The notes beneath the pieces are model-generated. The model had not been told where the DNA came from, did no database searches, and saw only the letters and a program-made list of their open reading frames with translations. This document shows positions 1-64,000 of a DNA stretch of 64,000 nt, one piece after another. The stretch comes from a bacterium (GTDB lineage Bacteria; Verrucomicrobiota; Kiritimatiellia; CAIKKV01; CAIYGI01), in assembly GCA_025360745.1 (NCBI GenBank), contig JANYBP010000011.1:1-64000 (forward strand), given 5' to 3'. The first letter of the stretch is position 1. Every line of letters starts with the position of its first letter. The position numbers were made by a program, and so were the translations under genes.

Positions 1-1
1 C

Positions 2-67
2 AAGCGCGTGACGCTCACACTGGCCGGCAGCAGCGGCGCGTCTGGTACGGTCGTGATCGTGAAGTAG
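2..67 (+). CDS. C-terminal tail of a CDS entering from the left edge (…KRVTLTLAGSSGASGTVVIVK*)
   Basis: Open frame from the window edge to TAG at 65-67; composition plausible for the end of a secreted protein. Only 21 residues visible. Confidence 0.35.
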   Translation, partial: KRVTLTLAGSSGASGTVVIVK

Positions 68-278
68 TAAAAACCGAATAGCCAATAGCCAACAAGGAAC
101 GTCCAATATCCAAGGGAATACCCGCGTATTCCATTGGGTATTGGACCTTTCGCTTTCGTAGCCGCCACGCTGCGCGCGGTGGAGAGAATGGCATGTGACT
201 GTCGTGAAAACGGTATCGCGACAGGATCTTTACTTGGACATTGGATATTCCGTGTTGGCTATTGGACATTCCATGCTC

Positions 279-333
279 CGCCTCTCGCCAGGCGCACGCC
301 ATTCTCGCCACCGCGTTACCGCGGCGGCTACGA
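279..333. repeat. 55-nt dispersed repeat, copy 1 (CGCCTCTCGCCAGGCGCACGCCATTCTCGCCACCGCGTTACCGCGGCGGCTACGA)
   Basis: Near-identical to 681-735 (2 mismatches); the 28-nt core also occurs at 42295-42322; imperfect inverted copy at 156-192. Confidence 0.85.
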
Positions 334-418
334 CGATAAAATCCGACTACCGACCACCGACCACCGATTACCGCCCTCCGCCTTCCTACCTCTGGCTCAG
401 CAATTCTCATTATGGCCG

Positions 419-539
419 CTAGTGTAGTGTCCCGAAAATGACTATACATATATCAAGCCAGTGTTCGATGCCTATTCGCGGAAATCCCAGCAAAAGCCCC
501 GATTTCATATGTCTAGCTATTTAAGGGACACTACACTAG
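419..539. mobile_element. MITE-like non-autonomous element, 121 bp
   Basis: Perfect 15-bp terminal inverted repeats CTAGTGTAGTGTCCC (419-433) / GGGACACTACACTAG (525-539), imperfectly extendable to ~32 bp per arm; no coding capacity; CTAG at both ends. Confidence 0.65.
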
Positions 540-543
540 AATA

Positions 544-626
544 CGGACGACACGGAGGTCGTCCCTCCAAAAACTTGGGAATCACGGGTGTTTTCGTGAA
601 TGGAGGGACGACCTCCGTGTCGTCCG
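544..626. repeat. Large hairpin/cruciform: perfect 26-bp inverted repeat with 31-nt loop
   Basis: CGGACGACACGGAGGTCGTCCCTCCA (544-569) is the exact reverse complement of 601-626; a smaller TCACG…CGTGA inverted repeat lies in the loop. Confidence 0.9.
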
Positions 627-680
627 GACCTGCGCAAGAGGCCATAATGCGAATTGCTGCCTCTGGCTGACCTCCGGCCT

Positions 681-735
681 CGCCTCTCACCAGGCACACG
701 CCATTCTCGCCACCGCGTTACCGCGGCGGCTACGA
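681..735. repeat. 55-nt dispersed repeat, copy 2
   Basis: Matches 279-333. Confidence 0.85.
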
Positions 736-842
736 CCCACCACGAAGCGCACGAAGAACACGAAGAGAATTGAATTCGGTAGGGCGCTCTCGCACAATCG
801 CCGTCTGTTCTCACCCCATGCCCGGGTCTCGGCGATGCCGCC

Positions 843-894
843 CGATCACCGACCACCGACCACCGATTACCGATTACCGACTTCCGCCCTCCAA
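843..894. repeat. Degenerate short-period tandem repeat (ACCGACCACCGACCACCGATTACCGATTACCG)
   Basis: Repeated CCGACCA/CCGATTA words; related tract at 342-385. Confidence 0.7.
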
Positions 895-1025
895 CCGGTG
901 TCGCCGACATTTTACGCGACATTCTTTTTACAATATCGGCGGCTTTGTTTACGTCAGTTAAGCAAGGAGCAGGCGCAGACGTGACGCATATTTTCTGTTG
1001 TCGTTACTTGCTCAACGGAGGTTTC

Positions 1026-3554
1026 ATGAGAACTGCGTTTGGAATACTGCTCTTGTTGACCTCCCCGCTCGCGACGGCGCTGGCGGGCGAAACACCGTCA
1101 GTTGGTGTCACGGTGCTGAACTCCGGTAGTTTTTGGCGTGCCTATCTGACCTGGAAGACCGAAATGCTTCGTGGCGAGGATGGGACGCTGGGCCCGGTCG
1201 CGATCGCCAAAGGCAAGCCGGCGCGTGTAACCGGGACCGAACCGCCGCCGGATAACTGGACGGCGCCTGACTTCGATGACAGCCAGTGGACGCGCATGAA
1301 TGGAGCGATTCAGGGCACGCCATCGCTGGCGGCGATCTGCTTGCGCGGCAAGTTCGAGGTCAAGGATCCGGCCGCGGCCACCGGGCTGGAACTGACGCTG
1401 GCCTTCCGCGGCGGGGCGGTGGTCTATCTTAACGGCCGGGAGGTCGCCCGCGGCAACATGCCCACGGCAAAGGGTCCGCCGGATCTGGTTGGTCCCGCCG
1501 CAGATTATCCCAAGGAAGCTTACGTTCGCCCCGATGGACGTCCGCTTCGCAACGGATTTGGCGATCCGGGCAATTTTAAGGATCGCTTCGCGCTTCGCGA
1601 CAGGACGTTGACCGCCAAACTTCCCGTGGAACTGCTCCGCAAGGGCGTCAATCTGCTGTCGCTGGAAATACACCGGGCGCCCACCCATGAAGTCCAGCTC
1701 AAGGCCAGGAACGACGCTTACGCCCAATGGAGCAGATTGAGTTTTCAGGATTGCAAATTGACGGCGCCGGGCGGAGCGGCGGTGGTTCCCAATCTGGGCC
1801 GGACGGCCGGATTGCGCGTATGGAATCACAGCGTGATGACCGCGGTCGAACCGGATGAGTACGCCGATCCGAACGAAGCGCTCGGGAGCGTGCAAATCGT
1901 CGGCTGCCGGAACGGCGCCTTCAGCGGACAGATTGCGGTCGGCTCGACCGAGGCCATCAATGGACTCAAGGCCGAACCGGCGGCGCTCAAGGGGCCCGGC
2001 GGCGCGGAAATTCCGGCCTCGGCGCTGCAGATTCGCTGGCCCTGTGCGGTTCCCACCGTCGCCCGCGTGAACATGGGGCTGGAGGCGATGGAAGAAACGC
2101 CGCCGGCGACGGCGCCCGTGGTCAAGGGCGCCGCGCTGCAGCCGGTCTTTCTGACGGTCAATATTCCCAAGGACGCCAAGGCCGGCAGTTATACCGGTAG
2201 ACTCGCGATCGCCGCCGGCGCCGCCCCGGTGGATGTGCCCATCCGCGTCAAGGTTGTGGACTGGACTCTGCCCGACACCAGGGACTTTTGCACCTACGCC
2301 GGCATCGTGCAGTCCCCCGACACGCTGGCGATCAAATACAACGTGCCGCTCTGGTCGGAGGCGCACTGGAAACTGATCGACCGGAGTTTCACGCTGCTGG
2401 CGCAGGTTGGGGCGCGCGAAGTGTTCATCCCGCTGATCTGCGAAACGCACCATGGCAACACGCAGACCATGGTGCGCTGGATCAAGGACGGCGCCGGCTA
2501 CAAATACGATTACAGCATCGCCGAGCGCTATCTGGACCTTGCGCAAAAGAGGCTGGGCAAGGTGGCCGCGGTCGGACTCTATATCTGGGATCGGCAGGGC
2601 ATCGGTTCGTCGTGGGGAAAATCGCCCCGCGTCGAGCAGGCGAATCCGGCGCGCGTGTCGCTGCTGGAGCCCGCCACCGGCAAGGTCGCGCCCATGGACG
2701 CTCCGAAGTGGGGGACGCCGGAAAGTATTCCGTTCTGGAAACCGGTTTTTGCGGGAATGCGCGAGCGGCTCAAGGCGCGGGGGCTGGAGCAGGCCGCGCA
2801 ACTGGCCATGCTGCTCGACAGCAAGCCGCTGAAGGCGACGGTTGACGACCTCGCGGCCGCCGCGCCCGGGTTGAAATACATGATGGTGGCGCACCTGTTT
2901 TTCAACGGTCCGCTGGCCTCCTGGGCGAGCGTGTGGGCCGCCAAGCAACTGAAACTTCCGGAAGTCCGGACGCCCTACGTGATTGGGGACGAGAAACTCC
3001 CTTACACTTTACGGGCCTTCCCCCGCTACGGAGGGGGCTCGGTGTCGTTCCATAATGCGCAAGGGCCCACCTGCCGGGTGTTGATGGAATCGGAATATTG
3101 CGCGGGCAACGACGGCTTCGGCTGGGTGGGCGCCGATTTCTGGCCCTCGCGGAAGGATGCCAAGAACAGGGAGCGCGATATCCTGGGCGGCGCGGAGGTA
3201 GGCGGCATCACTGTGCCGCTTGAACACTCCGTGACGGCCCTCCTGGCTCCGGGGGCCGCCGGTCCGATTTCGACGCTGCGCTTCGAGCTGCTTCGGGAGG
3301 GAACGCAGGAGACCCAGGCGGCGATGTTGATCGCCGGCGCGCTCAACGATCCGGCGCAACGGGCCAAACTCGGAGACGAGTTAGCCGGACGCGCGCGGAA
3401 ACTTCTTTTCGACCGCGCCACCGATCTCTTCTGGGGTAATTGGTTCGAAGGTCCCCATCCCGAACTCTGGCCGGCACGGCCCTGGCAGGCCGAATCGGAA
3501 AAACTTTATCAACTGGCCGGCGAGGTGGCCGGCAAACTGGGCACAGTCAAGTAG
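1026..3554 (+). CDS. Secreted DUF4091/GH123-like protein (putative glycoside hydrolase)
   Basis: ORF with signal peptide MRTAFGILLLLTSPLATALAG from ATG 1026; N-terminal beta-rich part, then 'VDWTLPDTRDFCTYAGIVQSPDTLA…' resembling DUF4091-type proteins. Confidence 0.7.
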   Translation: MRTAFGILLLLTSPLATALAGETPSVGVTVLNSGSFWRAYLTWKTEMLRGEDGTLGPVAIAKGKPARVTGTEPPPDNWTAPDFDDSQWTRMNGAIQGTPSLAAICLRGKFEVKDPAAATGLELTLAFRGGAVVYLNGREVARGNMPTAKGPPDLVGPAADYPKEAYVRPDGRPLRNGFGDPGNFKDRFALRDRTLTAKLPVELLRKGVNLLSLEIHRAPTHEVQLKARNDAYAQWSRLSFQDCKLTAPGGAAVVPNLGRTAGLRVWNHSVMTAVEPDEYADPNEALGSVQIVGCRNGAFSGQIAVGSTEAINGLKAEPAALKGPGGAEIPASALQIRWPCAVPTVARVNMGLEAMEETPPATAPVVKGAALQPVFLTVNIPKDAKAGSYTGRLAIAAGAAPVDVPIRVKVVDWTLPDTRDFCTYAGIVQSPDTLAIKYNVPLWSEAHWKLIDRSFTLLAQVGAREVFIPLICETHHGNTQTMVRWIKDGAGYKYDYSIAERYLDLAQKRLGKVAAVGLYIWDRQGIGSSWGKSPRVEQANPARVSLLEPATGKVAPMDAPKWGTPESIPFWKPVFAGMRERLKARGLEQAAQLAMLLDSKPLKATVDDLAAAAPGLKYMMVAHLFFNGPLASWASVWAAKQLKLPEVRTPYVIGDEKLPYTLRAFPRYGGGSVSFHNAQGPTCRVLMESEYCAGNDGFGWVGADFWPSRKDAKNRERDILGGAEVGGITVPLEHSVTALLAPGAAGPISTLRFELLREGTQETQAAMLIAGALNDPAQRAKLGDELAGRARKLLFDRATDLFWGNWFEGPHPELWPARPWQAESEKLYQLAGEVAGKLGTVK

Positions 3555-3605
3555 CGGAAATTTTTGCGGCGCCAAGACGGCGTTAGACCAGGAATGAGAT
3601 ACATA

Positions 3606-6536
3606 ATGAATAAACTGACGACATTGTTGATTGTGGGGCAGGCGGCGGCGACGCTGGCCCTGGAACCTGCTTTCGATGCCAGGTCCCTTGTGGCTGAAAC
3701 CGGCATCGGCAATGGGCTCTGCATCGCCATGGGCCTGGATCTGCCCGCCGCGAAAGCGCTGCTTGCCGACAGCCGGCTTTACGTGCAGTTGGTCGCGCCC
3801 GATGACAAGACCGCGCTCGAGTGGCTGCGCGCATTCGAATCCGGCAAGGAACGCGCCGGGGTTTCGGTTGTCAGCCATAAGCCGGACCCGCTGCCTTACT
3901 CGCGGAACGTGGCCAACCTGATTGTCGTCAAGGGCGGGGCCAATTGTCCGCCGGCCGCGGAAATCAACCGCGTGCTGACGCCCGGCGGCGCGGCCGTGAT
4001 TTTCGGCGCGCCGGCGGCGTTCGCCGGGCAGGCCGGAAAACTCGGGCTCACCAGGGAAAACTCGGCGTCGGCGCTGATCCTGCGCAAGCCCAAACTGCCG
4101 GCCTCGGAGGACTGGGGCAATCTGTCCGGCGGTCCGGAACTCGGCAACTCGCTGCCGAATTCGACCATCGAGCCGAGTATGTCGCTGCGTTGGAGAGCCG
4201 GGCCGCGCTGGCAGGCCCGTGACAACAATGACGACGCGCTGGTCTGCGGCGGCGGCGTGCTGGTCTACCGGCAGATCGAAGTCGTGCCAGGTTCCGTGGA
4301 GCAGTTCCAGCAGGTGCTGATCGCCAGGGACGCCTACAACGGGCGCGAGTTGTGGCGGCATGTCGGACAACCGATCAATCATCCGCGCTACGGTTTTAGT
4401 TTTACGCCGTTGATGGCGGTCGGCGAAGGCCGGATCTGCGGCGAACTGGACGGCAAACTGACCTGTCTGGATGCGGCGAGCGGACGGAAACTCTTCACGC
4501 CCGAATTGGCGAAACCGGCGCGGACCGCGGAACTCTACCGCAAATACCTGATTTTCAGCGGCGACGGCGCGCTGTCGGTGCATGCCCTGGCGGACGGGAA
4601 AAAGTTGTGGACCAAGTCCCTGCCCGGGAAGGCTGTCGTGCGGCCGATCAAGGGCGAGACGATTTTCCTGCCGCTGGACAACAAGATCGCGGCCTGCCGC
4701 CTGGACACCGGCGCGGAACTCTGGAGCGTCCCGACCGGCAAGGACGAGCGCCCCGAACTGGAATTCAGGGGCCGGATTTTCTGCACCGGCGCCGCCGTTC
4801 ACTACACCAAGAGCAGCAAGGAGAAGACCTTCATTTTCGCGCTCGACCAGAAGACCGGCAAGGCCCTCTGGACATCGGAAGTCGACAACCCCCAGACCGT
4901 GTTTCCCGGCTTCAAGGACATCTCCGAGAGTTTGAGCCTGGTCGCCTTCGACGACGAAATCTGGGGCTACTTTAATAAGCGCGCCGTTGACCGGGGCTAC
5001 ACCGTGCATCTGACCTGTCTGGATGCCCGCACCGGCGAGGTCAGGAAAAAGAACTACTCGATGCACAACGGCTCCACGCACTGCTGGGGCTTCAAAGGCG
5101 CCGGCAATTATCTCTTGTACTCCAAGAACCAATTTGTGGACCGGCGCGACATGAAGGAAACCGTCAACGGTTTGGTGCGCTCCGTCTGCGGCGTGGGACA
5201 CATCCCCGCCGCGCAGCAGCTTTTCATGCTGCCGCATAATTGCCGCTGCGGCACCTTGATCCGCGGCGTGCTGGCCATGGGCGCTCCCGAAAAAGCGTAC
5301 GACTTCGAGAACTACGCGGCCCCGGCTCCCGTCGTGATGGGCGGGCGGTACACGACGCAGGCGGATTCGCCGGGCGACTGGCCCATGTACCGCGGCACGG
5401 CTCAGCGCTCCAGCAGTTGCAAGTCCGGCGCCGGCGCCGTTCTCAAGAAGAAGTGGGAAACGTCCGTCGGCGGCGAAGGTCTTTCCCAGGCTGTCTCGGC
5501 CTACGGAATGGTTGTTTTGAGCGACAGCGAAGGCCAGCGGATCGTTGCGCTCGATTCTGAAAACGGCGCGATCAAGTGGAACTTTCCCACCGGCAGCCGG
5601 GTCTCGTATCCGCCCGCGCTTTATAAGGGACTATGCCTCTTCGGGACCGTCGGCGGCTGGGTCTGGGCGCTGGACGCCAGGAGCGGTGCGCCGGTCTGGA
5701 AATTGCGCGCCGCCCCGGACGACTGCTTCATGGGCAGCCAGGACCGCTTCGAGTCCCGCTGGCCGGTGGTCGGCGATGTGCTGGTCCAGAACGGCGTCGG
5801 CTATGTCAACGCCGGCCGGGCCGGAACGATCGACGGCGGCGTGCAGGTGGTGGCCTTCGACCCGGCGACCGGCAAGGTCGCATGGAACAAGGCTTTCACA
5901 AACGCGGTCAGCGCGGACCTGCTGGTTGGCAAACCCTCCGGCGACGGCTTCATGATCAACGCCAAACTAGTTATCACGGCCTCCAAAACGATGAGCAACA
6001 CGAGCGCGGAACCGCCGGGCTGCCTGAACATCGTGTTGCGCTCCATCGGCGGCGTCGGCAGTTATTCGGCGCTCGACGATTACCTGTCGAGCAGCGCGCG
6101 CCACCAGATTTCCGCGCGTCGCGAAAAGCTCGGGGACATGAGGATCGCGGGTATCAATGTCGCCTTTTCGGACAAACTCTCGATCGCCACGCTGCTCGTT
6201 CCCAGGAAGGAAGTGAAGGATCTGCTGGCCCCCGAACAGCGGCTGGCGGCGGCGGACGCGCCCAAGAAGATCAAGTGGGATTTGCCCGCGGCGGGGATGC
6301 GGGTGGACGGCCTGGTGCTGGCATCGGATACGATCTACTGGGTCGGCGGCTCGCCGACCGACGATCCCAAGGTCGAGTCCACGCTGCAGGCATGGTCGGC
6401 GGCCGACGGCAAATGCCTGAATTCCGTGGCTTTCGGTGAGCGCGCGATCCCCGACGGACTTTCCATCGCCAACGGGAATGCTATCATCGTCACCAGGAGC
6501 GGCAAGGTGCTCTGCTATGGCGGCCAGGCGAAATGA
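3606..6536 (+). CDS. Secreted PQQ-binding-like beta-propeller repeat protein with N-terminal methyltransferase-like segment
   Basis: Repeated 'LTCLDAASGRKLF', 'ALDQKTGKALW', 'VALDSENGAIKWNFPTGSRV', 'WALDARSGAPVWKL' PQQ-type motifs; signal-like N-terminus from ATG 3606. Confidence 0.8.
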   Translation: MNKLTTLLIVGQAAATLALEPAFDARSLVAETGIGNGLCIAMGLDLPAAKALLADSRLYVQLVAPDDKTALEWLRAFESGKERAGVSVVSHKPDPLPYSRNVANLIVVKGGANCPPAAEINRVLTPGGAAVIFGAPAAFAGQAGKLGLTRENSASALILRKPKLPASEDWGNLSGGPELGNSLPNSTIEPSMSLRWRAGPRWQARDNNDDALVCGGGVLVYRQIEVVPGSVEQFQQVLIARDAYNGRELWRHVGQPINHPRYGFSFTPLMAVGEGRICGELDGKLTCLDAASGRKLFTPELAKPARTAELYRKYLIFSGDGALSVHALADGKKLWTKSLPGKAVVRPIKGETIFLPLDNKIAACRLDTGAELWSVPTGKDERPELEFRGRIFCTGAAVHYTKSSKEKTFIFALDQKTGKALWTSEVDNPQTVFPGFKDISESLSLVAFDDEIWGYFNKRAVDRGYTVHLTCLDARTGEVRKKNYSMHNGSTHCWGFKGAGNYLLYSKNQFVDRRDMKETVNGLVRSVCGVGHIPAAQQLFMLPHNCRCGTLIRGVLAMGAPEKAYDFENYAAPAPVVMGGRYTTQADSPGDWPMYRGTAQRSSSCKSGAGAVLKKKWETSVGGEGLSQAVSAYGMVVLSDSEGQRIVALDSENGAIKWNFPTGSRVSYPPALYKGLCLFGTVGGWVWALDARSGAPVWKLRAAPDDCFMGSQDRFESRWPVVGDVLVQNGVGYVNAGRAGTIDGGVQVVAFDPATGKVAWNKAFTNAVSADLLVGKPSGDGFMINAKLVITASKTMSNTSAEPPGCLNIVLRSIGGVGSYSALDDYLSSSARHQISARREKLGDMRIAGINVAFSDKLSIATLLVPRKEVKDLLAPEQRLAAADAPKKIKWDLPAAGMRVDGLVLASDTIYWVGGSPTDDPKVESTLQAWSAADGKCLNSVAFGERAIPDGLSIANGNAIIVTRSGKVLCYGGQAK

Positions 6537-6601
6537 AAAAAACGCGGACCGGTTTAGTGACGCGGACTGTCGGTTCGTGGCGAAAGCGGCCCGCGTGCAA
6601 T

Positions 6602-6626
6602 GCGCAAGCGGAACGCTTGCGCCACG
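6602..6626. repeat. Short palindromic intergenic element GCGCAAGCGGAACGCTTGCGCCACG
   Basis: Same palindrome as 13871-13895. Confidence 0.7.
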
Positions 6627-6758
6627 GGATGCGTCAGTCCGCCGTATTGGTGACGCATGACGCGGGCGGCGAACGGCTGGTTGCCGCGAGTATAATTTTA
6701 CTGTGTGCGGGTGTTGGATGTTGGAGTTAACCAGGAAAAATAAACATCGGGAGGACGT

Positions 6759-9044
6759 ATGCGAACGAGCAGACGGCGTGTCGTCGTACTTGTGGCGGCG
6801 GCATTGGCGCTGATGGGTGGCGGATCGGTGGGCAGGGTTGGCGCAGCCGAGCCGGCGGCGCCCGTGGCGACCTTTGAACTGTCTGCCATGTCCGATGGCC
6901 AGTTCGACATGGCGGGCTGGTCCGGCGTCGTCAATGAAGGCGGAACCAGGTGCCGCAAGGCGCTCGTCGCCAAGGCCGGCGAGGCGCGTGTCAAGGCCTG
7001 GTGGAAGGCCGGCGACCTGCGACCAGCCGAAGGCGACCGTTTTGTGCTCGATGTGAAGTACAAGGATGTGCTCGCCAAGCCCGCGCAGTTCCATATTTTC
7101 AGCGGTATCGCCAGGAATTTCGGCTACTGGCCGCTCCACAAGTTCGGCGGCGCCAACGACGGCCAGTGGAAGACCGCCGCGATTCCGCTGCCCTGGGACA
7201 TGGTCGCCCGGCTGGTCAGTTCCCTGGATCCCGCGCGCAACGCGCCGGAGCTGACGGCCTTTGAAATTTCGGCACCGGCCGATTTGCCGGTCGCCTCCGT
7301 GACCGTCCGCAAAGACGCGCCCGGCGACGAAGCGCGCTTCTACGCCGAATGCCGGACGCAGATCGCGGCCGAGCAAAGCGCGGCGCGCGAGAAAAATCCC
7401 CCGCCGGTTGTGAAAGCCCCGCCCAAAGCTACGGGACCGCTGGCGGTCTTCCCGTGGGATCCCGGCTGCCGGCTTTTCCAGGACTGTGGCGGTCTGCCCG
7501 GCACGCTGGGCAAACCGGTGAAGGTGCGGATGTGCTTGAATGAACTCGAGCCGGGCTCCTTCGGCGTCTATGCCAACGGCGCCGGCTTGACCGGCGTTGA
7601 CTACGAGATTACGCCGCTTACGGACGCCTCCGGCAAGATCCTCAAGGCCGTGGTGGAACGGCGCACGGCCGAGTATGCGCTGCTGGACGGCAAGTGGACG
7701 CCGATGCGCTTTTGGCCCGCTTACGCCGTCGACATCCAGGCCGGCCGGTCGCACTGGTTCTTCTTCAACATCGAAACCAGACGCGGCGAAAGCGCGCCGG
7801 GCCTGTACAAGGGCACGATCGCCATCAAAGCGAAGGAAGGCAAGGTCGAGCTGCCGCTGGAAGTCGAAGTGCTGCCGGTGGACCTCCAGACCATGGACGA
7901 GGCCGGCATCGCCATGTTCGGCTGTTACTCGCGGATGCCGCCGATGCACGACCTCGAGTTCGAACGCCGTTACAACTACGGCGGCGCGCTGCTCTGGTAC
8001 GCCAGTTTCGCCCCGCCGATGGCGCTCAAGGACGGCAAGCTCGTCTTCGATTTCACCTATCCGGACGACTGGATGAAGGGCGCCCGCCGGCGCGGGTTCA
8101 CAGGGGCCATCTGGTATCTGGGCGGCAACTCCGCCAAGATGCCCAACACCTTGACCCTGTTTTCGAAGCTTGGAACGATGGATAAAAAAATGACGTACGA
8201 GCAGTGGTGCACCGCTCAGAACGGCAAGAACCTGTTGCCCGAAACAAGGAGCCGCTTCGTCGAGTGGATGCGTACGCTGAACGAGCACGCCGTGTCAAAC
8301 GGCTGGCTCGAACTCTTTCCAACGCCGCACGATGAGCCGCAGAAATGGGCCAGCCGCGGGGCCTGGATCAAGTCGTTCTTCAAGGACGCCTGTGCCGCGA
8401 TTCGTGAGGCCGACCCGCGCATCCGCGTTTACGGGTGCATTCATCATGTCAGGAACTGGCAGGGCATCGTCGAGCTGTGGAATGTCTTCGTGGACGATAT
8501 CGACGTCTACAACACAAACGCCGTGGGCGAGGATCTCGACGTGGCCAACAAGGTCCGCAAGGCCGGCGCGGCGGCCAAGGCCCGCGGCGGCAAGGACAAG
8601 CTCTTCTGGCAGTACACCGCGCTCGGCGGCGGCATGCCGGAATCGCAGCGCTTCTCGTTCGGATTCTTCTATGGCTCCTTCGGCTCGAGCGGGTGCACGG
8701 CCTGGGCATACAACTGGGACGATTCGTGGGATATCTCCGGCCGTAAAGGCGACCTGGCGGTCACCGCCTGGACGACACCCTATCAGACCATTCCCTCACC
8801 CTGGATGGAAGGACAGCGCGAGGGCCTCGACGACCGGCGCGTCATTGCCACCTACCAGAAGCGCTTCGCCAAGGATCCGGCGGCGCTCAAGGTGCTCGAC
8901 AAAATTCTCGACGAGGCCAGGGCCAGCCGTTCCAAGAAGAGCGGCGAAAACAAGGAGGCGGGCTTTTTCGACGCCATCGATAACGCTTCCAAGTTGACCC
9001 AGTGGCGCAACACGCTGCTGGAAAAACTGGCCGCGGCCAAATAA
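6759..9044 (+). CDS. Secreted DUF4091/GH123-like protein
   Basis: Signal peptide; C-terminal 'ELFPTPHDEPQKW…DIDVYNTNAVGEDLDVANKVRKAG…WAYNWDDSWDISG…EGLDDRRVIATYQKR' resembles GH123/DUF4091 catalytic-domain proteins. Confidence 0.75.
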   Translation: MRTSRRRVVVLVAAALALMGGGSVGRVGAAEPAAPVATFELSAMSDGQFDMAGWSGVVNEGGTRCRKALVAKAGEARVKAWWKAGDLRPAEGDRFVLDVKYKDVLAKPAQFHIFSGIARNFGYWPLHKFGGANDGQWKTAAIPLPWDMVARLVSSLDPARNAPELTAFEISAPADLPVASVTVRKDAPGDEARFYAECRTQIAAEQSAAREKNPPPVVKAPPKATGPLAVFPWDPGCRLFQDCGGLPGTLGKPVKVRMCLNELEPGSFGVYANGAGLTGVDYEITPLTDASGKILKAVVERRTAEYALLDGKWTPMRFWPAYAVDIQAGRSHWFFFNIETRRGESAPGLYKGTIAIKAKEGKVELPLEVEVLPVDLQTMDEAGIAMFGCYSRMPPMHDLEFERRYNYGGALLWYASFAPPMALKDGKLVFDFTYPDDWMKGARRRGFTGAIWYLGGNSAKMPNTLTLFSKLGTMDKKMTYEQWCTAQNGKNLLPETRSRFVEWMRTLNEHAVSNGWLELFPTPHDEPQKWASRGAWIKSFFKDACAAIREADPRIRVYGCIHHVRNWQGIVELWNVFVDDIDVYNTNAVGEDLDVANKVRKAGAAAKARGGKDKLFWQYTALGGGMPESQRFSFGFFYGSFGSSGCTAWAYNWDDSWDISGRKGDLAVTAWTTPYQTIPSPWMEGQREGLDDRRVIATYQKRFAKDPAALKVLDKILDEARASRSKKSGENKEAGFFDAIDNASKLTQWRNTLLEKLAAAK

Positions 9045-9116
9045 GGCCGCCTCAAACCGAAAACCGCGGGAAGACACACCCGGACCAACGGGTGCAGGGG
9101 ACCGGATGGAACCGGG

Positions 9117-10367
9117 TCAACCCGCGGTTGGCGGCGGCACGCTGGGGACGGTCAACAACCGCACGGTTTCGCGGGCGATCATCAATTCCTCGTTGGTCGG
9201 CATGACAATCGCCTTCAGCCGGCTTTCGGGAGTGCTGATGGTGGCGCCGGCGCCGATGGCGGACTGGTTGGCCGTGTCGTCGGGGAAGCAGTTCAGGCAG
9301 GCCAGCTGGCGCAGCACCAGCGCGCGGATATAGGCGCTGTTTTCCCCGACGCCGCCGGTGAAAACGAGCGCGTCCGCGCCGCCGAGGATCGTGAAGTAGG
9401 AGCCGATGTAGGATACGAGGCGGTGGACGAACATGCGAATCGCGCGGCGCGCCTGGAGATTGCCGTCCTCGGCGGCGGCGATGTTGTCGCGCATGTCGCC
9501 GCTGCCGATGCCGGACAGTCCCAGCAGGCCGCTCTGCTTGTTGAGCAGATTGTCGATCTGATCGGCGCTCATGCCGTTGCGGACGAGGTGCAGCACGACG
9601 GCCGGGTCTATATCGCCCGAGCGCGTGCCCATGATCAGACCGTTCAGGGCGGTCATGCCCATGCTTGTATCGAGCACGTTGCCGCGGTCCACCGCGGTGA
9701 TGCTGGCGCCGTTTCCGAGGTGGGCTGTGATCAGCCGCAATTCCCCGATCGGCCGCTGCAGGTACTGCGCCGTGGCCTGCGAGACGAACTTGTGCGAGGT
9801 GCCATGGAAGCCGTATTTGCGGATGCCGTATTTCTCGTAGTATTCGTAGGGAATGGCGTAGAGGTAAGTCCAGGGCGGCATGGTGTGGTGAAAGGCCGTG
9901 TCGAAGACGGCGATGTTGGGCACACCGGAAAAGACGCGCTCGCAGGACTCGATGCCGCCGAGGTTGGCGGGATTATGCAGCGGGGCGATGCTGAAGCACT
10001 CGCGGATGGTCTCCTTGACCTGCGTGTTGACGATCACCGAGTCGTGAAACACGTCGCGTCCATGCACCACGCGGTGGCCGATGGCGTCAACCTCTTCGAG
10101 ACTGCGCAAAACGCCGCCCGCCGGATCCACGAGTTGGGCGCAGACCAGACGCAGCGCGTCATCGTGATTCGCCACCTGGACGGGTTTCTTGAACACCAGA
10201 CCGTCCGCGATCCGTTCGTAGTTCATGGTCGGCCGGCCCTGGCCGATGCGGTCCACGATGCCTTTGGCGAGCACCCGCTCGGGCGCCATCGAGTAGACGG
10301 TGAATTTCAGGGACGAACTGCCGGAATTGACAACCAGCACATGAGTTGGCGCGGAAGAAGATTTCAT
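9117..10367 (-). CDS. ackA: Acetate kinase
   Basis: 'VLVVNSGSSSLKF', 'AVFDTAFHHTMP', 'YGFHGTSHKFV', 'ITAHLGNGASITAV', 'MGMTALNGLIMGTRSGDIDPAVV', 'FTGGVGENSAYIR'. Confidence 0.97.
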   Translation of the reverse strand: MKSSSAPTHVLVVNSGSSSLKFTVYSMAPERVLAKGIVDRIGQGRPTMNYERIADGLVFKKPVQVANHDDALRLVCAQLVDPAGGVLRSLEEVDAIGHRVVHGRDVFHDSVIVNTQVKETIRECFSIAPLHNPANLGGIESCERVFSGVPNIAVFDTAFHHTMPPWTYLYAIPYEYYEKYGIRKYGFHGTSHKFVSQATAQYLQRPIGELRLITAHLGNGASITAVDRGNVLDTSMGMTALNGLIMGTRSGDIDPAVVLHLVRNGMSADQIDNLLNKQSGLLGLSGIGSGDMRDNIAAAEDGNLQARRAIRMFVHRLVSYIGSYFTILGGADALVFTGGVGENSAYIRALVLRQLACLNCFPDDTANQSAIGAGATISTPESRLKAIVMPTNEELMIARETVRLLTVPSVPPPTAG

Positions 10368-10520
10368 TTTGTAACCGATCGGTACGGAAAAAGGTCCAGT
10401 TCCAATTGCTTGCGGTCGGTGAGGCGGGAACTCATCGTCACGCCGGAAACTTTTAGCATAAACATCGCGGCAGGGACAAGCCGCCCGGGAATGGGGCGGC
10501 GATGTGGAGAAACATGGTAG

Positions 10521-10541
10521 GGCGGCCTCGCCGAGGCCGCC
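10521..10541. repeat. Perfect inverted repeat GGCGGCCTCGCCGAGGCCGCC
   Basis: 10-bp arms with 1-nt centre; intergenic. Confidence 0.75.
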
Positions 10542-10662
10542 GGGAGCAGAATGAGAACAGGCGGTGGGTGTGTGTAGAGCGAAGACGGCGCGCTTTGCGA
10601 TTGCCAGAACTCGAAGGCGGCGGGTATTATGTCCGCATGCTTAACCTTGGAGTCATCGTTTC

Positions 10663-13600
10663 ATGAGCGAACAACGCGCGTGGTGGACACGGCTGGCCGC
10701 ACCGGTATGCGGTCTGGCGGCCCTGGCAACATATCTGGTGACGCTGAGCCGCGGCGCGTTCCCAGGCGAATCGGCGCGGATGCTGGCCGAGCATGCGGGG
10801 CTGACGCCGTTCGGCACGCCCAACAACCCGCTCTGGGATCTGGCCATGGCGTTGATCGGGCGGCTGCCGTTCGGCGACCTGGCGGCAAACATGAACGTGT
10901 TCGGCGCGCTGTGCGGCGCGGCGGTGGTGGCGGTGCTGACGCATGTGGTGGGACTCTTTTTGCGAAGCGTGATCGAGACCGTCCCGGAACACCGGCGGCA
11001 GATGGACTGGGCCGTGACGCTGGGCGCGCTGGGCGCCGGGCTATTTCTGACGTTCAGTCTGCCTTTCTGGATGGCGTCCAACCGCGCGCACACGGCCAGT
11101 TTAAGTTTGCTGCTGCTGGCGTGCGCGGCCTGGCTGATGCACTCCCTCTGGCGGCGCTTCCGGCTGTCCACGGCGGCCGGACTGGCCTTCCTGTGCGGGA
11201 TCGGCGTGGTGGAATCGTCAGCCTTTATCGCGGCGGCGCCCGTGCTTGCGCTGGCGACGCTCTATCTGGCGTGGCGTGAGGAACGGCTGGGCTCTACGGG
11301 TTTTTGGACCTTGTCGCCGCTGGCCGGACTGGCGGGACTGGCATTGCTGGGCGAGACGGTGTGGCGCTACATGCAGAGCGACGGCTGGCTGCTCAGCGGG
11401 TCGCCCCCGTGGTACCGGGTCATGGCCCACATTCTGGTCGGCAACGCGCGCGAGTTGGCCGGCAGTCTGCAGCAGGTCGGTTTTTTGATAGTGATTCTAA
11501 TCGGCATTGTGCCGTTCGTGACCATGTTTTTCATTGTCCGCCGGGCGCTCAACGAGGAGCGCGACCGGGGATTCTATTTTCTGCACCTGGTCTTGACCGT
11601 GATCCTCGCGGGTGTCATTTACAACGCGCCGTATGCGCCGTGGCGCATGACGGGGCTGGGCGCGCTGCGGGTTACGCCCTACGCGCTGATGGCCGTCACC
11701 TGGGGCTACCTGCTGGCTTACTGGGCCCGGCTTTCCCTGCTGCTGTGGGATGAAGAGGCTGCGGGGGCGCGGCGCTGGTTTCGCCACTGGGGCGGTCCCC
11801 TGCTGGCCGGTCTCGGCGTGCTGGCGGCCGCGGCGACCGCCTGGTTCAACGTCACGCTGGCGGACGCGCGCGAAGCCGGCGCGATCAACGCCTACGCCCG
11901 CGCCGTCGTGCAAAGCATGGACGGGCGCTCCCTGCTGCTGACCGATGGCGTGCTGGACGACAATATCGCGCTTGCCGGACGCGATCTGCGCTCGCCCGTG
12001 CAGGTGATCAACCTGCGCTGGACCGCGAACGCAAATTACATGCGGACGATCGAACGCCACTTAAAGAATCCGCGCCTGAAAAGCCTGCTCGAAGTCGGCG
12101 GGCTGCCGTTGCTGAGGGAGTGGATCGCCACGGAACCAGGGATCGAAAACAAGCTTGCGATCATGCCCCTGCCGGATCTCTGGCTGGCTGCGGGGCGCCA
12201 GGCGGCGCCAAACACACTGGTTTTCTTCGGTTATCGCGAAGGGCAGGATTGTAATCTTGAAGCGCTCTGGAAGGCGCAGACCGCCTTCTCGCGGGAACTT
12301 TTCCTGGCCGACCTGCTGCGCGTCGTCGCCGAGCGCGGCATGCTGGCGCCGCTGGCGCAGCAGTTGCTGCGGCACGCCAGCATGGTGGCCAACAACCTGG
12401 GCGTGTTGCTTGAAGACAGCAAGCGCGACGCCGACGCCTGGGAAGCCTACCGGCGCGCGCGGGCGATCACACCGGACAACATCAGCGCGATGATGAACCA
12501 GTACGCCATGCTGCGGCGCGGCTATGAAACGGCCGATCCCGAGATGGTGGTGGCCGATTTCGAGGATGCCATGGGGCGGATCAAGGAGCATTACCGCATC
12601 TGGGCGGTGTCGCGCTACTACGGTTATATCCGTCTGCCGGAGGCGTTCGTGGACCTGGGCATGACCTGGGCGCTTTCCGGGCAGCCCGGCATGGCCGTCA
12701 TCGGGCTGAAGAAAGCCATCGAGCTTTCGCCGGCCGGACAGACCGACAGACTGACCGCCTCGCTGGCCGGGGTCTACCTCGGCAGCGACCAGATCGAAGA
12801 GGGCGAGACGCTCTTCAAGCAACTCCTGGATCGCAACCCGAAGAACAGCGGCGCGCTGCTGGGCCTGGCGCGGGCGGCCATCCGGCGCCGCCACTTCCCC
12901 GAGGCGACCGAGTACCTGAAACGGGCCGAGCAACTCGGCGTGCCCAAGGAACGGCTGGCGCTCGATTATGCCGTGATGGAGCTCCTGACCGGCAAGACCG
13001 ACCAGGCCCGTGTGACTTTGCAGGAAGTTGTCGATCTGGCGCCAGACCTGACGGCGGGCTGGGCGCTGCTGGCGACGGTCATGATCAAGCAGAAGGACAT
13101 GACGGCGCTGCGCGAAGTCGAGCGCAAACTGGCCGCGGCGGGCAAGAACGATTATGTGGCGTTGATGGTGCGCGGACAGATTGTCATGGCGCGCGCGGAC
13201 CTGCCGGAGGCCCGCAAATTATTCGAACAGGCCCTGACGATGCGCGCCTCGAGCACGGAAGCCCTGGAAATCCTGCTGCAACTCGATGTGCGCGAGGCGC
13301 GCGCCGACTTCGCGGAGGCGCATGTGAAGATGCTTTTGACTTTGCAGCCCGACAGCGCCTTCGGCAATTACGTGCTGGGATCGTTGCAGGTCCGGCGCAG
13401 CGAACTCGTGCTGGCCGAGACTTCCTTCCGGCGCAGCGTCGAGAAGGTGCGCGCCTTCGCCCCGCTGAACGACCTGGCCTGGGTGCTGCAGGAACGCAAC
13501 TCCCTGGGCGAAGCCGAACAAGTGGCCCGCGAGGCGCTGGCGATCAACCAGGAGGCTTACGTCGCCTGGGACACGCTGGGCGTGCTGCTGATCAAGCAGG

Positions 13601-13818
13601 GGCGTTACCCGGAGGCCCTGGAGGCGCTGCTCAGGGCCGGCAAACTTAACCCCTCCGAACCCTCCGTGCAAATCCATCTGGCCGAGGCCTATCTCAAGAA
13701 CGGCGACAAAAAGAAAGCCGGCAAACTGGCCGGCGAGCTGATGAACTCCAGCGCGGTATTGTCGATCAAGGACCGCGAAACGCTGCGCGCCATACGCGAC
13801 GCCGTCGGCGCGCAATAG
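10663..13818 (+). CDS. DUF2723-like membrane protein with C-terminal TPR repeats
   Basis: N-terminal polytopic membrane region ('LATYLVTLSRGAFPGESARMLAEHAGLTPFGTPNNPLWDL') followed by many TPR-like helices. Confidence 0.8.
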   Translation: MSEQRAWWTRLAAPVCGLAALATYLVTLSRGAFPGESARMLAEHAGLTPFGTPNNPLWDLAMALIGRLPFGDLAANMNVFGALCGAAVVAVLTHVVGLFLRSVIETVPEHRRQMDWAVTLGALGAGLFLTFSLPFWMASNRAHTASLSLLLLACAAWLMHSLWRRFRLSTAAGLAFLCGIGVVESSAFIAAAPVLALATLYLAWREERLGSTGFWTLSPLAGLAGLALLGETVWRYMQSDGWLLSGSPPWYRVMAHILVGNARELAGSLQQVGFLIVILIGIVPFVTMFFIVRRALNEERDRGFYFLHLVLTVILAGVIYNAPYAPWRMTGLGALRVTPYALMAVTWGYLLAYWARLSLLLWDEEAAGARRWFRHWGGPLLAGLGVLAAAATAWFNVTLADAREAGAINAYARAVVQSMDGRSLLLTDGVLDDNIALAGRDLRSPVQVINLRWTANANYMRTIERHLKNPRLKSLLEVGGLPLLREWIATEPGIENKLAIMPLPDLWLAAGRQAAPNTLVFFGYREGQDCNLEALWKAQTAFSRELFLADLLRVVAERGMLAPLAQQLLRHASMVANNLGVLLEDSKRDADAWEAYRRARAITPDNISAMMNQYAMLRRGYETADPEMVVADFEDAMGRIKEHYRIWAVSRYYGYIRLPEAFVDLGMTWALSGQPGMAVIGLKKAIELSPAGQTDRLTASLAGVYLGSDQIEEGETLFKQLLDRNPKNSGALLGLARAAIRRRHFPEATEYLKRAEQLGVPKERLALDYAVMELLTGKTDQARVTLQEVVDLAPDLTAGWALLATVMIKQKDMTALREVERKLAAAGKNDYVALMVRGQIVMARADLPEARKLFEQALTMRASSTEALEILLQLDVREARADFAEAHVKMLLTLQPDSAFGNYVLGSLQVRRSELVLAETSFRRSVEKVRAFAPLNDLAWVLQERNSLGEAEQVAREALAINQEAYVAWDTLGVLLIKQGRYPEALEALLRAGKLNPSEPSVQIHLAEAYLKNGDKKKAGKLAGELMNSSAVLSIKDRETLRAIRDAVGAQ

Positions 13819-13870
13819 GCCGGCCCGCGGTTTGCTGCAACCAGGCAAGTGACGTGCAAACTGACCAGGG

Positions 13871-13895
13871 GCGCAAGCGGGGCGCTTGCGCCACG
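13871..13895. repeat. Short palindromic intergenic element GCGCAAGCGGGGCGCTTGCGCCACG
   Basis: Inverted repeat GCGCAAGCG-N3-CGCTTGCGC; second copy at 6602-6626. Confidence 0.7.
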
Positions 13896-13980
13896 AAGCA
13901 CACCATGCGGCGCTGACCCATTACTGGTTGCATGATTTTTGCCGTTGACATTGGCCGCGGATGTTTCTATAAGTAGAAAC

Positions 13981-15441
13981 ATGATCTCACCCAACGAGTC
14001 TGAATATGTGCGGCTGGCGGCGGAATATGACGTGATTCCGGTGGTCAAGGAACGCATGGCGGACATGGAAACGCCGGTCACCGTGCTGCGCCGTTTCGTG
14101 GATCGCGAAACGGTGTTTCTGCTGGAATCCATGGAGGGCGGCGAAACCTGGGGTCGCTATTCGTTTGTCGGCGTGAACCCGGAACCGTTTCTGGACGTGG
14201 ATCACAGTCATGGCCCGACCGGACACCTGGAGCGCCTGCGCGAGGTGTACAAAGGCGTGCGCGTTGCGCCCATGGCGGGCTTGCCGCGCTTCATCGGCGG
14301 CGTGGTCGGCTTTCTGGGATACGAGGCCGCGGAGGAGTTCGAACGGCTGCCGGCGCCCAAGACTGCGGCCGGGCCGTTCGCCGGCCCGCGCAGCCGCTTC
14401 GTGCGCGCGAACCAGGTGATTGTTTTCGACAATCTGCGCCATACGATCAAGATCGTCGTGGGTTCGCGTCCGGCGCTGCACAGTTCGCCGCAGGCCGCCT
14501 ATGCCGCCGCGGCGCTGGCGATCGAAGGCATCGAAACGACGCTGAGCCGTCCGGCGGAGCCGATGACGGAGACCGCCTCGGGCGCGGTCGAGTTCAGCTC
14601 GAACATGACGCCCGACGCCTACCGCGGGATGGTCGCCGCCGCGAAACGCTACATTCAGGCCGGGGACATCATTCAAACCGTGCTGAGCCAGCGCTTTACG
14701 GCGCGGACGCGGCTCTCGCCCTTCACACTCTACCGGGCCCTGCGGCTGCTGAACCCGTCGCCTTACACCTTCTTTCTCAAAATCGGCGGACAGACGCTGG
14801 TGGGCTCTTCGCCGGAGGTGATGGTGCGCCTCACCGGCAGCCGGATCGAGATCCGTCCGATCGCCGGCACCCGGCCGCGCGGGGCCACGGAGGCGCGCGA
14901 CCGCGAACTGGCGAGCGAACTGCTGGCGGACGAGAAGGAACGCGCGGAACATGTGATGCTGGTGGATTTGGCGCGCAACGACATCGGCCGCATCGCCACG
15001 ATCGGCAGCGTGCAGGTGACCGAGTCCATGATCGTGGAACGCTACAGCCATGTGATGCACCTCGTGTCGCACGTCGAAGGCGTGCTGCGCAAGGGACTGG
15101 ACGCTTACGACGTGATCGCGGCGAGTTTTCCGGCCGGCACGCTGAGCGGTGCGCCCAAGATTCGCGCCATGGAGATCATTCACGAACTGGAACCGGAACC
15201 GCGCGGCGCCTACGGCGGCGCGGTCGGGTATCTGAGTTATGACGGCAACATGGATCTGGCGATCACCATCCGGACGCTGGATGTGCGCGACGGCCAGGTC
15301 TCGGTGCAGGCCGGCGCGGGGATCGTCTACGATTCCGATCCCGAGCGGGAGTATCAGGAAACCTGTCAAAAAGCCCGCGCCCTGCGGGCCGCGGTTGAAC
15401 TGGCCGCGCGCGGGCTGGATTTGGGGGAAAACGCAAAATGA
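13981..15441 (+). CDS. trpE: Anthranilate synthase component I
   Basis: 'IQAGDIIQTVLSQRF', 'PSPYTFFLKIGGQTLVGSSPEVMVRL', 'RPIAGTRPRGAT', 'ELLADEKERAEHVMLVDLARNDIGR', 'FPAGTLSGAPKIRAMEII'. ATG 13981 preferred. Confidence 0.97.
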   Translation: MISPNESEYVRLAAEYDVIPVVKERMADMETPVTVLRRFVDRETVFLLESMEGGETWGRYSFVGVNPEPFLDVDHSHGPTGHLERLREVYKGVRVAPMAGLPRFIGGVVGFLGYEAAEEFERLPAPKTAAGPFAGPRSRFVRANQVIVFDNLRHTIKIVVGSRPALHSSPQAAYAAAALAIEGIETTLSRPAEPMTETASGAVEFSSNMTPDAYRGMVAAAKRYIQAGDIIQTVLSQRFTARTRLSPFTLYRALRLLNPSPYTFFLKIGGQTLVGSSPEVMVRLTGSRIEIRPIAGTRPRGATEARDRELASELLADEKERAEHVMLVDLARNDIGRIATIGSVQVTESMIVERYSHVMHLVSHVEGVLRKGLDAYDVIAASFPAGTLSGAPKIRAMEIIHELEPEPRGAYGGAVGYLSYDGNMDLAITIRTLDVRDGQVSVQAGAGIVYDSDPEREYQETCQKARALRAAVELAARGLDLGENAK

Positions 15442-16046
15442 TCGTGATGCTCGATAACTACGACTCGTTCACCTACAACCTGGTCCAGATGCTGGGCGGG
15501 CTGGGGGCGGACCTGCGGGTGTTCCGCAACGATGCCACAACCGTGGACGCGATCGTGGCGCTGGCGCCCGATGCCGTGGTGATTTCGCCCGGGCCATGCA
15601 CTCCCGAGAAAGCCGGAATTTCCGTGGCCTTGATCCGGCGCATGAGCGGAAAGGCGCCGCTGCTGGGCGTCTGCCTCGGCCACCAGTCCATCGGCGTGGC
15701 CTTCGGCGCGACCGTCGCGGGCGCGCAACGCATCATGCACGGCAAGGTGTCGCAGGTCAGTTTCACGGAAGGCGCCTCGCCGCTTTACCGCGGGCTCTCC
15801 AATCCCTTCACCGCCGGGCGCTACCATTCCCTCGCCGTGACGGCGTCGAGCGTGCCGGAAACGTTGATCCCCGACGCCTTCAGCGAGGACGGCGAGATCA
15901 TGGGCATGCATCACAGCACACATCCGACCTACGGCGTGCAGTTCCATCCCGAGTCCGTCCTGACCCCGACGGGAAAAAGATTGCTGAGGAACTTTTTGGA
16001 ACTCACTACACGAGGTGGGGGGTGGAAGGTGGAGGGTGGAAGGTGA
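15438..16046 (+). CDS. trpG: Anthranilate synthase component II (glutamine amidotransferase)
   Basis: 'MLDNYDSFTYNLVQ', 'SPGPCTPEKAG', 'LLGVCLGHQSIGVAFG', 'YGVQFHPESVLTPTG'; overlaps trpE stop. Confidence 0.96.
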   Translation: MIVMLDNYDSFTYNLVQMLGGLGADLRVFRNDATTVDAIVALAPDAVVISPGPCTPEKAGISVALIRRMSGKAPLLGVCLGHQSIGVAFGATVAGAQRIMHGKVSQVSFTEGASPLYRGLSNPFTAGRYHSLAVTASSVPETLIPDAFSEDGEIMGMHHSTHPTYGVQFHPESVLTPTGKRLLRNFLELTTRGGGWKVEGGR

Positions 16047-16053
16047 AAAATCG

Positions 16054-16251
16054 CCACGGATTACACGGATGGCACGAATAAGAAAGATTTAACTGCGAAA
16101 CACGCTAAAAGCGCGAAAATGGCTGGTTGGCGGATCAACCATGGCAACTTAAAAGTCTTCGAATTACCCAGGTAATTCTTTTCGCGCCTTTCGCGTGTTT
16201 CGTAGTTGAATAGCCCTTTTAGATTATCCGTGACATCAGTGTAATCCGTGG
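16054..16251. repeat. Long imperfect palindrome between trpG and trpD
   Basis: Arms start with perfect 13-mer CCACGGATTACAC (16054-16066) / GTGTAATCCGTGG (16239-16251) and continue with aligned inverted blocks including AACTRCGAAACACGC…GCGCGAAAA. Confidence 0.75.
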
Positions 16252-16316
16252 TCAAAGAACCTGCTGGTCATGCGTGATGGGATCGCTGAGCGATGCCGGA
16301 AGGAAAGAATCTCGCA

Positions 16317-17324
16317 ATGAAAACCTTTTTAAAGCATGTGGCGGAACGAAAGGCGCTGTCGGAGACGGAGGCGACCACGGCCTTCGATCTGATCATGGCC
16401 GGCGCCGCGACACCGGCCCAGATCGGCGCGCTGCTGATGGGATTGCGCGTGCGCGGCGAGACGGTGGATGAAATCGCCGGCGCGGCGGGCTCGATGCGGC
16501 GGCACGCGGTCTTCGTGGATCCGCGCGGCCTGCCGGTGATCGACACCTGCGGCACGGGCGGCGACGGCGCCAGCACCTTCAACATCTCCACGGCGGCGGC
16601 GCTGGTGGCGGCGGGCGCCGGCGTGCCCGTTGCCAAACACGGCAACCGGGCCGTCACCAGCAAGTGCGGCTCGGCCGACGTGCTGGCCGCGCTGGGCGTC
16701 AACATCGAGGCGCCGCCCGATACGATGGAAGCCTGCCTGCACGAATTCGGGCTGGCCTTTCTGTATGCGCCGGCCCTGCATCCGGCCATGAAACACGCGG
16801 GCGTGGTGCGGCGCGAGCTCGGTATGCGCACGATCTTCAACGTGCTCGGTCCGCTCGCCAATCCGGCGGGCGCCAAATGTCAGGTGCTGGGAGTGTTCGC
16901 GCCGGAATTGACCGAAATGCTGGCCGAGGTGCTGCGCCGGCTGGGCAGCAGGCGGGTGTTCGTGGTGCATGGACATGACGGGTTGGACGAAATCACCACC
17001 ACCGCCCGCACACGGGTGAGCGAATTGCACAATGGCCGCATCAAGACCTACGACCTCGATCCGCTGGAGTTTTTCGAGGAACTGGCCAAACCCGCGGAGC
17101 TGGCGGGCGGCGATCCGGCGGAAAATGCCGGCATTATCCGGCGTATCCTGGCGGGCGAAAAGGGCCCGCGCCGGAATATCGTCTGCCTCAACGCCGCCGC
17201 CGGCCTGGTGGCGGGCGGCAAGGCGGATAATTTGCGCGAGGGCTTGAAACTGGCCGAAGCCGCGCTGGACAGCGGCCGCGCCGAAGAGGTGCTGCAGAAA
17301 CTGGTCAGGCGGACGAATGGGTGA
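16317..17324 (+). CDS. trpD: Anthranilate phosphoribosyltransferase
   Basis: 'DTCGTGGDGASTFNISTAAALVAAGAGVPVAKHGNRAVTSKCGSADVLAALG', 'RTIFNVLGPLANPA'. AGGAAAG upstream of ATG 16317. Confidence 0.97.
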   Translation: MKTFLKHVAERKALSETEATTAFDLIMAGAATPAQIGALLMGLRVRGETVDEIAGAAGSMRRHAVFVDPRGLPVIDTCGTGGDGASTFNISTAAALVAAGAGVPVAKHGNRAVTSKCGSADVLAALGVNIEAPPDTMEACLHEFGLAFLYAPALHPAMKHAGVVRRELGMRTIFNVLGPLANPAGAKCQVLGVFAPELTEMLAEVLRRLGSRRVFVVHGHDGLDEITTTARTRVSELHNGRIKTYDLDPLEFFEELAKPAELAGGDPAENAGIIRRILAGEKGPRRNIVCLNAAAGLVAGGKADNLREGLKLAEAALDSGRAEEVLQKLVRRTNG

Positions 17325-17366
17325 GGTCAGAGTTGTGAACAGTAAAATAGAAAGCGAAAGTTGATA

Positions 17367-17394
17367 TTGACAACATACGTCATTGGCGTATAGT
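17367..17394 (+). promoter_or_regulatory. Candidate promoter of the higBA-like module with overlapping inverted repeat
   Basis: TTGACA (17367-17372), 16-nt spacer, TATAGT (17389-17394), 6 nt before ATG 17401; ATACG…CGTAT inverted repeat (17375-17391). Confidence 0.5.
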
Positions 17395-17400
17395 GACACC

Positions 17401-17715
17401 ATGATTTTCGTCGAGACATCGATCTTTACGAAAGAGATCAAACGCCTGCTGCCGGATGACACGTACCGCATGCTCCAAACGGCGCTGATGTTCAAACCGG
17501 ATGCCGGAGACATCATTCGCGGTGGGGGTGGTTTGCGGAAGGTGCGGTGGAATCTTCCCGGCAGAGGCAAACGAGGTGCCTTACGGATTATCTACTACTG
17601 GCATCCGCCAGTGAAGATCTATATGCTGTTGCCATACAGGAAAACGGAACAGGATGATCTCACACCGGAGCAGTTGAAGTTTCTCCGGGCGATGATAAAG
17701 GAGTGGATGTTATGA
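17401..17715 (+). CDS. RelE/HigB-like toxin
   Basis: 'LRKVRWNLPGRGKRGALRIIYYWHPPVKIYMLLPYRKTEQDDLTPEQLKFLRAMI' is typical of the RelE superfamily; overlaps a downstream HTH gene (ATGA). Confidence 0.85.
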   Translation: MIFVETSIFTKEIKRLLPDDTYRMLQTALMFKPDAGDIIRGGGGLRKVRWNLPGRGKRGALRIIYYWHPPVKIYMLLPYRKTEQDDLTPEQLKFLRAMIKEWML

Positions 17716-18065
17716 AAAACGATACCTTCACGAAACTGGTCGACAGCATCAGGGAAGCAGGAGAGATCAAGGCTGGACACCGGGAGCCAAGCCGTACATA
17801 TGAGATCAGACCCCCGGAGATTCGCATGGTTCGGGAGCAGTTGGACGTGTCGCAAAGCGACTTTGCCGTAATGATCGGAGTGAGCGCACGAACCCTGCAA
17901 AACTGGGAGCAAGGCAGACGCCAGCCCGAAGGCCCGGCCAAGGCATTACTGAGAATAGCATCCCGCAACCCCATGGCCGTTCTCGATGCCTTGCATGCAA
18001 AAGATACAGGCCCAACCAAATCGAGGCGATTGGCAACCCGCGCGGTACGGGTCTCGAACGCATGA
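17712..18065 (+). CDS. HTH (XRE/HigA-like) antitoxin
   Basis: 'IRMVREQLDVSQSDFAVMIGVSARTLQNWEQGRRQPEGPAKALLRIASRNP' helix-turn-helix. Confidence 0.88.
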   Translation: MKNDTFTKLVDSIREAGEIKAGHREPSRTYEIRPPEIRMVREQLDVSQSDFAVMIGVSARTLQNWEQGRRQPEGPAKALLRIASRNPMAVLDALHAKDTGPTKSRRLATRAVRVSNA

Positions 18066-18161
18066 TTTGAAGTGGAATGTTTGATGATTGCTCTCGTACA
18101 ACGGATGCGGGCAGAGTAGCTTTGAAGTTGCATGTTTGGTTGCTGCGGTGCGGTTTTGACT

Positions 18162-18281
18162 ACGAAAAACGCGAAATACACGAAACAGGAACCGATTGGG
18201 CGGGCGACGGGCGGAGCAATTTGAGGCAAAGCATGAGTAAGGCGCAAACTGAATTATCATGTATAATGCCGGGCACTGCGC
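18162..18281. repeat. ~118-bp direct repeat, left copy flanking the PIN module
   Basis: Aligns with 19043-19159; perfect 26-mer GCATGAGTAAGGCGCAAACTGAATTA at 18231-18256 and 19110-19135. Confidence 0.88.
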
Positions 18282-18330
18282 CTTACATTGGTCAGCGAAG
18301 AAATAAACCAAGTCGAGTAGCATTCCCACC

Positions 18331-18807
18331 ATGAAGAGTGTATACATAGAAACCTCAATCCCCAGTTTCTTCTACGAGAACAGACAGGAACCGGAGATGA
18401 TTGCCCGAAGAACATGGACGCGGGAATGGTGGGGCCGGTACAAGGATCGCTATGAACTTGTCACGAGTGATGGCGTCATTGCCGAACTGGAGGAGGGTGA
18501 GTATCAGGCGCAGGCAGACGCTGTTAAGTTGGTGGGCGGGCTTCCGCGGTTGGACATGCCGGATGAGATAGCGGAGATTATTGACACGTACCTCACCAAT
18601 CATCTGATGCCGCGGGAACGCCTTGGCGATGCGTTGCATTTGGCGCTTGCGTCCTACCACAAGTGCGACTTCTTACTCACTTGGAATTGCAGCCATATTG
18701 CAAATGCAAACAAGTTTGAACACATACGGATAATCAACACACGATTGGGGCTATTTGTCCCCGCGTTGGTCACGCCGATTGAACTCTGTACGGAGGATAT
18801 GTCATGA
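18331..18807 (+). CDS. PIN-domain (VapC-like) toxin
   Basis: 'MKSVYIETSIPSFFYEN', 'LVTSDGVIAELEEGEY', 'RERLGDALHLALASYHKCDFLLTWNCSHIANANKF': PIN acidic residues conserved. Confidence 0.85.
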   Translation: MKSVYIETSIPSFFYENRQEPEMIARRTWTREWWGRYKDRYELVTSDGVIAELEEGEYQAQADAVKLVGGLPRLDMPDEIAEIIDTYLTNHLMPRERLGDALHLALASYHKCDFLLTWNCSHIANANKFEHIRIINTRLGLFVPALVTPIELCTEDMS

Positions 18808-18995
18808 CCGATTCAACACTGCAACGGATATGGGATTCCAGAAAAGCAATATCGGCACGATGTGAGTTCGATTCCCGCAAGCTCGTCCATTTTTACCAGG
18901 CTCGGAAAAAGACAGATGATCGTAAAAGAGCATCGAAGCGACAGATTGCAGCCGTGGCGGAAGCCGGAACCGTTTACGGATCGCGAATAAAGTAA
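18804..18995 (+). CDS. Small partner protein of the PIN toxin (putative antitoxin)
   Basis: ATGA overlap with the PIN gene; 63 aa, basic C-terminus; position typical of a TA partner. Confidence 0.6.
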   Translation: MTDSTLQRIWDSRKAISARCEFDSRKLVHFYQARKKTDDRKRASKRQIAAVAEAGTVYGSRIK

Positions 18996-19042
18996 AGAAC
19001 TTTGGGGCGGTTGGATGGCGGGCGGAGCAGAATATGTTGGTC

Positions 19043-19159
19043 ACGAAACACGCGAAATACACGAAAGTGGAACTGTTTGGGCGGGCGGCGGGTGGACCAA
19101 TTGAGGCAAGCATGAGTAAGGCGCAAACTGAATTACGATGTATACTATCGGGTACCGCC
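19043..19159. repeat. ~118-bp direct repeat, right copy flanking the PIN module
   Basis: See 18162-18281. Confidence 0.88.
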
Positions 19160-19385
19160 TGTCTGCGTGCGTACCCGCACAGGCAGGGGAATCAGTATCC
19201 GTCGGAGCCACAAATCGAGACCATGTCTGATGCATATCACGCCTCCACTCAAGGGTTAATATGCATCAACTTATTTTCATAACCACATGCAGATCAATAC
19301 CGACTTTGATGCATATCATCCCGCTACCGGGTTTCGTGGGACGACATGTTTGATGGCGAATACCTGTTAACCCTCTGAGTCATTT

Positions 19386-20150
19386 ATGACACAACGCCAC
19401 AAAACCTATTTCGGCATCGGCGGCATCTTCGTTATTTCCGGTGCGATATTCGCTGTTGCTCGTCCAGAAGGCCTCCTTCAGTTGCTTGCGGGGCTCCCCT
19501 TGGTGGGATCGCTGTTCGGTCTACTCGTGCAGATACTGCGAGATCAGGCGGCCCACGAGCGCGCCATGCTAATACAGGACGCCCAGAACCAGTTTGTTCT
19601 CGGCGCGAGCTCGCACATGGCGAATATCGCCTTTGATAAACATGTCGCGTTCAGCGAGGCATATGTCGAAGAGGCCCAAAAGTCACTCTGCACGCTGCTG
19701 CGTCTAGGGCCCACTGACGAGGAGGTCCTGAAGCATACGCGCAACCTTTGCAACATCAGGAATCAATTCATCGTCTGGCTAACTGACGACGTCGAGGCGG
19801 GGATAGAGCCTTTCGAGACTGCCCTGAGATCAATTGGTGCAAATGCGGGCTATGTAAAGGCAATCGATGGAGAGACAAAGGAAGGCGAAGAGCGTCAAAA
19901 GGCTCTAACGTCTATGTACAACACTTTCGCGAAAATCATGGCTTTCCCAGAGTGGCAAGGGGAAAAGCTGACTGATGAACTGGCGATCAAGACGTTGGTG
20001 AAAAAGCTTCGGCGTGTGCTTGGAACAGAAGAGTTGACCAAGATGCGTGGCGCTCTGGTTGCAAAGGCTGTAGGTGGATTACAGCCACAGGCCCAACAAC
20101 AAGCGGTTCCACACGACGGTCCGCGCGCTGCGCACTCAGCCCGCGCGTGA
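19386..20150 (+). CDS. Hypothetical protein with N-terminal transmembrane hairpin
   Basis: 254-aa ORF; hydrophobic 'GIGGIFVISGAIFAVARPEGLLQLLAGLPLVGSLFGLLVQIL', then a helical soluble domain. No family recognised. Confidence 0.6.
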   Translation: MTQRHKTYFGIGGIFVISGAIFAVARPEGLLQLLAGLPLVGSLFGLLVQILRDQAAHERAMLIQDAQNQFVLGASSHMANIAFDKHVAFSEAYVEEAQKSLCTLLRLGPTDEEVLKHTRNLCNIRNQFIVWLTDDVEAGIEPFETALRSIGANAGYVKAIDGETKEGEERQKALTSMYNTFAKIMAFPEWQGEKLTDELAIKTLVKKLRRVLGTEELTKMRGALVAKAVGGLQPQAQQQAVPHDGPRAAHSARA

Positions 20151-20180
20151 ACCGCGGCGTTCGCATGAGAGGAGAAAGAT

Positions 20181-20366
20181 ATGTGGGTTTTCTTGTTGCT
20201 GTACCTTGTCATTGGCGTGGTGATGGTGCTCCGAGACCTTTCCCAACCCATAATCAACAGACCGCTCTACCTTGGGCGACCGGAAACGCGCCTCACAGGC
20301 ATGATTTCTAAGGTTCTGTTGTGGCCAGTCTTACTGAGCATCTGGCGTTATCTCTTCAGGAAGTAG
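20181..20366 (+). CDS. Small hypothetical membrane protein
   Basis: 61 aa; hydrophobic N-terminus 'MWVFLLLYLVIGVVMVL'; GAGAGGAGA upstream. Confidence 0.5.
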   Translation: MWVFLLLYLVIGVVMVLRDLSQPIINRPLYLGRPETRLTGMISKVLLWPVLLSIWRYLFRK

Positions 20367-20379
20367 AAAGAGGTGTAGC

Positions 20380-20784
20380 ATGTTCGGCTTTTTCAAGTAC
20401 AAGAAGCAGGAGGCACAGATCAAGCGTGCTATTCAGGAATTCATGCAGAGCGGCATGAGTCTGCACGACGCCATCACGAGGCACCTTGTGGAACTCAACG
20501 ACAGTTTGGGCCTCGGACTATCGGAACCGGTCATCCGTCTTACCGCCAACACCGTCAGTTCGTTATCCAGCCGGATGGATGCAGACAACGTCGTCGAAAT
20601 CTACGCAACCGTCCTCTACCGGTACGTGTTCCGAAACGGAACGGTAGCGACTCCTGAAAGACTGGATGAGGCGCGCTTCAGTTATGCGATTGAGCATCTG
20701 AACTTGGCCGAGCGTGGCGGCTACTATGTTGTCAAACCTGACTTCGGGAAGGACATCGACTTGAAGTACCCGCCGAAGAGATAG
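20380..20784 (+). CDS. Hypothetical protein
   Basis: 134 aa, tightly spaced after the previous ORF, non-repetitive composition. Confidence 0.55.
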   Translation: MFGFFKYKKQEAQIKRAIQEFMQSGMSLHDAITRHLVELNDSLGLGLSEPVIRLTANTVSSLSSRMDADNVVEIYATVLYRYVFRNGTVATPERLDEARFSYAIEHLNLAERGGYYVVKPDFGKDIDLKYPPKR

Positions 20785-20815
20785 GCGGAGGCAGTCTGTA
20801 AATCAGGAGGGACCT

Positions 20816-21226
20816 ATGGGCATAGTCAACTGGTTAATGCATCGGAACATGAAGAACGCCGCCGATGCCTTGGTGACATGGGCAACGGACGCCTATCGGT
20901 CAGTGCGCACGGCACAACCGCACTTACCCGAAAGAGAAGTGTTCGGGCATATGCTGGATCAGAACGGCAGGTTCCCTGACGGCGACAAGGCACGCGATAC
21001 CGTTCTTGATCGGTACGGATCGTCAATTCACGGGCTATGTTACTTCCTGGGTCTCAACACCCAACCCATGAAGGGCATGATGGTCTCTCGATGCGTTCAG
21101 TTCACCGAGTACGTGGATCTCGAACTCCAGAAACGAGGCTTCGGCATGCCTGCCGATGATGTGAAGAGGCGGTATTTCAAGACGCTCGGGCTGCCGGAGA
21201 ATGCCGTGGCGGAAAGACACCTGTGA
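20816..21226 (+). CDS. Hypothetical protein
   Basis: 136 aa, AGGAGGG upstream of ATG, co-directional. Confidence 0.55.
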   Translation: MGIVNWLMHRNMKNAADALVTWATDAYRSVRTAQPHLPEREVFGHMLDQNGRFPDGDKARDTVLDRYGSSIHGLCYFLGLNTQPMKGMMVSRCVQFTEYVDLELQKRGFGMPADDVKRRYFKTLGLPENAVAERHL

Positions 21227-21241
21227 ACTGACAATGACCGG

Positions 21242-21487
21242 TTGAAGAAGCCCGATGCGAACCAGCAAATGCTCGGTACGGCTCGATGGTTGGCCGATCT
21301 GATGGCGCTACAGGTCGGGCTACCTGCTCCGCATTACGATTTCGAGGGCCGGGGAAAGGTTTCAAGACGCGAGCGGTACCTGGCGGCGGTGACACGCGGG
21401 TATGGGCAGAATTACGAGCCGCTGGCAGTCTTTTTTGCCGAGGCGATTGCGAGGCGGATGGAGGGGCGGATGATGCGCGAGGCGTGA
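21242..21487 (+). pseudogene. Probable C-terminal fragment of a Fic-family protein
   Basis: 'LADLMALQVGLPAPHYDFEGRGKVSRRERYLAAVTRGYGQNYEPLAVFFAEAI' resembles the C-terminus of Fic/DOC proteins; no Fic motif upstream; no ATG start. Confidence 0.5.
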
Positions 21488-21682
21488 GACCGGAAGCCAG
21501 GCACCATCGAAGAGGGATGACTGGCGGGCGTTGGCCTCCAACATTGCGCGACGTTGCGCCGGATCGCGCAGGTACGGATTGGTTTGAGTCAACGTGATCA
21601 TGGCGGCTAATAATGTGCGATATTCGAGGCAGAAATGCAAACAAGGGATGATTGAGTGAATGAACGCTAAAATGAATTCAGC

Positions 21683-22453
21683 ATGAAAAATCTTCTATTC
21701 CAGATTGCCGAAGAACGGCGCCTGGCGGTGGCGGCGGCGCGGGTGGCGCTGCCGGAGGCGGAGTTGCGCTGGATTGCGGCGCGCCGCAAACCGCGCTCGC
21801 TGCGCGCGGCCCTGATGCGGCCCGGACGCCGGGTCATCGCGGAGATCAAGCGGCGCAGTCCCTCGGCCGGGGTTTTGCGCGAGCCCTATTTTCCGGCCGC
21901 GATCGCGCAGTCTTATGCGGCGGCGGGCGCGGCGGCGCTTTCGGTGCTGACGGAACCGCTGCATTTCGACGGGACGCGGGAGGATTTGCTGGCCGTGCGC
22001 GCGGCGGTGGAGTTGCCGATTCTGCGCAAGGATTTTATCGTGGACGCCTACCAGATCTTGGAGGCCGCGGCCTGGGGCGCCGATGCGGTGCTGCTGATTG
22101 CGGCGTTGCTGGACCCCGAGACCTGCGGCCGCCTGGCTGCCGAGGCCACGGCGCTCGGATTGGAAGCGCTCGTGGAAATTCATGGCGAGCCGGAACTGGC
22201 GCACATCGAGCGTTGCCCGGACGCGCTGGTGGGCGTCAACAATCGCGACCTGACAACGCTGAAGACCGATCTGGCTATCGCGCGAAACCTGGCCGTGAAG
22301 CTGCCTGAAGAGCGGATCTGGATCGCGGAGAGCGGTCTACGAAATGCGGACGATCTCGGCGCCCTGGAAACGCTGGGTTATCGCGGTTTTCTGGTCGGTG
22401 AAGCGCTCTTGCGTCAGGCCGATCCCGGCGCCGCGCTGAAGGTGTGGTTGTAG
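21683..22453 (+). CDS. trpC: Indole-3-glycerol phosphate synthase
   Basis: 'IAEIKRRSPSAGVLRE', 'ALSVLTEPLHFDGTREDL', 'ILRKDFIVDAYQILEAAAWGADAVLLIAALL', 'LVGVNNRDLTTLKTD', 'AESGLRNADDL'. Confidence 0.96.
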   Translation: MKNLLFQIAEERRLAVAAARVALPEAELRWIAARRKPRSLRAALMRPGRRVIAEIKRRSPSAGVLREPYFPAAIAQSYAAAGAAALSVLTEPLHFDGTREDLLAVRAAVELPILRKDFIVDAYQILEAAAWGADAVLLIAALLDPETCGRLAAEATALGLEALVEIHGEPELAHIERCPDALVGVNNRDLTTLKTDLAIARNLAVKLPEERIWIAESGLRNADDLGALETLGYRGFLVGEALLRQADPGAALKVWL

Positions 22454-22475
22454 GGTGGAAAGTGCGGGCAGTTAT

Positions 22476-23108
22476 ATGTTTTCAGTCAAAATATGCGGCC
22501 TGGCCAATTATGACGATGCGCTGGCGGCGCTGGAGGCGGGGGCGGATTATCTTGGGTTCGTGACCTACGCGAAGTCGCCGCGCGGCATTGACGCCAAGGC
22601 CTTGCGCGCGATTTGCGAAAAACTCCCGTCGGGCGCCCGCAAGGTGGGCGTATTCGTCAACGCCTCACGGGCGACGGTTGAAACGGTGGCCTGCGATTGC
22701 GGGCTGACGGCGATACAACTGCATGGTGACGAGGCGAGCGGGGAATTCCAAGCAATGCCCTTGCCGCTGTGGCGAGCCGTTCGATTGTCTGACAGGCTAT
22801 GCCGGCCGCCGGCCGACCAATGGCCCGCCGAATATTATGTGGTGGATGCTGCGCCGGCCGGCGTTTACGGCGGCGCCGGGCGGACGGCGGATTGGAGCGC
22901 GGCGGCGGAATTTGCGCGCCGTCATGCGACGCTTTTGGCGGGCGGACTGACGCCGGAAAACGTGATTGAGGCGGTCAGCGCCGTGCGTCCGGCGGGCGTG
23001 GATGTGGCCAGCGGGGTGGAGGCGGCGCCCGGCCACAAGGACCGGGCGCGAGTGCGGGCGTTTATCGCCCGCGCCCGCGCCGCGGCGCGGAAAGCGGGGC
23101 TGGAATAA
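22476..23108 (+). CDS. trpF: Phosphoribosylanthranilate isomerase
   Basis: 'VKICGLANYDDALAALEAGADYLGFVTYAKSPRGI', 'GVFVNAS', 'IQLHGDE', 'LAGGLTPENVIEAV', 'GVDVASGVE'. Confidence 0.95.
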   Translation: MFSVKICGLANYDDALAALEAGADYLGFVTYAKSPRGIDAKALRAICEKLPSGARKVGVFVNASRATVETVACDCGLTAIQLHGDEASGEFQAMPLPLWRAVRLSDRLCRPPADQWPAEYYVVDAAPAGVYGGAGRTADWSAAAEFARRHATLLAGGLTPENVIEAVSAVRPAGVDVASGVEAAPGHKDRARVRAFIARARAAARKAGLE

Positions 23109-23215
23109 GAGGAAAAGGGTCGGGAAGCAGGTGTTAGTCGGTAGGTGTTAGGGAAGAATGTGCTACCACCTACCACCTTACACCTACCACCTGTGTCAGT
23201 TAGGAGTGAACGAAT

Positions 23216-24412
23216 ATGGGTACGGAAATAGTTAAAGTTCCCGATGCCGCCGGCCATTTCGGGGCCTATGGCGGGCGCTATGTGGCGGAGACGTTGATGC
23301 CGGCGCTGCTGGCGGTGGAGGCGGCGTATCGGGAGGCGCAGAGCGACCCCGCTTTCCGGCGGGAGTTCGAAGAGCTGCTGAAGCATTATGTCGGACGGCC
23401 GTCGCCGCTTTACTTTGCGCCGCGCCTGAGTTCCGTTTATGGAACGCGGATCTATCTCAAGCGCGAGGATCTCAACCACACCGGCGCGCACAAGATCAAC
23501 AACACCGTCGGGCAGGCGCTGCTGGCGGTGCGCATGGGCAAGAAGAAACTGATGGCCGAGACGGGCGCCGGACAGCACGGCGTCGCGACGGCGACCGTGG
23601 CGGCGCGTTTCGGCATGCGTTGCGATGTGTATATGGGCGTCGAGGACATCCGGCGTCAGGCGCCGAACGTTCAGCGCATGCGTCTGCTGGGCGCGCGGGT
23701 GATTCCCGTCACCAGCGGCACGCAGACGCTCAAGGATGCGATGAGCGAGGCCTTGCGCTCGTGGGTGGCGGAGGTGGACGATACTTTTTACGTCATCGGC
23801 ACTGTGGCCGGCCCGCATCCGTATCCGGAGATGGTGCGCGATTTTCAGAGCGTGATCGGCGTCGAGACGCGGGCGCAGATACTGGCCCAGGCCGGGCGGC
23901 TGCCCGAGATGATCCTGGCCTGTGTGGGCGGCGGCAGCAATGCCGCGGGGATCTTCCGTCCCTTTCTCGATGACGCGGCGGTGCGACTTGTGGGGGTTGA
24001 GGCGGGCGGAGAGGGCCTGGATACGGAACGGCATGCGGCGAGCATCGAGGCCGGCAAGGTGGGGATTCTGCATGGCTCGAAGTCCTATGTCCTGCAGGAC
24101 CCGCACGGCCAGATTCTCAACGCCTACTCGATCAGCGCCGGCCTGGACTATCCCGGCGTCGGGCCCGAACACGCCCTGTGGGCCGATGCGCGGCGGGTGG
24201 AATACAGCGCGGTGACCGATCGCGAGGCGCTGGCGGCGTTTCACGAACTGGCGCATCTTGAAGGCATTCTACCGGCGCTGGAATCGAGCCACGCCCTGGC
24301 GGAGGCGAAAAAGCGCGCGCCGAAACTTGGCCCTGGCGGAACGCTGGTGGTCTGTTTGTCCGGCCGCGGCGACAAGGATCTTTCAAGCGTGGAGGAGGCG
24401 GAAGGCTTATGA
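23216..24412 (+). CDS. trpB: Tryptophan synthase beta chain
   Basis: '[17 protein letters not shown]', '[13 protein letters not shown]', '[24 protein letters not shown]', '[20 protein letters not shown]', '[12 protein letters not shown]'. Confidence 0.98.
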
Positions 24413-25176
24413 ACCGGATAGATGCATGTTTTCAGGCGGGGCGCGCGCGGGGCCGCAAGACGCTGGTCGGTTACCTGACGGCCGGCGATCCCAATATGAC
24501 CGTCTCCGAAGCGGATATACGGGCGGCGGTGGCCGGGGGCGTCGATATTCTGGAGCTGGGTGTGCCGTTCAGCGATCCGACGGCGGACGGGCCGGTGATC
24601 CAGGCCGCGGCCTTTCGCTCGCTCCAGGCGGGGACAACCACGAGCACGGTACTGGAACTGGTGCGGCGGCTGCGGCGCGATCTCGCGACCCCGATCGTGC
24701 TGTTTGGATACGCCAACCCCGTCTTCGCCTATGGTTACGAACGTTTTTGCCGCGACGCGGCGGCGGCCGGAGCGGACGGCCTGCTGATCGTCGATCTGCC
24801 CTACGAGGAAGCGGGCGAACTGCGGGCGGCGGCGGCGCGGCACGGATTGGCGTTGATTCCGCTGATTGCGCCGACGACACCGAAGGAACGCGCGTCGATG
24901 ATCCTGGCGCAGGCGACCGGGTTCGTCTATTACATCCTCTTCCGCGGCGTGACGGGCGCGCGCCACGATGTGGCGGACGATGCGGCGGCGCAGATTCAAA
25001 CGCTGCGCGAAGTTACGGCGCTGCCGATCGCGGCGGGTTTCGGCGTGAGCGACGGGCCGCAGGCCCGCGCGGTGGCCGGCCTGGCCGACGGCGTGGTGGT
25101 GGGCAGCGCCCTCGTGAAAGCCGCCCGCGAAGGCCGTCTCCCGCAACTGGTCCACGAACTGCGCGCCGCGCTCTGA
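24409..25176 (+). CDS. trpA: Tryptophan synthase alpha chain
   Basis: '[46 protein letters not shown]', '[16 protein letters not shown]', '[12 protein letters not shown]', '[12 protein letters not shown]'; ATGA overlap with trpB. Confidence 0.97.
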
Positions 25177-25234
25177 CGGCGCATCGGCGGCTTTTAAGTT
25201 TTGCGCCAGTTAGGTTTCAAGTATTATTCCCGGC

Positions 25235-27067
25235 ATGAATTCTCTCGTACTGCTTGCGGTCGCGCTGTGCGTCTTCGTGCTGGCCTACCGCTACTATGCC
25301 GCCTTTATCGCGGCCCGCGTGCTGATGATGGACGAGGCGCGGGCGACGCCGGCGCACCGGCTGCGGAATGGCCACGATTACATGCCCACCAACCGCTGGG
25401 TGGTCTTCGGCCATCACTTCGCCGCCATCGCCGGGGCCGGCCCGCTGATCGGCCCAACGCTCGCCGCGCAGTACGGCTGGGGTCCGGGCTTTCTCTGGAT
25501 TCTGTTCGGTTCCGTTTTCGCGGGCGCCGTGCATGACATGGTCATTCTTTTCGCCTCGGTCCGCCATGACGGACATTCCATCGCCGTCATCGCCCGGCGC
25601 GATGTGGGCCCCGTCACCGGCTTTCTGACGGCGCTGGCGATCCTGTTCGTCATCATCGTGTCGCTGGCCGGACTGGCGGTCGCCGTGGTCAACGCGCTCT
25701 ATCTCAATCCCTGGGGGGTCTTTTCGATCGCCGCGACAATCCCGATCGCCATCGGCGTCGGACTCTACATGTTCCGTCTCCGGCCGGGCGCCATCGCGTC
25801 CGGCTCGGTGATCGGCGTCCTGCTGGTCATCGCCGCTGTGGCCGCCGGTCCCTGGGTCGCGCAGACGGCGCTGGGCCACTGGTTTACGCTCGACCGCAAG
25901 GCCTTGTCGCTGGCCCTGCCGATTTACGGCTTTTGCGCGGCGGTGCTGCCGGTCTGGTTGCTGCTCGCGCCGCGCGACTACCTGAGCACCTACATGAAGA
26001 TCGGCGTGGTGGGCGCGCTGGCCGTCGGCTTGATCATCGTGCATCCGGCGCTGCGCATGCCTTTCGCGACCTCGTTCTGCCGGGGCGGCGGGCCGATCGT
26101 CTCGGGACCGTGGTGGCCCTACGTGTTTATCACGATCGCCTGCGGCGCGATTTCCGGTTTCCACGCGTTGATTGGCTCGGGTACGACGCCGAAGCTGATC
26201 GACAACGAGCGGCGTATACCGATGGTCGGCTATGGAGCGATGCTGACCGAGGCCTTTGTGTCGCTGATGGCCCTGATCGCCGCCTGCACGCTGAATCCGT
26301 CCGACTATTTTGTGATCAACTCCCGGCCCGAAGTCTTCGCCAAACTCGGCATGGTTCCGGTCGAACTGGCGCAGTTGAGCCAATGGGTGGGGATCGACGT
26401 GACCAACCGTCCCGGCGGCGCGGTTTCGCTGGCCGTCGGCATGGCGCACATTTTCAGCAAGCTTGGCGAAGGCATGCAGCATGCGATGCCTTACCTCTAC
26501 CAATTCCTGATCCTGTTCGAGGCGCTGTTCATCCTGACGACGATCGACGCCGGCACGCGCGTCGCCCGCTACATTCTGCAGGACGTGCTCGGCTATGCCC
26601 ATCCGCGGTTCCGTGAAGTCGGCTGGCCGCCGGGCATGCTGCTGACGAGCGCGGCGGTCTCGATCGCCTGGGGCTATATGCTTTACACGGGCGACATTTC
26701 CAGCATCTGGCCGATGTTCGGCGCGGCCAACCAGACCCTGGCCGCGCTGGCGCTGGCGGTCGGCACAACGGTCATCCTGCGCATCGCGCGCAAGCGCTGG
26801 TATGCGCTGGTGACCGCGCTGCCCTGCCTGTTTCTGGTGGTCACAACCTTTACGGCCGACATCCTCAACATCCGCGCCTATCACGCGCAGGGCAACCGCC
26901 TGAATCTGTGGCTGAGCGCGGCGATCCTCGGCATCGTGGCCGTGGCGGTGAGCGACAATCTGCGCGTGTGGCACAAACTCTGGCGTAAGCCCGGGCCGGT
27001 GGGCATGAACACGACGCCCGACCGCGAACGGCTGCCGGAAAACCTTGAGCATGCCGATTTGCTTTAG
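25235..27067 (+). CDS. cstA: Carbon starvation protein A family transporter
   Basis: 'TNRWVVFGHHFAAIAGAGPLIGPTLAAQYGWGPGFLWILFGSVFAGAVHDMVILFASVRHDG', 'GSGTTPKLIDNE', 'WPMFGAANQTLAALAL'. Confidence 0.95.
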   Translation: MNSLVLLAVALCVFVLAYRYYAAFIAARVLMMDEARATPAHRLRNGHDYMPTNRWVVFGHHFAAIAGAGPLIGPTLAAQYGWGPGFLWILFGSVFAGAVHDMVILFASVRHDGHSIAVIARRDVGPVTGFLTALAILFVIIVSLAGLAVAVVNALYLNPWGVFSIAATIPIAIGVGLYMFRLRPGAIASGSVIGVLLVIAAVAAGPWVAQTALGHWFTLDRKALSLALPIYGFCAAVLPVWLLLAPRDYLSTYMKIGVVGALAVGLIIVHPALRMPFATSFCRGGGPIVSGPWWPYVFITIACGAISGFHALIGSGTTPKLIDNERRIPMVGYGAMLTEAFVSLMALIAACTLNPSDYFVINSRPEVFAKLGMVPVELAQLSQWVGIDVTNRPGGAVSLAVGMAHIFSKLGEGMQHAMPYLYQFLILFEALFILTTIDAGTRVARYILQDVLGYAHPRFREVGWPPGMLLTSAAVSIAWGYMLYTGDISSIWPMFGAANQTLAALALAVGTTVILRIARKRWYALVTALPCLFLVVTTFTADILNIRAYHAQGNRLNLWLSAAILGIVAVAVSDNLRVWHKLWRKPGPVGMNTTPDRERLPENLEHADLL

Positions 27068-27104
27068 ACACTGGCGTTCAACGATGACCGGATCATTCTT
27101 CTGG

Positions 27105-27192
27105 AGGGCGGCAGGCCCCTGCCGCCGCGTGGGCGTATGTCGAGATGCCCGTGAATGAAACGTCGGAACGACGCTAGGCGAGGTTTTTGGAT
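27105..27192. repeat. ~88-nt dispersed intergenic repeat, copy 1
   Basis: Aligns without major gaps to 53486-53573 (AGGGCGGCAGGC…GCCGCCGCGTGGGCG…GGAACGACGYTAGGCGAGG…GGAT). Confidence 0.85.
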
Positions 27193-27288
27193 GGGCGGGC
27201 GGATTGACCGCGCGGTATATGCTGCGGTAAGTTGATCCCACGGCGCGGACGTCGGGCTTCGCGCGCATTATTATTAAGGAGACAATCC

Positions 27289-27462
27289 ATGGCGACGAAA
27301 AAATGCGAGTGCGACGATCACAAGGGCCATTTGTGCGTGCTGGCGAGCGAGGGGCGGTTCGAGGAGATCAAGAAGCTGGTCAAAACCCCGAATTTTGTCT
27401 GCTTTAATTGCGGACGCGTGGCGGATTCCAACAAGAACCTCTGCAATCCGATGCCGCTCTGA
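27289..27462 (+). CDS. Small Cys-rich (putative zinc-binding) protein
   Basis: 57 aa 'MATKKCECDDHKGHLCVLASEGRFEEIKKLVKTPNFVCFNCGRVADSNKNLCNPMPL'; AAGGAG upstream of ATG 27289. Confidence 0.8.
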   Translation: MATKKCECDDHKGHLCVLASEGRFEEIKKLVKTPNFVCFNCGRVADSNKNLCNPMPL

Positions 27463-27472
27463 GGCTGGATAG

Positions 27473-29494
<2,022 letters not shown>

Positions 29495-29508
29495 GCCGGC
29501 CGCCGGTG

Positions 29509-30621
29509 TTATCTGATCGCGACCTCTTTGCCCGCGGCCGCGGAACGGTAGATGCCATCGAGCATCTTCTGTACAGCCAGGCCCGCCTCGCCGGGGGCTT
29601 CCAGCGGCGTGTTTTTGGTGCAGCCGTCGACCCAGTTTCGCTGCTTGCTGGCAAACATGGCTTCAAACGAGGTCTGGGTGCCCACGAAAGCCGGGCTGCA
29701 GTTGATCATCGTGTTGCTGCGATCGGTGAAGATCATGGGCGGATCCCATTGTCCGCCGCCTTTGGCGCCCATGAAGCTGAAGTTCCACACGTCCTTTTCG
29801 ATGTGCGCCACGAAGCTCGCTTCGATTTGCAGGATGGCGCCGTTTTCGAAACGGATCTGGCCGATGGCCAGGTCTTCGACGGTATAAGTCTTGTAATCCC
29901 AATTCGCCCAGGCGCTGACCACCTTGGAGGGCTTGTTCCCCAGATAGGTCCAGGTGTTGCCTGATGCGGCCACGGGTCTGGGCGACCCCATGAAATAGTG
30001 GGCCATCTCGATGACATGCACGCCGATGTCGATCATCGGCCCGCCGCCCTGTAGTTTCTTCTGGCCGAAAACGCCCCAGTTGGGAATGCCGCGCCGCCGC
30101 AGCGCCAGGCACTTCATGAACATGATTTCGCCAAACTGTCCGTCATCCCGTGCGCGCGCGAGAAACTGCGTGTTCGGGTGGTAGCGGTATTGGAAACCGA
30201 TGGCGAGTTTCTTCCCGGCCTTTTTGGCGGCGGCGATCATCTTTTCACACTCGCCGGGATTCATCGCCATGGGCTTTTCGCAGATCACATGAGCGCCCGC
30301 CTTCAGGGCGTCGATGACCGGCGCGGCGTGCACACCGTTGGGCGTACAGACGGTCACCCCGTCCGGCTTCACTTCCTTCAGCATCTTTTTCCAGTCTTTG
30401 TACAGCCTGGTCACGCCCCATTTCTCGCTGAACGCTTTCAGCCGCGCCGGAACGATATCCACGCCCGCGACCACTTCAACGTCGGGCATCTTTTTAAATA
30501 CAGTCATCTGCATGTTGCTGATGCCGCCGCATCCGATGCAAGCGACCCGGAATTTACGGCCCGTGTATTTCTTTTCAACCTCAGTCGCCAGGGAATCCGT
30601 GCTTACAGCTTTTGCCGCCAT
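29509..30621 (-). CDS. Gfo/Idh/MocA-family oxidoreductase
   Basis: 'FRVACIGCGGISNMQM', 'VCTPNGVHAAPVIDALKAGAHVICEKPMAMNPGECEKMIAAAKKAGKKLAIGFQYRY'. Confidence 0.92.
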   Translation of the reverse strand: MAAKAVSTDSLATEVEKKYTGRKFRVACIGCGGISNMQMTVFKKMPDVEVVAGVDIVPARLKAFSEKWGVTRLYKDWKKMLKEVKPDGVTVCTPNGVHAAPVIDALKAGAHVICEKPMAMNPGECEKMIAAAKKAGKKLAIGFQYRYHPNTQFLARARDDGQFGEIMFMKCLALRRRGIPNWGVFGQKKLQGGGPMIDIGVHVIEMAHYFMGSPRPVAASGNTWTYLGNKPSKVVSAWANWDYKTYTVEDLAIGQIRFENGAILQIEASFVAHIEKDVWNFSFMGAKGGGQWDPPMIFTDRSNTMINCSPAFVGTQTSFEAMFASKQRNWVDGCTKNTPLEAPGEAGLAVQKMLDGIYRSAAAGKEVAIR

Positions 30622-30914
30622 ACTCTCCGTCCTTTCCTGCGCGGAAATTTCGCTAAAGACTTGCGCCCGCGAATTGCGGTTCAAGTTCAAACGAGCGGGA
30701 TGATGTCGGTTAAAGGCCGGGAATGCAAGCCCGCATCGATCGACAGCCTGCATCGATCCAGGCCGGATCCATGTCTCGGTTCGTTCCGTACCTATGCTAT
30801 AGTCAAACGATTCTTGCGTAATCGCATACCGATCGCCCGCCGCCGCGTGGGGGCGACGTTCGTTTTTGTGGAACAGCCGGCGGCGACGGGCAATATTTTT
30901 CAGGAGACACGAGC

Positions 30915-32043
30915 ATGACGGCGCGACGACGGATGCTGGACGCAATGCTTTTTCGCCGGCCCGATCGCGTGCCGCTACAACCCGGCGGCGGGCGCCGTTC
31001 GACTCTGGAGGCGTGGCACGCGCAGGGACTGCCGGCCGACGTGCTCGATTACAATGAATATGCCTACCGTCTGGCTGGCGGGACGCTGCCGTGGCCGGTC
31101 GCTGACAGCCGGTTCCGCGTCAACGAGCGCCTGATCCCCATTTTCGATGAAAAGGTGATTGAAGAGCGGCCCGACTCGCGCGTCGTGCAGGAATTGGAAA
31201 GGCAACATCTGCGAAATCGGCAAGGAGTTTACGGTCGAGCATCTGCGCGACGCGATTGATTTTGTGACCCGCCGCTGGATCAAGTGTCCGGTCGAGAATC
31301 GAAAGGACTGGGAGGATCTCCAGCGCCGCTACGACGCCGACGATCCGACGCGCCTGCCGGCCGATGCGGCGGCGCTGGGCGCCCGGCTCGCCGATCGCGA
31401 GGGCTATCTGCAGTTGCACTTTTCCGGCCCGTTCTGGCAATTGCGCGAATGGGTGGGTTTCGAGGGGCTTTGCACGCTTTTCCACGACGACCCCGGCCTC
31501 GTGCGCGAGATGATCGCCTTCTGGGAGTCGCACATCGCGCGCCTGCTCCGCCGCGCTTTCGAGCGGGTGATTCCTGACGAGGTCCACCTCTCCGAGGACA
31601 TGGCCTACAAGTGCTTCTCGATGATCTCGCCCGCCATGACGCGCGAATTTATCCTGCCGACCTGGAAGCGCTGGGGGGAGATCGTCCGCGGCGCGGGGGT
31701 CCCCGTTTACGGCATGGACTCGGACGGGTTCATCGGCGAACTGATCCCGCTCTGGATTGAGGCCGGGATCAACATGTGCGACCCGATCGAGGTCGCCGCG
31801 GGCAACGATCTGCCCGCCTTCCGCCGCCGCTTCGGGCGCGCGATGGCCTACCGCGGCGGTGTGGACAAACGCGCCATGGCCCGCGGCGGCCGGGCGATCG
31901 AGGACGAGATCGCGCGTCTGCGCCCCGTGATCGACGACGGCGGTTTTGTGCCGTCCTGCGACCACGGGGTGCCCTCCGACGTTGCCTGGCCCGATTACGT
32001 CCGCTACGTCGGTTTGCTGGCCAAAGCTACGGGATGGCTGTAA
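30915..32043 (+). pseudogene. Uroporphyrinogen decarboxylase-like (URO-D) family gene split by a 1-nt frameshift near 31191-31197
   Basis: ORF 30915-31259 supplies the N-terminus (…VIEERPDSRVVQE) and ORF 31159-32043 continues the family (NWKGNICEIGKEFTVEHLRDAIDF…); removing one A from GAATTGG at 31191 restores one frame. Confidence 0.75.
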
Positions 32044-32055
32044 ACATGCGGAATA

Positions 32056-33960
32056 TTAACCGCCTAAAAATCGCGCCACGGCGCCGGGTGCGAGGGTGGG
32101 ACGCGGGACGCGGGCGGGAAACCAGCGGGTGACGGAAGTTTCGATTCCTACGCCGTGCATATAGGCGTGTACGGCGCGGCGCAAGCCCTCGCCCAGGCGG
32201 GCGTGATCGGCGGCGCCGGGCTCCGTGTAGGCGAGCTCGTTGCGGGCGAAGCCGCCGCCTTGACCGGGTCTCAGGCGCAGCCCGAAGGCCTCCGGTTCGC
32301 GGGCGATGGGACTGTGGACGGTCAGCGCAAAGCGGTGCCAAAAGGCCGAGTGCAGACAGCCGGCGGCGAATAATTGGCGCACGTATTCGAGCGCGTCCAC
32401 CGTTTCGCGAACGGTTTGCGTCGGGAATCCGTACATCAGATAGGCATGCACCAGCAGGCCGGCCTCCGACAGCGCCCGGCAGGCGCGCGCCGCTCCGGCC
32501 AGGGTGATGCCTTTGTGCATCAGCGTCAAGAGGCGGTCGTTTGCGCATTCCAAGCCGCCCGTGACGGCGATACAGCCCGCGCGGGCCATCAGACGAGCCA
32601 GGCCGGGAGTGAAGGCGGGTTCGAAGCGGATGTTTCCCCACCAGGTGGCGATGATGCCGCGCGCCAGCAGACACTCCGAAAGCCGGCGCAGCAGCGCGGG
32701 AGGCAGGGCCTCGTCCACGAAATGAAAGCCCGACTGGCCTGTGCGCGCGATGACCTCCGCCATGCGGTCCGCCAGCTTGTCCGCCGCCAGCGGACGGAAG
32801 CGCGCGATATGCGGCAGGCTCGTGTCGCAAAACCGGCAGCGGCGCCAGTAACAGCCGTGCGCCGCGGACAGCTTGTTCCAGCGTCCATCGGACCAGAGCC
32901 GCAGCATGGGGGTGAGACTTTCGATAACCGACAGGTAATCGCCCAGCGGCAGATCTTCGAAGGCGGGGGTTGCGCTGTCGCCCGGCACGCTGTCGGCGCG
33001 GGGTGGTCCGGCCTGGTACACGACACGGCCGCTGAGACGGCGGAAAATGCGCGTCAGGCTTGCTTCGCCGCCGCGGCCCGCGCGCCACTCCGCGTAGCGC
33101 AGCAGCGGCGCTTCGCCGTCGTCCAGCATGACGGCATCCACGAAATCGAAAAGGCGCGGTTCGCTCAACGCGCGCAGTTCCGTGTTCACATAGCCGCCGC
33201 CCAGCACGATGCGCGGACGGGGACGCAGTGTGCGCAGGCGGCGGGCGACGCGCAGCGCGCCATAGAGCGTGCCGGGGAAGGGAACGGTAAGGCCGACTAT
33301 GGTGGGGCGGTGGAAGCGGAAGTTTTCCTCGACCAGTTCGTCGAGCATGCGGTCCACCAGTGTCGGGGGCGCCGCCAGTGCGGCGGCCAGCGGACCGAAG
33401 TCGGAAGCCGATACCGCCAGGCGCTCGCCGTAACGGGCCAGTTCAAAATGAGGATCCACGCCGTCGTGAATAGCATCCGCCAGATCGTCCAGATAAAGGC
33501 TTGCCAGATAGCGCGCGCGGTCCTGCACACCGAGCGCGCCAAAAGCCCAGGTCAGCGGATCGTCGTCAGGCGCGCCGTCGGAGGCGTCGAGCGGACGGAA
33601 GCGCGGGCCCTCGGGCAAGACCCCGCGTTCCGCCAGCCGGTAGGCCAGCGTCGGATCGCGCCCCTGCAAAAAGCCGATCACGGCGTCCACGGTTGAAATG
33701 TACTCCGCGGCATGGCGCAGAAACTGGCGCACGGCGGGGGTGGCTGTGCGCCGCCGGCGTCCGGTCAGGACCGCCGCGACGCGCGTCAGGCCGCCGCGCG
33801 AAAAAAGCCGCAAAATCAGCGCCAGCGAGAGATCGGCCTGCGCCACAGCGATGCCATGGCTGCGCAGGAAACCGGCCAGCCCGGGTGTCGCCGGATAGGG
33901 GGTGTTGAACGACAGCATGGGCGGCGTGATTAGCAACAGGCGTTGCGCGGTCTCCCGCAT
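32056..33960 (-). CDS. B12-binding-domain radical SAM protein
   Basis: 'LLLITPPMLSFNTPYPATPGLAGFLRSHG' N-terminal B12-binding-like part; 'KLSAAHGCYWRRCRFCDTSLPHIARFRP' radical SAM Cys motif. ATG at 33960 preferred. Confidence 0.85.
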   Translation of the reverse strand: MRETAQRLLLITPPMLSFNTPYPATPGLAGFLRSHGIAVAQADLSLALILRLFSRGGLTRVAAVLTGRRRRTATPAVRQFLRHAAEYISTVDAVIGFLQGRDPTLAYRLAERGVLPEGPRFRPLDASDGAPDDDPLTWAFGALGVQDRARYLASLYLDDLADAIHDGVDPHFELARYGERLAVSASDFGPLAAALAAPPTLVDRMLDELVEENFRFHRPTIVGLTVPFPGTLYGALRVARRLRTLRPRPRIVLGGGYVNTELRALSEPRLFDFVDAVMLDDGEAPLLRYAEWRAGRGGEASLTRIFRRLSGRVVYQAGPPRADSVPGDSATPAFEDLPLGDYLSVIESLTPMLRLWSDGRWNKLSAAHGCYWRRCRFCDTSLPHIARFRPLAADKLADRMAEVIARTGQSGFHFVDEALPPALLRRLSECLLARGIIATWWGNIRFEPAFTPGLARLMARAGCIAVTGGLECANDRLLTLMHKGITLAGAARACRALSEAGLLVHAYLMYGFPTQTVRETVDALEYVRQLFAAGCLHSAFWHRFALTVHSPIAREPEAFGLRLRPGQGGGFARNELAYTEPGAADHARLGEGLRRAVHAYMHGVGIETSVTRWFPARVPRPTLAPGAVARFLGG

Positions 33961-34097
33961 GGTCCGTGTCCCGGCAGTGTGCATCCGCATAAGTGCGGAT
34001 AGATTACACGGCGGCCTGCAAATTGGCCAGTGTGCAGCGCGAGGCCGGGATTATTTTTGCTGTGGTGGGTTTGTTGCGGTTGTGCAAGACTTTCGCC

Positions 34098-35420
34098 ATG
34101 ACTCCGCCGCTAATACGTCCCGAAGATACGCTCATTTCCACCCTTGGCCCAGCCACCCAGCCGTCGCCCATGCTGGCGCGCGGCTGGGGCAAGCGGGAGG
34201 CCTCGTTTGTGAACGAAGCGGCCCGCGTGCGCTATCGGGTGGAGGAGGGAACCGGCCACGACCGCCCGGGCGATGTGAGTTTCGAAAAGGCCGGCGCGCG
34301 GGAACGGGTCTTCTTCCGCTCCGAAGAAGTGCGCGCGGCCATCGTCACCTGCGGCGGCGTGTCGCCCGGGCTGAACAACGTGATCCGTTCGATCGTCGTC
34401 GAGTTGTGGCACAATTACGATGTGCGGGATGTGCTGGGCATCCGCTACGGTTACCAGGGACTCAATCCCGTCGTCGGACGCCCGCCGATGCGCCTGACAC
34501 CGGAGATGGTGGAGGAAATCGACGATATGGGCGGCACCATGATCGGTTCCTCCCGCGGTATGCAGGAGCCGCGCCTGATGGCGGATTATCTCAAGCGCGA
34601 GCGGCTCAACCTCTTGTTCTGCGTTGGCGGCGAAGGCACGCAACTGGGCGCCCTCGAACTGTACAACGAATGCGCGCGGCGTAAACTCCCGATCGCGATT
34701 GTCGGCATTCCCAAGACGATCGACAACGACCTGCCGTTCGTCTCCGAGACCTTCGGTTTTCAGACCGCCATTCAAGCCTCCAATAGCGTGCTCGAAGGCG
34801 CCCACTGCGAAGCCCGCAGCGCGCCCAACGGAATCGGACTGGTCAAATTGATGGGGCGTTACGCCGGTTTCATCGCCTGCGGCGCCACCCTCGCCAGCCA
34901 GCAGGTCAACTTCTGTCTGATTCCAGAGGTGCCCTTCGCCTTGGAAGGGCCCAACGGGTTTTACGAAGTCCTGCGCAAACGCCTGCTGGCGCGCGAACAC
35001 GCCGTAATTGTCGTGGCCGAAGGCGCCGGACAGGAGCTGATGGCCACGGGCGGCGAGGAAAGCCGCGACGCTTCCGGACATACGCGGTTGAAGGATATCG
35101 GACTATTCCTGAAGGAAAAAATCATCGCGCACTTTAACGAAATCGAAATGCCGGTGGAGATCAAATATTTCGATCCCAGCTACATTCTGCGCAGCGTGCC
35201 CGCCAATTGCGCCGACAGCGTGCTCTCCGACCAGATGGCCAGGCATGCGGTGCATGCCGGCATGGCCGGAAAGAGCGGGCTGCTGATCGGCCACACCAAC
35301 AACGTCTTTGTGCATGTGCCGCTGGCCCTGGCCGGCAAGCATCAAAAACGCGTCTGGCCGCACGGCGAACTGTGGCGTAACGTGCTGTCGTCCACCGGTC
35401 AGCCGCCCGCGATACGTTGA
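34098..35420 (+). CDS. pfkA: 6-phosphofructokinase
   Basis: 'VTCGGVSPGLNNVIRSIV', 'LFCVGGEGTQLGALEL', 'GIPKTIDNDLPFVSETFGFQTAIQ', 'KLMGRYAGFIA', 'IPEVPF'. Confidence 0.92.
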   Translation: MTPPLIRPEDTLISTLGPATQPSPMLARGWGKREASFVNEAARVRYRVEEGTGHDRPGDVSFEKAGARERVFFRSEEVRAAIVTCGGVSPGLNNVIRSIVVELWHNYDVRDVLGIRYGYQGLNPVVGRPPMRLTPEMVEEIDDMGGTMIGSSRGMQEPRLMADYLKRERLNLLFCVGGEGTQLGALELYNECARRKLPIAIVGIPKTIDNDLPFVSETFGFQTAIQASNSVLEGAHCEARSAPNGIGLVKLMGRYAGFIACGATLASQQVNFCLIPEVPFALEGPNGFYEVLRKRLLAREHAVIVVAEGAGQELMATGGEESRDASGHTRLKDIGLFLKEKIIAHFNEIEMPVEIKYFDPSYILRSVPANCADSVLSDQMARHAVHAGMAGKSGLLIGHTNNVFVHVPLALAGKHQKRVWPHGELWRNVLSSTGQPPAIR

Positions 35421-35439
35421 GCGTGGCGGAAGAAAACGA

Positions 35440-35454
35440 TTCGCGATTCGCGAA
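35440..35454. promoter_or_regulatory. Palindrome TTCGCGATTCGCGAA upstream of the ModABC-like operon; TATAAT at 35503-35508
   Basis: Perfect 7-bp arms around 1-nt centre in the only intergenic gap before 35570. Confidence 0.35.
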
Positions 35455-35569
35455 AGAGCGGGAATTTTCAACCGGCAAGTCCTTTTTCGACGGCGCGAAA
35501 CGTATAATATACAGTGGGACGGTGGATAATCTGAGGTTCGAACCATAGAAACAGGATGGAACAATCGGC

Positions 35570-37090
35570 ATGAAATCCGGAATTAGAGGAGTATTTGTAC
35601 TGATGGCGGCCCTGATGGCGCTCTCGGCGTGGATGCTGTGGCGTCATCCGAAAGAAGCGGCCGCCGAACCCTTGGTGGTCTACTGCGCGGTCGGTTTAAA
35701 GCTGCCTGTGGAAGCCTTGGCCGTGGAGTTCGAAAAACAGTACGGAGTCGGCATCCAATTGCAGTATGGCGGCTCCGGCACGCTGCTGAATAATCTTCAG
35801 TTGGCCAGGGTGGGCGATCTCTTCGTGGCGGCGGACTCCAGTTATATGCGGTTGGCGTGTCAAAAGAATGTTGTCGATGAGGTGCTGCCGTTAGTCGAAT
35901 TGAAACCGGCGCTGGCGGTCAAAAAGGGCAATCCCAAGCATATTCGCGGGTTGAGCGATCTTGCGAGGACGGATGTCCGCGTGGTGTTGGGCAATCCCGA
36001 CGCCGCCTCGATCGGCAAATACTCCAGGGACATTTTGACGCGGGCCGGGCTTTGGGAGAAAGTCGAAGAGCTGGTCAGGCGGCAGGGGGTCTTCAAGCCG
36101 ACGGTATCGGACCTGGCCAACGATATCCGGCTGGGTGCGGTGGATGCGGGTATTATCTGGGACGCCATGCTGCGTCAATATCCCGACCTGGAAATGGTTG
36201 GCACAACCTTGCCGACGCCGACGCCCATCCAGGTCGAGGTCGGTGTGCTGCGATTCTGCCGCCAACCCACCCTGGCGCTGCGCTTCGCCCGCTATTTAAA
36301 CAGTCGCGCCGGAAATGCGGTCTTCAAGAAACACGGGTATCAGCCGGTGGAAGGCGATGCCTGGGACTGGAAGCCGCAAATCACGTTTTACAGCGGTTCG
36401 GTGAATCGCAACGCCGTCGAGGACACGCTAAAAAAGTTTGCGGCGCGTGAGGGCGTTGAGATGAATACGATCTACAATGGCTGCGGTATTTTGACGGCGC
36501 AGATGAGGACGTTGAGAAAGGACCGGGATGGGGCGGGGTTCCCGGACGCCTATCTGGCCTGTGACCGCTATTACCTGGACACGGTCAAGGATTGGTTTCA
36601 GGAGGATGTGAACATTTCGACGGCCGACATCGTCATGGCGGTCCCCAAGGGGAATCCGCGACAGCTCCAGACGCTGCGGGATCTGGCGCGGCCGGGCGTG
36701 CGGGTTTCCGTGGGCCAGCCCGAGCAGTGTACGATCGGCGCGCTCACGCGCATACTGCTGGAGAAGAGCGGCTTGTACGACCAGGTGATGTCCAATGTGG
36801 TGATGCAAACCTCCAGTTCGTCCATGCTGGTGCCCGGCGTGGCGACCAAGTCGGTGGACGCGGCGATCGTTTACAAGACGGACACCCTGAAGGCGACCCA
36901 GACTATCGAGGTGCTGACCATCGATTCGCCCTATGCGAAAGCGGTGCAGCCGTTCAGTCTGGCGAAATCGAGCGAGCATAAATACCTCGGCCGCCGACTC
37001 TTTATGGCGCTGGCGCGGTCGAGAGCCGACTACGAGAAGGCGGGGTTCCAGTTTTGCGTGACCAACGGAACGGCGGAGGCCGGGGAATAA
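35570..37090 (+). CDS. Substrate-binding protein of a molybdate/tungstate-type ABC transporter with two tandem binding domains
   Basis: Halves start 'LVVYCAVGLKLPVEALAVEFEKQYGVGIQLQYGGSGTLL' and 'ITFYSGSVNRNAVEDTLKKFAAREGVEMNTIYNGCGILTAQM'; matching internal 'VKKGNPKHIRGLSDLARTDVRVVLGNPD' / 'VPKGNPRQLQTLRDLARPGVRVSVGQPE'. Confidence 0.88.
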   Translation: MKSGIRGVFVLMAALMALSAWMLWRHPKEAAAEPLVVYCAVGLKLPVEALAVEFEKQYGVGIQLQYGGSGTLLNNLQLARVGDLFVAADSSYMRLACQKNVVDEVLPLVELKPALAVKKGNPKHIRGLSDLARTDVRVVLGNPDAASIGKYSRDILTRAGLWEKVEELVRRQGVFKPTVSDLANDIRLGAVDAGIIWDAMLRQYPDLEMVGTTLPTPTPIQVEVGVLRFCRQPTLALRFARYLNSRAGNAVFKKHGYQPVEGDAWDWKPQITFYSGSVNRNAVEDTLKKFAAREGVEMNTIYNGCGILTAQMRTLRKDRDGAGFPDAYLACDRYYLDTVKDWFQEDVNISTADIVMAVPKGNPRQLQTLRDLARPGVRVSVGQPEQCTIGALTRILLEKSGLYDQVMSNVVMQTSSSSMLVPGVATKSVDAAIVYKTDTLKATQTIEVLTIDSPYAKAVQPFSLAKSSEHKYLGRRLFMALARSRADYEKAGFQFCVTNGTAEAGE

Positions 37091-38002
37091 ATGGCGCCGG
37101 ACCTTTCATTCAGGGACGGATGCCCGGTGTTGCAGGCGCGGCATACGGGCGTATCGGACCGTTTCTTCATGGTGGCGCTCTCCATTCTGGGCGGGTCTTA
37201 TGTGTTGTTGATCGTCATGCTGCTGGCGGGGGATGTGGCCTATCTGGTGAGTCAGTCTCTGGGAGAAACGCTGTCGCGAAATCCGATCCTGACCGTCCTG
37301 CGTAAAAGCGAGGTTCGCTATTCCATTTTTCTCAGTCTTTTTTCCTGTTCCATGTCCGCCGTGCTGGCCATGCTGGTGGCCGTGCCGATGGGCTATGCGC
37401 TTTCACGGCTGCGCTGGGTGGGACGGCGCTGGATCGACGCGATTCTGGACATACCCATCATTCTTCCGCCGCTGGTCATCGGACTGAGTCTGTTGATTCT
37501 CTTTCAATTCAAGCCGTTCACGACGCCGCTGGGGCAATGGTGGCCGTTTCCGGGCTCCTGGCACGATATGACGCTGAACCGGCTGGTGGTCTATCAGGTG
37601 CCTGCCGTGATTCTGGCGCAATTTGCCGTGGCGGGCGCCTTCGCGGTGCGGACGATGAAAGCGGCCTTTGACCAGACCAATCCGCGCTGCGAGCAGGTGG
37701 CGCTGGCGCTGGGCTGTTCACGGAGGCAGGCCTTTTTCAAGGTGACCCTTCCGGAGGTGCGCAAGGGCATGCTGACGGCGGTGACCCTGGCGTGGGCCAG
37801 GGCTTTGGGAGAGTTTGGCCCGCTGTTGATTTTTGCCGGGGCCACGCGCCACAAGACGGAGGTGTTGTCCACAACCGTGTTTCTGGAGTTGAGCATCGGC
37901 AATCTGGAAGCGGCGGTGTCGGTCTCGCTGATCATGGTGGTGGCGGCGATGCTGGTGATCCTGCTGGCGCGCAACTGGGGTGTGCGGGAGGCCGGCTTAT
38001 GA
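37091..38002 (+). CDS. ModB-like ABC transporter permease
   Basis: 'GYALSRLRWVGRRWIDAILDIPIILPPLVIGLSLLILF', 'EQVALALGCSRRQAFFKVTLPEVRKGMLTAVTLAWARALGEFGPLLIFAGATRHKTEVLSTTVFLELSIG'. Confidence 0.93.
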   Translation: MAPDLSFRDGCPVLQARHTGVSDRFFMVALSILGGSYVLLIVMLLAGDVAYLVSQSLGETLSRNPILTVLRKSEVRYSIFLSLFSCSMSAVLAMLVAVPMGYALSRLRWVGRRWIDAILDIPIILPPLVIGLSLLILFQFKPFTTPLGQWWPFPGSWHDMTLNRLVVYQVPAVILAQFAVAGAFAVRTMKAAFDQTNPRCEQVALALGCSRRQAFFKVTLPEVRKGMLTAVTLAWARALGEFGPLLIFAGATRHKTEVLSTTVFLELSIGNLEAAVSVSLIMVVAAMLVILLARNWGVREAGL

Positions 38003-38640
38003 TCGACGTGAGCAGCCTCAGCATCGCGATCGGCAAGTTCGAACTGCGCGATGTCTCGTTCAACGTGCCGGAGGGCGCCTACGGAATGCTCATGGGCCAG
38101 ACCGGCAGCGGAAAAACCACGCTCATCGAGGCCTTGATCGGGCTCAAGAAAACGCGCGCGCATTCGCGCATCGTCATCGCCGGCAGGGATGTCACGCGCC
38201 TGCCTCCGGCGGAGCGCAACATCGGCTACGTGCCCCAGGATGGCGCCTTGTTTTCGACCATGACCGTGCGCGGGCACCTGGCGTTTGCGCTGGATGTGCG
38301 GCGCGCGCCCGCCGCCTATATCGAACAGCGGGTCGCCGAGCTGGCGAATCAATTGAGGATCGAACACTTGCTGGAGCGCATGCCGGAGGGCTTGAGCGGC
38401 GGGGAGCGGCAGCGGGTGGTGCTGGGGCGCGCGCTGTCCTTTCATCCCAGGGTGCTGTTGCTGGACGAGCCGCTGAGCGCGCTGGACGAGGATACGCGCA
38501 ATGGAATGTACGAGGTGCTCCGCCAGGTGCGGAAGTCCACCGGCGTCACCGTGCTGCACGTCACGCACAGTTTTGCCGAGGCGGAAGCGCTGGCCGATTG
38601 CCGCTATGTGTTGAAGGATGGAAAGATCGAGTTGCAATAG
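37999..38640 (+). CDS. ABC transporter ATP-binding protein (ModC-like)
   Basis: 'GQTGSGKTTLIEALIG' Walker A, 'LSGGERQRVVLGRAL' signature, 'VLLLDEPLSALD' Walker B; ATGA overlap with permease. Confidence 0.95.
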   Translation: MIDVSSLSIAIGKFELRDVSFNVPEGAYGMLMGQTGSGKTTLIEALIGLKKTRAHSRIVIAGRDVTRLPPAERNIGYVPQDGALFSTMTVRGHLAFALDVRRAPAAYIEQRVAELANQLRIEHLLERMPEGLSGGERQRVVLGRALSFHPRVLLLDEPLSALDEDTRNGMYEVLRQVRKSTGVTVLHVTHSFAEAEALADCRYVLKDGKIELQ

Positions 38641-38654
38641 ACGGGAGGTCTCTG

Positions 38655-39071
38655 ATGGATGTCTGGTATGCCCTGATTATCACGGGTGTGATCTGCGGAA
38701 TCTTCAGCGCGTTGTTCGGAGTGGGCGGCGGACTCCTGATGGTGCCCGCCATGGTCCTGGGCATGGGTATCTCGCAAAAATCGGCCCAGGGCATGTCGCT
38801 GGCGATCATCATCCCGCTCGCGCTGGTCGGCGCCATTCGCTACAAGTTGAATCCGCAGGTGGATTTCGATTTACGCATCGTGATCCTGATGGCGGTCGGC
38901 GGGATCATGGGCGCGTTTCTGGGGTCCCATCTGGTCAGCCATATTTCCGGCGTCACGCTGAAACGGGCCTTTTCCGTTTTGATGATCTTTATCGCGATCC
39001 ACATGTTCATGTCCGCCGGGCGGGAAACCAAAAGCAAGGCGGCGCTGCCAGCCGCCGAGAAACTGCCGTGA
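38655..39071 (+). CDS. TSUP (TauE/SafE-like) membrane protein, short form
   Basis: 'ICGIFSALFGVGGGLLMVPAMVLGMGISQKSAQGMSLAIIIPLALVGAIRY' is typical of one TSUP half-repeat; GGAGG upstream of ATG. Confidence 0.85.
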   Translation: MDVWYALIITGVICGIFSALFGVGGGLLMVPAMVLGMGISQKSAQGMSLAIIIPLALVGAIRYKLNPQVDFDLRIVILMAVGGIMGAFLGSHLVSHISGVTLKRAFSVLMIFIAIHMFMSAGRETKSKAALPAAEKLP

Positions 39072-39101
39072 CGCTGGGTGGATATATGCTATGGTGACTA
39101 C

Positions 39102-39905
39102 ATGAAGATAAAAATCAACGAACGGTTCGAGGAAGCGCCGGCGGGCACGATGCTGGATGCGCTGCGGCTGCGGTTCAAGCCGGCCGCGGATCTGGTGGTC
39201 TATAACGGCGCTCCGATGCCGAACAACATCCCGTTGCGGGATGGGGACGAAGTGGTGCTGATCAAGCGTGGCGAAGCGCCCGCGGCCGGCGAATTGGAGG
39301 CCCTGATGGCGGCCCGGCATACCCCGGGCGTTCACGCGGCGATGAAAAAGTCCTGCGTGGGGATCGCCGGACTCGGCGGACTGGGCTCGACCATCGCCAT
39401 CGCCCTGGCCCGCATCGGGTTGGGTAAGTTGATTCTCGCGGACTTCGACGTGGTGGAACCCAGCAATCTGAACCGGCAGCAGTTTTTTGTCGATCAGATC
39501 GGGATGTTGAAGACCGAGGCCCTGCTCGCGAACTTGAAACGCATCAATCCCTATGTGACTTACGAAATCCATACGGTGAAATTGACCGCCGAAAATATTT
39601 TGCCGATTTTCGGAGACGTGGGGGTCATGATCGAGGCCTTCGACCGGCAGGATCAAAAAGTGCTCCTGATGCGGGTCTTCGGCGGCGGGCGGCCGGGCGT
39701 GCCGCTGGTGACGGCCTCGGGCCTGGCCGGGTACGGGTCCGAATCCACCCTCGCCGCGCGGAAAATCGGCGGGAATCTGTACGTGGTTGGCGATCAGGAA
39801 ACCGGCGCGCGCCCCGGTTGCGGCCTGATGGCGCCGCGGGTCGGCATTGTGGCCGGCATGCAGGCGAATCTGACGGTGCGGTTGTTATTGGGAGAAAGCA
39901 TATGA
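39102..39905 (+). CDS. ThiS-like/ThiF-like fusion (E1-type adenylyltransferase)
   Basis: N-terminal ubiquitin-like segment, then 'VGIAGLGGLGSTIAIALARIGLGKLILADFDVVEPSNLNRQQFFVDQIGMLKTEAL'. Confidence 0.9.
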   Translation: MKIKINERFEEAPAGTMLDALRLRFKPAADLVVYNGAPMPNNIPLRDGDEVVLIKRGEAPAAGELEALMAARHTPGVHAAMKKSCVGIAGLGGLGSTIAIALARIGLGKLILADFDVVEPSNLNRQQFFVDQIGMLKTEALLANLKRINPYVTYEIHTVKLTAENILPIFGDVGVMIEAFDRQDQKVLLMRVFGGGRPGVPLVTASGLAGYGSESTLAARKIGGNLYVVGDQETGARPGCGLMAPRVGIVAGMQANLTVRLLLGESI

Positions 39906-40168
39906 AAATATCGGTTGCCTATCATGCGCAGATCCGGCTGGCGGCCGGCGTGGACCAGGATCTCGTGGAGATTCCGGATGGCGGCACGGCCGTGAGCGCC
40001 CTGCGCGCCGTGTCCCATGGCGCCGAATTTACCGCCCTGCTCTTCGATGAACAGGGGCGCCTGCGCCCGGTCATTCTGCTGGTGGTGAACGACGTGCCGG
40101 TCGAGCCGGATCAGGCGTTGCAGCCGGGCGATAAAGTGGCGGTGTTCAGTCCGGTCGCGGGAGGGTGA
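39902..40168 (+). CDS. MoaD/ThiS-family sulfur carrier protein ending in -GG
   Basis: 'MKISVAYHAQIRLAAGVDQDLVEIPDGGTAV…LVVNDVPVEPDQALQPGDKVAVFSPVAGG*'; overlaps both neighbours. Confidence 0.88.
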   Translation: MKISVAYHAQIRLAAGVDQDLVEIPDGGTAVSALRAVSHGAEFTALLFDEQGRLRPVILLVVNDVPVEPDQALQPGDKVAVFSPVAGG

Positions 40169-40920
40169 CGATGATCCAGCTGACGCCGGAAGAGAAGGCG
40201 GTCTACGAGTGGCAGATGTGGATCGAGGAGATCGGCGAGGCCGGTCAGGTTAAGCTGAAAAACAGCGCGGCGCTGGTCAGCCGTTGCGGCGGACTGGGGG
40301 GGCCGATCTGTTATCACCTGGCTTCGGCCGGCATCGGGACGCTGGCGCTGGCGCACGGCGGCAATGTGCAGCCCAGCGACTTGAACCGGCAGATACTGAT
40401 GACCCACGATTCGGTGGGCAAGTCGCGGATGGATTCCATACGCCGCCGCCTGCTGGATTATAATCCGCGCCTGAACATCGTGGCGGTGCCGGAGAACATC
40501 ACGGAAACCAATGTCGCGGCGCTGGTGAAACAGGTGGACATCGTCTTCGACGCGGCGCCCCTTTTCCAAGAGCGGTTCTTGATGAACGGGGAATGCGTCC
40601 GTCAGGCAAAGCCGATGATCGAGGCGGCCATTTTCGGCATGGAGGGACAGGTCACGACTTTTCTGCCGGGCAAGACCCCCTGTCTGGCCTGTCTTTATCC
40701 TGAAACGCCTCCGCACTGGAAGCGGCAATTCCCCGTGCTGGGCGCTGTCCCGGCCATCGCGGCCTCGGTGGCGGCCGCGGAAGGAATCAAAGTTCTGCTG
40801 GGTTTTGGCGAGACCCTGGCGGGAACTTTGCTCTATTTCGACGCGCGTACGATGCGCTTTCAGCGCATCCCGATCCGCCGCCGCCCGGATTGCCCGGTCT
40901 GCGCGACCGGCAAAGTGTAA
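40165..40920 (+). CDS. HesA/MoeB/ThiF-family E1-like protein (resembles AOR-associated members)
   Basis: 'CGGLGGPICYHLASAGIGTLALAHGGNVQPSDLNRQILMTHDSVGKSRMDSI', zinc-type cysteine pairs 'CLACLYP'…'CPVC'. GTG 40165 or ATG 40171. Confidence 0.85.
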   Translation: MTMIQLTPEEKAVYEWQMWIEEIGEAGQVKLKNSAALVSRCGGLGGPICYHLASAGIGTLALAHGGNVQPSDLNRQILMTHDSVGKSRMDSIRRRLLDYNPRLNIVAVPENITETNVAALVKQVDIVFDAAPLFQERFLMNGECVRQAKPMIEAAIFGMEGQVTTFLPGKTPCLACLYPETPPHWKRQFPVLGAVPAIAASVAAAEGIKVLLGFGETLAGTLLYFDARTMRFQRIPIRRRPDCPVCATGKV

Positions 40921-41176
40921 CCACGGATGAACGCGGATTGACACGGATATAATACAAACGCGAACGGTAGAGGATTCTGCGTCGAGCTTTCCCTGCTCGA
41001 AGACGCCCTGCGTGTTTATGTTGGTGTTGGTCCGCGTAGCAGTTACGGCGACGGGTTCGTAACAGGCACTGCCAACTGCTGCTACTCTGCGAAGTAGCGC
41101 TTCGCTGCGTAGCACGAGCGCAGGCAGCGGCTACACCGTCTCACGCTCCGCCCTGAACCCTGAACCCAGCCCCCAC

Positions 41177-42013
41177 TTACTTGTCTTCGCTGACCGTCTC
41201 GTCCACACGCAGCCGGGTGCGTTCGCCGTTTTCAAGGTTGGTGATCTCCAGGTCCTTGACCATCCATTGACCATCCACTTTGCGCACGCTTTTAATCGTG
41301 ATCTGACGCAGGCGCCGGCCGGCGGTGTCGAAGCATTCGGCCTGCAACATCATGCGGGCGCGGAATTCCACCCAGAGGCGGACGACGGTATAACTGGCGC
41401 CGGAGTTGGGCGGCGCCTGGATGTCCACCACGTAACACTCCTGGTCCTTGACCTCCTGGTGGCCGATGGTGCGCGCCTCGGGCCACCAGAGGAAGCCCAG
41501 CATCAGGTCCATCCAGCTCACCGTGGCGCCGGGAATCGCGGCGCTCCAGTCCGCCTTCGGCGCCGGAACCGGCGGGTCGCCGCGAAAGGCGCGAACCAGC
41601 GGCGTCCCCGCCTGGCGCGGACGCGTCACCTGCAGGCGTTCGAGTTCGCGGCCGAAAGCGTCGCTTAGAATGTAAAGCGCGTCCAGACTTTCGCCGGCGC
41701 CGGGTTGAAAGCGTATCTCGATCCGCTTGACGCTCTTTTCCTTGTCGTCGGCGTCATAGGTGGTCAACCTGCCGCGCAACGTGACCGGCCGGGCCGGCAG
41801 CCGCGCGCGAATTTCGGAGAGCAGCGTGACGGCGTCGGGCAGGGCATTGGTGACGGCGGAGTGGGCGAGCGGGGTCAGAAAACATGCCAGCAGCATGACG
41901 AACAGTACGCGCCAGGCGCGGCGAGCGGGTGGAAGGTGGAGGGAAAATGGCTGCTGGCCGGTGTGTCGTTCCCCACCATCATTTACCGAGTAATGACTGT
42001 TCTGCGTATCCAT
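41177..42013 (-). CDS. LolA-like / outer-membrane lipoprotein-sorting family protein
   Basis: 'DLMLGFLWWPEARTIGHQEVKDQECYVVDIQAPPNSGASYTVVRLWVEFRARMMLQAECFDTAGRRLRQITIKSVRKVDGQWMVKDLEITNLENGERTRLRV'. Confidence 0.75.
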   Translation of the reverse strand: MDTQNSHYSVNDGGERHTGQQPFSLHLPPARRAWRVLFVMLLACFLTPLAHSAVTNALPDAVTLLSEIRARLPARPVTLRGRLTTYDADDKEKSVKRIEIRFQPGAGESLDALYILSDAFGRELERLQVTRPRQAGTPLVRAFRGDPPVPAPKADWSAAIPGATVSWMDLMLGFLWWPEARTIGHQEVKDQECYVVDIQAPPNSGASYTVVRLWVEFRARMMLQAECFDTAGRRLRQITIKSVRKVDGQWMVKDLEITNLENGERTRLRVDETVSEDK

Positions 42014-42294
42014 TTTGACTTCAGCGATTTCTTTGCGATTGCTCCATTCGATCTGGATCGGTTCTCAATTCAAAATACTCGCTGATGCATTGACGCATAG
42101 CAGCGCGCAGATGGATATCTGGCATGCGTCAAAGTGGGCCGCGAGTCGTCCCGCCATTCACTCGCCTTCACCCGTGCCCGCCGCCAATACCGTTTCGCGT
42201 GTTCCGCGTTTTTCGTAGTTAAAATCTTCTCCGCGCCCGCCGGTATCGCTGGAGATTGTAGTGGCAGTTTCTCGGGCGTTCGCTCCTTCAGCCG

Positions 42295-42322
42295 CGCCAC
42301 CGCGTTACCGCGGCGGCTACGA
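42295..42322. repeat. 28-nt core of the dispersed repeat, copy 3 (CGCCACCGCGTTACCGCGGCGGCTACGA)
   Basis: Identical to 306-333 and 708-735. Confidence 0.85.
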
Positions 42323-42367
42323 AACTCCAGAACACTGAACACCGAACGCTGAACACCCTCGACCTTG

Positions 42368-43798
42368 CTACCAGCCGTCAATCAGTCCGCTCAAATGTCC
42401 CAGTAAATCTTTCTCGTGGATGCGTTCCTGCTGCATCGAGTCGCGGTGGCGCAGGGTGAGGGTGCCGTCTTCCAGGGTTTGGAAATCCATGGTCAGGCAG
42501 AAAGGCGTGCCGGCTTCGTCCTGGCGGCGATAGCGGCGGCCGATGGCGCCGGCGGTGTCGTAAAAACAAATCCAATGGCGCTGCAACTGGCCGAAAATCG
42601 CGCGCGCCTTGGCCACCAGCTCCGGCTTGTTTTTGAGCAGCGGGAAGACCGCCACCTTGATCGGCGCGATGCGCGGGGCGAAACGCATGACCGTGCGCGC
42701 TTCGTAACCTTCCGGGGCCTGTTTGCCGCGTTCCGCGGGGATCGCGGGGCCTTGCTTGGGCACCCATTCCTCGGCGTAGGCGTTGCAAAGCAGCGCGAGC
42801 GCGATGCGGTCCACGCCGGCCGAGGGCTCGATGACATGCGGAAGGAATTTTTCGTTGGTCTCGGGATCGAAATATTCCATGGACTTGCCGCTGAACTGCT
42901 GATGCCGGCTGAGATCGAAGTCGCCGCGCGCGGCGATGCCCTCGAGTTCCTGCACGCCGAAGGGGAAGGCGTACATGATGTCCGTACAGGCGCTGGCGTA
43001 ATGCGCCAGTTCTTTCTGGGGATAAACGTACTGCGTCAGGCTGGCCGCCGGCAGGCCGATCGAGGCGTACCATTTGAGGCGTTCGGCGACCCAGTAGGCG
43101 TGCCATTCGGCGTCGGCGCCGGGCTTGACGAAAAACTCCAGTTCCATCTGCTCGAACTCGCGCGAGCGGAAGGTGAAGTTGCGTGGATTGATCTCGTTGC
43201 GGAAGGCCTTGCCGATCTGGGCGATGCCGAAGGGAATCTTCTGACGCGCCGTGGCGAGCACGTTGCCGAACTGGGCGAAGATGCCCTGCGCGGTTTCCGG
43301 CCGCAGGTAGGCGACCGCCGAGGCGTCCTCGACCGGTCCGACGAAGGTCTTGAACATCAGGTTGAAGGCGCGCGGTTCGGTCAGTTCCTTCGACTTGCAG
43401 GCGGTGCAGACGACGCCCTCGGGCAGCGCCAGCGAGCCATCCTCGCGCTTGATCAGCGCCTTGCCCTGTTCTTCGCAGAGCTGGTCGGCGCGGTAGCGTT
43501 TCTTGCAGGCGCGGCAGTCCACCATCGGATCGGCGAAGCCGCCGATGTGGCCGGACGCCTCCCAGACGCGCGGGTGCATGATGATCGAGCAATCCAGGCC
43601 CACCACATCCTCGCGGGTCTGGACCATGTCCTGCCACCAGGCGTTGCGCACATTGCGCTTAAGTTCGCAGCCCAGCGGACCGTAGTCCCAGAAGCCGTTG
43701 AGCCCGCCGTAAATTTCGGAGCTTTGAAAAATGAACCCGCGCCGCTTGCAGAGCGAGGTCAGATCGTCCATGGAGACCGTCGGTGTTGAAGTATTCAT
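42368..43798 (-). CDS. glyQS: Glycyl-tRNA synthetase (class II, dimeric type)
   Basis: 'LCKRRGFIFQSSEIYGGLNGFWDYGPLGCELKRNV', 'LRPETAQGIFAQFGNVL', 'GKAFRNEINPRNFTFRSREFEQMELEFFV', 'VIEPSAGVDRIALALL'. Confidence 0.97.
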   Translation of the reverse strand: MNTSTPTVSMDDLTSLCKRRGFIFQSSEIYGGLNGFWDYGPLGCELKRNVRNAWWQDMVQTREDVVGLDCSIIMHPRVWEASGHIGGFADPMVDCRACKKRYRADQLCEEQGKALIKREDGSLALPEGVVCTACKSKELTEPRAFNLMFKTFVGPVEDASAVAYLRPETAQGIFAQFGNVLATARQKIPFGIAQIGKAFRNEINPRNFTFRSREFEQMELEFFVKPGADAEWHAYWVAERLKWYASIGLPAASLTQYVYPQKELAHYASACTDIMYAFPFGVQELEGIAARGDFDLSRHQQFSGKSMEYFDPETNEKFLPHVIEPSAGVDRIALALLCNAYAEEWVPKQGPAIPAERGKQAPEGYEARTVMRFAPRIAPIKVAVFPLLKNKPELVAKARAIFGQLQRHWICFYDTAGAIGRRYRRQDEAGTPFCLTMDFQTLEDGTLTLRHRDSMQQERIHEKDLLGHLSGLIDGW

Positions 43799-43934
43799 AT
43801 GTTGTGGCGCGTATTCTGCGCCACCGGAGGGTGGGGGGTCAAGGACGGAGACCCGTCGCCCTCCAGAGAACGTTATATAGATTGAGATGAACGCCGCGCG
43901 AACATCGTCGCGTCGCGGTACAACCGAAACTCCT

Positions 43935-45125
43935 TTATACTTTGCTGTACACTTTCGATGCGGCTTCGATGGCGCCCGAGCCGATCTTTACGCCCTGTGC
44001 CTTCAGGATGGACTCCAGCGCCGACAGCAGCACGAAAACATTCCTCTGCCGCGCGGTGTGCCCCATCAAGCCGACGCGCCAGATCTTGCCGGCGAACTCG
44101 CCCAGGCCGCTGCCGATCTCGATTCCGAAATCCTGGAGCAGGGCGCCGCGGACTTTCTTGTCGTCCGCGCCCTCCGGTATGCGGATGGAGTTCAGCATGG
44201 GCAGACGCTCGGCGGCCGGAACGAGCATGGTCAGCCCCATGGCCTCGACGCCCGCGACCAGCGCCTTGTGGTTGACGAGGTGGCGCGCGAAGCGGGCTTC
44301 CATGCCCTCCTCGGCGACGATCCGCAACGCTTCGCGGATGGCGTAGATCATATTGATGGGCGCGGTGTGGTGATACTTGCGTTCGACGCCCCAATAGTTG
44401 CTGACCATACTCAGGTCCAGATACCAGTTCGGCGCCTTGGTTTTGCGCGCGCCCAGCGCCTTCATGGCCTTCTCGCTGAAGGAGAGCGGCGCCAGGCCCG
44501 GCGGACACGACAGACACTTTTGCGTGCCGCTGTAAACGGCGTCGATGCCGACCCTGTCCACGTCCACCGCGATGCCGCCCAGCGACGTGACCGTGTCCAC
44601 GAGGAAAAGCGCGCCGGCATCGCGCGCGATGGCGGCGATTGGTTCGAGCGGCGTGCAGGCGCCGGTCGAGGTTTCGGCATGGACCACGGCCACGATCTTC
44701 GGCTTGCGGCCCTTGACGGCCTTGCGCACGGCTTCGGGATCGACCGCCCGCCCCCAGGGCTGATCGACGCGAATCAGTTTTCCGCCCAGCCTTTCGGTGA
44801 CGTCGGCCATGCGCATGCCGAAGACGCCGTTCACGCAGACCACGACCTCGTCGTCCGGCTCGACCAGGTTCACGAAGGCCGCTTCCATGCCCGCGCTGCC
44901 GGTGCCTGAAATGGGAATGGTCAAGGCATTATTGGTTTGAAACAGCCAGCGCAGCAGGCGCTGGGTCTCGTCCATCATGGAAAGAAAATACGGATCGAGA
45001 TGTCCGATGCAGGGCGCGGACAAGGCCTGCAGGACGCGCGGCGGCACGTCGCTGGGACCGGGCCCCATCAGAACCCGGCTTCCCGGATCGACATCCCTGA
45101 ATTCGCGATAATCGATGGTCATCAT
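43935..45125 (-). CDS. Alanine--glyoxylate aminotransferase family protein
   Basis: '[27 protein letters not shown]', '[13 protein letters not shown]', '[42 protein letters not shown]'. Confidence 0.95.
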
Positions 45126-45156
45126 ATGTCTCCTTGTTGGTTTGAACTCAACGAAT

Positions 45157-46569
45157 CTATTGCTCGAAAATCTTGCCCGGATTCAGGATGTATTCTGGAT
45201 CGAAGGCTTCCTTCACCCGCCGCATCAAGGCGACCTGCACCGAGCCAACCGCGAGCGGCAGGTATTTCTTGCGGGTCAGTCCGATGCCGTGCTCGCCCGT
45301 GATGGCCCCGTCGAGCGCCAGCGCGGCCTTGTACATTTCCGCGGCGACCTTGTCCTTCTGCGCGAACCATTTTTCATCCGGCATGTCCTTGATCACGTTG
45401 ACATGCACGTTTCCGTCGCCCGCGTGTCCGAAGCAGACGATGTTCATAGCGTGGCGATCCGCGATCGCCCGGATTTCCTTCAGCAGACTGGGAATGCTGG
45501 CGCGGGGCACGCACAAGTCCTGGGTGTCCATGACATGTTCGGGACTAAGGTGCTTGAGCGCCTCGATGATCAGCCTTCTGGCGGCCCAGAGTTTGTCGCG
45601 CAACTGGGGGTTGTCCGCCACCAGCACATCGATGGCGCCGTTTTCCATGCACAGTTCGCCAACCCGCTCGTAATCCTCGTCGATCGCCTTCTTGTTGTTG
45701 CCGTCCAGCGTGATCAGCAGCTGCGCCTCCGCCTCGTGAAAGGGCACATCCTTCTCGGAAAGTTTTTCGACCGCCAGGATGCTGTCCTTGCCCATGAACT
45801 CCAGCGCGGTGGGCACGATCCGGTTTTTGACGATTTCCGCCACGGCCTTGGTGGCCGACATGAAATCCTTGAAGGGAACGAGCATGTCGACGCGATGCTT
45901 GGGCAGGGGAATCAGGCGCAGGATTATCTTGGTGACGATGGCCAGCGTGCCTTCGGAGCCGATGATCAGGTGCATCAGGTCGTAGCCCGTCACGTCCTTG
46001 ACCAGCTTGCCGCCCATGCGGACGAGTTCGCCGGAGGGCAGAACGGCCTCCAGTCCGCAGACGTAATGCCGCGTGATGCCGTACTTGACGGCTCGCGGCC
46101 CGCCGGCGTTTTCGGCGATGTTGCCGCCGATCGAGCATGAGTCGAGACTGGCCGGATCGGGCGGATAAAACAGGCCCAGCGCCTCCACGGCCCGATGGAG
46201 GTCGCCCGTGATCACGCCGGGTTCAACCGTGACCATCAGGTTTTCCTGGTCGATCTCGAGGATGCTGTTCATCTTCTCCAGCGAAAGGATCACCCCGCCC
46301 ATGGCGGGCACACAACCGCCGCTGAGCCCCTGACCGGCCCCGCGCGGAGTCACCGGGAAGCCGGTCTGCCGCGCCAGCTTCATGATGCGGCAGACTTCTT
46401 CCGCCTTGCAGACCTTGACGACCGCCTCCGGCTCGACATGCACCTCCGTGACCTCGTCGTGCGAATATTTTTCCCGGTCGTCGGCGGAGGTGAAAACGTT
46501 GTCCTTGCCGACGATTTCCCGCAGGCGATCCAGAATCGTTTCGGTCAACCTCGAATATTTTGTATTCAT
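45157..46569 (-). CDS. glcD: FAD-binding oxidase, GlcD/LDH type
   Basis: 'VTPRGAGQGLSGGCVPAMGGVILSLEKMN', 'IGGNIAENAGGPRAVKYGITRHYVCGLEAVLPSGELV', 'CFGHAGDGNVHVNVI', 'GEHGIGLTRKKYL', 'ILNPGKIF'. Confidence 0.95.
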   Translation of the reverse strand: MNTKYSRLTETILDRLREIVGKDNVFTSADDREKYSHDEVTEVHVEPEAVVKVCKAEEVCRIMKLARQTGFPVTPRGAGQGLSGGCVPAMGGVILSLEKMNSILEIDQENLMVTVEPGVITGDLHRAVEALGLFYPPDPASLDSCSIGGNIAENAGGPRAVKYGITRHYVCGLEAVLPSGELVRMGGKLVKDVTGYDLMHLIIGSEGTLAIVTKIILRLIPLPKHRVDMLVPFKDFMSATKAVAEIVKNRIVPTALEFMGKDSILAVEKLSEKDVPFHEAEAQLLITLDGNNKKAIDEDYERVGELCMENGAIDVLVADNPQLRDKLWAARRLIIEALKHLSPEHVMDTQDLCVPRASIPSLLKEIRAIADRHAMNIVCFGHAGDGNVHVNVIKDMPDEKWFAQKDKVAAEMYKAALALDGAITGEHGIGLTRKKYLPLAVGSVQVALMRRVKEAFDPEYILNPGKIFEQ

Positions 46570-46774
46570 TGTGGTCGCGCTTTTTTAAACGATGCTGCCA
46601 TGGGTCGCAAAATGCCAGAAGCGTGGTCGAAAGTCCAGCCGCGAAACGCCGCGGGCGCATCTTAACTTCTGGAACGCCGTTTCAACTTGACACGCCGACC
46701 TCGAAATACGGACAATTCGGCCCGGATCGGGGCGTCTGCGCCTATGCGCCAATCCGGGGGGTGCCTTTCTATAA

Positions 46775-47971
46775 ATGAAAACGCTTCTTGAGAAAGGGGC
46801 CAACGGACGCGCGTCCTTGCCGCTCGACAAGCGGGTGGCTGCCGGATTGCTGGCGGGGCGGCGTGTGCCTTTGCCGCGCCATCTGATCATCGAAATCACC
46901 TCCTCCTGCAATCTGCGCTGCCGCATGTGCCCGAAAACCAACCACTCGGTCAACACGGCGGAAAACAACGTGATGTCCTGGGATGTCTTTGAACGGCTGA
47001 TCCCGCTGCTTCCGCATATCGAATCGCTCGATCTGACCGGCGTCTGGGGGGAGGCATTCCTTTATCCCAAACTCTATCTGGAGATGCTGAAAACGATCAA
47101 GGCGCAGGGGGCCGATGTTTACACGATCAGCAACGGCACGCTGATCGACGATGACCTGGCCCGGCAACTGGTTGGGCACGACCTGAATAAACTGATCGTC
47201 AGCCTGGACGCCGCCACACCGGAAACCTACGCCGGCATTCGCCCTCCGGGCCGCTTCGCGGATGTCCTGAACGGGATCAAGTCCATCGGATCGTGGAAGC
47301 GAAAACTGGGACGCGCGCACCCGCGGCTGGAATTGGCCTTTGTGGGCATGAAATCCAACATCGAAGAGTTTCCCCGTGTCGTCGAGCTGGCGCACGAGCT
47401 GGGCGTGGCGCAGGTTTGCCTGCAGGCGATGGGCGAATATCCGGGCTTGGAAAACCAGTCCGTTGCCGCGCATTTTAAAGCGCTGGGCCGCCGGCTGTTC
47501 GAGGACGGTCAACGTCGCGGGCGCGACCTCGGCGTGCGGGTCATACTCCAGCCGCCCGATCAGTTCGAGGAGGACCGCGGGGAACGCAATCTCATCGAGG
47601 ACCGCCGCGGATACGGGAAACAATGTCACGATCTCTGGGACAAGGCGCTGATCGCGGCGACCGGGAATGTTTTACCGTGTTGCGCCTCCCCGGTCTCGAT
47701 GGGCAATTTGCGGGATTCCAGCTTCGACGGGATCTGGCGCGGGCCGGCCTTCACACGGCTCAGGCGGCAGTTTCTAAGCGGGGAAATTCCCGAAATGTGC
47801 AAACACTGCACCGGCACGGCCTGGGTGGAAATGTCCGCGCGCCGGGATCTCCGATTCTTCTTCGGCGGCCTGCTCGCCCCCCGTCTCAAACGCCGCGTGA
47901 AACGCAAATTGAAGCAATACGCGCCCCTGCGCTGGGCAAAACGCCAACTGGACCGCGCGCGGCGGAAGTGA
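46775..47971 (+). CDS. Radical SAM/SPASM domain protein
   Basis: 'IIEITSSCNLRCRMCPKTN' CxxxCxxC; C-terminal 'CHDLWDKALIAATGNVLPCCASPVSMGNLRDSSFDGIWRG…CKHCTGTA' SPASM-like cysteines. Confidence 0.92.
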   Translation: MKTLLEKGANGRASLPLDKRVAAGLLAGRRVPLPRHLIIEITSSCNLRCRMCPKTNHSVNTAENNVMSWDVFERLIPLLPHIESLDLTGVWGEAFLYPKLYLEMLKTIKAQGADVYTISNGTLIDDDLARQLVGHDLNKLIVSLDAATPETYAGIRPPGRFADVLNGIKSIGSWKRKLGRAHPRLELAFVGMKSNIEEFPRVVELAHELGVAQVCLQAMGEYPGLENQSVAAHFKALGRRLFEDGQRRGRDLGVRVILQPPDQFEEDRGERNLIEDRRGYGKQCHDLWDKALIAATGNVLPCCASPVSMGNLRDSSFDGIWRGPAFTRLRRQFLSGEIPEMCKHCTGTAWVEMSARRDLRFFFGGLLAPRLKRRVKRKLKQYAPLRWAKRQLDRARRK

Positions 47972-48057
47972 TGCGCTAGCGGTCGCGTTGCCATCATGCC
48001 GACCTTCCTTCTCTCTGGTGGGCGCTATAGTTCAATATCGCAGAGGGCCTGTCGTGC

Positions 48058-49065
48058 TCATGACGTGAGAATGTAGCGGCCGGATTTGCGGGTGCCGGTG
48101 CGTTGGATCAGGCCGGCCGCGATGAGCGGGCGGAGCAGGTCCAGAGCGCCCTGTTTCGAGACGCCGATGGCGTCCCAGATCTCGCGCGGCGTCATGCTTT
48201 TGCGATCGCGCAGCAACAGTAACAGGCGTTCCTGCCGGGGACGCAGGACCAACGTTTTATGGCGCGATCCAGCGGCCATGGTTTGGACCCGTTTCCAGAC
48301 CCGGTCCAGACAGAGGGCCAATCCTTCGGCCGTGTATTCCAGCCAGGAGGTAAGGTCGTCGCCTTCCCCGCGCACTCGTTGCAACATGGCGTAGTAGCGC
48401 GGCCGGTCCTCCCAATAGAACTCATCGACCGAAAAAATGTGATGGGTGTCGAAGCCCCGGCGGTACAACTCCCACAGCGCCAGCGCGCGGCCGGTCCGCC
48501 CGTTGCCGTCGGCAAACGGGTGGATGGATTCGAAGCGGTAATGCACGATGGCCGAACTCAGCACGGGCGATAAATCCCTGGAGTCCGTGTTCCACCAGGC
48601 GATCAGTTCCCGCATCAGGCCGGACACCTCCTCTGGAGGCGGCGGCACGTAGGGCCCCACACGCACGCGGATACTCCGGTAACTGCCGGCCGCGCCCTGG
48701 TCCATGACACCCGTGGCGATGACCTGGTGAAGGTTCAGGATGTCCTTGTGGCTGACCGGTTTCAGGGTGGCGTGGCGTTCAACGAACCGCAGGCCGGCGA
48801 AGTAGTTCAGCACCTCCCGCCGGGCCCGGTCGGTGGCGCCGGACAATTCGCGGCCTTCCGCAATGGCGCGGACCTCCTCCAGCGTCAAAGGATTGCCCTC
48901 GATGGCGGTCGACGAGTGGGCGTTGCGCGCCCGGGTATCCATCTGGAGGGCGGGCATCCACGGAACCTGCACGGTCGCGGCGGCAATGCTCTCGCGCATG
49001 GCGGCAATGCGCTCCACTCGTCCTAAGAGCGCCGGCGTGATCGTGAACGTGGGTTTATAGTTCAT
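48058..49065 (-). CDS. Fic family protein with N-terminal inhibitory-helix motif and C-terminal winged helix
   Basis: 'HPFADGNGRTGRAL' Fic motif; 'SSTAIEGN' matches (S/T)xxxE(G/N); C-terminal 'MTPREIWDAIGVSKQGALDLLRPLIAAGLIQRTGTRKSGRYIL'. Confidence 0.95.
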   Translation of the reverse strand: MNYKPTFTITPALLGRVERIAAMRESIAAATVQVPWMPALQMDTRARNAHSSTAIEGNPLTLEEVRAIAEGRELSGATDRARREVLNYFAGLRFVERHATLKPVSHKDILNLHQVIATGVMDQGAAGSYRSIRVRVGPYVPPPPEEVSGLMRELIAWWNTDSRDLSPVLSSAIVHYRFESIHPFADGNGRTGRALALWELYRRGFDTHHIFSVDEFYWEDRPRYYAMLQRVRGEGDDLTSWLEYTAEGLALCLDRVWKRVQTMAAGSRHKTLVLRPRQERLLLLLRDRKSMTPREIWDAIGVSKQGALDLLRPLIAAGLIQRTGTRKSGRYILTS

Positions 49066-49237
49066 GAGCGACCAGATGAGTCAAGCATAAGTCAAGTTAT
49101 TGGTCAAGTGGGGCTTTGCGGCAGGAAACATACGCCGGCTGGACGCCGGCTCGCGGGGACAGCTCCCACCTCCCACCTCCCACCTATCACCTCTCGCCTC
49201 CTTCCCCCCCGCCGTCATCGGTGGCATACTCCCGGAC

Positions 49238-51451
49238 ATGCCTTCGATCGTCCGAGTCGCCGTTGATCTCGCGCTGAACCGCGAGTTCGATTACCTGGTG
49301 CCCGATGCGCTGCGCGACGCCGTGCAGCCGGGCGTGCGCGTGGCCGTGCCGTTCGGCGCGCGCGAGGTGGCGGGCTGGGTGACCTCCGTGCTTAAGAGCT
49401 CGGAGCGTACCGATCTCAAGTCCGTGGCGCGCGTGACGGGTGAGCGGCCCTATCTGAGCGCGCCGCTGCTGGCGCTGGCGCGCTGGATCGCGGACTACTA
49501 TTGCGCGCCGCTGGAAAACGCCCTGCGCACGATGCTGCCGGCCCCCGTGCGCAGCAAGGGCGAAGCGTTCCGCGAAGAGCGTGTGATCGAACCGCAGCCC
49601 GAGAGCTGGCCGCGGGGGGATGACTGGGATGCGCTGCGGCGCAGGTCGCCGAAACAGGCGGCGGCGTTGGAACGGCTGCGCGGCGCGGAGCCGCCGTCGG
49701 CGCGGGAATTGCTCGCCGCCGGTGTTTCGGACGCCGTGCTGCGCGCGCTGGCCGCGCGCGGCTGGGTGCGCTTCGGCAAGCGCAATGTTCGGCGCGATCC
49801 GTTGTTTGGACAGACGCTGCTGCGCACCGAACCGCTGAAGCTCGATCCGCAGCAGACGGTCGCCTTGGACGAGGTCCGCGGCGCCATTGATGCCGACGCC
49901 GCGCGCGTGCTGCTGCTCTTCGGGGTCACCGGCAGCGGTAAGACCGAGGTCTATCTGCAGGCCATCGCGCACACCCTCGCGGCCGGCCGCGACGCGATCG
50001 TGCTGGTGCCGGAAATCGCGCTCACGCCGCAGACCATCGAACGCTTCCGGGGGCGCTTCGGCGACACAGTGGCCGTGCTGCACAGCCACCTCGGCGACGG
50101 CGAGCGGCACGACGAGTGGCACCGTCTGCTCAGCGGCCAGGCGCATATCGCCATCGGCGCCCGCTCGGCGCTCTTCGCGCCGGTGCGGCGTCTGGGGCTG
50201 ATCGTGGTGGACGAGGAACACGAGCCCAGCTACAAGCAGAACGAGTCGCCCCGCTACCACGCCCGCGACGTGGCCGTCATGCGCGGCCACTTCGAACACT
50301 GTCCCGTTCTGCTCGGTTCGGCCACCCCGGCTCTGGAATCCTGGTGGAACGCCCAAAAGGGCAAATACCGTCTGCTGCGCATGCCGCAGCGGGTGGACGA
50401 CAAGCGCATGCCGGCGATGCGCGTGGTGGACATGCGCCGCGAGGCCGAGCAGACAGGCCGGATCTCGATCTTCTCCCGCGACCTGCTCGAGGCCATGCGG
50501 CGCCGTCTGATCCAGACCGAGCAGACGATGCTCTTTCTCAACCGCCGCGGCTACGCGACGCACATGCTCTGCCCCGCCTGCGGCTACGTCGCGCAGTGCT
50601 CGCAATGCAGCGTGGCGCTGGTCTATCACCGCGAGGCCGGCGAACTGCGCTGCCACATCTGCGGCGCCGTGCGCCGCGCCCCCGAACGCTGTCCCGAGTG
50701 CCAGGCGTCGGCGGTCAAGTTCACCGGCATCGGCACCCAGCGTATCGAGGCGGCCGTGCGGCGGCTGCTGCCCAAGGCCCGCGTGGCGCGTATGGACGCC
50801 GATACGACCCGCGGCCGCGACGCCCACCGGCGCATTCTCAACGAGTTCCGGAGCGGCGCGCTGGACATTCTGGTGGGCACCCAGATGATCGCCAAGGGGC
50901 TGGACTTTCCCAATGTCACGCTGATCGGCGTGATGAACGCCGACTCGGCCCTGCACCTGCCGGACTTCCGCGCCGGCGAACGCACCTTCCAACTGCTGAC
51001 CCAGGTCGCCGGCCGCGCCGGCCGCGGCGCCCTGCCGGGGGAGGTCATCGTGCAAACCTGCGCCCCCTTCCATCCGGCGGTGCAGGCCGCGCGGCGTATG
51101 GACTACGAGGGCTTTTGCGACCAGGAGGCGGCCATGCGCGAGGAACTGGGCTACCCCCCGCATGGGCGCGCGGTATGCATCGGATTTCGAGGTATGGACG
51201 AGGCGCGCGTGCGCGCCGCCGCGGAGGCTTTTGCCGCGGCCTTGCGGCCGGGACTGGCGGCCAATGTGCAGGTGGCGCCGCCGGCGCCGGCGCCGCTGGC
51301 GCGGGCCAAGGGACTTTATCGCTATCAGATGCTGCTGCGCGCCCCGCTGGCCAAAAGTATGACCAAACCTCTGAATGCCCTGTTGAACACCTTCCGCTGG
51401 CCGCGCGGCGTGGCCGTGGCGGTGGATGTGGATGCGATGGACTTGATGTAA
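49238..51451 (+). CDS. priA: Primosomal protein N' (replication restart helicase)
   Basis: 'LLFGVTGSGKTEVYLQAIAHTL', 'VDEEHEPSYKQNESPRYHARDVAVMR', zinc-binding cysteines 'CPACGYVAQCSQCSVALVYHREAGELRCHICG', 'VGTQMIAKGLDFPNVTL'. Confidence 0.97.
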   Translation: MPSIVRVAVDLALNREFDYLVPDALRDAVQPGVRVAVPFGAREVAGWVTSVLKSSERTDLKSVARVTGERPYLSAPLLALARWIADYYCAPLENALRTMLPAPVRSKGEAFREERVIEPQPESWPRGDDWDALRRRSPKQAAALERLRGAEPPSARELLAAGVSDAVLRALAARGWVRFGKRNVRRDPLFGQTLLRTEPLKLDPQQTVALDEVRGAIDADAARVLLLFGVTGSGKTEVYLQAIAHTLAAGRDAIVLVPEIALTPQTIERFRGRFGDTVAVLHSHLGDGERHDEWHRLLSGQAHIAIGARSALFAPVRRLGLIVVDEEHEPSYKQNESPRYHARDVAVMRGHFEHCPVLLGSATPALESWWNAQKGKYRLLRMPQRVDDKRMPAMRVVDMRREAEQTGRISIFSRDLLEAMRRRLIQTEQTMLFLNRRGYATHMLCPACGYVAQCSQCSVALVYHREAGELRCHICGAVRRAPERCPECQASAVKFTGIGTQRIEAAVRRLLPKARVARMDADTTRGRDAHRRILNEFRSGALDILVGTQMIAKGLDFPNVTLIGVMNADSALHLPDFRAGERTFQLLTQVAGRAGRGALPGEVIVQTCAPFHPAVQAARRMDYEGFCDQEAAMREELGYPPHGRAVCIGFRGMDEARVRAAAEAFAAALRPGLAANVQVAPPAPAPLARAKGLYRYQMLLRAPLAKSMTKPLNALLNTFRWPRGVAVAVDVDAMDLM

Positions 51452-51506
51452 CGCAAGTGACAAGACGCGGGCAAAGGCGTAGATTGCCCCGCCGGAGGCT
51501 TACAAC

Positions 51507-53459
51507 ATGGACCGCCAGGCATTTTACGTTACGACGCCGATTTATTACGTCAACGACCGCCCGCATATCGGGCACGCCTACACGACCATTCTGGCGGACG
51601 TGCTGGCGCGCTATCACCGGCTGCTGGGCGGCCCGACCCGCTTTCTGACCGGCACCGACGAACACGGGCAGAAGGTCCAGCAGGCCGCGACGCGCGAAGG
51701 TTTGACGCCCAAGGAACAGGCCGACCGCACCGTCGTGCGCTTTCAGGAATTGTGGAAAACACTGGAGATCACCAACGACGACTTCATCCGCACGACCGAG
51801 CCACGCCACACCAGCGTGGTGAAGAAGATACTGCAGGACCTCTACACGCGCGGCGAAATTTACCGCGCCGATTACGACGGCTGGTACTGCGTGCCCTGCG
51901 AACGGTTTTTCACGGAGAAGGATATCGAAGGCCAATCCTGCCCCGATTGTCACCGTCCGGTGGAACGCATCCAGGAGGCCAATTACTTTTTCCGCATGAG
52001 CCGCCACCAGCAGTGGCTGATTCAGTACATTCAGGAGCATCCGGCCTTCATTCAGCCCGAGGCGCGCCGCAACGAAACGCTGGGCTTCCTGCGCCGGCCG
52101 CTGACCGATCTCTGCATCTCGCGTCCCAAGCGCCGCCTGAACTGGGGCATCGAACTGCCCTTCGATCCCGACTATGTCTGCTACGTCTGGTTCGACGCGC
52201 TGGTGAACTATATCAGCGCGGTGGGCTACCTGGCGGACGACGCGGCCTTCGCTCGCTGGTGGCCGGCCTCGCTGCAACTGATCGGCAAGGACATCCTGAC
52301 CACGCATACCGTGTACTGGCCGACGATGCTGCACGCCATGGGTCTGCCGTTGCCTGAAACCGTCTTCGCGCACGGCTGGTGGCTGGTCGGCGAGAACAAG
52401 ATGAGCAAGACCGACGGCAATGTGGTCAATCCGATGGAAATGGCCGAACGCTATGGTGTGGACGCCTTCCGCTACTTCCTGATGGCCGAGATGGTGCTGG
52501 GGCAGGATGCGGGATTCACCGAAGAGGCCTTTGTCCGCCGCTACAACACGGACCTGGCCAACGACCTTGGCAACGTGCTGAGCCGCGTGTTGCATCTGAT
52601 CGGCGCCTCCTGCGGCGGAAAACTGCCGGCCGCCGGCGCGCTGGGGCCGGAGGAGATACGCCTGCGCGACACGACCCTGGCCGCGGCCGAAACGATGCGC
52701 GGCGCCATCGCCGGCATGCGCCTCGATCTGGGTCTGGCGGCGGTGGGCGGTGTGTTGCGCGAGGCTAATCGCTATATAGACGGACGCAAGCCCTGGGCGC
52801 TGGCCAAGGCCGGCGGCGACATGGCGGCGCTCGGCACGGTGCTCTACACGGCCGCCGAGACCCTGCGCATCGTGAGCGCGCTGCTTTTTCCCGTGATGCC
52901 CGGCAAGATGGCCGAACTGCGCGCCGCCCTGGGGATGGCGCACATTGCGCCGGATATGGCCGGCCTGAAAGAGTGGGGGCGGTTGACGCCGGGCGTCACA
53001 GTGGGCGCCGTGCAAGCGCTTTTCCCGCGCATCCGCAGCGCGGCCGCGGCGCCGGAGCTTCAAGCCAAGACCGCGCCGGTGGCCGCGGCGGCGCCGGTTT
53101 TGAAAAAGGACGCGACGCCGCTTCCCGAGGGTGTCGCGCCGATCGAGTATGCCGACTTCATGAAGGTGCAACTGCGCACGGCGCGCATCCTGACGGCGGA
53201 AAAAGTGCCGGCGGCGGACAAACTATTGCGCCTGACGGTGGACATCGGCGGCGCGACACGGCAAATCGTGGCCGGCATCTCGCAGCACTACGCCCCCGAG
53301 ACGCTGATCGGCAAGACTGTCGTGGTGGTGGTCAACCTCAAACCCGCCAAAATCCGCGGCCTGGAATCTCAAGGCATGCTGCTCGCCGCCACCAGCGGCG
53401 GTACCATGCGCATCGTGACCGTGGACGGCGACCTGCCCCCCGGCGCGGTGGTGAAGTAA
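51507..53459 (+). CDS. metG: Methionyl-tRNA synthetase with C-terminal tRNA-binding domain
   Basis: 'YYVNDRPHIGHAYTTILADVLARY', 'TGTDEHGQKVQQAA', 'GENKMSKTDGNVV'; C-terminal 'VQLRTARILTAEKVPAADKLLRLTVDIGGATRQIVAGISQHY'. Confidence 0.97.
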   Translation: MDRQAFYVTTPIYYVNDRPHIGHAYTTILADVLARYHRLLGGPTRFLTGTDEHGQKVQQAATREGLTPKEQADRTVVRFQELWKTLEITNDDFIRTTEPRHTSVVKKILQDLYTRGEIYRADYDGWYCVPCERFFTEKDIEGQSCPDCHRPVERIQEANYFFRMSRHQQWLIQYIQEHPAFIQPEARRNETLGFLRRPLTDLCISRPKRRLNWGIELPFDPDYVCYVWFDALVNYISAVGYLADDAAFARWWPASLQLIGKDILTTHTVYWPTMLHAMGLPLPETVFAHGWWLVGENKMSKTDGNVVNPMEMAERYGVDAFRYFLMAEMVLGQDAGFTEEAFVRRYNTDLANDLGNVLSRVLHLIGASCGGKLPAAGALGPEEIRLRDTTLAAAETMRGAIAGMRLDLGLAAVGGVLREANRYIDGRKPWALAKAGGDMAALGTVLYTAAETLRIVSALLFPVMPGKMAELRAALGMAHIAPDMAGLKEWGRLTPGVTVGAVQALFPRIRSAAAAPELQAKTAPVAAAAPVLKKDATPLPEGVAPIEYADFMKVQLRTARILTAEKVPAADKLLRLTVDIGGATRQIVAGISQHYAPETLIGKTVVVVVNLKPAKIRGLESQGMLLAATSGGTMRIVTVDGDLPPGAVVK

Positions 53460-53485
53460 GGCGAGCGCGTCCGGTGGAAGGTGGA

Positions 53486-53573
53486 AGGGCGGCAGGCCTC
53501 CGCCGCCGCGTGGGCGCAAGGCGAAATGCCTATGGATGGAATGCCGGAACGACGTTAGGCGAGGATTTGGGAT
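53486..53573. repeat. ~88-nt dispersed intergenic repeat, copy 2
   Basis: Aligns to 27105-27192. Confidence 0.85.
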
Positions 53574-53678
53574 TTCTCCTTGCGCTCTTGACCCGCCGCC
53601 GCCGGCCATGCCATACTTTCTCTATGACCGATGTAAACATCGGAGTTGGAAAAAAACATTCCGACGGCGGTTTGGCTT

Positions 53679-53906
53679 ATGCATGGGACTAAAGATATTA
53701 TTCAAGACGCCGCAACTTTGCCCGTGGAAGAACGGGTGATTGTTGTGGATTGTCTGCTTCGCACCCTCAATCCGCCGGACGCTGAAATCGATGGAGCATG
53801 GGCCATGATCGCCCGGCGTAGACTCGCGGACCTGCGTTCCGGCCGTGTTAAATCTGTTCCTGGCGACCAGGTGTTTGCCAAGGTCAAGCAACGTTTCGCG
53901 CGATGA
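53679..53906 (+). CDS. Addiction-module antitoxin component
   Basis: 'IIQDAATLPVEERVIVVDCLLRTLNPPDAEIDGAWAMIARRRLADLRSGRVKSVPGDQVFAKVKQRF' typical of small addiction-module proteins preceding RelE/ParE toxins. Confidence 0.88.
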   Translation: MHGTKDIIQDAATLPVEERVIVVDCLLRTLNPPDAEIDGAWAMIARRRLADLRSGRVKSVPGDQVFAKVKQRFAR

Positions 53907-54193
53907 ATTGGTCATTCCATCCCGAAGCAGCAACAGAGTTTCACGAAGCGATCGATTACTACGAGGGATGCGAGACCGGACTCGGCGAGGGCTTTGCGAT
54001 AGAAGTCCACGAAACGATTCGAAACATCCTGGCCTACCCCGAAATGTGGCCGATGCTGGAGGATGACATCCGCCGCTGTTTTACAAGCCGATTTCCGTAC
54101 GGCGTGCTCTATAGCATCGAAAGCGACGGTATCTTTATCCTCGCAGCGATGCATCTCCATCGGCACCCGGACTACTGGAAGCATAGAAAATAA
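53903..54193 (+). CDS. RelE/ParE-family toxin
   Basis: 'WSFHPEAATEFHEAIDYYEGCETGLGEGFAIEVHETIRNILAYPEMWPMLEDDIRRCFTSRFPYGVLYSIESDGIFILAAMHLHRHPDYWKHR'; ATGA overlap. Confidence 0.92.
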   Translation: MNWSFHPEAATEFHEAIDYYEGCETGLGEGFAIEVHETIRNILAYPEMWPMLEDDIRRCFTSRFPYGVLYSIESDGIFILAAMHLHRHPDYWKHRK

Positions 54194-54515
54194 TTTCCGG
54201 GCCACCACGGTGGCGGTTTGCGAATCGGGCGAACCTGATTTTTCACCACCAAGAGCGTGAAGACCACGAAGGGAATTGAAGTTGAACAGTTGCCGGCTTC
54301 CCCGTCTCTTTTAACGTTGAGCGTTGAGCGTTCGATGTTGACTGTTCGAAGTTCGCCTGCCACCTGCCACCTTCTTCCGGCCTCCAAAAAAACCCTACAA
54401 TTTCCCTCGATATTATTTGACCGATGGTGGGGCGAAGTGTTGAATAGTGTCACGAAGTGTAGTACGGGGGTTCAACAGAGTGACACAGCAAGGTCAAGCG
54501 ATTGCGGGTGAAGGG

Positions 54516-54959
54516 ATGGCGCAAGGCATCTTCGCCAGTGTGTTCACGCATATGTTGGACCCCAAGCGGCGGCTCACGATCCCGTCGGAGTGGCGGGATT
54601 GCGTGGGTCAGCCGAACAGTGTCTATGTTTTGCGGGGTTTGGGCGAGCCCTATCTGACGGTTTATCCGGCGCGGGAGATGATTCTCAAGCTGGACAAACT
54701 GCGCCAGCAGTCGATCGCCGATCCGCGGGTGCGGGCGCTGGCGCGGGCGCTGGGTTCGCAGTCGCAGATGGCGACCTGGGATACGCAGGGGCGCATCCGG
54801 GTCAACGATGAATTGCTGGCCTACGCCAAGATCGACGGCGAGGTCAAGCTGGTTGGGGCGCTGCAGTATTTCGAATTGTGGAGTCCGGCGTTGTGGAGCG
54901 CGGCCGAGCGGCGCAGCGATGTCGATATCGCGGATGTCGCGCAGCACATCGGCTTGTAG
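54516..54959 (+). CDS. mraZ: Transcriptional regulator MraZ
   Basis: 'FTHMLDPKRRLTIPSEWR', 'WDTQGRIRVNDELLAYAKIDGEVKLVGALQYFELWSP'. Confidence 0.92.
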   Translation: MAQGIFASVFTHMLDPKRRLTIPSEWRDCVGQPNSVYVLRGLGEPYLTVYPAREMILKLDKLRQQSIADPRVRALARALGSQSQMATWDTQGRIRVNDELLAYAKIDGEVKLVGALQYFELWSPALWSAAERRSDVDIADVAQHIGL

Positions 54960-55181
54960 TGGCGGCGTTGTCGATGGTGACGAGCATGCAAACGGGAAAA
55001 TTCATGGAAGTGAATCAGGCGCTGTCGGGCGGCGTATTGCGGCATGGCTGGTTGCGCTGGCTGTGGTTTGGCTGGCGGCCGCGCGGCTCCGCGGGGTACC
55101 AGTATGTGGGACACGCGGGTCTGCGTTTAAGCGGCGCCTTTCTCGACCGCGGGCCGGGCCATGCGATTCGTTTGCGCGACC

Positions 55182-56105
55182 ATGCACCAATCCGTTCTAG
55201 CCGCTGAAGTCGTGGCCGGGCTGGACCCGCGTCCGGGCGGTATCTTCGCCGACGGGACGGCCGGGAGCGGCGGGCACGCAGCGCTGCTGGCGGAGCGGAT
55301 CGGTCCGGCGGGCCGCTTGCTGGTGATCGACCGCGACGCGGAGGCGCTGGAACGGGCGCGCGGGCGGTTGCGGCCGTACGGGACCGCCTGCGTGTTTGTG
55401 CATGGCAACTACGGCGATCTGGCCGCGCACGCGGCGGCCAACGGGTTTGAGGCGTTGGATGGCGTATTGCTGGATCTGGGGGTGTCCTCGGATCAACTGG
55501 ACACGCCGGAACGGGGGTTCAGTTTCCGCGCCGACGGTCCGCTGGATATGCGCATGGATGCGAGCGGCGGACCGACGGCGGCGGAACTGGTGAACCGCGC
55601 GCCGGAGCGGGAACTGGCGGAGTGGTTTGCGCTTTACGGCGAGGAGCCGGCGGCGCGGCGGATCGCCCGCGCGATCGTCGCGGCCCGCGCGGCGGCGCCG
55701 TTGACGCGGACGGCGGATCTGGCGGCCGTGGTGGCGCGCGCCAAAGGCGGGCGGCGCGGCCGGATCGATCCGGCCACGCAGGTCTTTCAAGCCCTGCGGA
55801 TTGTGGTGAACGGGGAACTTGACGCCATCGATCGGGGACTGGAGGCGGCCTTGACGCTGTTGCGGCCGGGCGGCCGGCTGGCGGTGATCAGCTTCCACAG
55901 TCTGGAAGACCGGCGGGTCAAAGTCTGCTTCCGGCGCCATCTGGGGCGATGGGAAGCCTTGGAAGCGGGCGGCGAAAGTTGGATCGGCGAAAAGCCTGTG
56001 GTGACGTTATTGACGCGGAAGCCCGTGATGGCTGGCGCGACCGAGGTGGCGGATAACCCGCGCGCACGGTCCGCCAAGTTACGCGTGGCGGCGCGCAAGG
56101 AGTGA
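55182..56105 (+). CDS. rsmH: 16S rRNA (cytosine1402-N4)-methyltransferase
   Basis: 'HQSVLAAEVVAGLDPRPGGIFADGTAGSGGHAALLAERI', 'DGVLLDLGVSSDQLDTPERGFSFRADGPLDMRMD', 'ATQVFQALRIVVNGELDAIDRGLEAAL', 'VISFHSLEDRRVK'. Confidence 0.97.
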   Translation: MHQSVLAAEVVAGLDPRPGGIFADGTAGSGGHAALLAERIGPAGRLLVIDRDAEALERARGRLRPYGTACVFVHGNYGDLAAHAAANGFEALDGVLLDLGVSSDQLDTPERGFSFRADGPLDMRMDASGGPTAAELVNRAPERELAEWFALYGEEPAARRIARAIVAARAAAPLTRTADLAAVVARAKGGRRGRIDPATQVFQALRIVVNGELDAIDRGLEAALTLLRPGGRLAVISFHSLEDRRVKVCFRRHLGRWEALEAGGESWIGEKPVVTLLTRKPVMAGATEVADNPRARSAKLRVAARKE

Positions 56106-56111
56106 AAAATT

Positions 56112-56507
56112 ATGGCACGCAACCGTCGACATGTCGAATCGCGCGCGGGCTCCGTGCCCGCATCGGTGGTGGCGCTGATCGTGGCTCTGGTCGCGGTGGG
56201 GCTGGGCTATGTCGGGATCGAGACCAAGTGCGACACGCTGGGCCGTGAAATCAAGCGCTTCGAGGCGGAAGGCACGCGCTTGCGTGAGGATCTGAGCCGC
56301 AACCGCGGCGAGTGGGCGAGGCTTTCCGCCACCGGCAGCGTGGAGGCGGCGCTGAAAACGCACGGCCTCGTGATGAGCTGGCCGGCGGCCGACCAGGTGG
56401 TGCGTTTGGGCGGCGAGGCGCGGGGCGCGCTCGCGTCGCGCACGCCGCGTTCCGTCGAGACCCCGTCGTCCCACCTGCGGACGGGTGTGGTCATGGCCCA
56501 TGACTGA
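56112..56507 (+). CDS. ftsL: FtsL-like cell division protein
   Basis: Small single-TM, coiled-coil ORF between rsmH and ftsI; call is mainly positional. Confidence 0.65.
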   Translation: MARNRRHVESRAGSVPASVVALIVALVAVGLGYVGIETKCDTLGREIKRFEAEGTRLREDLSRNRGEWARLSATGSVEAALKTHGLVMSWPAADQVVRLGGEARGALASRTPRSVETPSSHLRTGVVMAHD

Positions 56508-58233
56508 AACCGGCAGGCGCGTTCGGCTGCTGCTGGTCACGGCCGCCCTGGGACTGGCTCTGACCGGACTCGTCGTCCAGCTTGTGCACCTGCATCTCTG
56601 GGGTAAACCGGAGCAGCGCGAGAATGTCGTTCAGGACCGGATTCTCCACGAACCCATCCGCGTCCACCGCGGCATGATCGTGGACAACAGCACGCCCAGT
56701 ATGATCGTGGCCATTGACTGGCCCTGCGTGGACGTATGCGCCGACCCAAAATTGATCCAGCTTACCAACCGCGTGCCGCAGGTGGCGCGTGAACTGGCGA
56801 GGATTCTGCCGGAACTGGACGCGCTTGCGCTGGAAAAGCGGCTGCGGCTTCCCGACCGCCGCTTCGAGCGCGTGGCCCAGCAGGTCACGACGAATGTGGC
56901 CGCGCAACTGGCGTCGTTAAAACTGCCCGGCGTTTTCACAACCCCGGTCGTCGTGCGCCGCTACCCGCAGGGCGCGACGCTTTGCCATGTGCTCGGATAC
57001 GTCAACGCCGAGGGCGTCGGCAGCGCCGGACTGGAACAGTCGCTGGAAAGTCTGCTACGCGGCAAACCCGGGGAGATCGTCGGCTTTCGCGACGGCCGCC
57101 GGCACGAACTGACCGACCGCCGCATCGCCGAAACGGCCGCCACCAACGGCGCCGATGTCGCGCTGACGATCGACCAGCAGTTGCAGTTCATGGTCGAGCG
57201 CGCGCTCGACACGGTCATGGAACGGCACCATCCCGACGCCGCCTGGGCCATCGTCGAGCGGGTCAAAACCGGCGAGATCCTGGCCATGGCCTGCCGTCCC
57301 AACTACGACCCCAACAATTTCCGCGCCAGCACCGACCTGCAGCGCATGAACCGCGCGATCGCCAACATCTACGAACCCGGTTCGACCTTCAAAGTCGCGA
57401 CCATTGTCGCGGCGCTCGACCAGGGCGTGGTTACTCCGGAGACCCCCGTCGACTGCGAGAACGGCCGCTGGTGGTACCAGGGCAAAGTCCTGCGCGATAC
57501 GCACTCCTACGGGGTGCTGAGCGTGGCCGATGTGCTGCAGAAGTCCAGCAACATCGGCGCGGCCAAGATCGCCATCGTGCTTGGCAATGCGCAACTGGCG
57601 GCCTATCTGAAGGCCTTACATTTCGGACATCGCCTGGGCATAGACCTGCCCGGCGAGGAGGGCGGCATCGTGCATCCGCTGGCCGAATGGAGTTCGATCA
57701 GTTCCAGCCGCATCGCCATGGGGCAGGGAGTGGCGGTCACTTCGCTGCAGATGCTCGGACTGATTTGCTGCATCGCGAACGGCGGCGCTTACATGAAACC
57801 CTACGTTGTCCGCAATGTCACCGCGGATGACGGCAATAAAGTTCGGCGGGAGAATCGTCCCTGCGTGCTCGCCAATCCGATCAAAGCGGCGACCGCGGTC
57901 ATGATGCGCGAAATGCTGGTCCGCGTGACCGAGCCGGGCGGGACCGGTTTGCGGGCGGCGGTGCCGGGCTATCGTGTCGCCGGTAAAACCGGCACCGGGC
58001 AGAAGGTGATCGGCGGAAACTATTCGGAAACCGACTACATGTCATCCTTTGTGGGTTTCCTGCCGGCGGACAAGCCGGAAATCGGACTGATTGTGGTGGT
58101 GGACAATCCGCAACCCCTGCACACGGGCGGCATGGTCGCCGCCCCGGCTTTTTCCGAAATCGCCGAACAGGCCATGCGCTATCTCGATGTGCCGAAGTCG
58201 CCGCCGCCCTTGGTCATGGCGGGACGGCCTTGA
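56500..58233 (+). CDS. ftsI: Peptidoglycan transpeptidase (FtsI/PBP3-type)
   Basis: 'YEPGSTFKVATIVAAL' (SxxK), 'KSSNIGAAKIAI' (SxN), 'AGKTGTGQK' (KTG). Confidence 0.95.
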   Translation: MTETGRRVRLLLVTAALGLALTGLVVQLVHLHLWGKPEQRENVVQDRILHEPIRVHRGMIVDNSTPSMIVAIDWPCVDVCADPKLIQLTNRVPQVARELARILPELDALALEKRLRLPDRRFERVAQQVTTNVAAQLASLKLPGVFTTPVVVRRYPQGATLCHVLGYVNAEGVGSAGLEQSLESLLRGKPGEIVGFRDGRRHELTDRRIAETAATNGADVALTIDQQLQFMVERALDTVMERHHPDAAWAIVERVKTGEILAMACRPNYDPNNFRASTDLQRMNRAIANIYEPGSTFKVATIVAALDQGVVTPETPVDCENGRWWYQGKVLRDTHSYGVLSVADVLQKSSNIGAAKIAIVLGNAQLAAYLKALHFGHRLGIDLPGEEGGIVHPLAEWSSISSSRIAMGQGVAVTSLQMLGLICCIANGGAYMKPYVVRNVTADDGNKVRRENRPCVLANPIKAATAVMMREMLVRVTEPGGTGLRAAVPGYRVAGKTGTGQKVIGGNYSETDYMSSFVGFLPADKPEIGLIVVVDNPQPLHTGGMVAAPAFSEIAEQAMRYLDVPKSPPPLVMAGRP

Positions 58234-58243
58234 GAGACTCACG

Positions 58244-59725
58244 ATGAAACTTGACGTTATCGTACGCGCGCTGACCGGGGTTATCGCGGTCAAGGGTTCG
58301 CTCGGCGCCGAGATCGTCGGCATCGCCTACGATTCCCGGCAGGTGCGCCGCGGCTATCTTTTCGTCGCCATGCCCGGCGCCCGCGACGATGGCTGGGCCT
58401 ATGTCGCCGACGCCGTCGAGCGCGGCGCGGCCGCCATCCTTTCGACGCATCCGGCCTGCCCCCGGCACGATTTGACCTGCATCCATGTGCGCGACGTGCG
58501 CCAGGCGCTGGCCGAGGCCGCCGCCGCTTTTCATCGCTTCCCCGCCGCCAGGCTGCGCGTGCTGGGCATCACCGGCACCAACGGCAAGACCACCTCGGCA
58601 TTTCTGCTGCGCCGCATTCTCGCCGATGCGGGCTGGGCGCCGGGGCTGATCGGCACCGTGCAGTACGAAATCGGCGCGCGCGTGATCCCGGCGCAACGCA
58701 CCACGCCGGAATCTGCGGACCTGCAGGCGCTCTTCGACCAGATGCTGCAGGCCGGCTGCCGCAGTGTGGTTATGGAAGCGTCGTCGCACGCCCTCGACCA
58801 GGGTCGCGTGCGGGGCATCGAGTTCGATGCCGCGCTCTTCACCAATCTGACGCGCGATCATCTGGACTACCATTCCAGCATGGAGTCCTACTTCGACGCC
58901 AAGTGCCGCCTCTTTACGGAACTCGGGCACGGCGCCCGTCAGGCCGTGGCCGTGATCAACTCGGACGACCCCTACGGCGCGCGCCTGGCCGCGCTGCCGC
59001 TGGCCGCCAGGGTTGTAACCTGCGGCATCGCCGACCCAGCGGCGCAGGTGCGCGCGCTGGAGATTGCGCTGGCACCCTCCGGCAGTCGTTTCATTATCGC
59101 GACCCCCGCCGGCCGCTACCCGATCGCTTTGCGCCTGCTGGGCCGCTTCAACGTGCATAACGCGCTCGGCGCCTTCGCCGCGGCCACCGCGCTCGGGATT
59201 GCGCCGGAGCTTGTCGCGCGGGCGCTGGGCGCGGTGGCGGCGGTGCCGGGCCGCATGGAGCCGATTTCCAACCGGCGCGGACTGCACATTTTTGTGGACT
59301 ACGCGCACACCGACGACGCCTTGAACAAGGCCTTGACGACATTGAACGAATTGCGCGGCGGGCAGCCCGGCCGCATGATCCTGGTCTTCGGCTGCGGCGG
59401 CAATCGCGACACCGTCAAGCGCGTCCTGATGGGCGCCGTGGCCCGGCAATTGGCCGACCATGTCGTGCTGACATCGGACAATCCACGCAAGGAAGATCCG
59501 CTGGCGATCATTGCGGCGATTCGCGCCGGTTATGGCGAAGGTGGATCGTGCGAAATCGAGCCCGACCGCGCCAGGGCCATCCGTCGCGCGCTGGCGCTGG
59601 CGCGTGCCGGCGACTGCGTGTTGATCGCCGGCAAGGGACACGAAACGACGCAGGAATTCGCCAACACGATCGTGCCCTTCGACGACCGCGAAGAAGCGCG
59701 CCGCGCGCTCCAGGAACCGGGGTAA
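58244..59725 (+). CDS. murE: UDP-MurNAc-L-Ala-D-Glu:amino acid ligase
   Basis: 'ITGTNGKTTSAFLLRRIL', 'TTPESADLQALFDQMLQAGCRSVVMEASSHALDQGRV', 'DNPRKEDPLAIIAAI'. Confidence 0.97.
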   Translation: MKLDVIVRALTGVIAVKGSLGAEIVGIAYDSRQVRRGYLFVAMPGARDDGWAYVADAVERGAAAILSTHPACPRHDLTCIHVRDVRQALAEAAAAFHRFPAARLRVLGITGTNGKTTSAFLLRRILADAGWAPGLIGTVQYEIGARVIPAQRTTPESADLQALFDQMLQAGCRSVVMEASSHALDQGRVRGIEFDAALFTNLTRDHLDYHSSMESYFDAKCRLFTELGHGARQAVAVINSDDPYGARLAALPLAARVVTCGIADPAAQVRALEIALAPSGSRFIIATPAGRYPIALRLLGRFNVHNALGAFAAATALGIAPELVARALGAVAAVPGRMEPISNRRGLHIFVDYAHTDDALNKALTTLNELRGGQPGRMILVFGCGGNRDTVKRVLMGAVARQLADHVVLTSDNPRKEDPLAIIAAIRAGYGEGGSCEIEPDRARAIRRALALARAGDCVLIAGKGHETTQEFANTIVPFDDREEARRALQEPG

Positions 59726-59729
59726 TGTC

Positions 59730-61124
59730 ATGCCGTTATGGACCCCGGAAATTCTGGCCGCCTGGAGCGGCGGCACATGGCGCCGGGCACCGCCCGCGCG
59801 TCGGCTGAACGGGGTCACTCACGACACCCGTGCCATCCAGCCGGGCGCCTTGTTTGTCGCTTTGCGCGGCGCACGCACCGATGGGCATGCTTTTCTTGGC
59901 CAGGCCTTTGCGCTGGGCGCCGCTGGCGCCATCGTCGCGCGCGATGCCCGGCTGCCCGAGCCTTGGCCGGGTCCGCTGCTGGTGGTGGACGATCCGCTGG
60001 CCGCGCTGGGCCGCATCGCCGCCGGGCACCGCCTGACGCTGACCGGCGCTGTGGTGACCGGCGTCACCGGCAGCGTCGGCAAGACCACCGTCAAGGAACT
60101 GCTCGCCGCCATGCTCGCCGCGGCCGGTCCCACCGCCCGCAGCCGCGGCAACTGGAATAACGAGCTCGGCCTGCCGCTCAGTCTGCTGGCCGTGGAATCC
60201 ACCGATCGCGCCGCCGTGCTGGAGGTGGGCATCAGCCACCCCGGCGAGATGGCGCCGCTGGCCGCGCTGCTGCGTCCCGACTGGGCCGTGATCTCGACCA
60301 TCGCCCCGGTGCATAGCGAGTTTTTTAAAAATATGGATGCGATCGCCCGCGAGAAGGCGCTGCTGTTCGAAACGCTGAGCGGCCGCGGCGCGGCGGTTCT
60401 CGACAGCGACGGCGAGTGGGCCGCCATGCTGGCCCGCTCCGCGAGCGGGCGTGTAGTGACAATTTCCCGCCGCGATCGGACGGCCCATTATGTGGGCGCG
60501 CCGCCTGTGCGGCCCGGCGAACCGGCCAGCGTCTGCGAAACGGCCAGCGGCGAACGCTTCGCCTTCCATGCACCGCTGCCGGGCGATCATCATGTGACCA
60601 ATACCCTGCTGGCGATTGCCGCTGCCCGCGGACAGGGCCTGGCGTGGACGCAAATCGCAGCCGGCCTGGCGGCTTTTGTGGCGCCGCACATGCGCTGGGA
60701 GCAGCTCGATGTGGGCGGCGTGACGGTGATCAACGACGCCTATAACTCCAATCCGCTCAGCTTGGGCGCCGCGCTGCGCACCTATGCCGAAACAGCCGTG
60801 GCGGGCGGCCGCTGGCTGGTGCTGGGCGACATGCTGGAACTTGGCGTGCAGGCGGAAGCCATGCATGAAGAGATCGGCCGCCAGACGGCGGCGGGGCACT
60901 GGGCCGGACTGATCGCGCTGGGTCCGCTGGCCGCGCGGCTGGCCGCGGGCGCCCGCGCTGCCGGCGCGCGCTTCCCTGTGCTAGAGTGTGCCGACCACGC
61001 CGAGGCCGCCCAGGTCCTCGCCGGTCGCGTCCGTCCGGGCGATGCGGTCTTGCTAAAAGCCTCCCGTGGCATGAAACTGGAAGAAGTGCTGGTCGAGTTC
61101 CAGAAAGCGAAGAGTGAACAGTAA
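59730..61124 (+). CDS. murF: UDP-MurNAc-tripeptide--D-Ala-D-Ala ligase
   Basis: 'VTGSVGKTTVKELLAAML', 'NWNNELGLPLSLL', 'INDAYNSNPLSLGAALRTYAE', 'VLGDMLELGVQAEAMHEEIG'. Confidence 0.97.
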   Translation: MPLWTPEILAAWSGGTWRRAPPARRLNGVTHDTRAIQPGALFVALRGARTDGHAFLGQAFALGAAGAIVARDARLPEPWPGPLLVVDDPLAALGRIAAGHRLTLTGAVVTGVTGSVGKTTVKELLAAMLAAAGPTARSRGNWNNELGLPLSLLAVESTDRAAVLEVGISHPGEMAPLAALLRPDWAVISTIAPVHSEFFKNMDAIAREKALLFETLSGRGAAVLDSDGEWAAMLARSASGRVVTISRRDRTAHYVGAPPVRPGEPASVCETASGERFAFHAPLPGDHHVTNTLLAIAAARGQGLAWTQIAAGLAAFVAPHMRWEQLDVGGVTVINDAYNSNPLSLGAALRTYAETAVAGGRWLVLGDMLELGVQAEAMHEEIGRQTAAGHWAGLIALGPLAARLAAGARAAGARFPVLECADHAEAAQVLAGRVRPGDAVLLKASRGMKLEEVLVEFQKAKSEQ

Positions 61125-61145
61125 ACAGTGAACAGTGAAGAACGG
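61113..61145. repeat. Degenerate tandem repeat GTGAACAGTAAACAGTGAACAGTGAAGAACGG
   Basis: Repeated GTGAACA/GTAAACA words overlapping the end of murF. Confidence 0.65.
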
Positions 61146-61270
61146 AGAAGATTAATCGGTAAAGAGTTGACGACATATGGCATACTTGCGACATTCGATC
61201 TGGCAATCAACGAGATCAGGAGTTGAATTGAACAGAAACTCGCAAATGACGCCAGGAGAAGAGGCATACA

Positions 61271-61585
61271 GTGCTTGCGGATGAAATAAACAAAGCCGTT
61301 GACCTGCTCAAGCGGACCGCTCCGCGTGCCAGCATTATCCTGTTCGGGTCGCGTGCTCGCGGCGATGCGCGGCCGGACAGCGATGTGGACTTCCTGGTCG
61401 TTGAACCGGAAGTCAAGTCGCGGCGCCAGGAAATGGCGCGACTGGCACGGGTGCTTCGTCCGCTTCGTATTCCCGCCGATGTGCTGGTCTTCAGCCGCAA
61501 GGTGTTCGATGAGTGGTCTGGAATTCCCGGTACGGTCATCCATCGTGCCGCACGGGAGGGCAAGGTGTTACATGCCGCGGAATAG
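61271..61585 (+). CDS. Minimal nucleotidyltransferase (MNT) of an MNT-HEPN pair
   Basis: 'IILFGSRARGDARPDSDVDFLVVEPE' GSxR…DxD motif; GTG start with GGAGAAGAGG upstream. Confidence 0.92.
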   Translation: MLADEINKAVDLLKRTAPRASIILFGSRARGDARPDSDVDFLVVEPEVKSRRQEMARLARVLRPLRIPADVLVFSRKVFDEWSGIPGTVIHRAAREGKVLHAAE

Positions 61586-61970
61586 TCTCTTCCTGCTGCT
61601 GTTGCGGAAAGCGGATCAAGACCGTTACATGCTCGACAAACTCGTTGCCGACGATGCCGCGCCGATCGAGGTGTTCGGGTTTCACGCGCAGCAAGCCACG
61701 GAGAAACTGATCAAGGCCGTCTTGGTCATACACGGCATCGAGTATGGCCGCACACACCGTCTGGCGGAACTAGCCGACCTGGCCGGCGACCATGGGATAC
61801 AGTTGCCGGATGTGGTCGAGCCCCTAGTCGATCTCACGCCCTATGCGGTGGAGTTTCGCTATGACGCCGCACCCGATGATGAGTGCGATGATTTGGACAA
61901 ACCAAAGATTAGGGATCAAATTGAATCGCTGCGTGCGTGGGTTCTGGAGCATGTGAAGGAACAGGGATGA
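61572..61970 (+). CDS. HEPN-domain protein of an MNT-HEPN pair
   Basis: 'FHAQQATEKLIKAVLVIHGIEYGRTHRLAELADLA', 'YAVEFRYDAAPDDECD'; overlaps the MNT gene. Confidence 0.9.
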   Translation: MPRNSLFLLLLRKADQDRYMLDKLVADDAAPIEVFGFHAQQATEKLIKAVLVIHGIEYGRTHRLAELADLAGDHGIQLPDVVEPLVDLTPYAVEFRYDAAPDDECDDLDKPKIRDQIESLRAWVLEHVKEQG

Positions 61971-62209
61971 AAGACTATCGCATTCTCCTTGTTATCGTCC
62001 TGCCATATATCAACTGGCGATAGTCTGATTTTCCATTGTCGCGAACGAAGTAATGGGGCTTGCATGGCGTGAGTGTGCAGATTGAACGGGTCCAGCGGAC
62101 TCTGAAAACAGACCGTGGACATGGTCGGCTGGTTGCAACGGACTTTGAAAGGGATGCGCTAATGCTTGATTATAGGGTTGGTGCGAAGGCGGACACCCCG
62201 CAGGCCGCG

Positions 62210-62470
62210 TTCGGACGCCAGGCGGCAGCGAGTCCTTGGACCGGATTGATCGCGCGCGGTTCTCTGCCCGCGCGGCTGGCCGAGTGCGACCGCTTCTCCG
62301 GTGCGCGCCTCCCTATGCTAGACTGCACCACCAACACCGCTGCCCAAGCCCTCGCTGAACGCGCCCGTCCGGGCGATGCCGTGTTGTTAAAAGTTTCCCA
62401 TGGCATGAAACTCGATGACGTACTGTCCGCGTTCCGCGGGGGCGGAGGTCAGAAGGCGGTGAACGGATGA
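62210..62470 (+). pseudogene. Diverged second copy of the murF 3' end
   Basis: 'FGRQAAASPWTGLIARGSLPARLAECDRFSGARLPMLDCTTNTAAQALAERARPGDAVLLKVSHGMKLDDVLSAFR' aligns to the C-terminus of MurF at 61124; lies inside ORF 62060-62470. Confidence 0.88.
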
Positions 62471-62612
62471 AGGTGACATTGTGCAGAGACAGAAATGATG
62501 CCCAACAACACGCCGTGCCACTAGTGGTTGTCCGGCGGGGCAAGTTGAGGGTTAGCGCGGTGGTTGAACTTGAAGAGCAAGTCATCGCTTGGAACGCAAA
62601 ACTTCGAGGCGA

Positions 62613-63434
62613 ATGAAACCAACCAACCAGTGCGCTTCTCTTCGCGACTATATTGTTGGATTCGTAGACTTGCTAGGACAGCGAGACCTCTTCATCAATC
62701 AATCTCGCATGCCGCAGTTTGCCACGGAGGACGAGCGGTCTCGATTTATGAGCAATGCTCGTGATTCCGTTGGCGTTGCAATCGGTTTGCAGGACATGTG
62801 TCGCAACATTGTCGATAACTACAACAAGCTCTTGCAATCCAACACGCGTCAGATTGTTTTACCAGCCCTGCTGAAGTATCAATGCTGGTCAGATGGTTTT
62901 GTGTACTTTGCCGAGGTAGACGATGACCCGCAATCAACCCACCTGAAGAATGCCTTCTTGCTACTTGCTTCGGTCGGCACTCTCTGTCTTCTTGGACTTG
63001 CCAATGGTAGGCCACTCAGAGGGGGTATTGACATAGCGTGGGCAGTCGAGGCTCGCGAGAATGAAATATACGGATGTGCTGTTGCAAAGGCATATGAACT
63101 CGAAAACGATATGGCAAATTATCCGCGAATTGTAGTTGGCGGCAAGGTGTTGGAGTATTTCAGACACCACGCGAACAGTGTCAACAAGGACAACCGTAAG
63201 CATGCCGAAATCGCAGCCGGTCTCATTGCCAAAGATACAGATGGTCAATTGATCGTTGACTATTTGGGTGATACGTATCGCGCACATTATGGTGGTCCCG
63301 TTTTTGAAGAGGCGCGATTGAAGGCGGTGCAGTTTGCCACGGAGTCACTCGCGCGCTGGGAAAGAGAAGAAAATGGCAAACTTGTTGCAAAGTACGACAA
63401 GTTGGTGCGCTATTTCGATCAACAGAAGGCATGA
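62613..63434 (+). CDS. Hypothetical protein, possible class III cyclase-like fold
   Basis: 'YIVGFVDLLGQRD…WSDGFVYF…GRPLRGGIDIAWAVEARENEIYGCAVAKAYELENDMANYPRIVVG' pattern. Confidence 0.55.
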   Translation: MKPTNQCASLRDYIVGFVDLLGQRDLFINQSRMPQFATEDERSRFMSNARDSVGVAIGLQDMCRNIVDNYNKLLQSNTRQIVLPALLKYQCWSDGFVYFAEVDDDPQSTHLKNAFLLLASVGTLCLLGLANGRPLRGGIDIAWAVEARENEIYGCAVAKAYELENDMANYPRIVVGGKVLEYFRHHANSVNKDNRKHAEIAAGLIAKDTDGQLIVDYLGDTYRAHYGGPVFEEARLKAVQFATESLARWEREENGKLVAKYDKLVRYFDQQKA

Positions 63435-63859
63435 AAGTTCAACAATGAGAGGATTTCAAACGCCTTCATGCGACATAACTCCCGCTCCGTGCTTTAGTCC
63501 CTTACGGCTTGAATCAATCGCAAGATGGTAATCATTTGAAACGTTTTGGTTCCGGCTATGCCGGGTTAGGAGTGGTGTTAGCAGAATACTGGAAATCGTG
63601 GAAGGTGAATTACCGCTGGGTACGGAGTGGTTCATACTGGACTAAGGCCGAAGCCTGAACCGAGAACTTGGCCGGACTGGGGTAGCGTGGTGATACCGGT
63701 AATACGCCAAGAAAGACGCCGAACCGGCAAGAAACTGAAAAAGGAAGCAGAGTAGCGAAGTTGAGGTTTTGGGTTGAAGCCGTTTCGGGCTCGGCGTGGG
63801 AATGGCGCAAGGAATGGAAGAAGGGCGCAAAGTAACCCCATCGTAACGAAAGGCGCCAG

Positions 63860-64000
63860 ATGAAGAAGTATGCAACTATACATGAAGCTGTAGAAAAAGG
63901 CGATCTCGCCGACATTCACTGGCATTTACAAAATGGTGCGGACTTGAAGGCATGGGACAAGAACGGTAGTACGCCATTGATAACGGCTGCGAACAATCGC
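63860..64000 (+). CDS. Ankyrin-repeat protein, truncated by the window edge
   Basis: ATG 63860: 'MKKYATIHEAVEKGDLADIHWHLQNGADLKAWDKNGSTPLITAANNR…'. Confidence 0.7.
   Translation, partial: MKKYATIHEAVEKGDLADIHWHLQNGADLKAWDKNGSTPLITAANNR

Follow-up and report, generated by a model that had tools for sequence, protein, structure and literature searches.

A probable non-functional fragment of the murF 3' end in a composite insert between murF and mraY of a bacterial genome

Downstream of an intact murF gene, the genome studied here carries a second, diverged murF 3' end, which is probably a non-functional gene fragment derived from a partial tandem duplication or from sister-species uptake and drifting since. 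The fragment belongs to a composite insert. The analysed window of 64,000 nucleotides is part of a 108-kb contig (C47) of the present genome (G000), and G001 is the sole other genome of the genus and family in the comparison. G001 is collinear with window positions 54356-61129 at 93% identity, and collinearity resumes with mraY at contig position 64600. Therefore, an insert of ~3.47 kb, from 61130 to ~64600, parts murF from mraY in the present genome. In G001, the two genes lie 173 bp apart, and this uninterrupted junction represents the empty site. The insertion that was placed at the murF 3' end from the sequence alone is thus borne out between murF and mraY by ~3.47 kb that the same-genus relative lacks. 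The insert contains an MNT-HEPN pair, the murF fragment, an orphan gene, a copy of a dispersed repeat and an ankyrin gene (Table 1).

Table 1. Features of the murF region and of the insert (positions are those of the window unless indicated)
Feature	Position	Strand	Basis
Intact murF, 464 aa	59730..61124	+	TIGR01143 363.6 bits (cutoff 288.6); residues 1-464 91% identical (aa) to G001
Segment of intact murF matched by the remnant	60841..61101	+	blastn 75%, E=5e-47
TGAACAG-type heptamer tract at the left insert edge, overlapping the murF stop	61115..61140	+	Pattern search; last position collinear with G001 is 61129
MNT nucleotidyltransferase gene, 104 aa, with GSX10DXD motif	61271..61585	+	PF01909 E=1.7e-13; NF047752 MntA below cutoff
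HEPN-domain gene, 131 aa	61575..61970	+	PF05168 E=9.6e-15
Putative murF 3'-end remnant, ~86 codons	62178..62435	+	blastn, site patterns, codon model
Orphan gene, 281 aa, unassigned family	62589..63434	+	Homologs in 7 other genomes of 346
Copy of 77-bp dispersed repeat	63494..63571	+	15 or more copies in the genome, 91-97% identity, sharp ends
Start of ankyrin-repeat gene	63860..64000 (continues to contig position 64444, past the window)	+	ORF; ankyrin-type matches

The remnant is identical to the intact murF 3' end at 195 of 261 bases (blastn of 60701-61300 against 61901-62700), with a single 3-bp gap, and the starts of the two segments are 1337 bp apart. The local alignment scores 198, and 200 shuffles reach 33 at most. 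The diverged second 3' end described in the sequence-only reading is therefore real and more similar to murF than unrelated ORFs would be; the protein alignment given there is correct, and ORFs and Pfam matches confirm the MNT and HEPN genes placed between the two copies. Solid homology has its left edge at ~62178. Homology may continue for ~100 bp upstream, across small indels, but support for this is weak, as 6 of 200 shuffles score as well. Downstream of 62435, where 23 of 200 shuffles did as well, no extension reached significance. Neither the P-loop nor the DAYNSNP motif, both of which precede the duplicated part of murF, is present in the remnant, which therefore cannot be a ligase. Among 17 genomes of the order, only the present one has a second murF C-terminal match. 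A tandem full-length murF duplication in relatives, which had been named as a competing account, is thus not the explanation.

Partial gene duplications and pseudogene fragments in bacteria consist of a truncated second copy by an intact gene, without essential motifs and drifting. The murF remnant resembles them as a truncated copy beside an intact one, with the essential motifs gone and the sequence drifting. It differs in that a mobile-looking MNT-HEPN pair separates it from its parent. Genomic islands in the 3' ends of protein genes show another arrangement, in which an intact gene is followed by inserted DNA and then by a 3' fragment of the gene. Intact murF, inserted DNA and a murF 3' fragment occur here in that order, and this resemblance would suggest that a site-specific element entered murF and put a 3' end of its own in place of the native one. 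However, the intact murF is collinear with G001 at 93% through its stop, and its 3' end matches that of G001 at 88% of nucleotides, against 92% for the rest of the gene. The intact murF thus retains its native 3' end, and the deviant copy is the downstream one. Because the intact 3' end is common to G001 and the remnant is not, the earlier proposal that a foreign 3' end replaced that of murF is not supported. In addition, the murF-mraY junction of G001 is uninterrupted, the two copies share no long identical att-like core or exact att repeat, and no integrase was found among the ORFs between them (MNT and HEPN only) or among the insert genes downstream of the remnant (the orphan and ankyrin genes). 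Entry of a site-specific element is therefore extremely improbable; that the intact 3' end is collinear with G001 already refutes it in large part.

The codon positions of the remnant point to relaxed constraint. Substitutions unique to the remnant are nearly even over codon positions 1, 2 and 3 (17/11/18), whereas changes at the third position strongly predominate in functional murF pairs of comparable identity (e.g. 10/10/35 and 16/9/39). In a three-taxon codon model, omega is 0.61 on the remnant branch and 0.11 on the two functional branches; the approximate 95% interval for the remnant (0.3-1.4) is wide because the estimate comes from 76 codons and one close relative only. Equality of omega between the remnant and the functional branches is rejected (2dlnL=8.0), and omega=1 for the remnant is not (1.5). 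In six functional control triples, equality was never rejected and omega=1 always was. These comparisons show that constraint on the remnant is relaxed, as judged from its codons, and the remnant is best read as a pseudogene fragment, since equality is rejected and neutrality is not. By a simple mixture, the loss of constraint may date to about the time when the two species of the genus separated.

Alternatively, the remnant might be part of a small functional protein, encoded at 62060-62470 or from an ATG at 62162. The reading frame is open from 62060 to a stop at 62470 (136 codons), and RPGDAVLLK and GMKLDDVL are conserved. The absence of stops is unremarkable, as 35% of simulations with random placement give none (P=0.35); the aligned part has one 3-bp indel, and so few indels are mildly surprising under neutral decay. 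Stops or frameshifts are frequent in pseudogene fragments, but a gene that truncation has already disabled need not have them. Against a functional protein stand the relaxed constraint, the lack of ligase motifs, the lack of a Pfam match at the gathering score and the occurrence in one genome only, which make it very improbable. A comparison of the remnant with solved structures gave no significant match. In the last 76 codons of the intact murF, changes specific to G000 fall 7 times at positions 1-2 and 4 times at position 3, and changes specific to G001 fall once at positions 1-2 and 12 times at position 3 (Fisher P=0.008). This difference hints that constraint on the 3' end of the intact G000 gene (60841-61124) is relaxed or has shifted.

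The kinship of the remnant bears on its origin. Its protein shares 58% of residues with murF of G001 and 53% with the resident murF; murF proteins of other families in the order reach 44% at most. In trees, the remnant forms a clade with the murF genes of G000 and G001, with support of 99/99 for protein and 95/97 for DNA, and sits on a long branch. Together, identities and trees show that the remnant comes from the murF lineage of this bacterium's own family. Of the sites that distinguish G000 from G001, the remnant shares 13 with the former and 11 with the latter; it therefore branched at or before the G000/G001 split and was not copied recently from the resident murF.

Recombination with a related species, the other route that had been suggested, is possible given this kinship within the family, and a partial tandem duplication fits equally well; the two account for the same sequence data and cannot be told apart. 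Under import, sister-species DNA with a murF 3' end, and perhaps flanking genes, would have been joined by recombination to the downstream side of the resident murF, and decay of the fragment would have followed. Its branching outside or at the G000/G001 split is consistent with this, and the omega of 0.61, which implies more constraint than pure neutrality, allows an initial functional period elsewhere. However, no donor was found: plasmids and phages gave no match, and elsewhere the best match lies within the genus. Import is a real possibility, if somewhat on the doubtful side.

In our preferred reading, which covers both routes, a second murF 3' end would have arisen by partial tandem duplication within the lineage, or a fragment would have been taken up from a sister species. 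This murF 3' fragment, uncoupled from the ligase gene, would then have drifted largely unconstrained since about the time when the two sequenced members of the genus diverged, and the MNT-HEPN genes now lie between the murF copies. That a recombination event took place, and in which order the insertions came about, is inferred. The remnant would be an ordinary decayed gene fragment in a strain-specific insert and matter little by itself.

Both edges of the insert fall in heptamer tracts. The left one overlaps the murF stop, and the right edge lies in a second tract at contig positions 64575-64593. The TGAACAS-type pattern has 140 matches genome-wide and none for the reversed control, in dispersed tracts with the units TGAACAG, TGAACAC and TGAACCC. 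With tracts at both edges, recombination at heptamer repeats is a plausible but unproven route of insertion. That such tracts serve in this lineage as joining sites, at which gene cassettes or fragments are inserted between genes, is distinctly unlikely. In Beggiatoaceae, a dispersed intergenic heptamer repeat, TAACTGA, has been described (PMC4679880), and slippage and rearrangement have been suggested for repeats of this kind. The tracts here are likewise short tandem heptanucleotide units spread over the genome; they differ in their unit (TGAACAG/TGAACAC) and in lying at both edges of an insert. Bacterial genomes are known to contain both truncated gene duplicates and heptanucleotide repeats, and no new mechanism is needed. 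A relative, G007, has a homologous MNT-HEPN pair (locus L074) with similar short tracts on either side.

The sequence-only reading had added that either of its two scenarios would make murF a hotspot of integration or recombination. Both genes share a contig in 47 other genomes of the class, and no more than 372 bp separates murF from mraY in any of these; the murF-mraY site as a general insertion hotspot is not supported. Our result corrects this idea of murF here, and it shows that the two genes, so close in 47 other genomes, can be parted by accessory genes. Among the listed titles and abstracts, none bore directly on murF/mraY insertions or displaced gene 3' ends.

The remaining parts of the insert show features of their own. 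In the HEPN protein, the canonical RX4-6H motif is seemingly absent by eye, with only RTH seen, so that activity as an RNase toxin is doubtful. The 281-aa orphan has no Pfam, NCBIfam or PADLOC match, and none of its homologs among the 346 genomes lies within the order. No Rfam match was found in 61000-64000, and no RNA family in the insert. Copies of the 77-bp repeat share the consensus TTAGTCCCTTACG...TTGGTTCCGGCTATGCCGGGTTAGG and have unrelated flanks, and 9 of 19 relatives also carry the 3' hairpin part of the repeat, TTCCGGCTATGCCGGGTTAGG. The repeat itself is possibly REP-like, or else a small mobile element.
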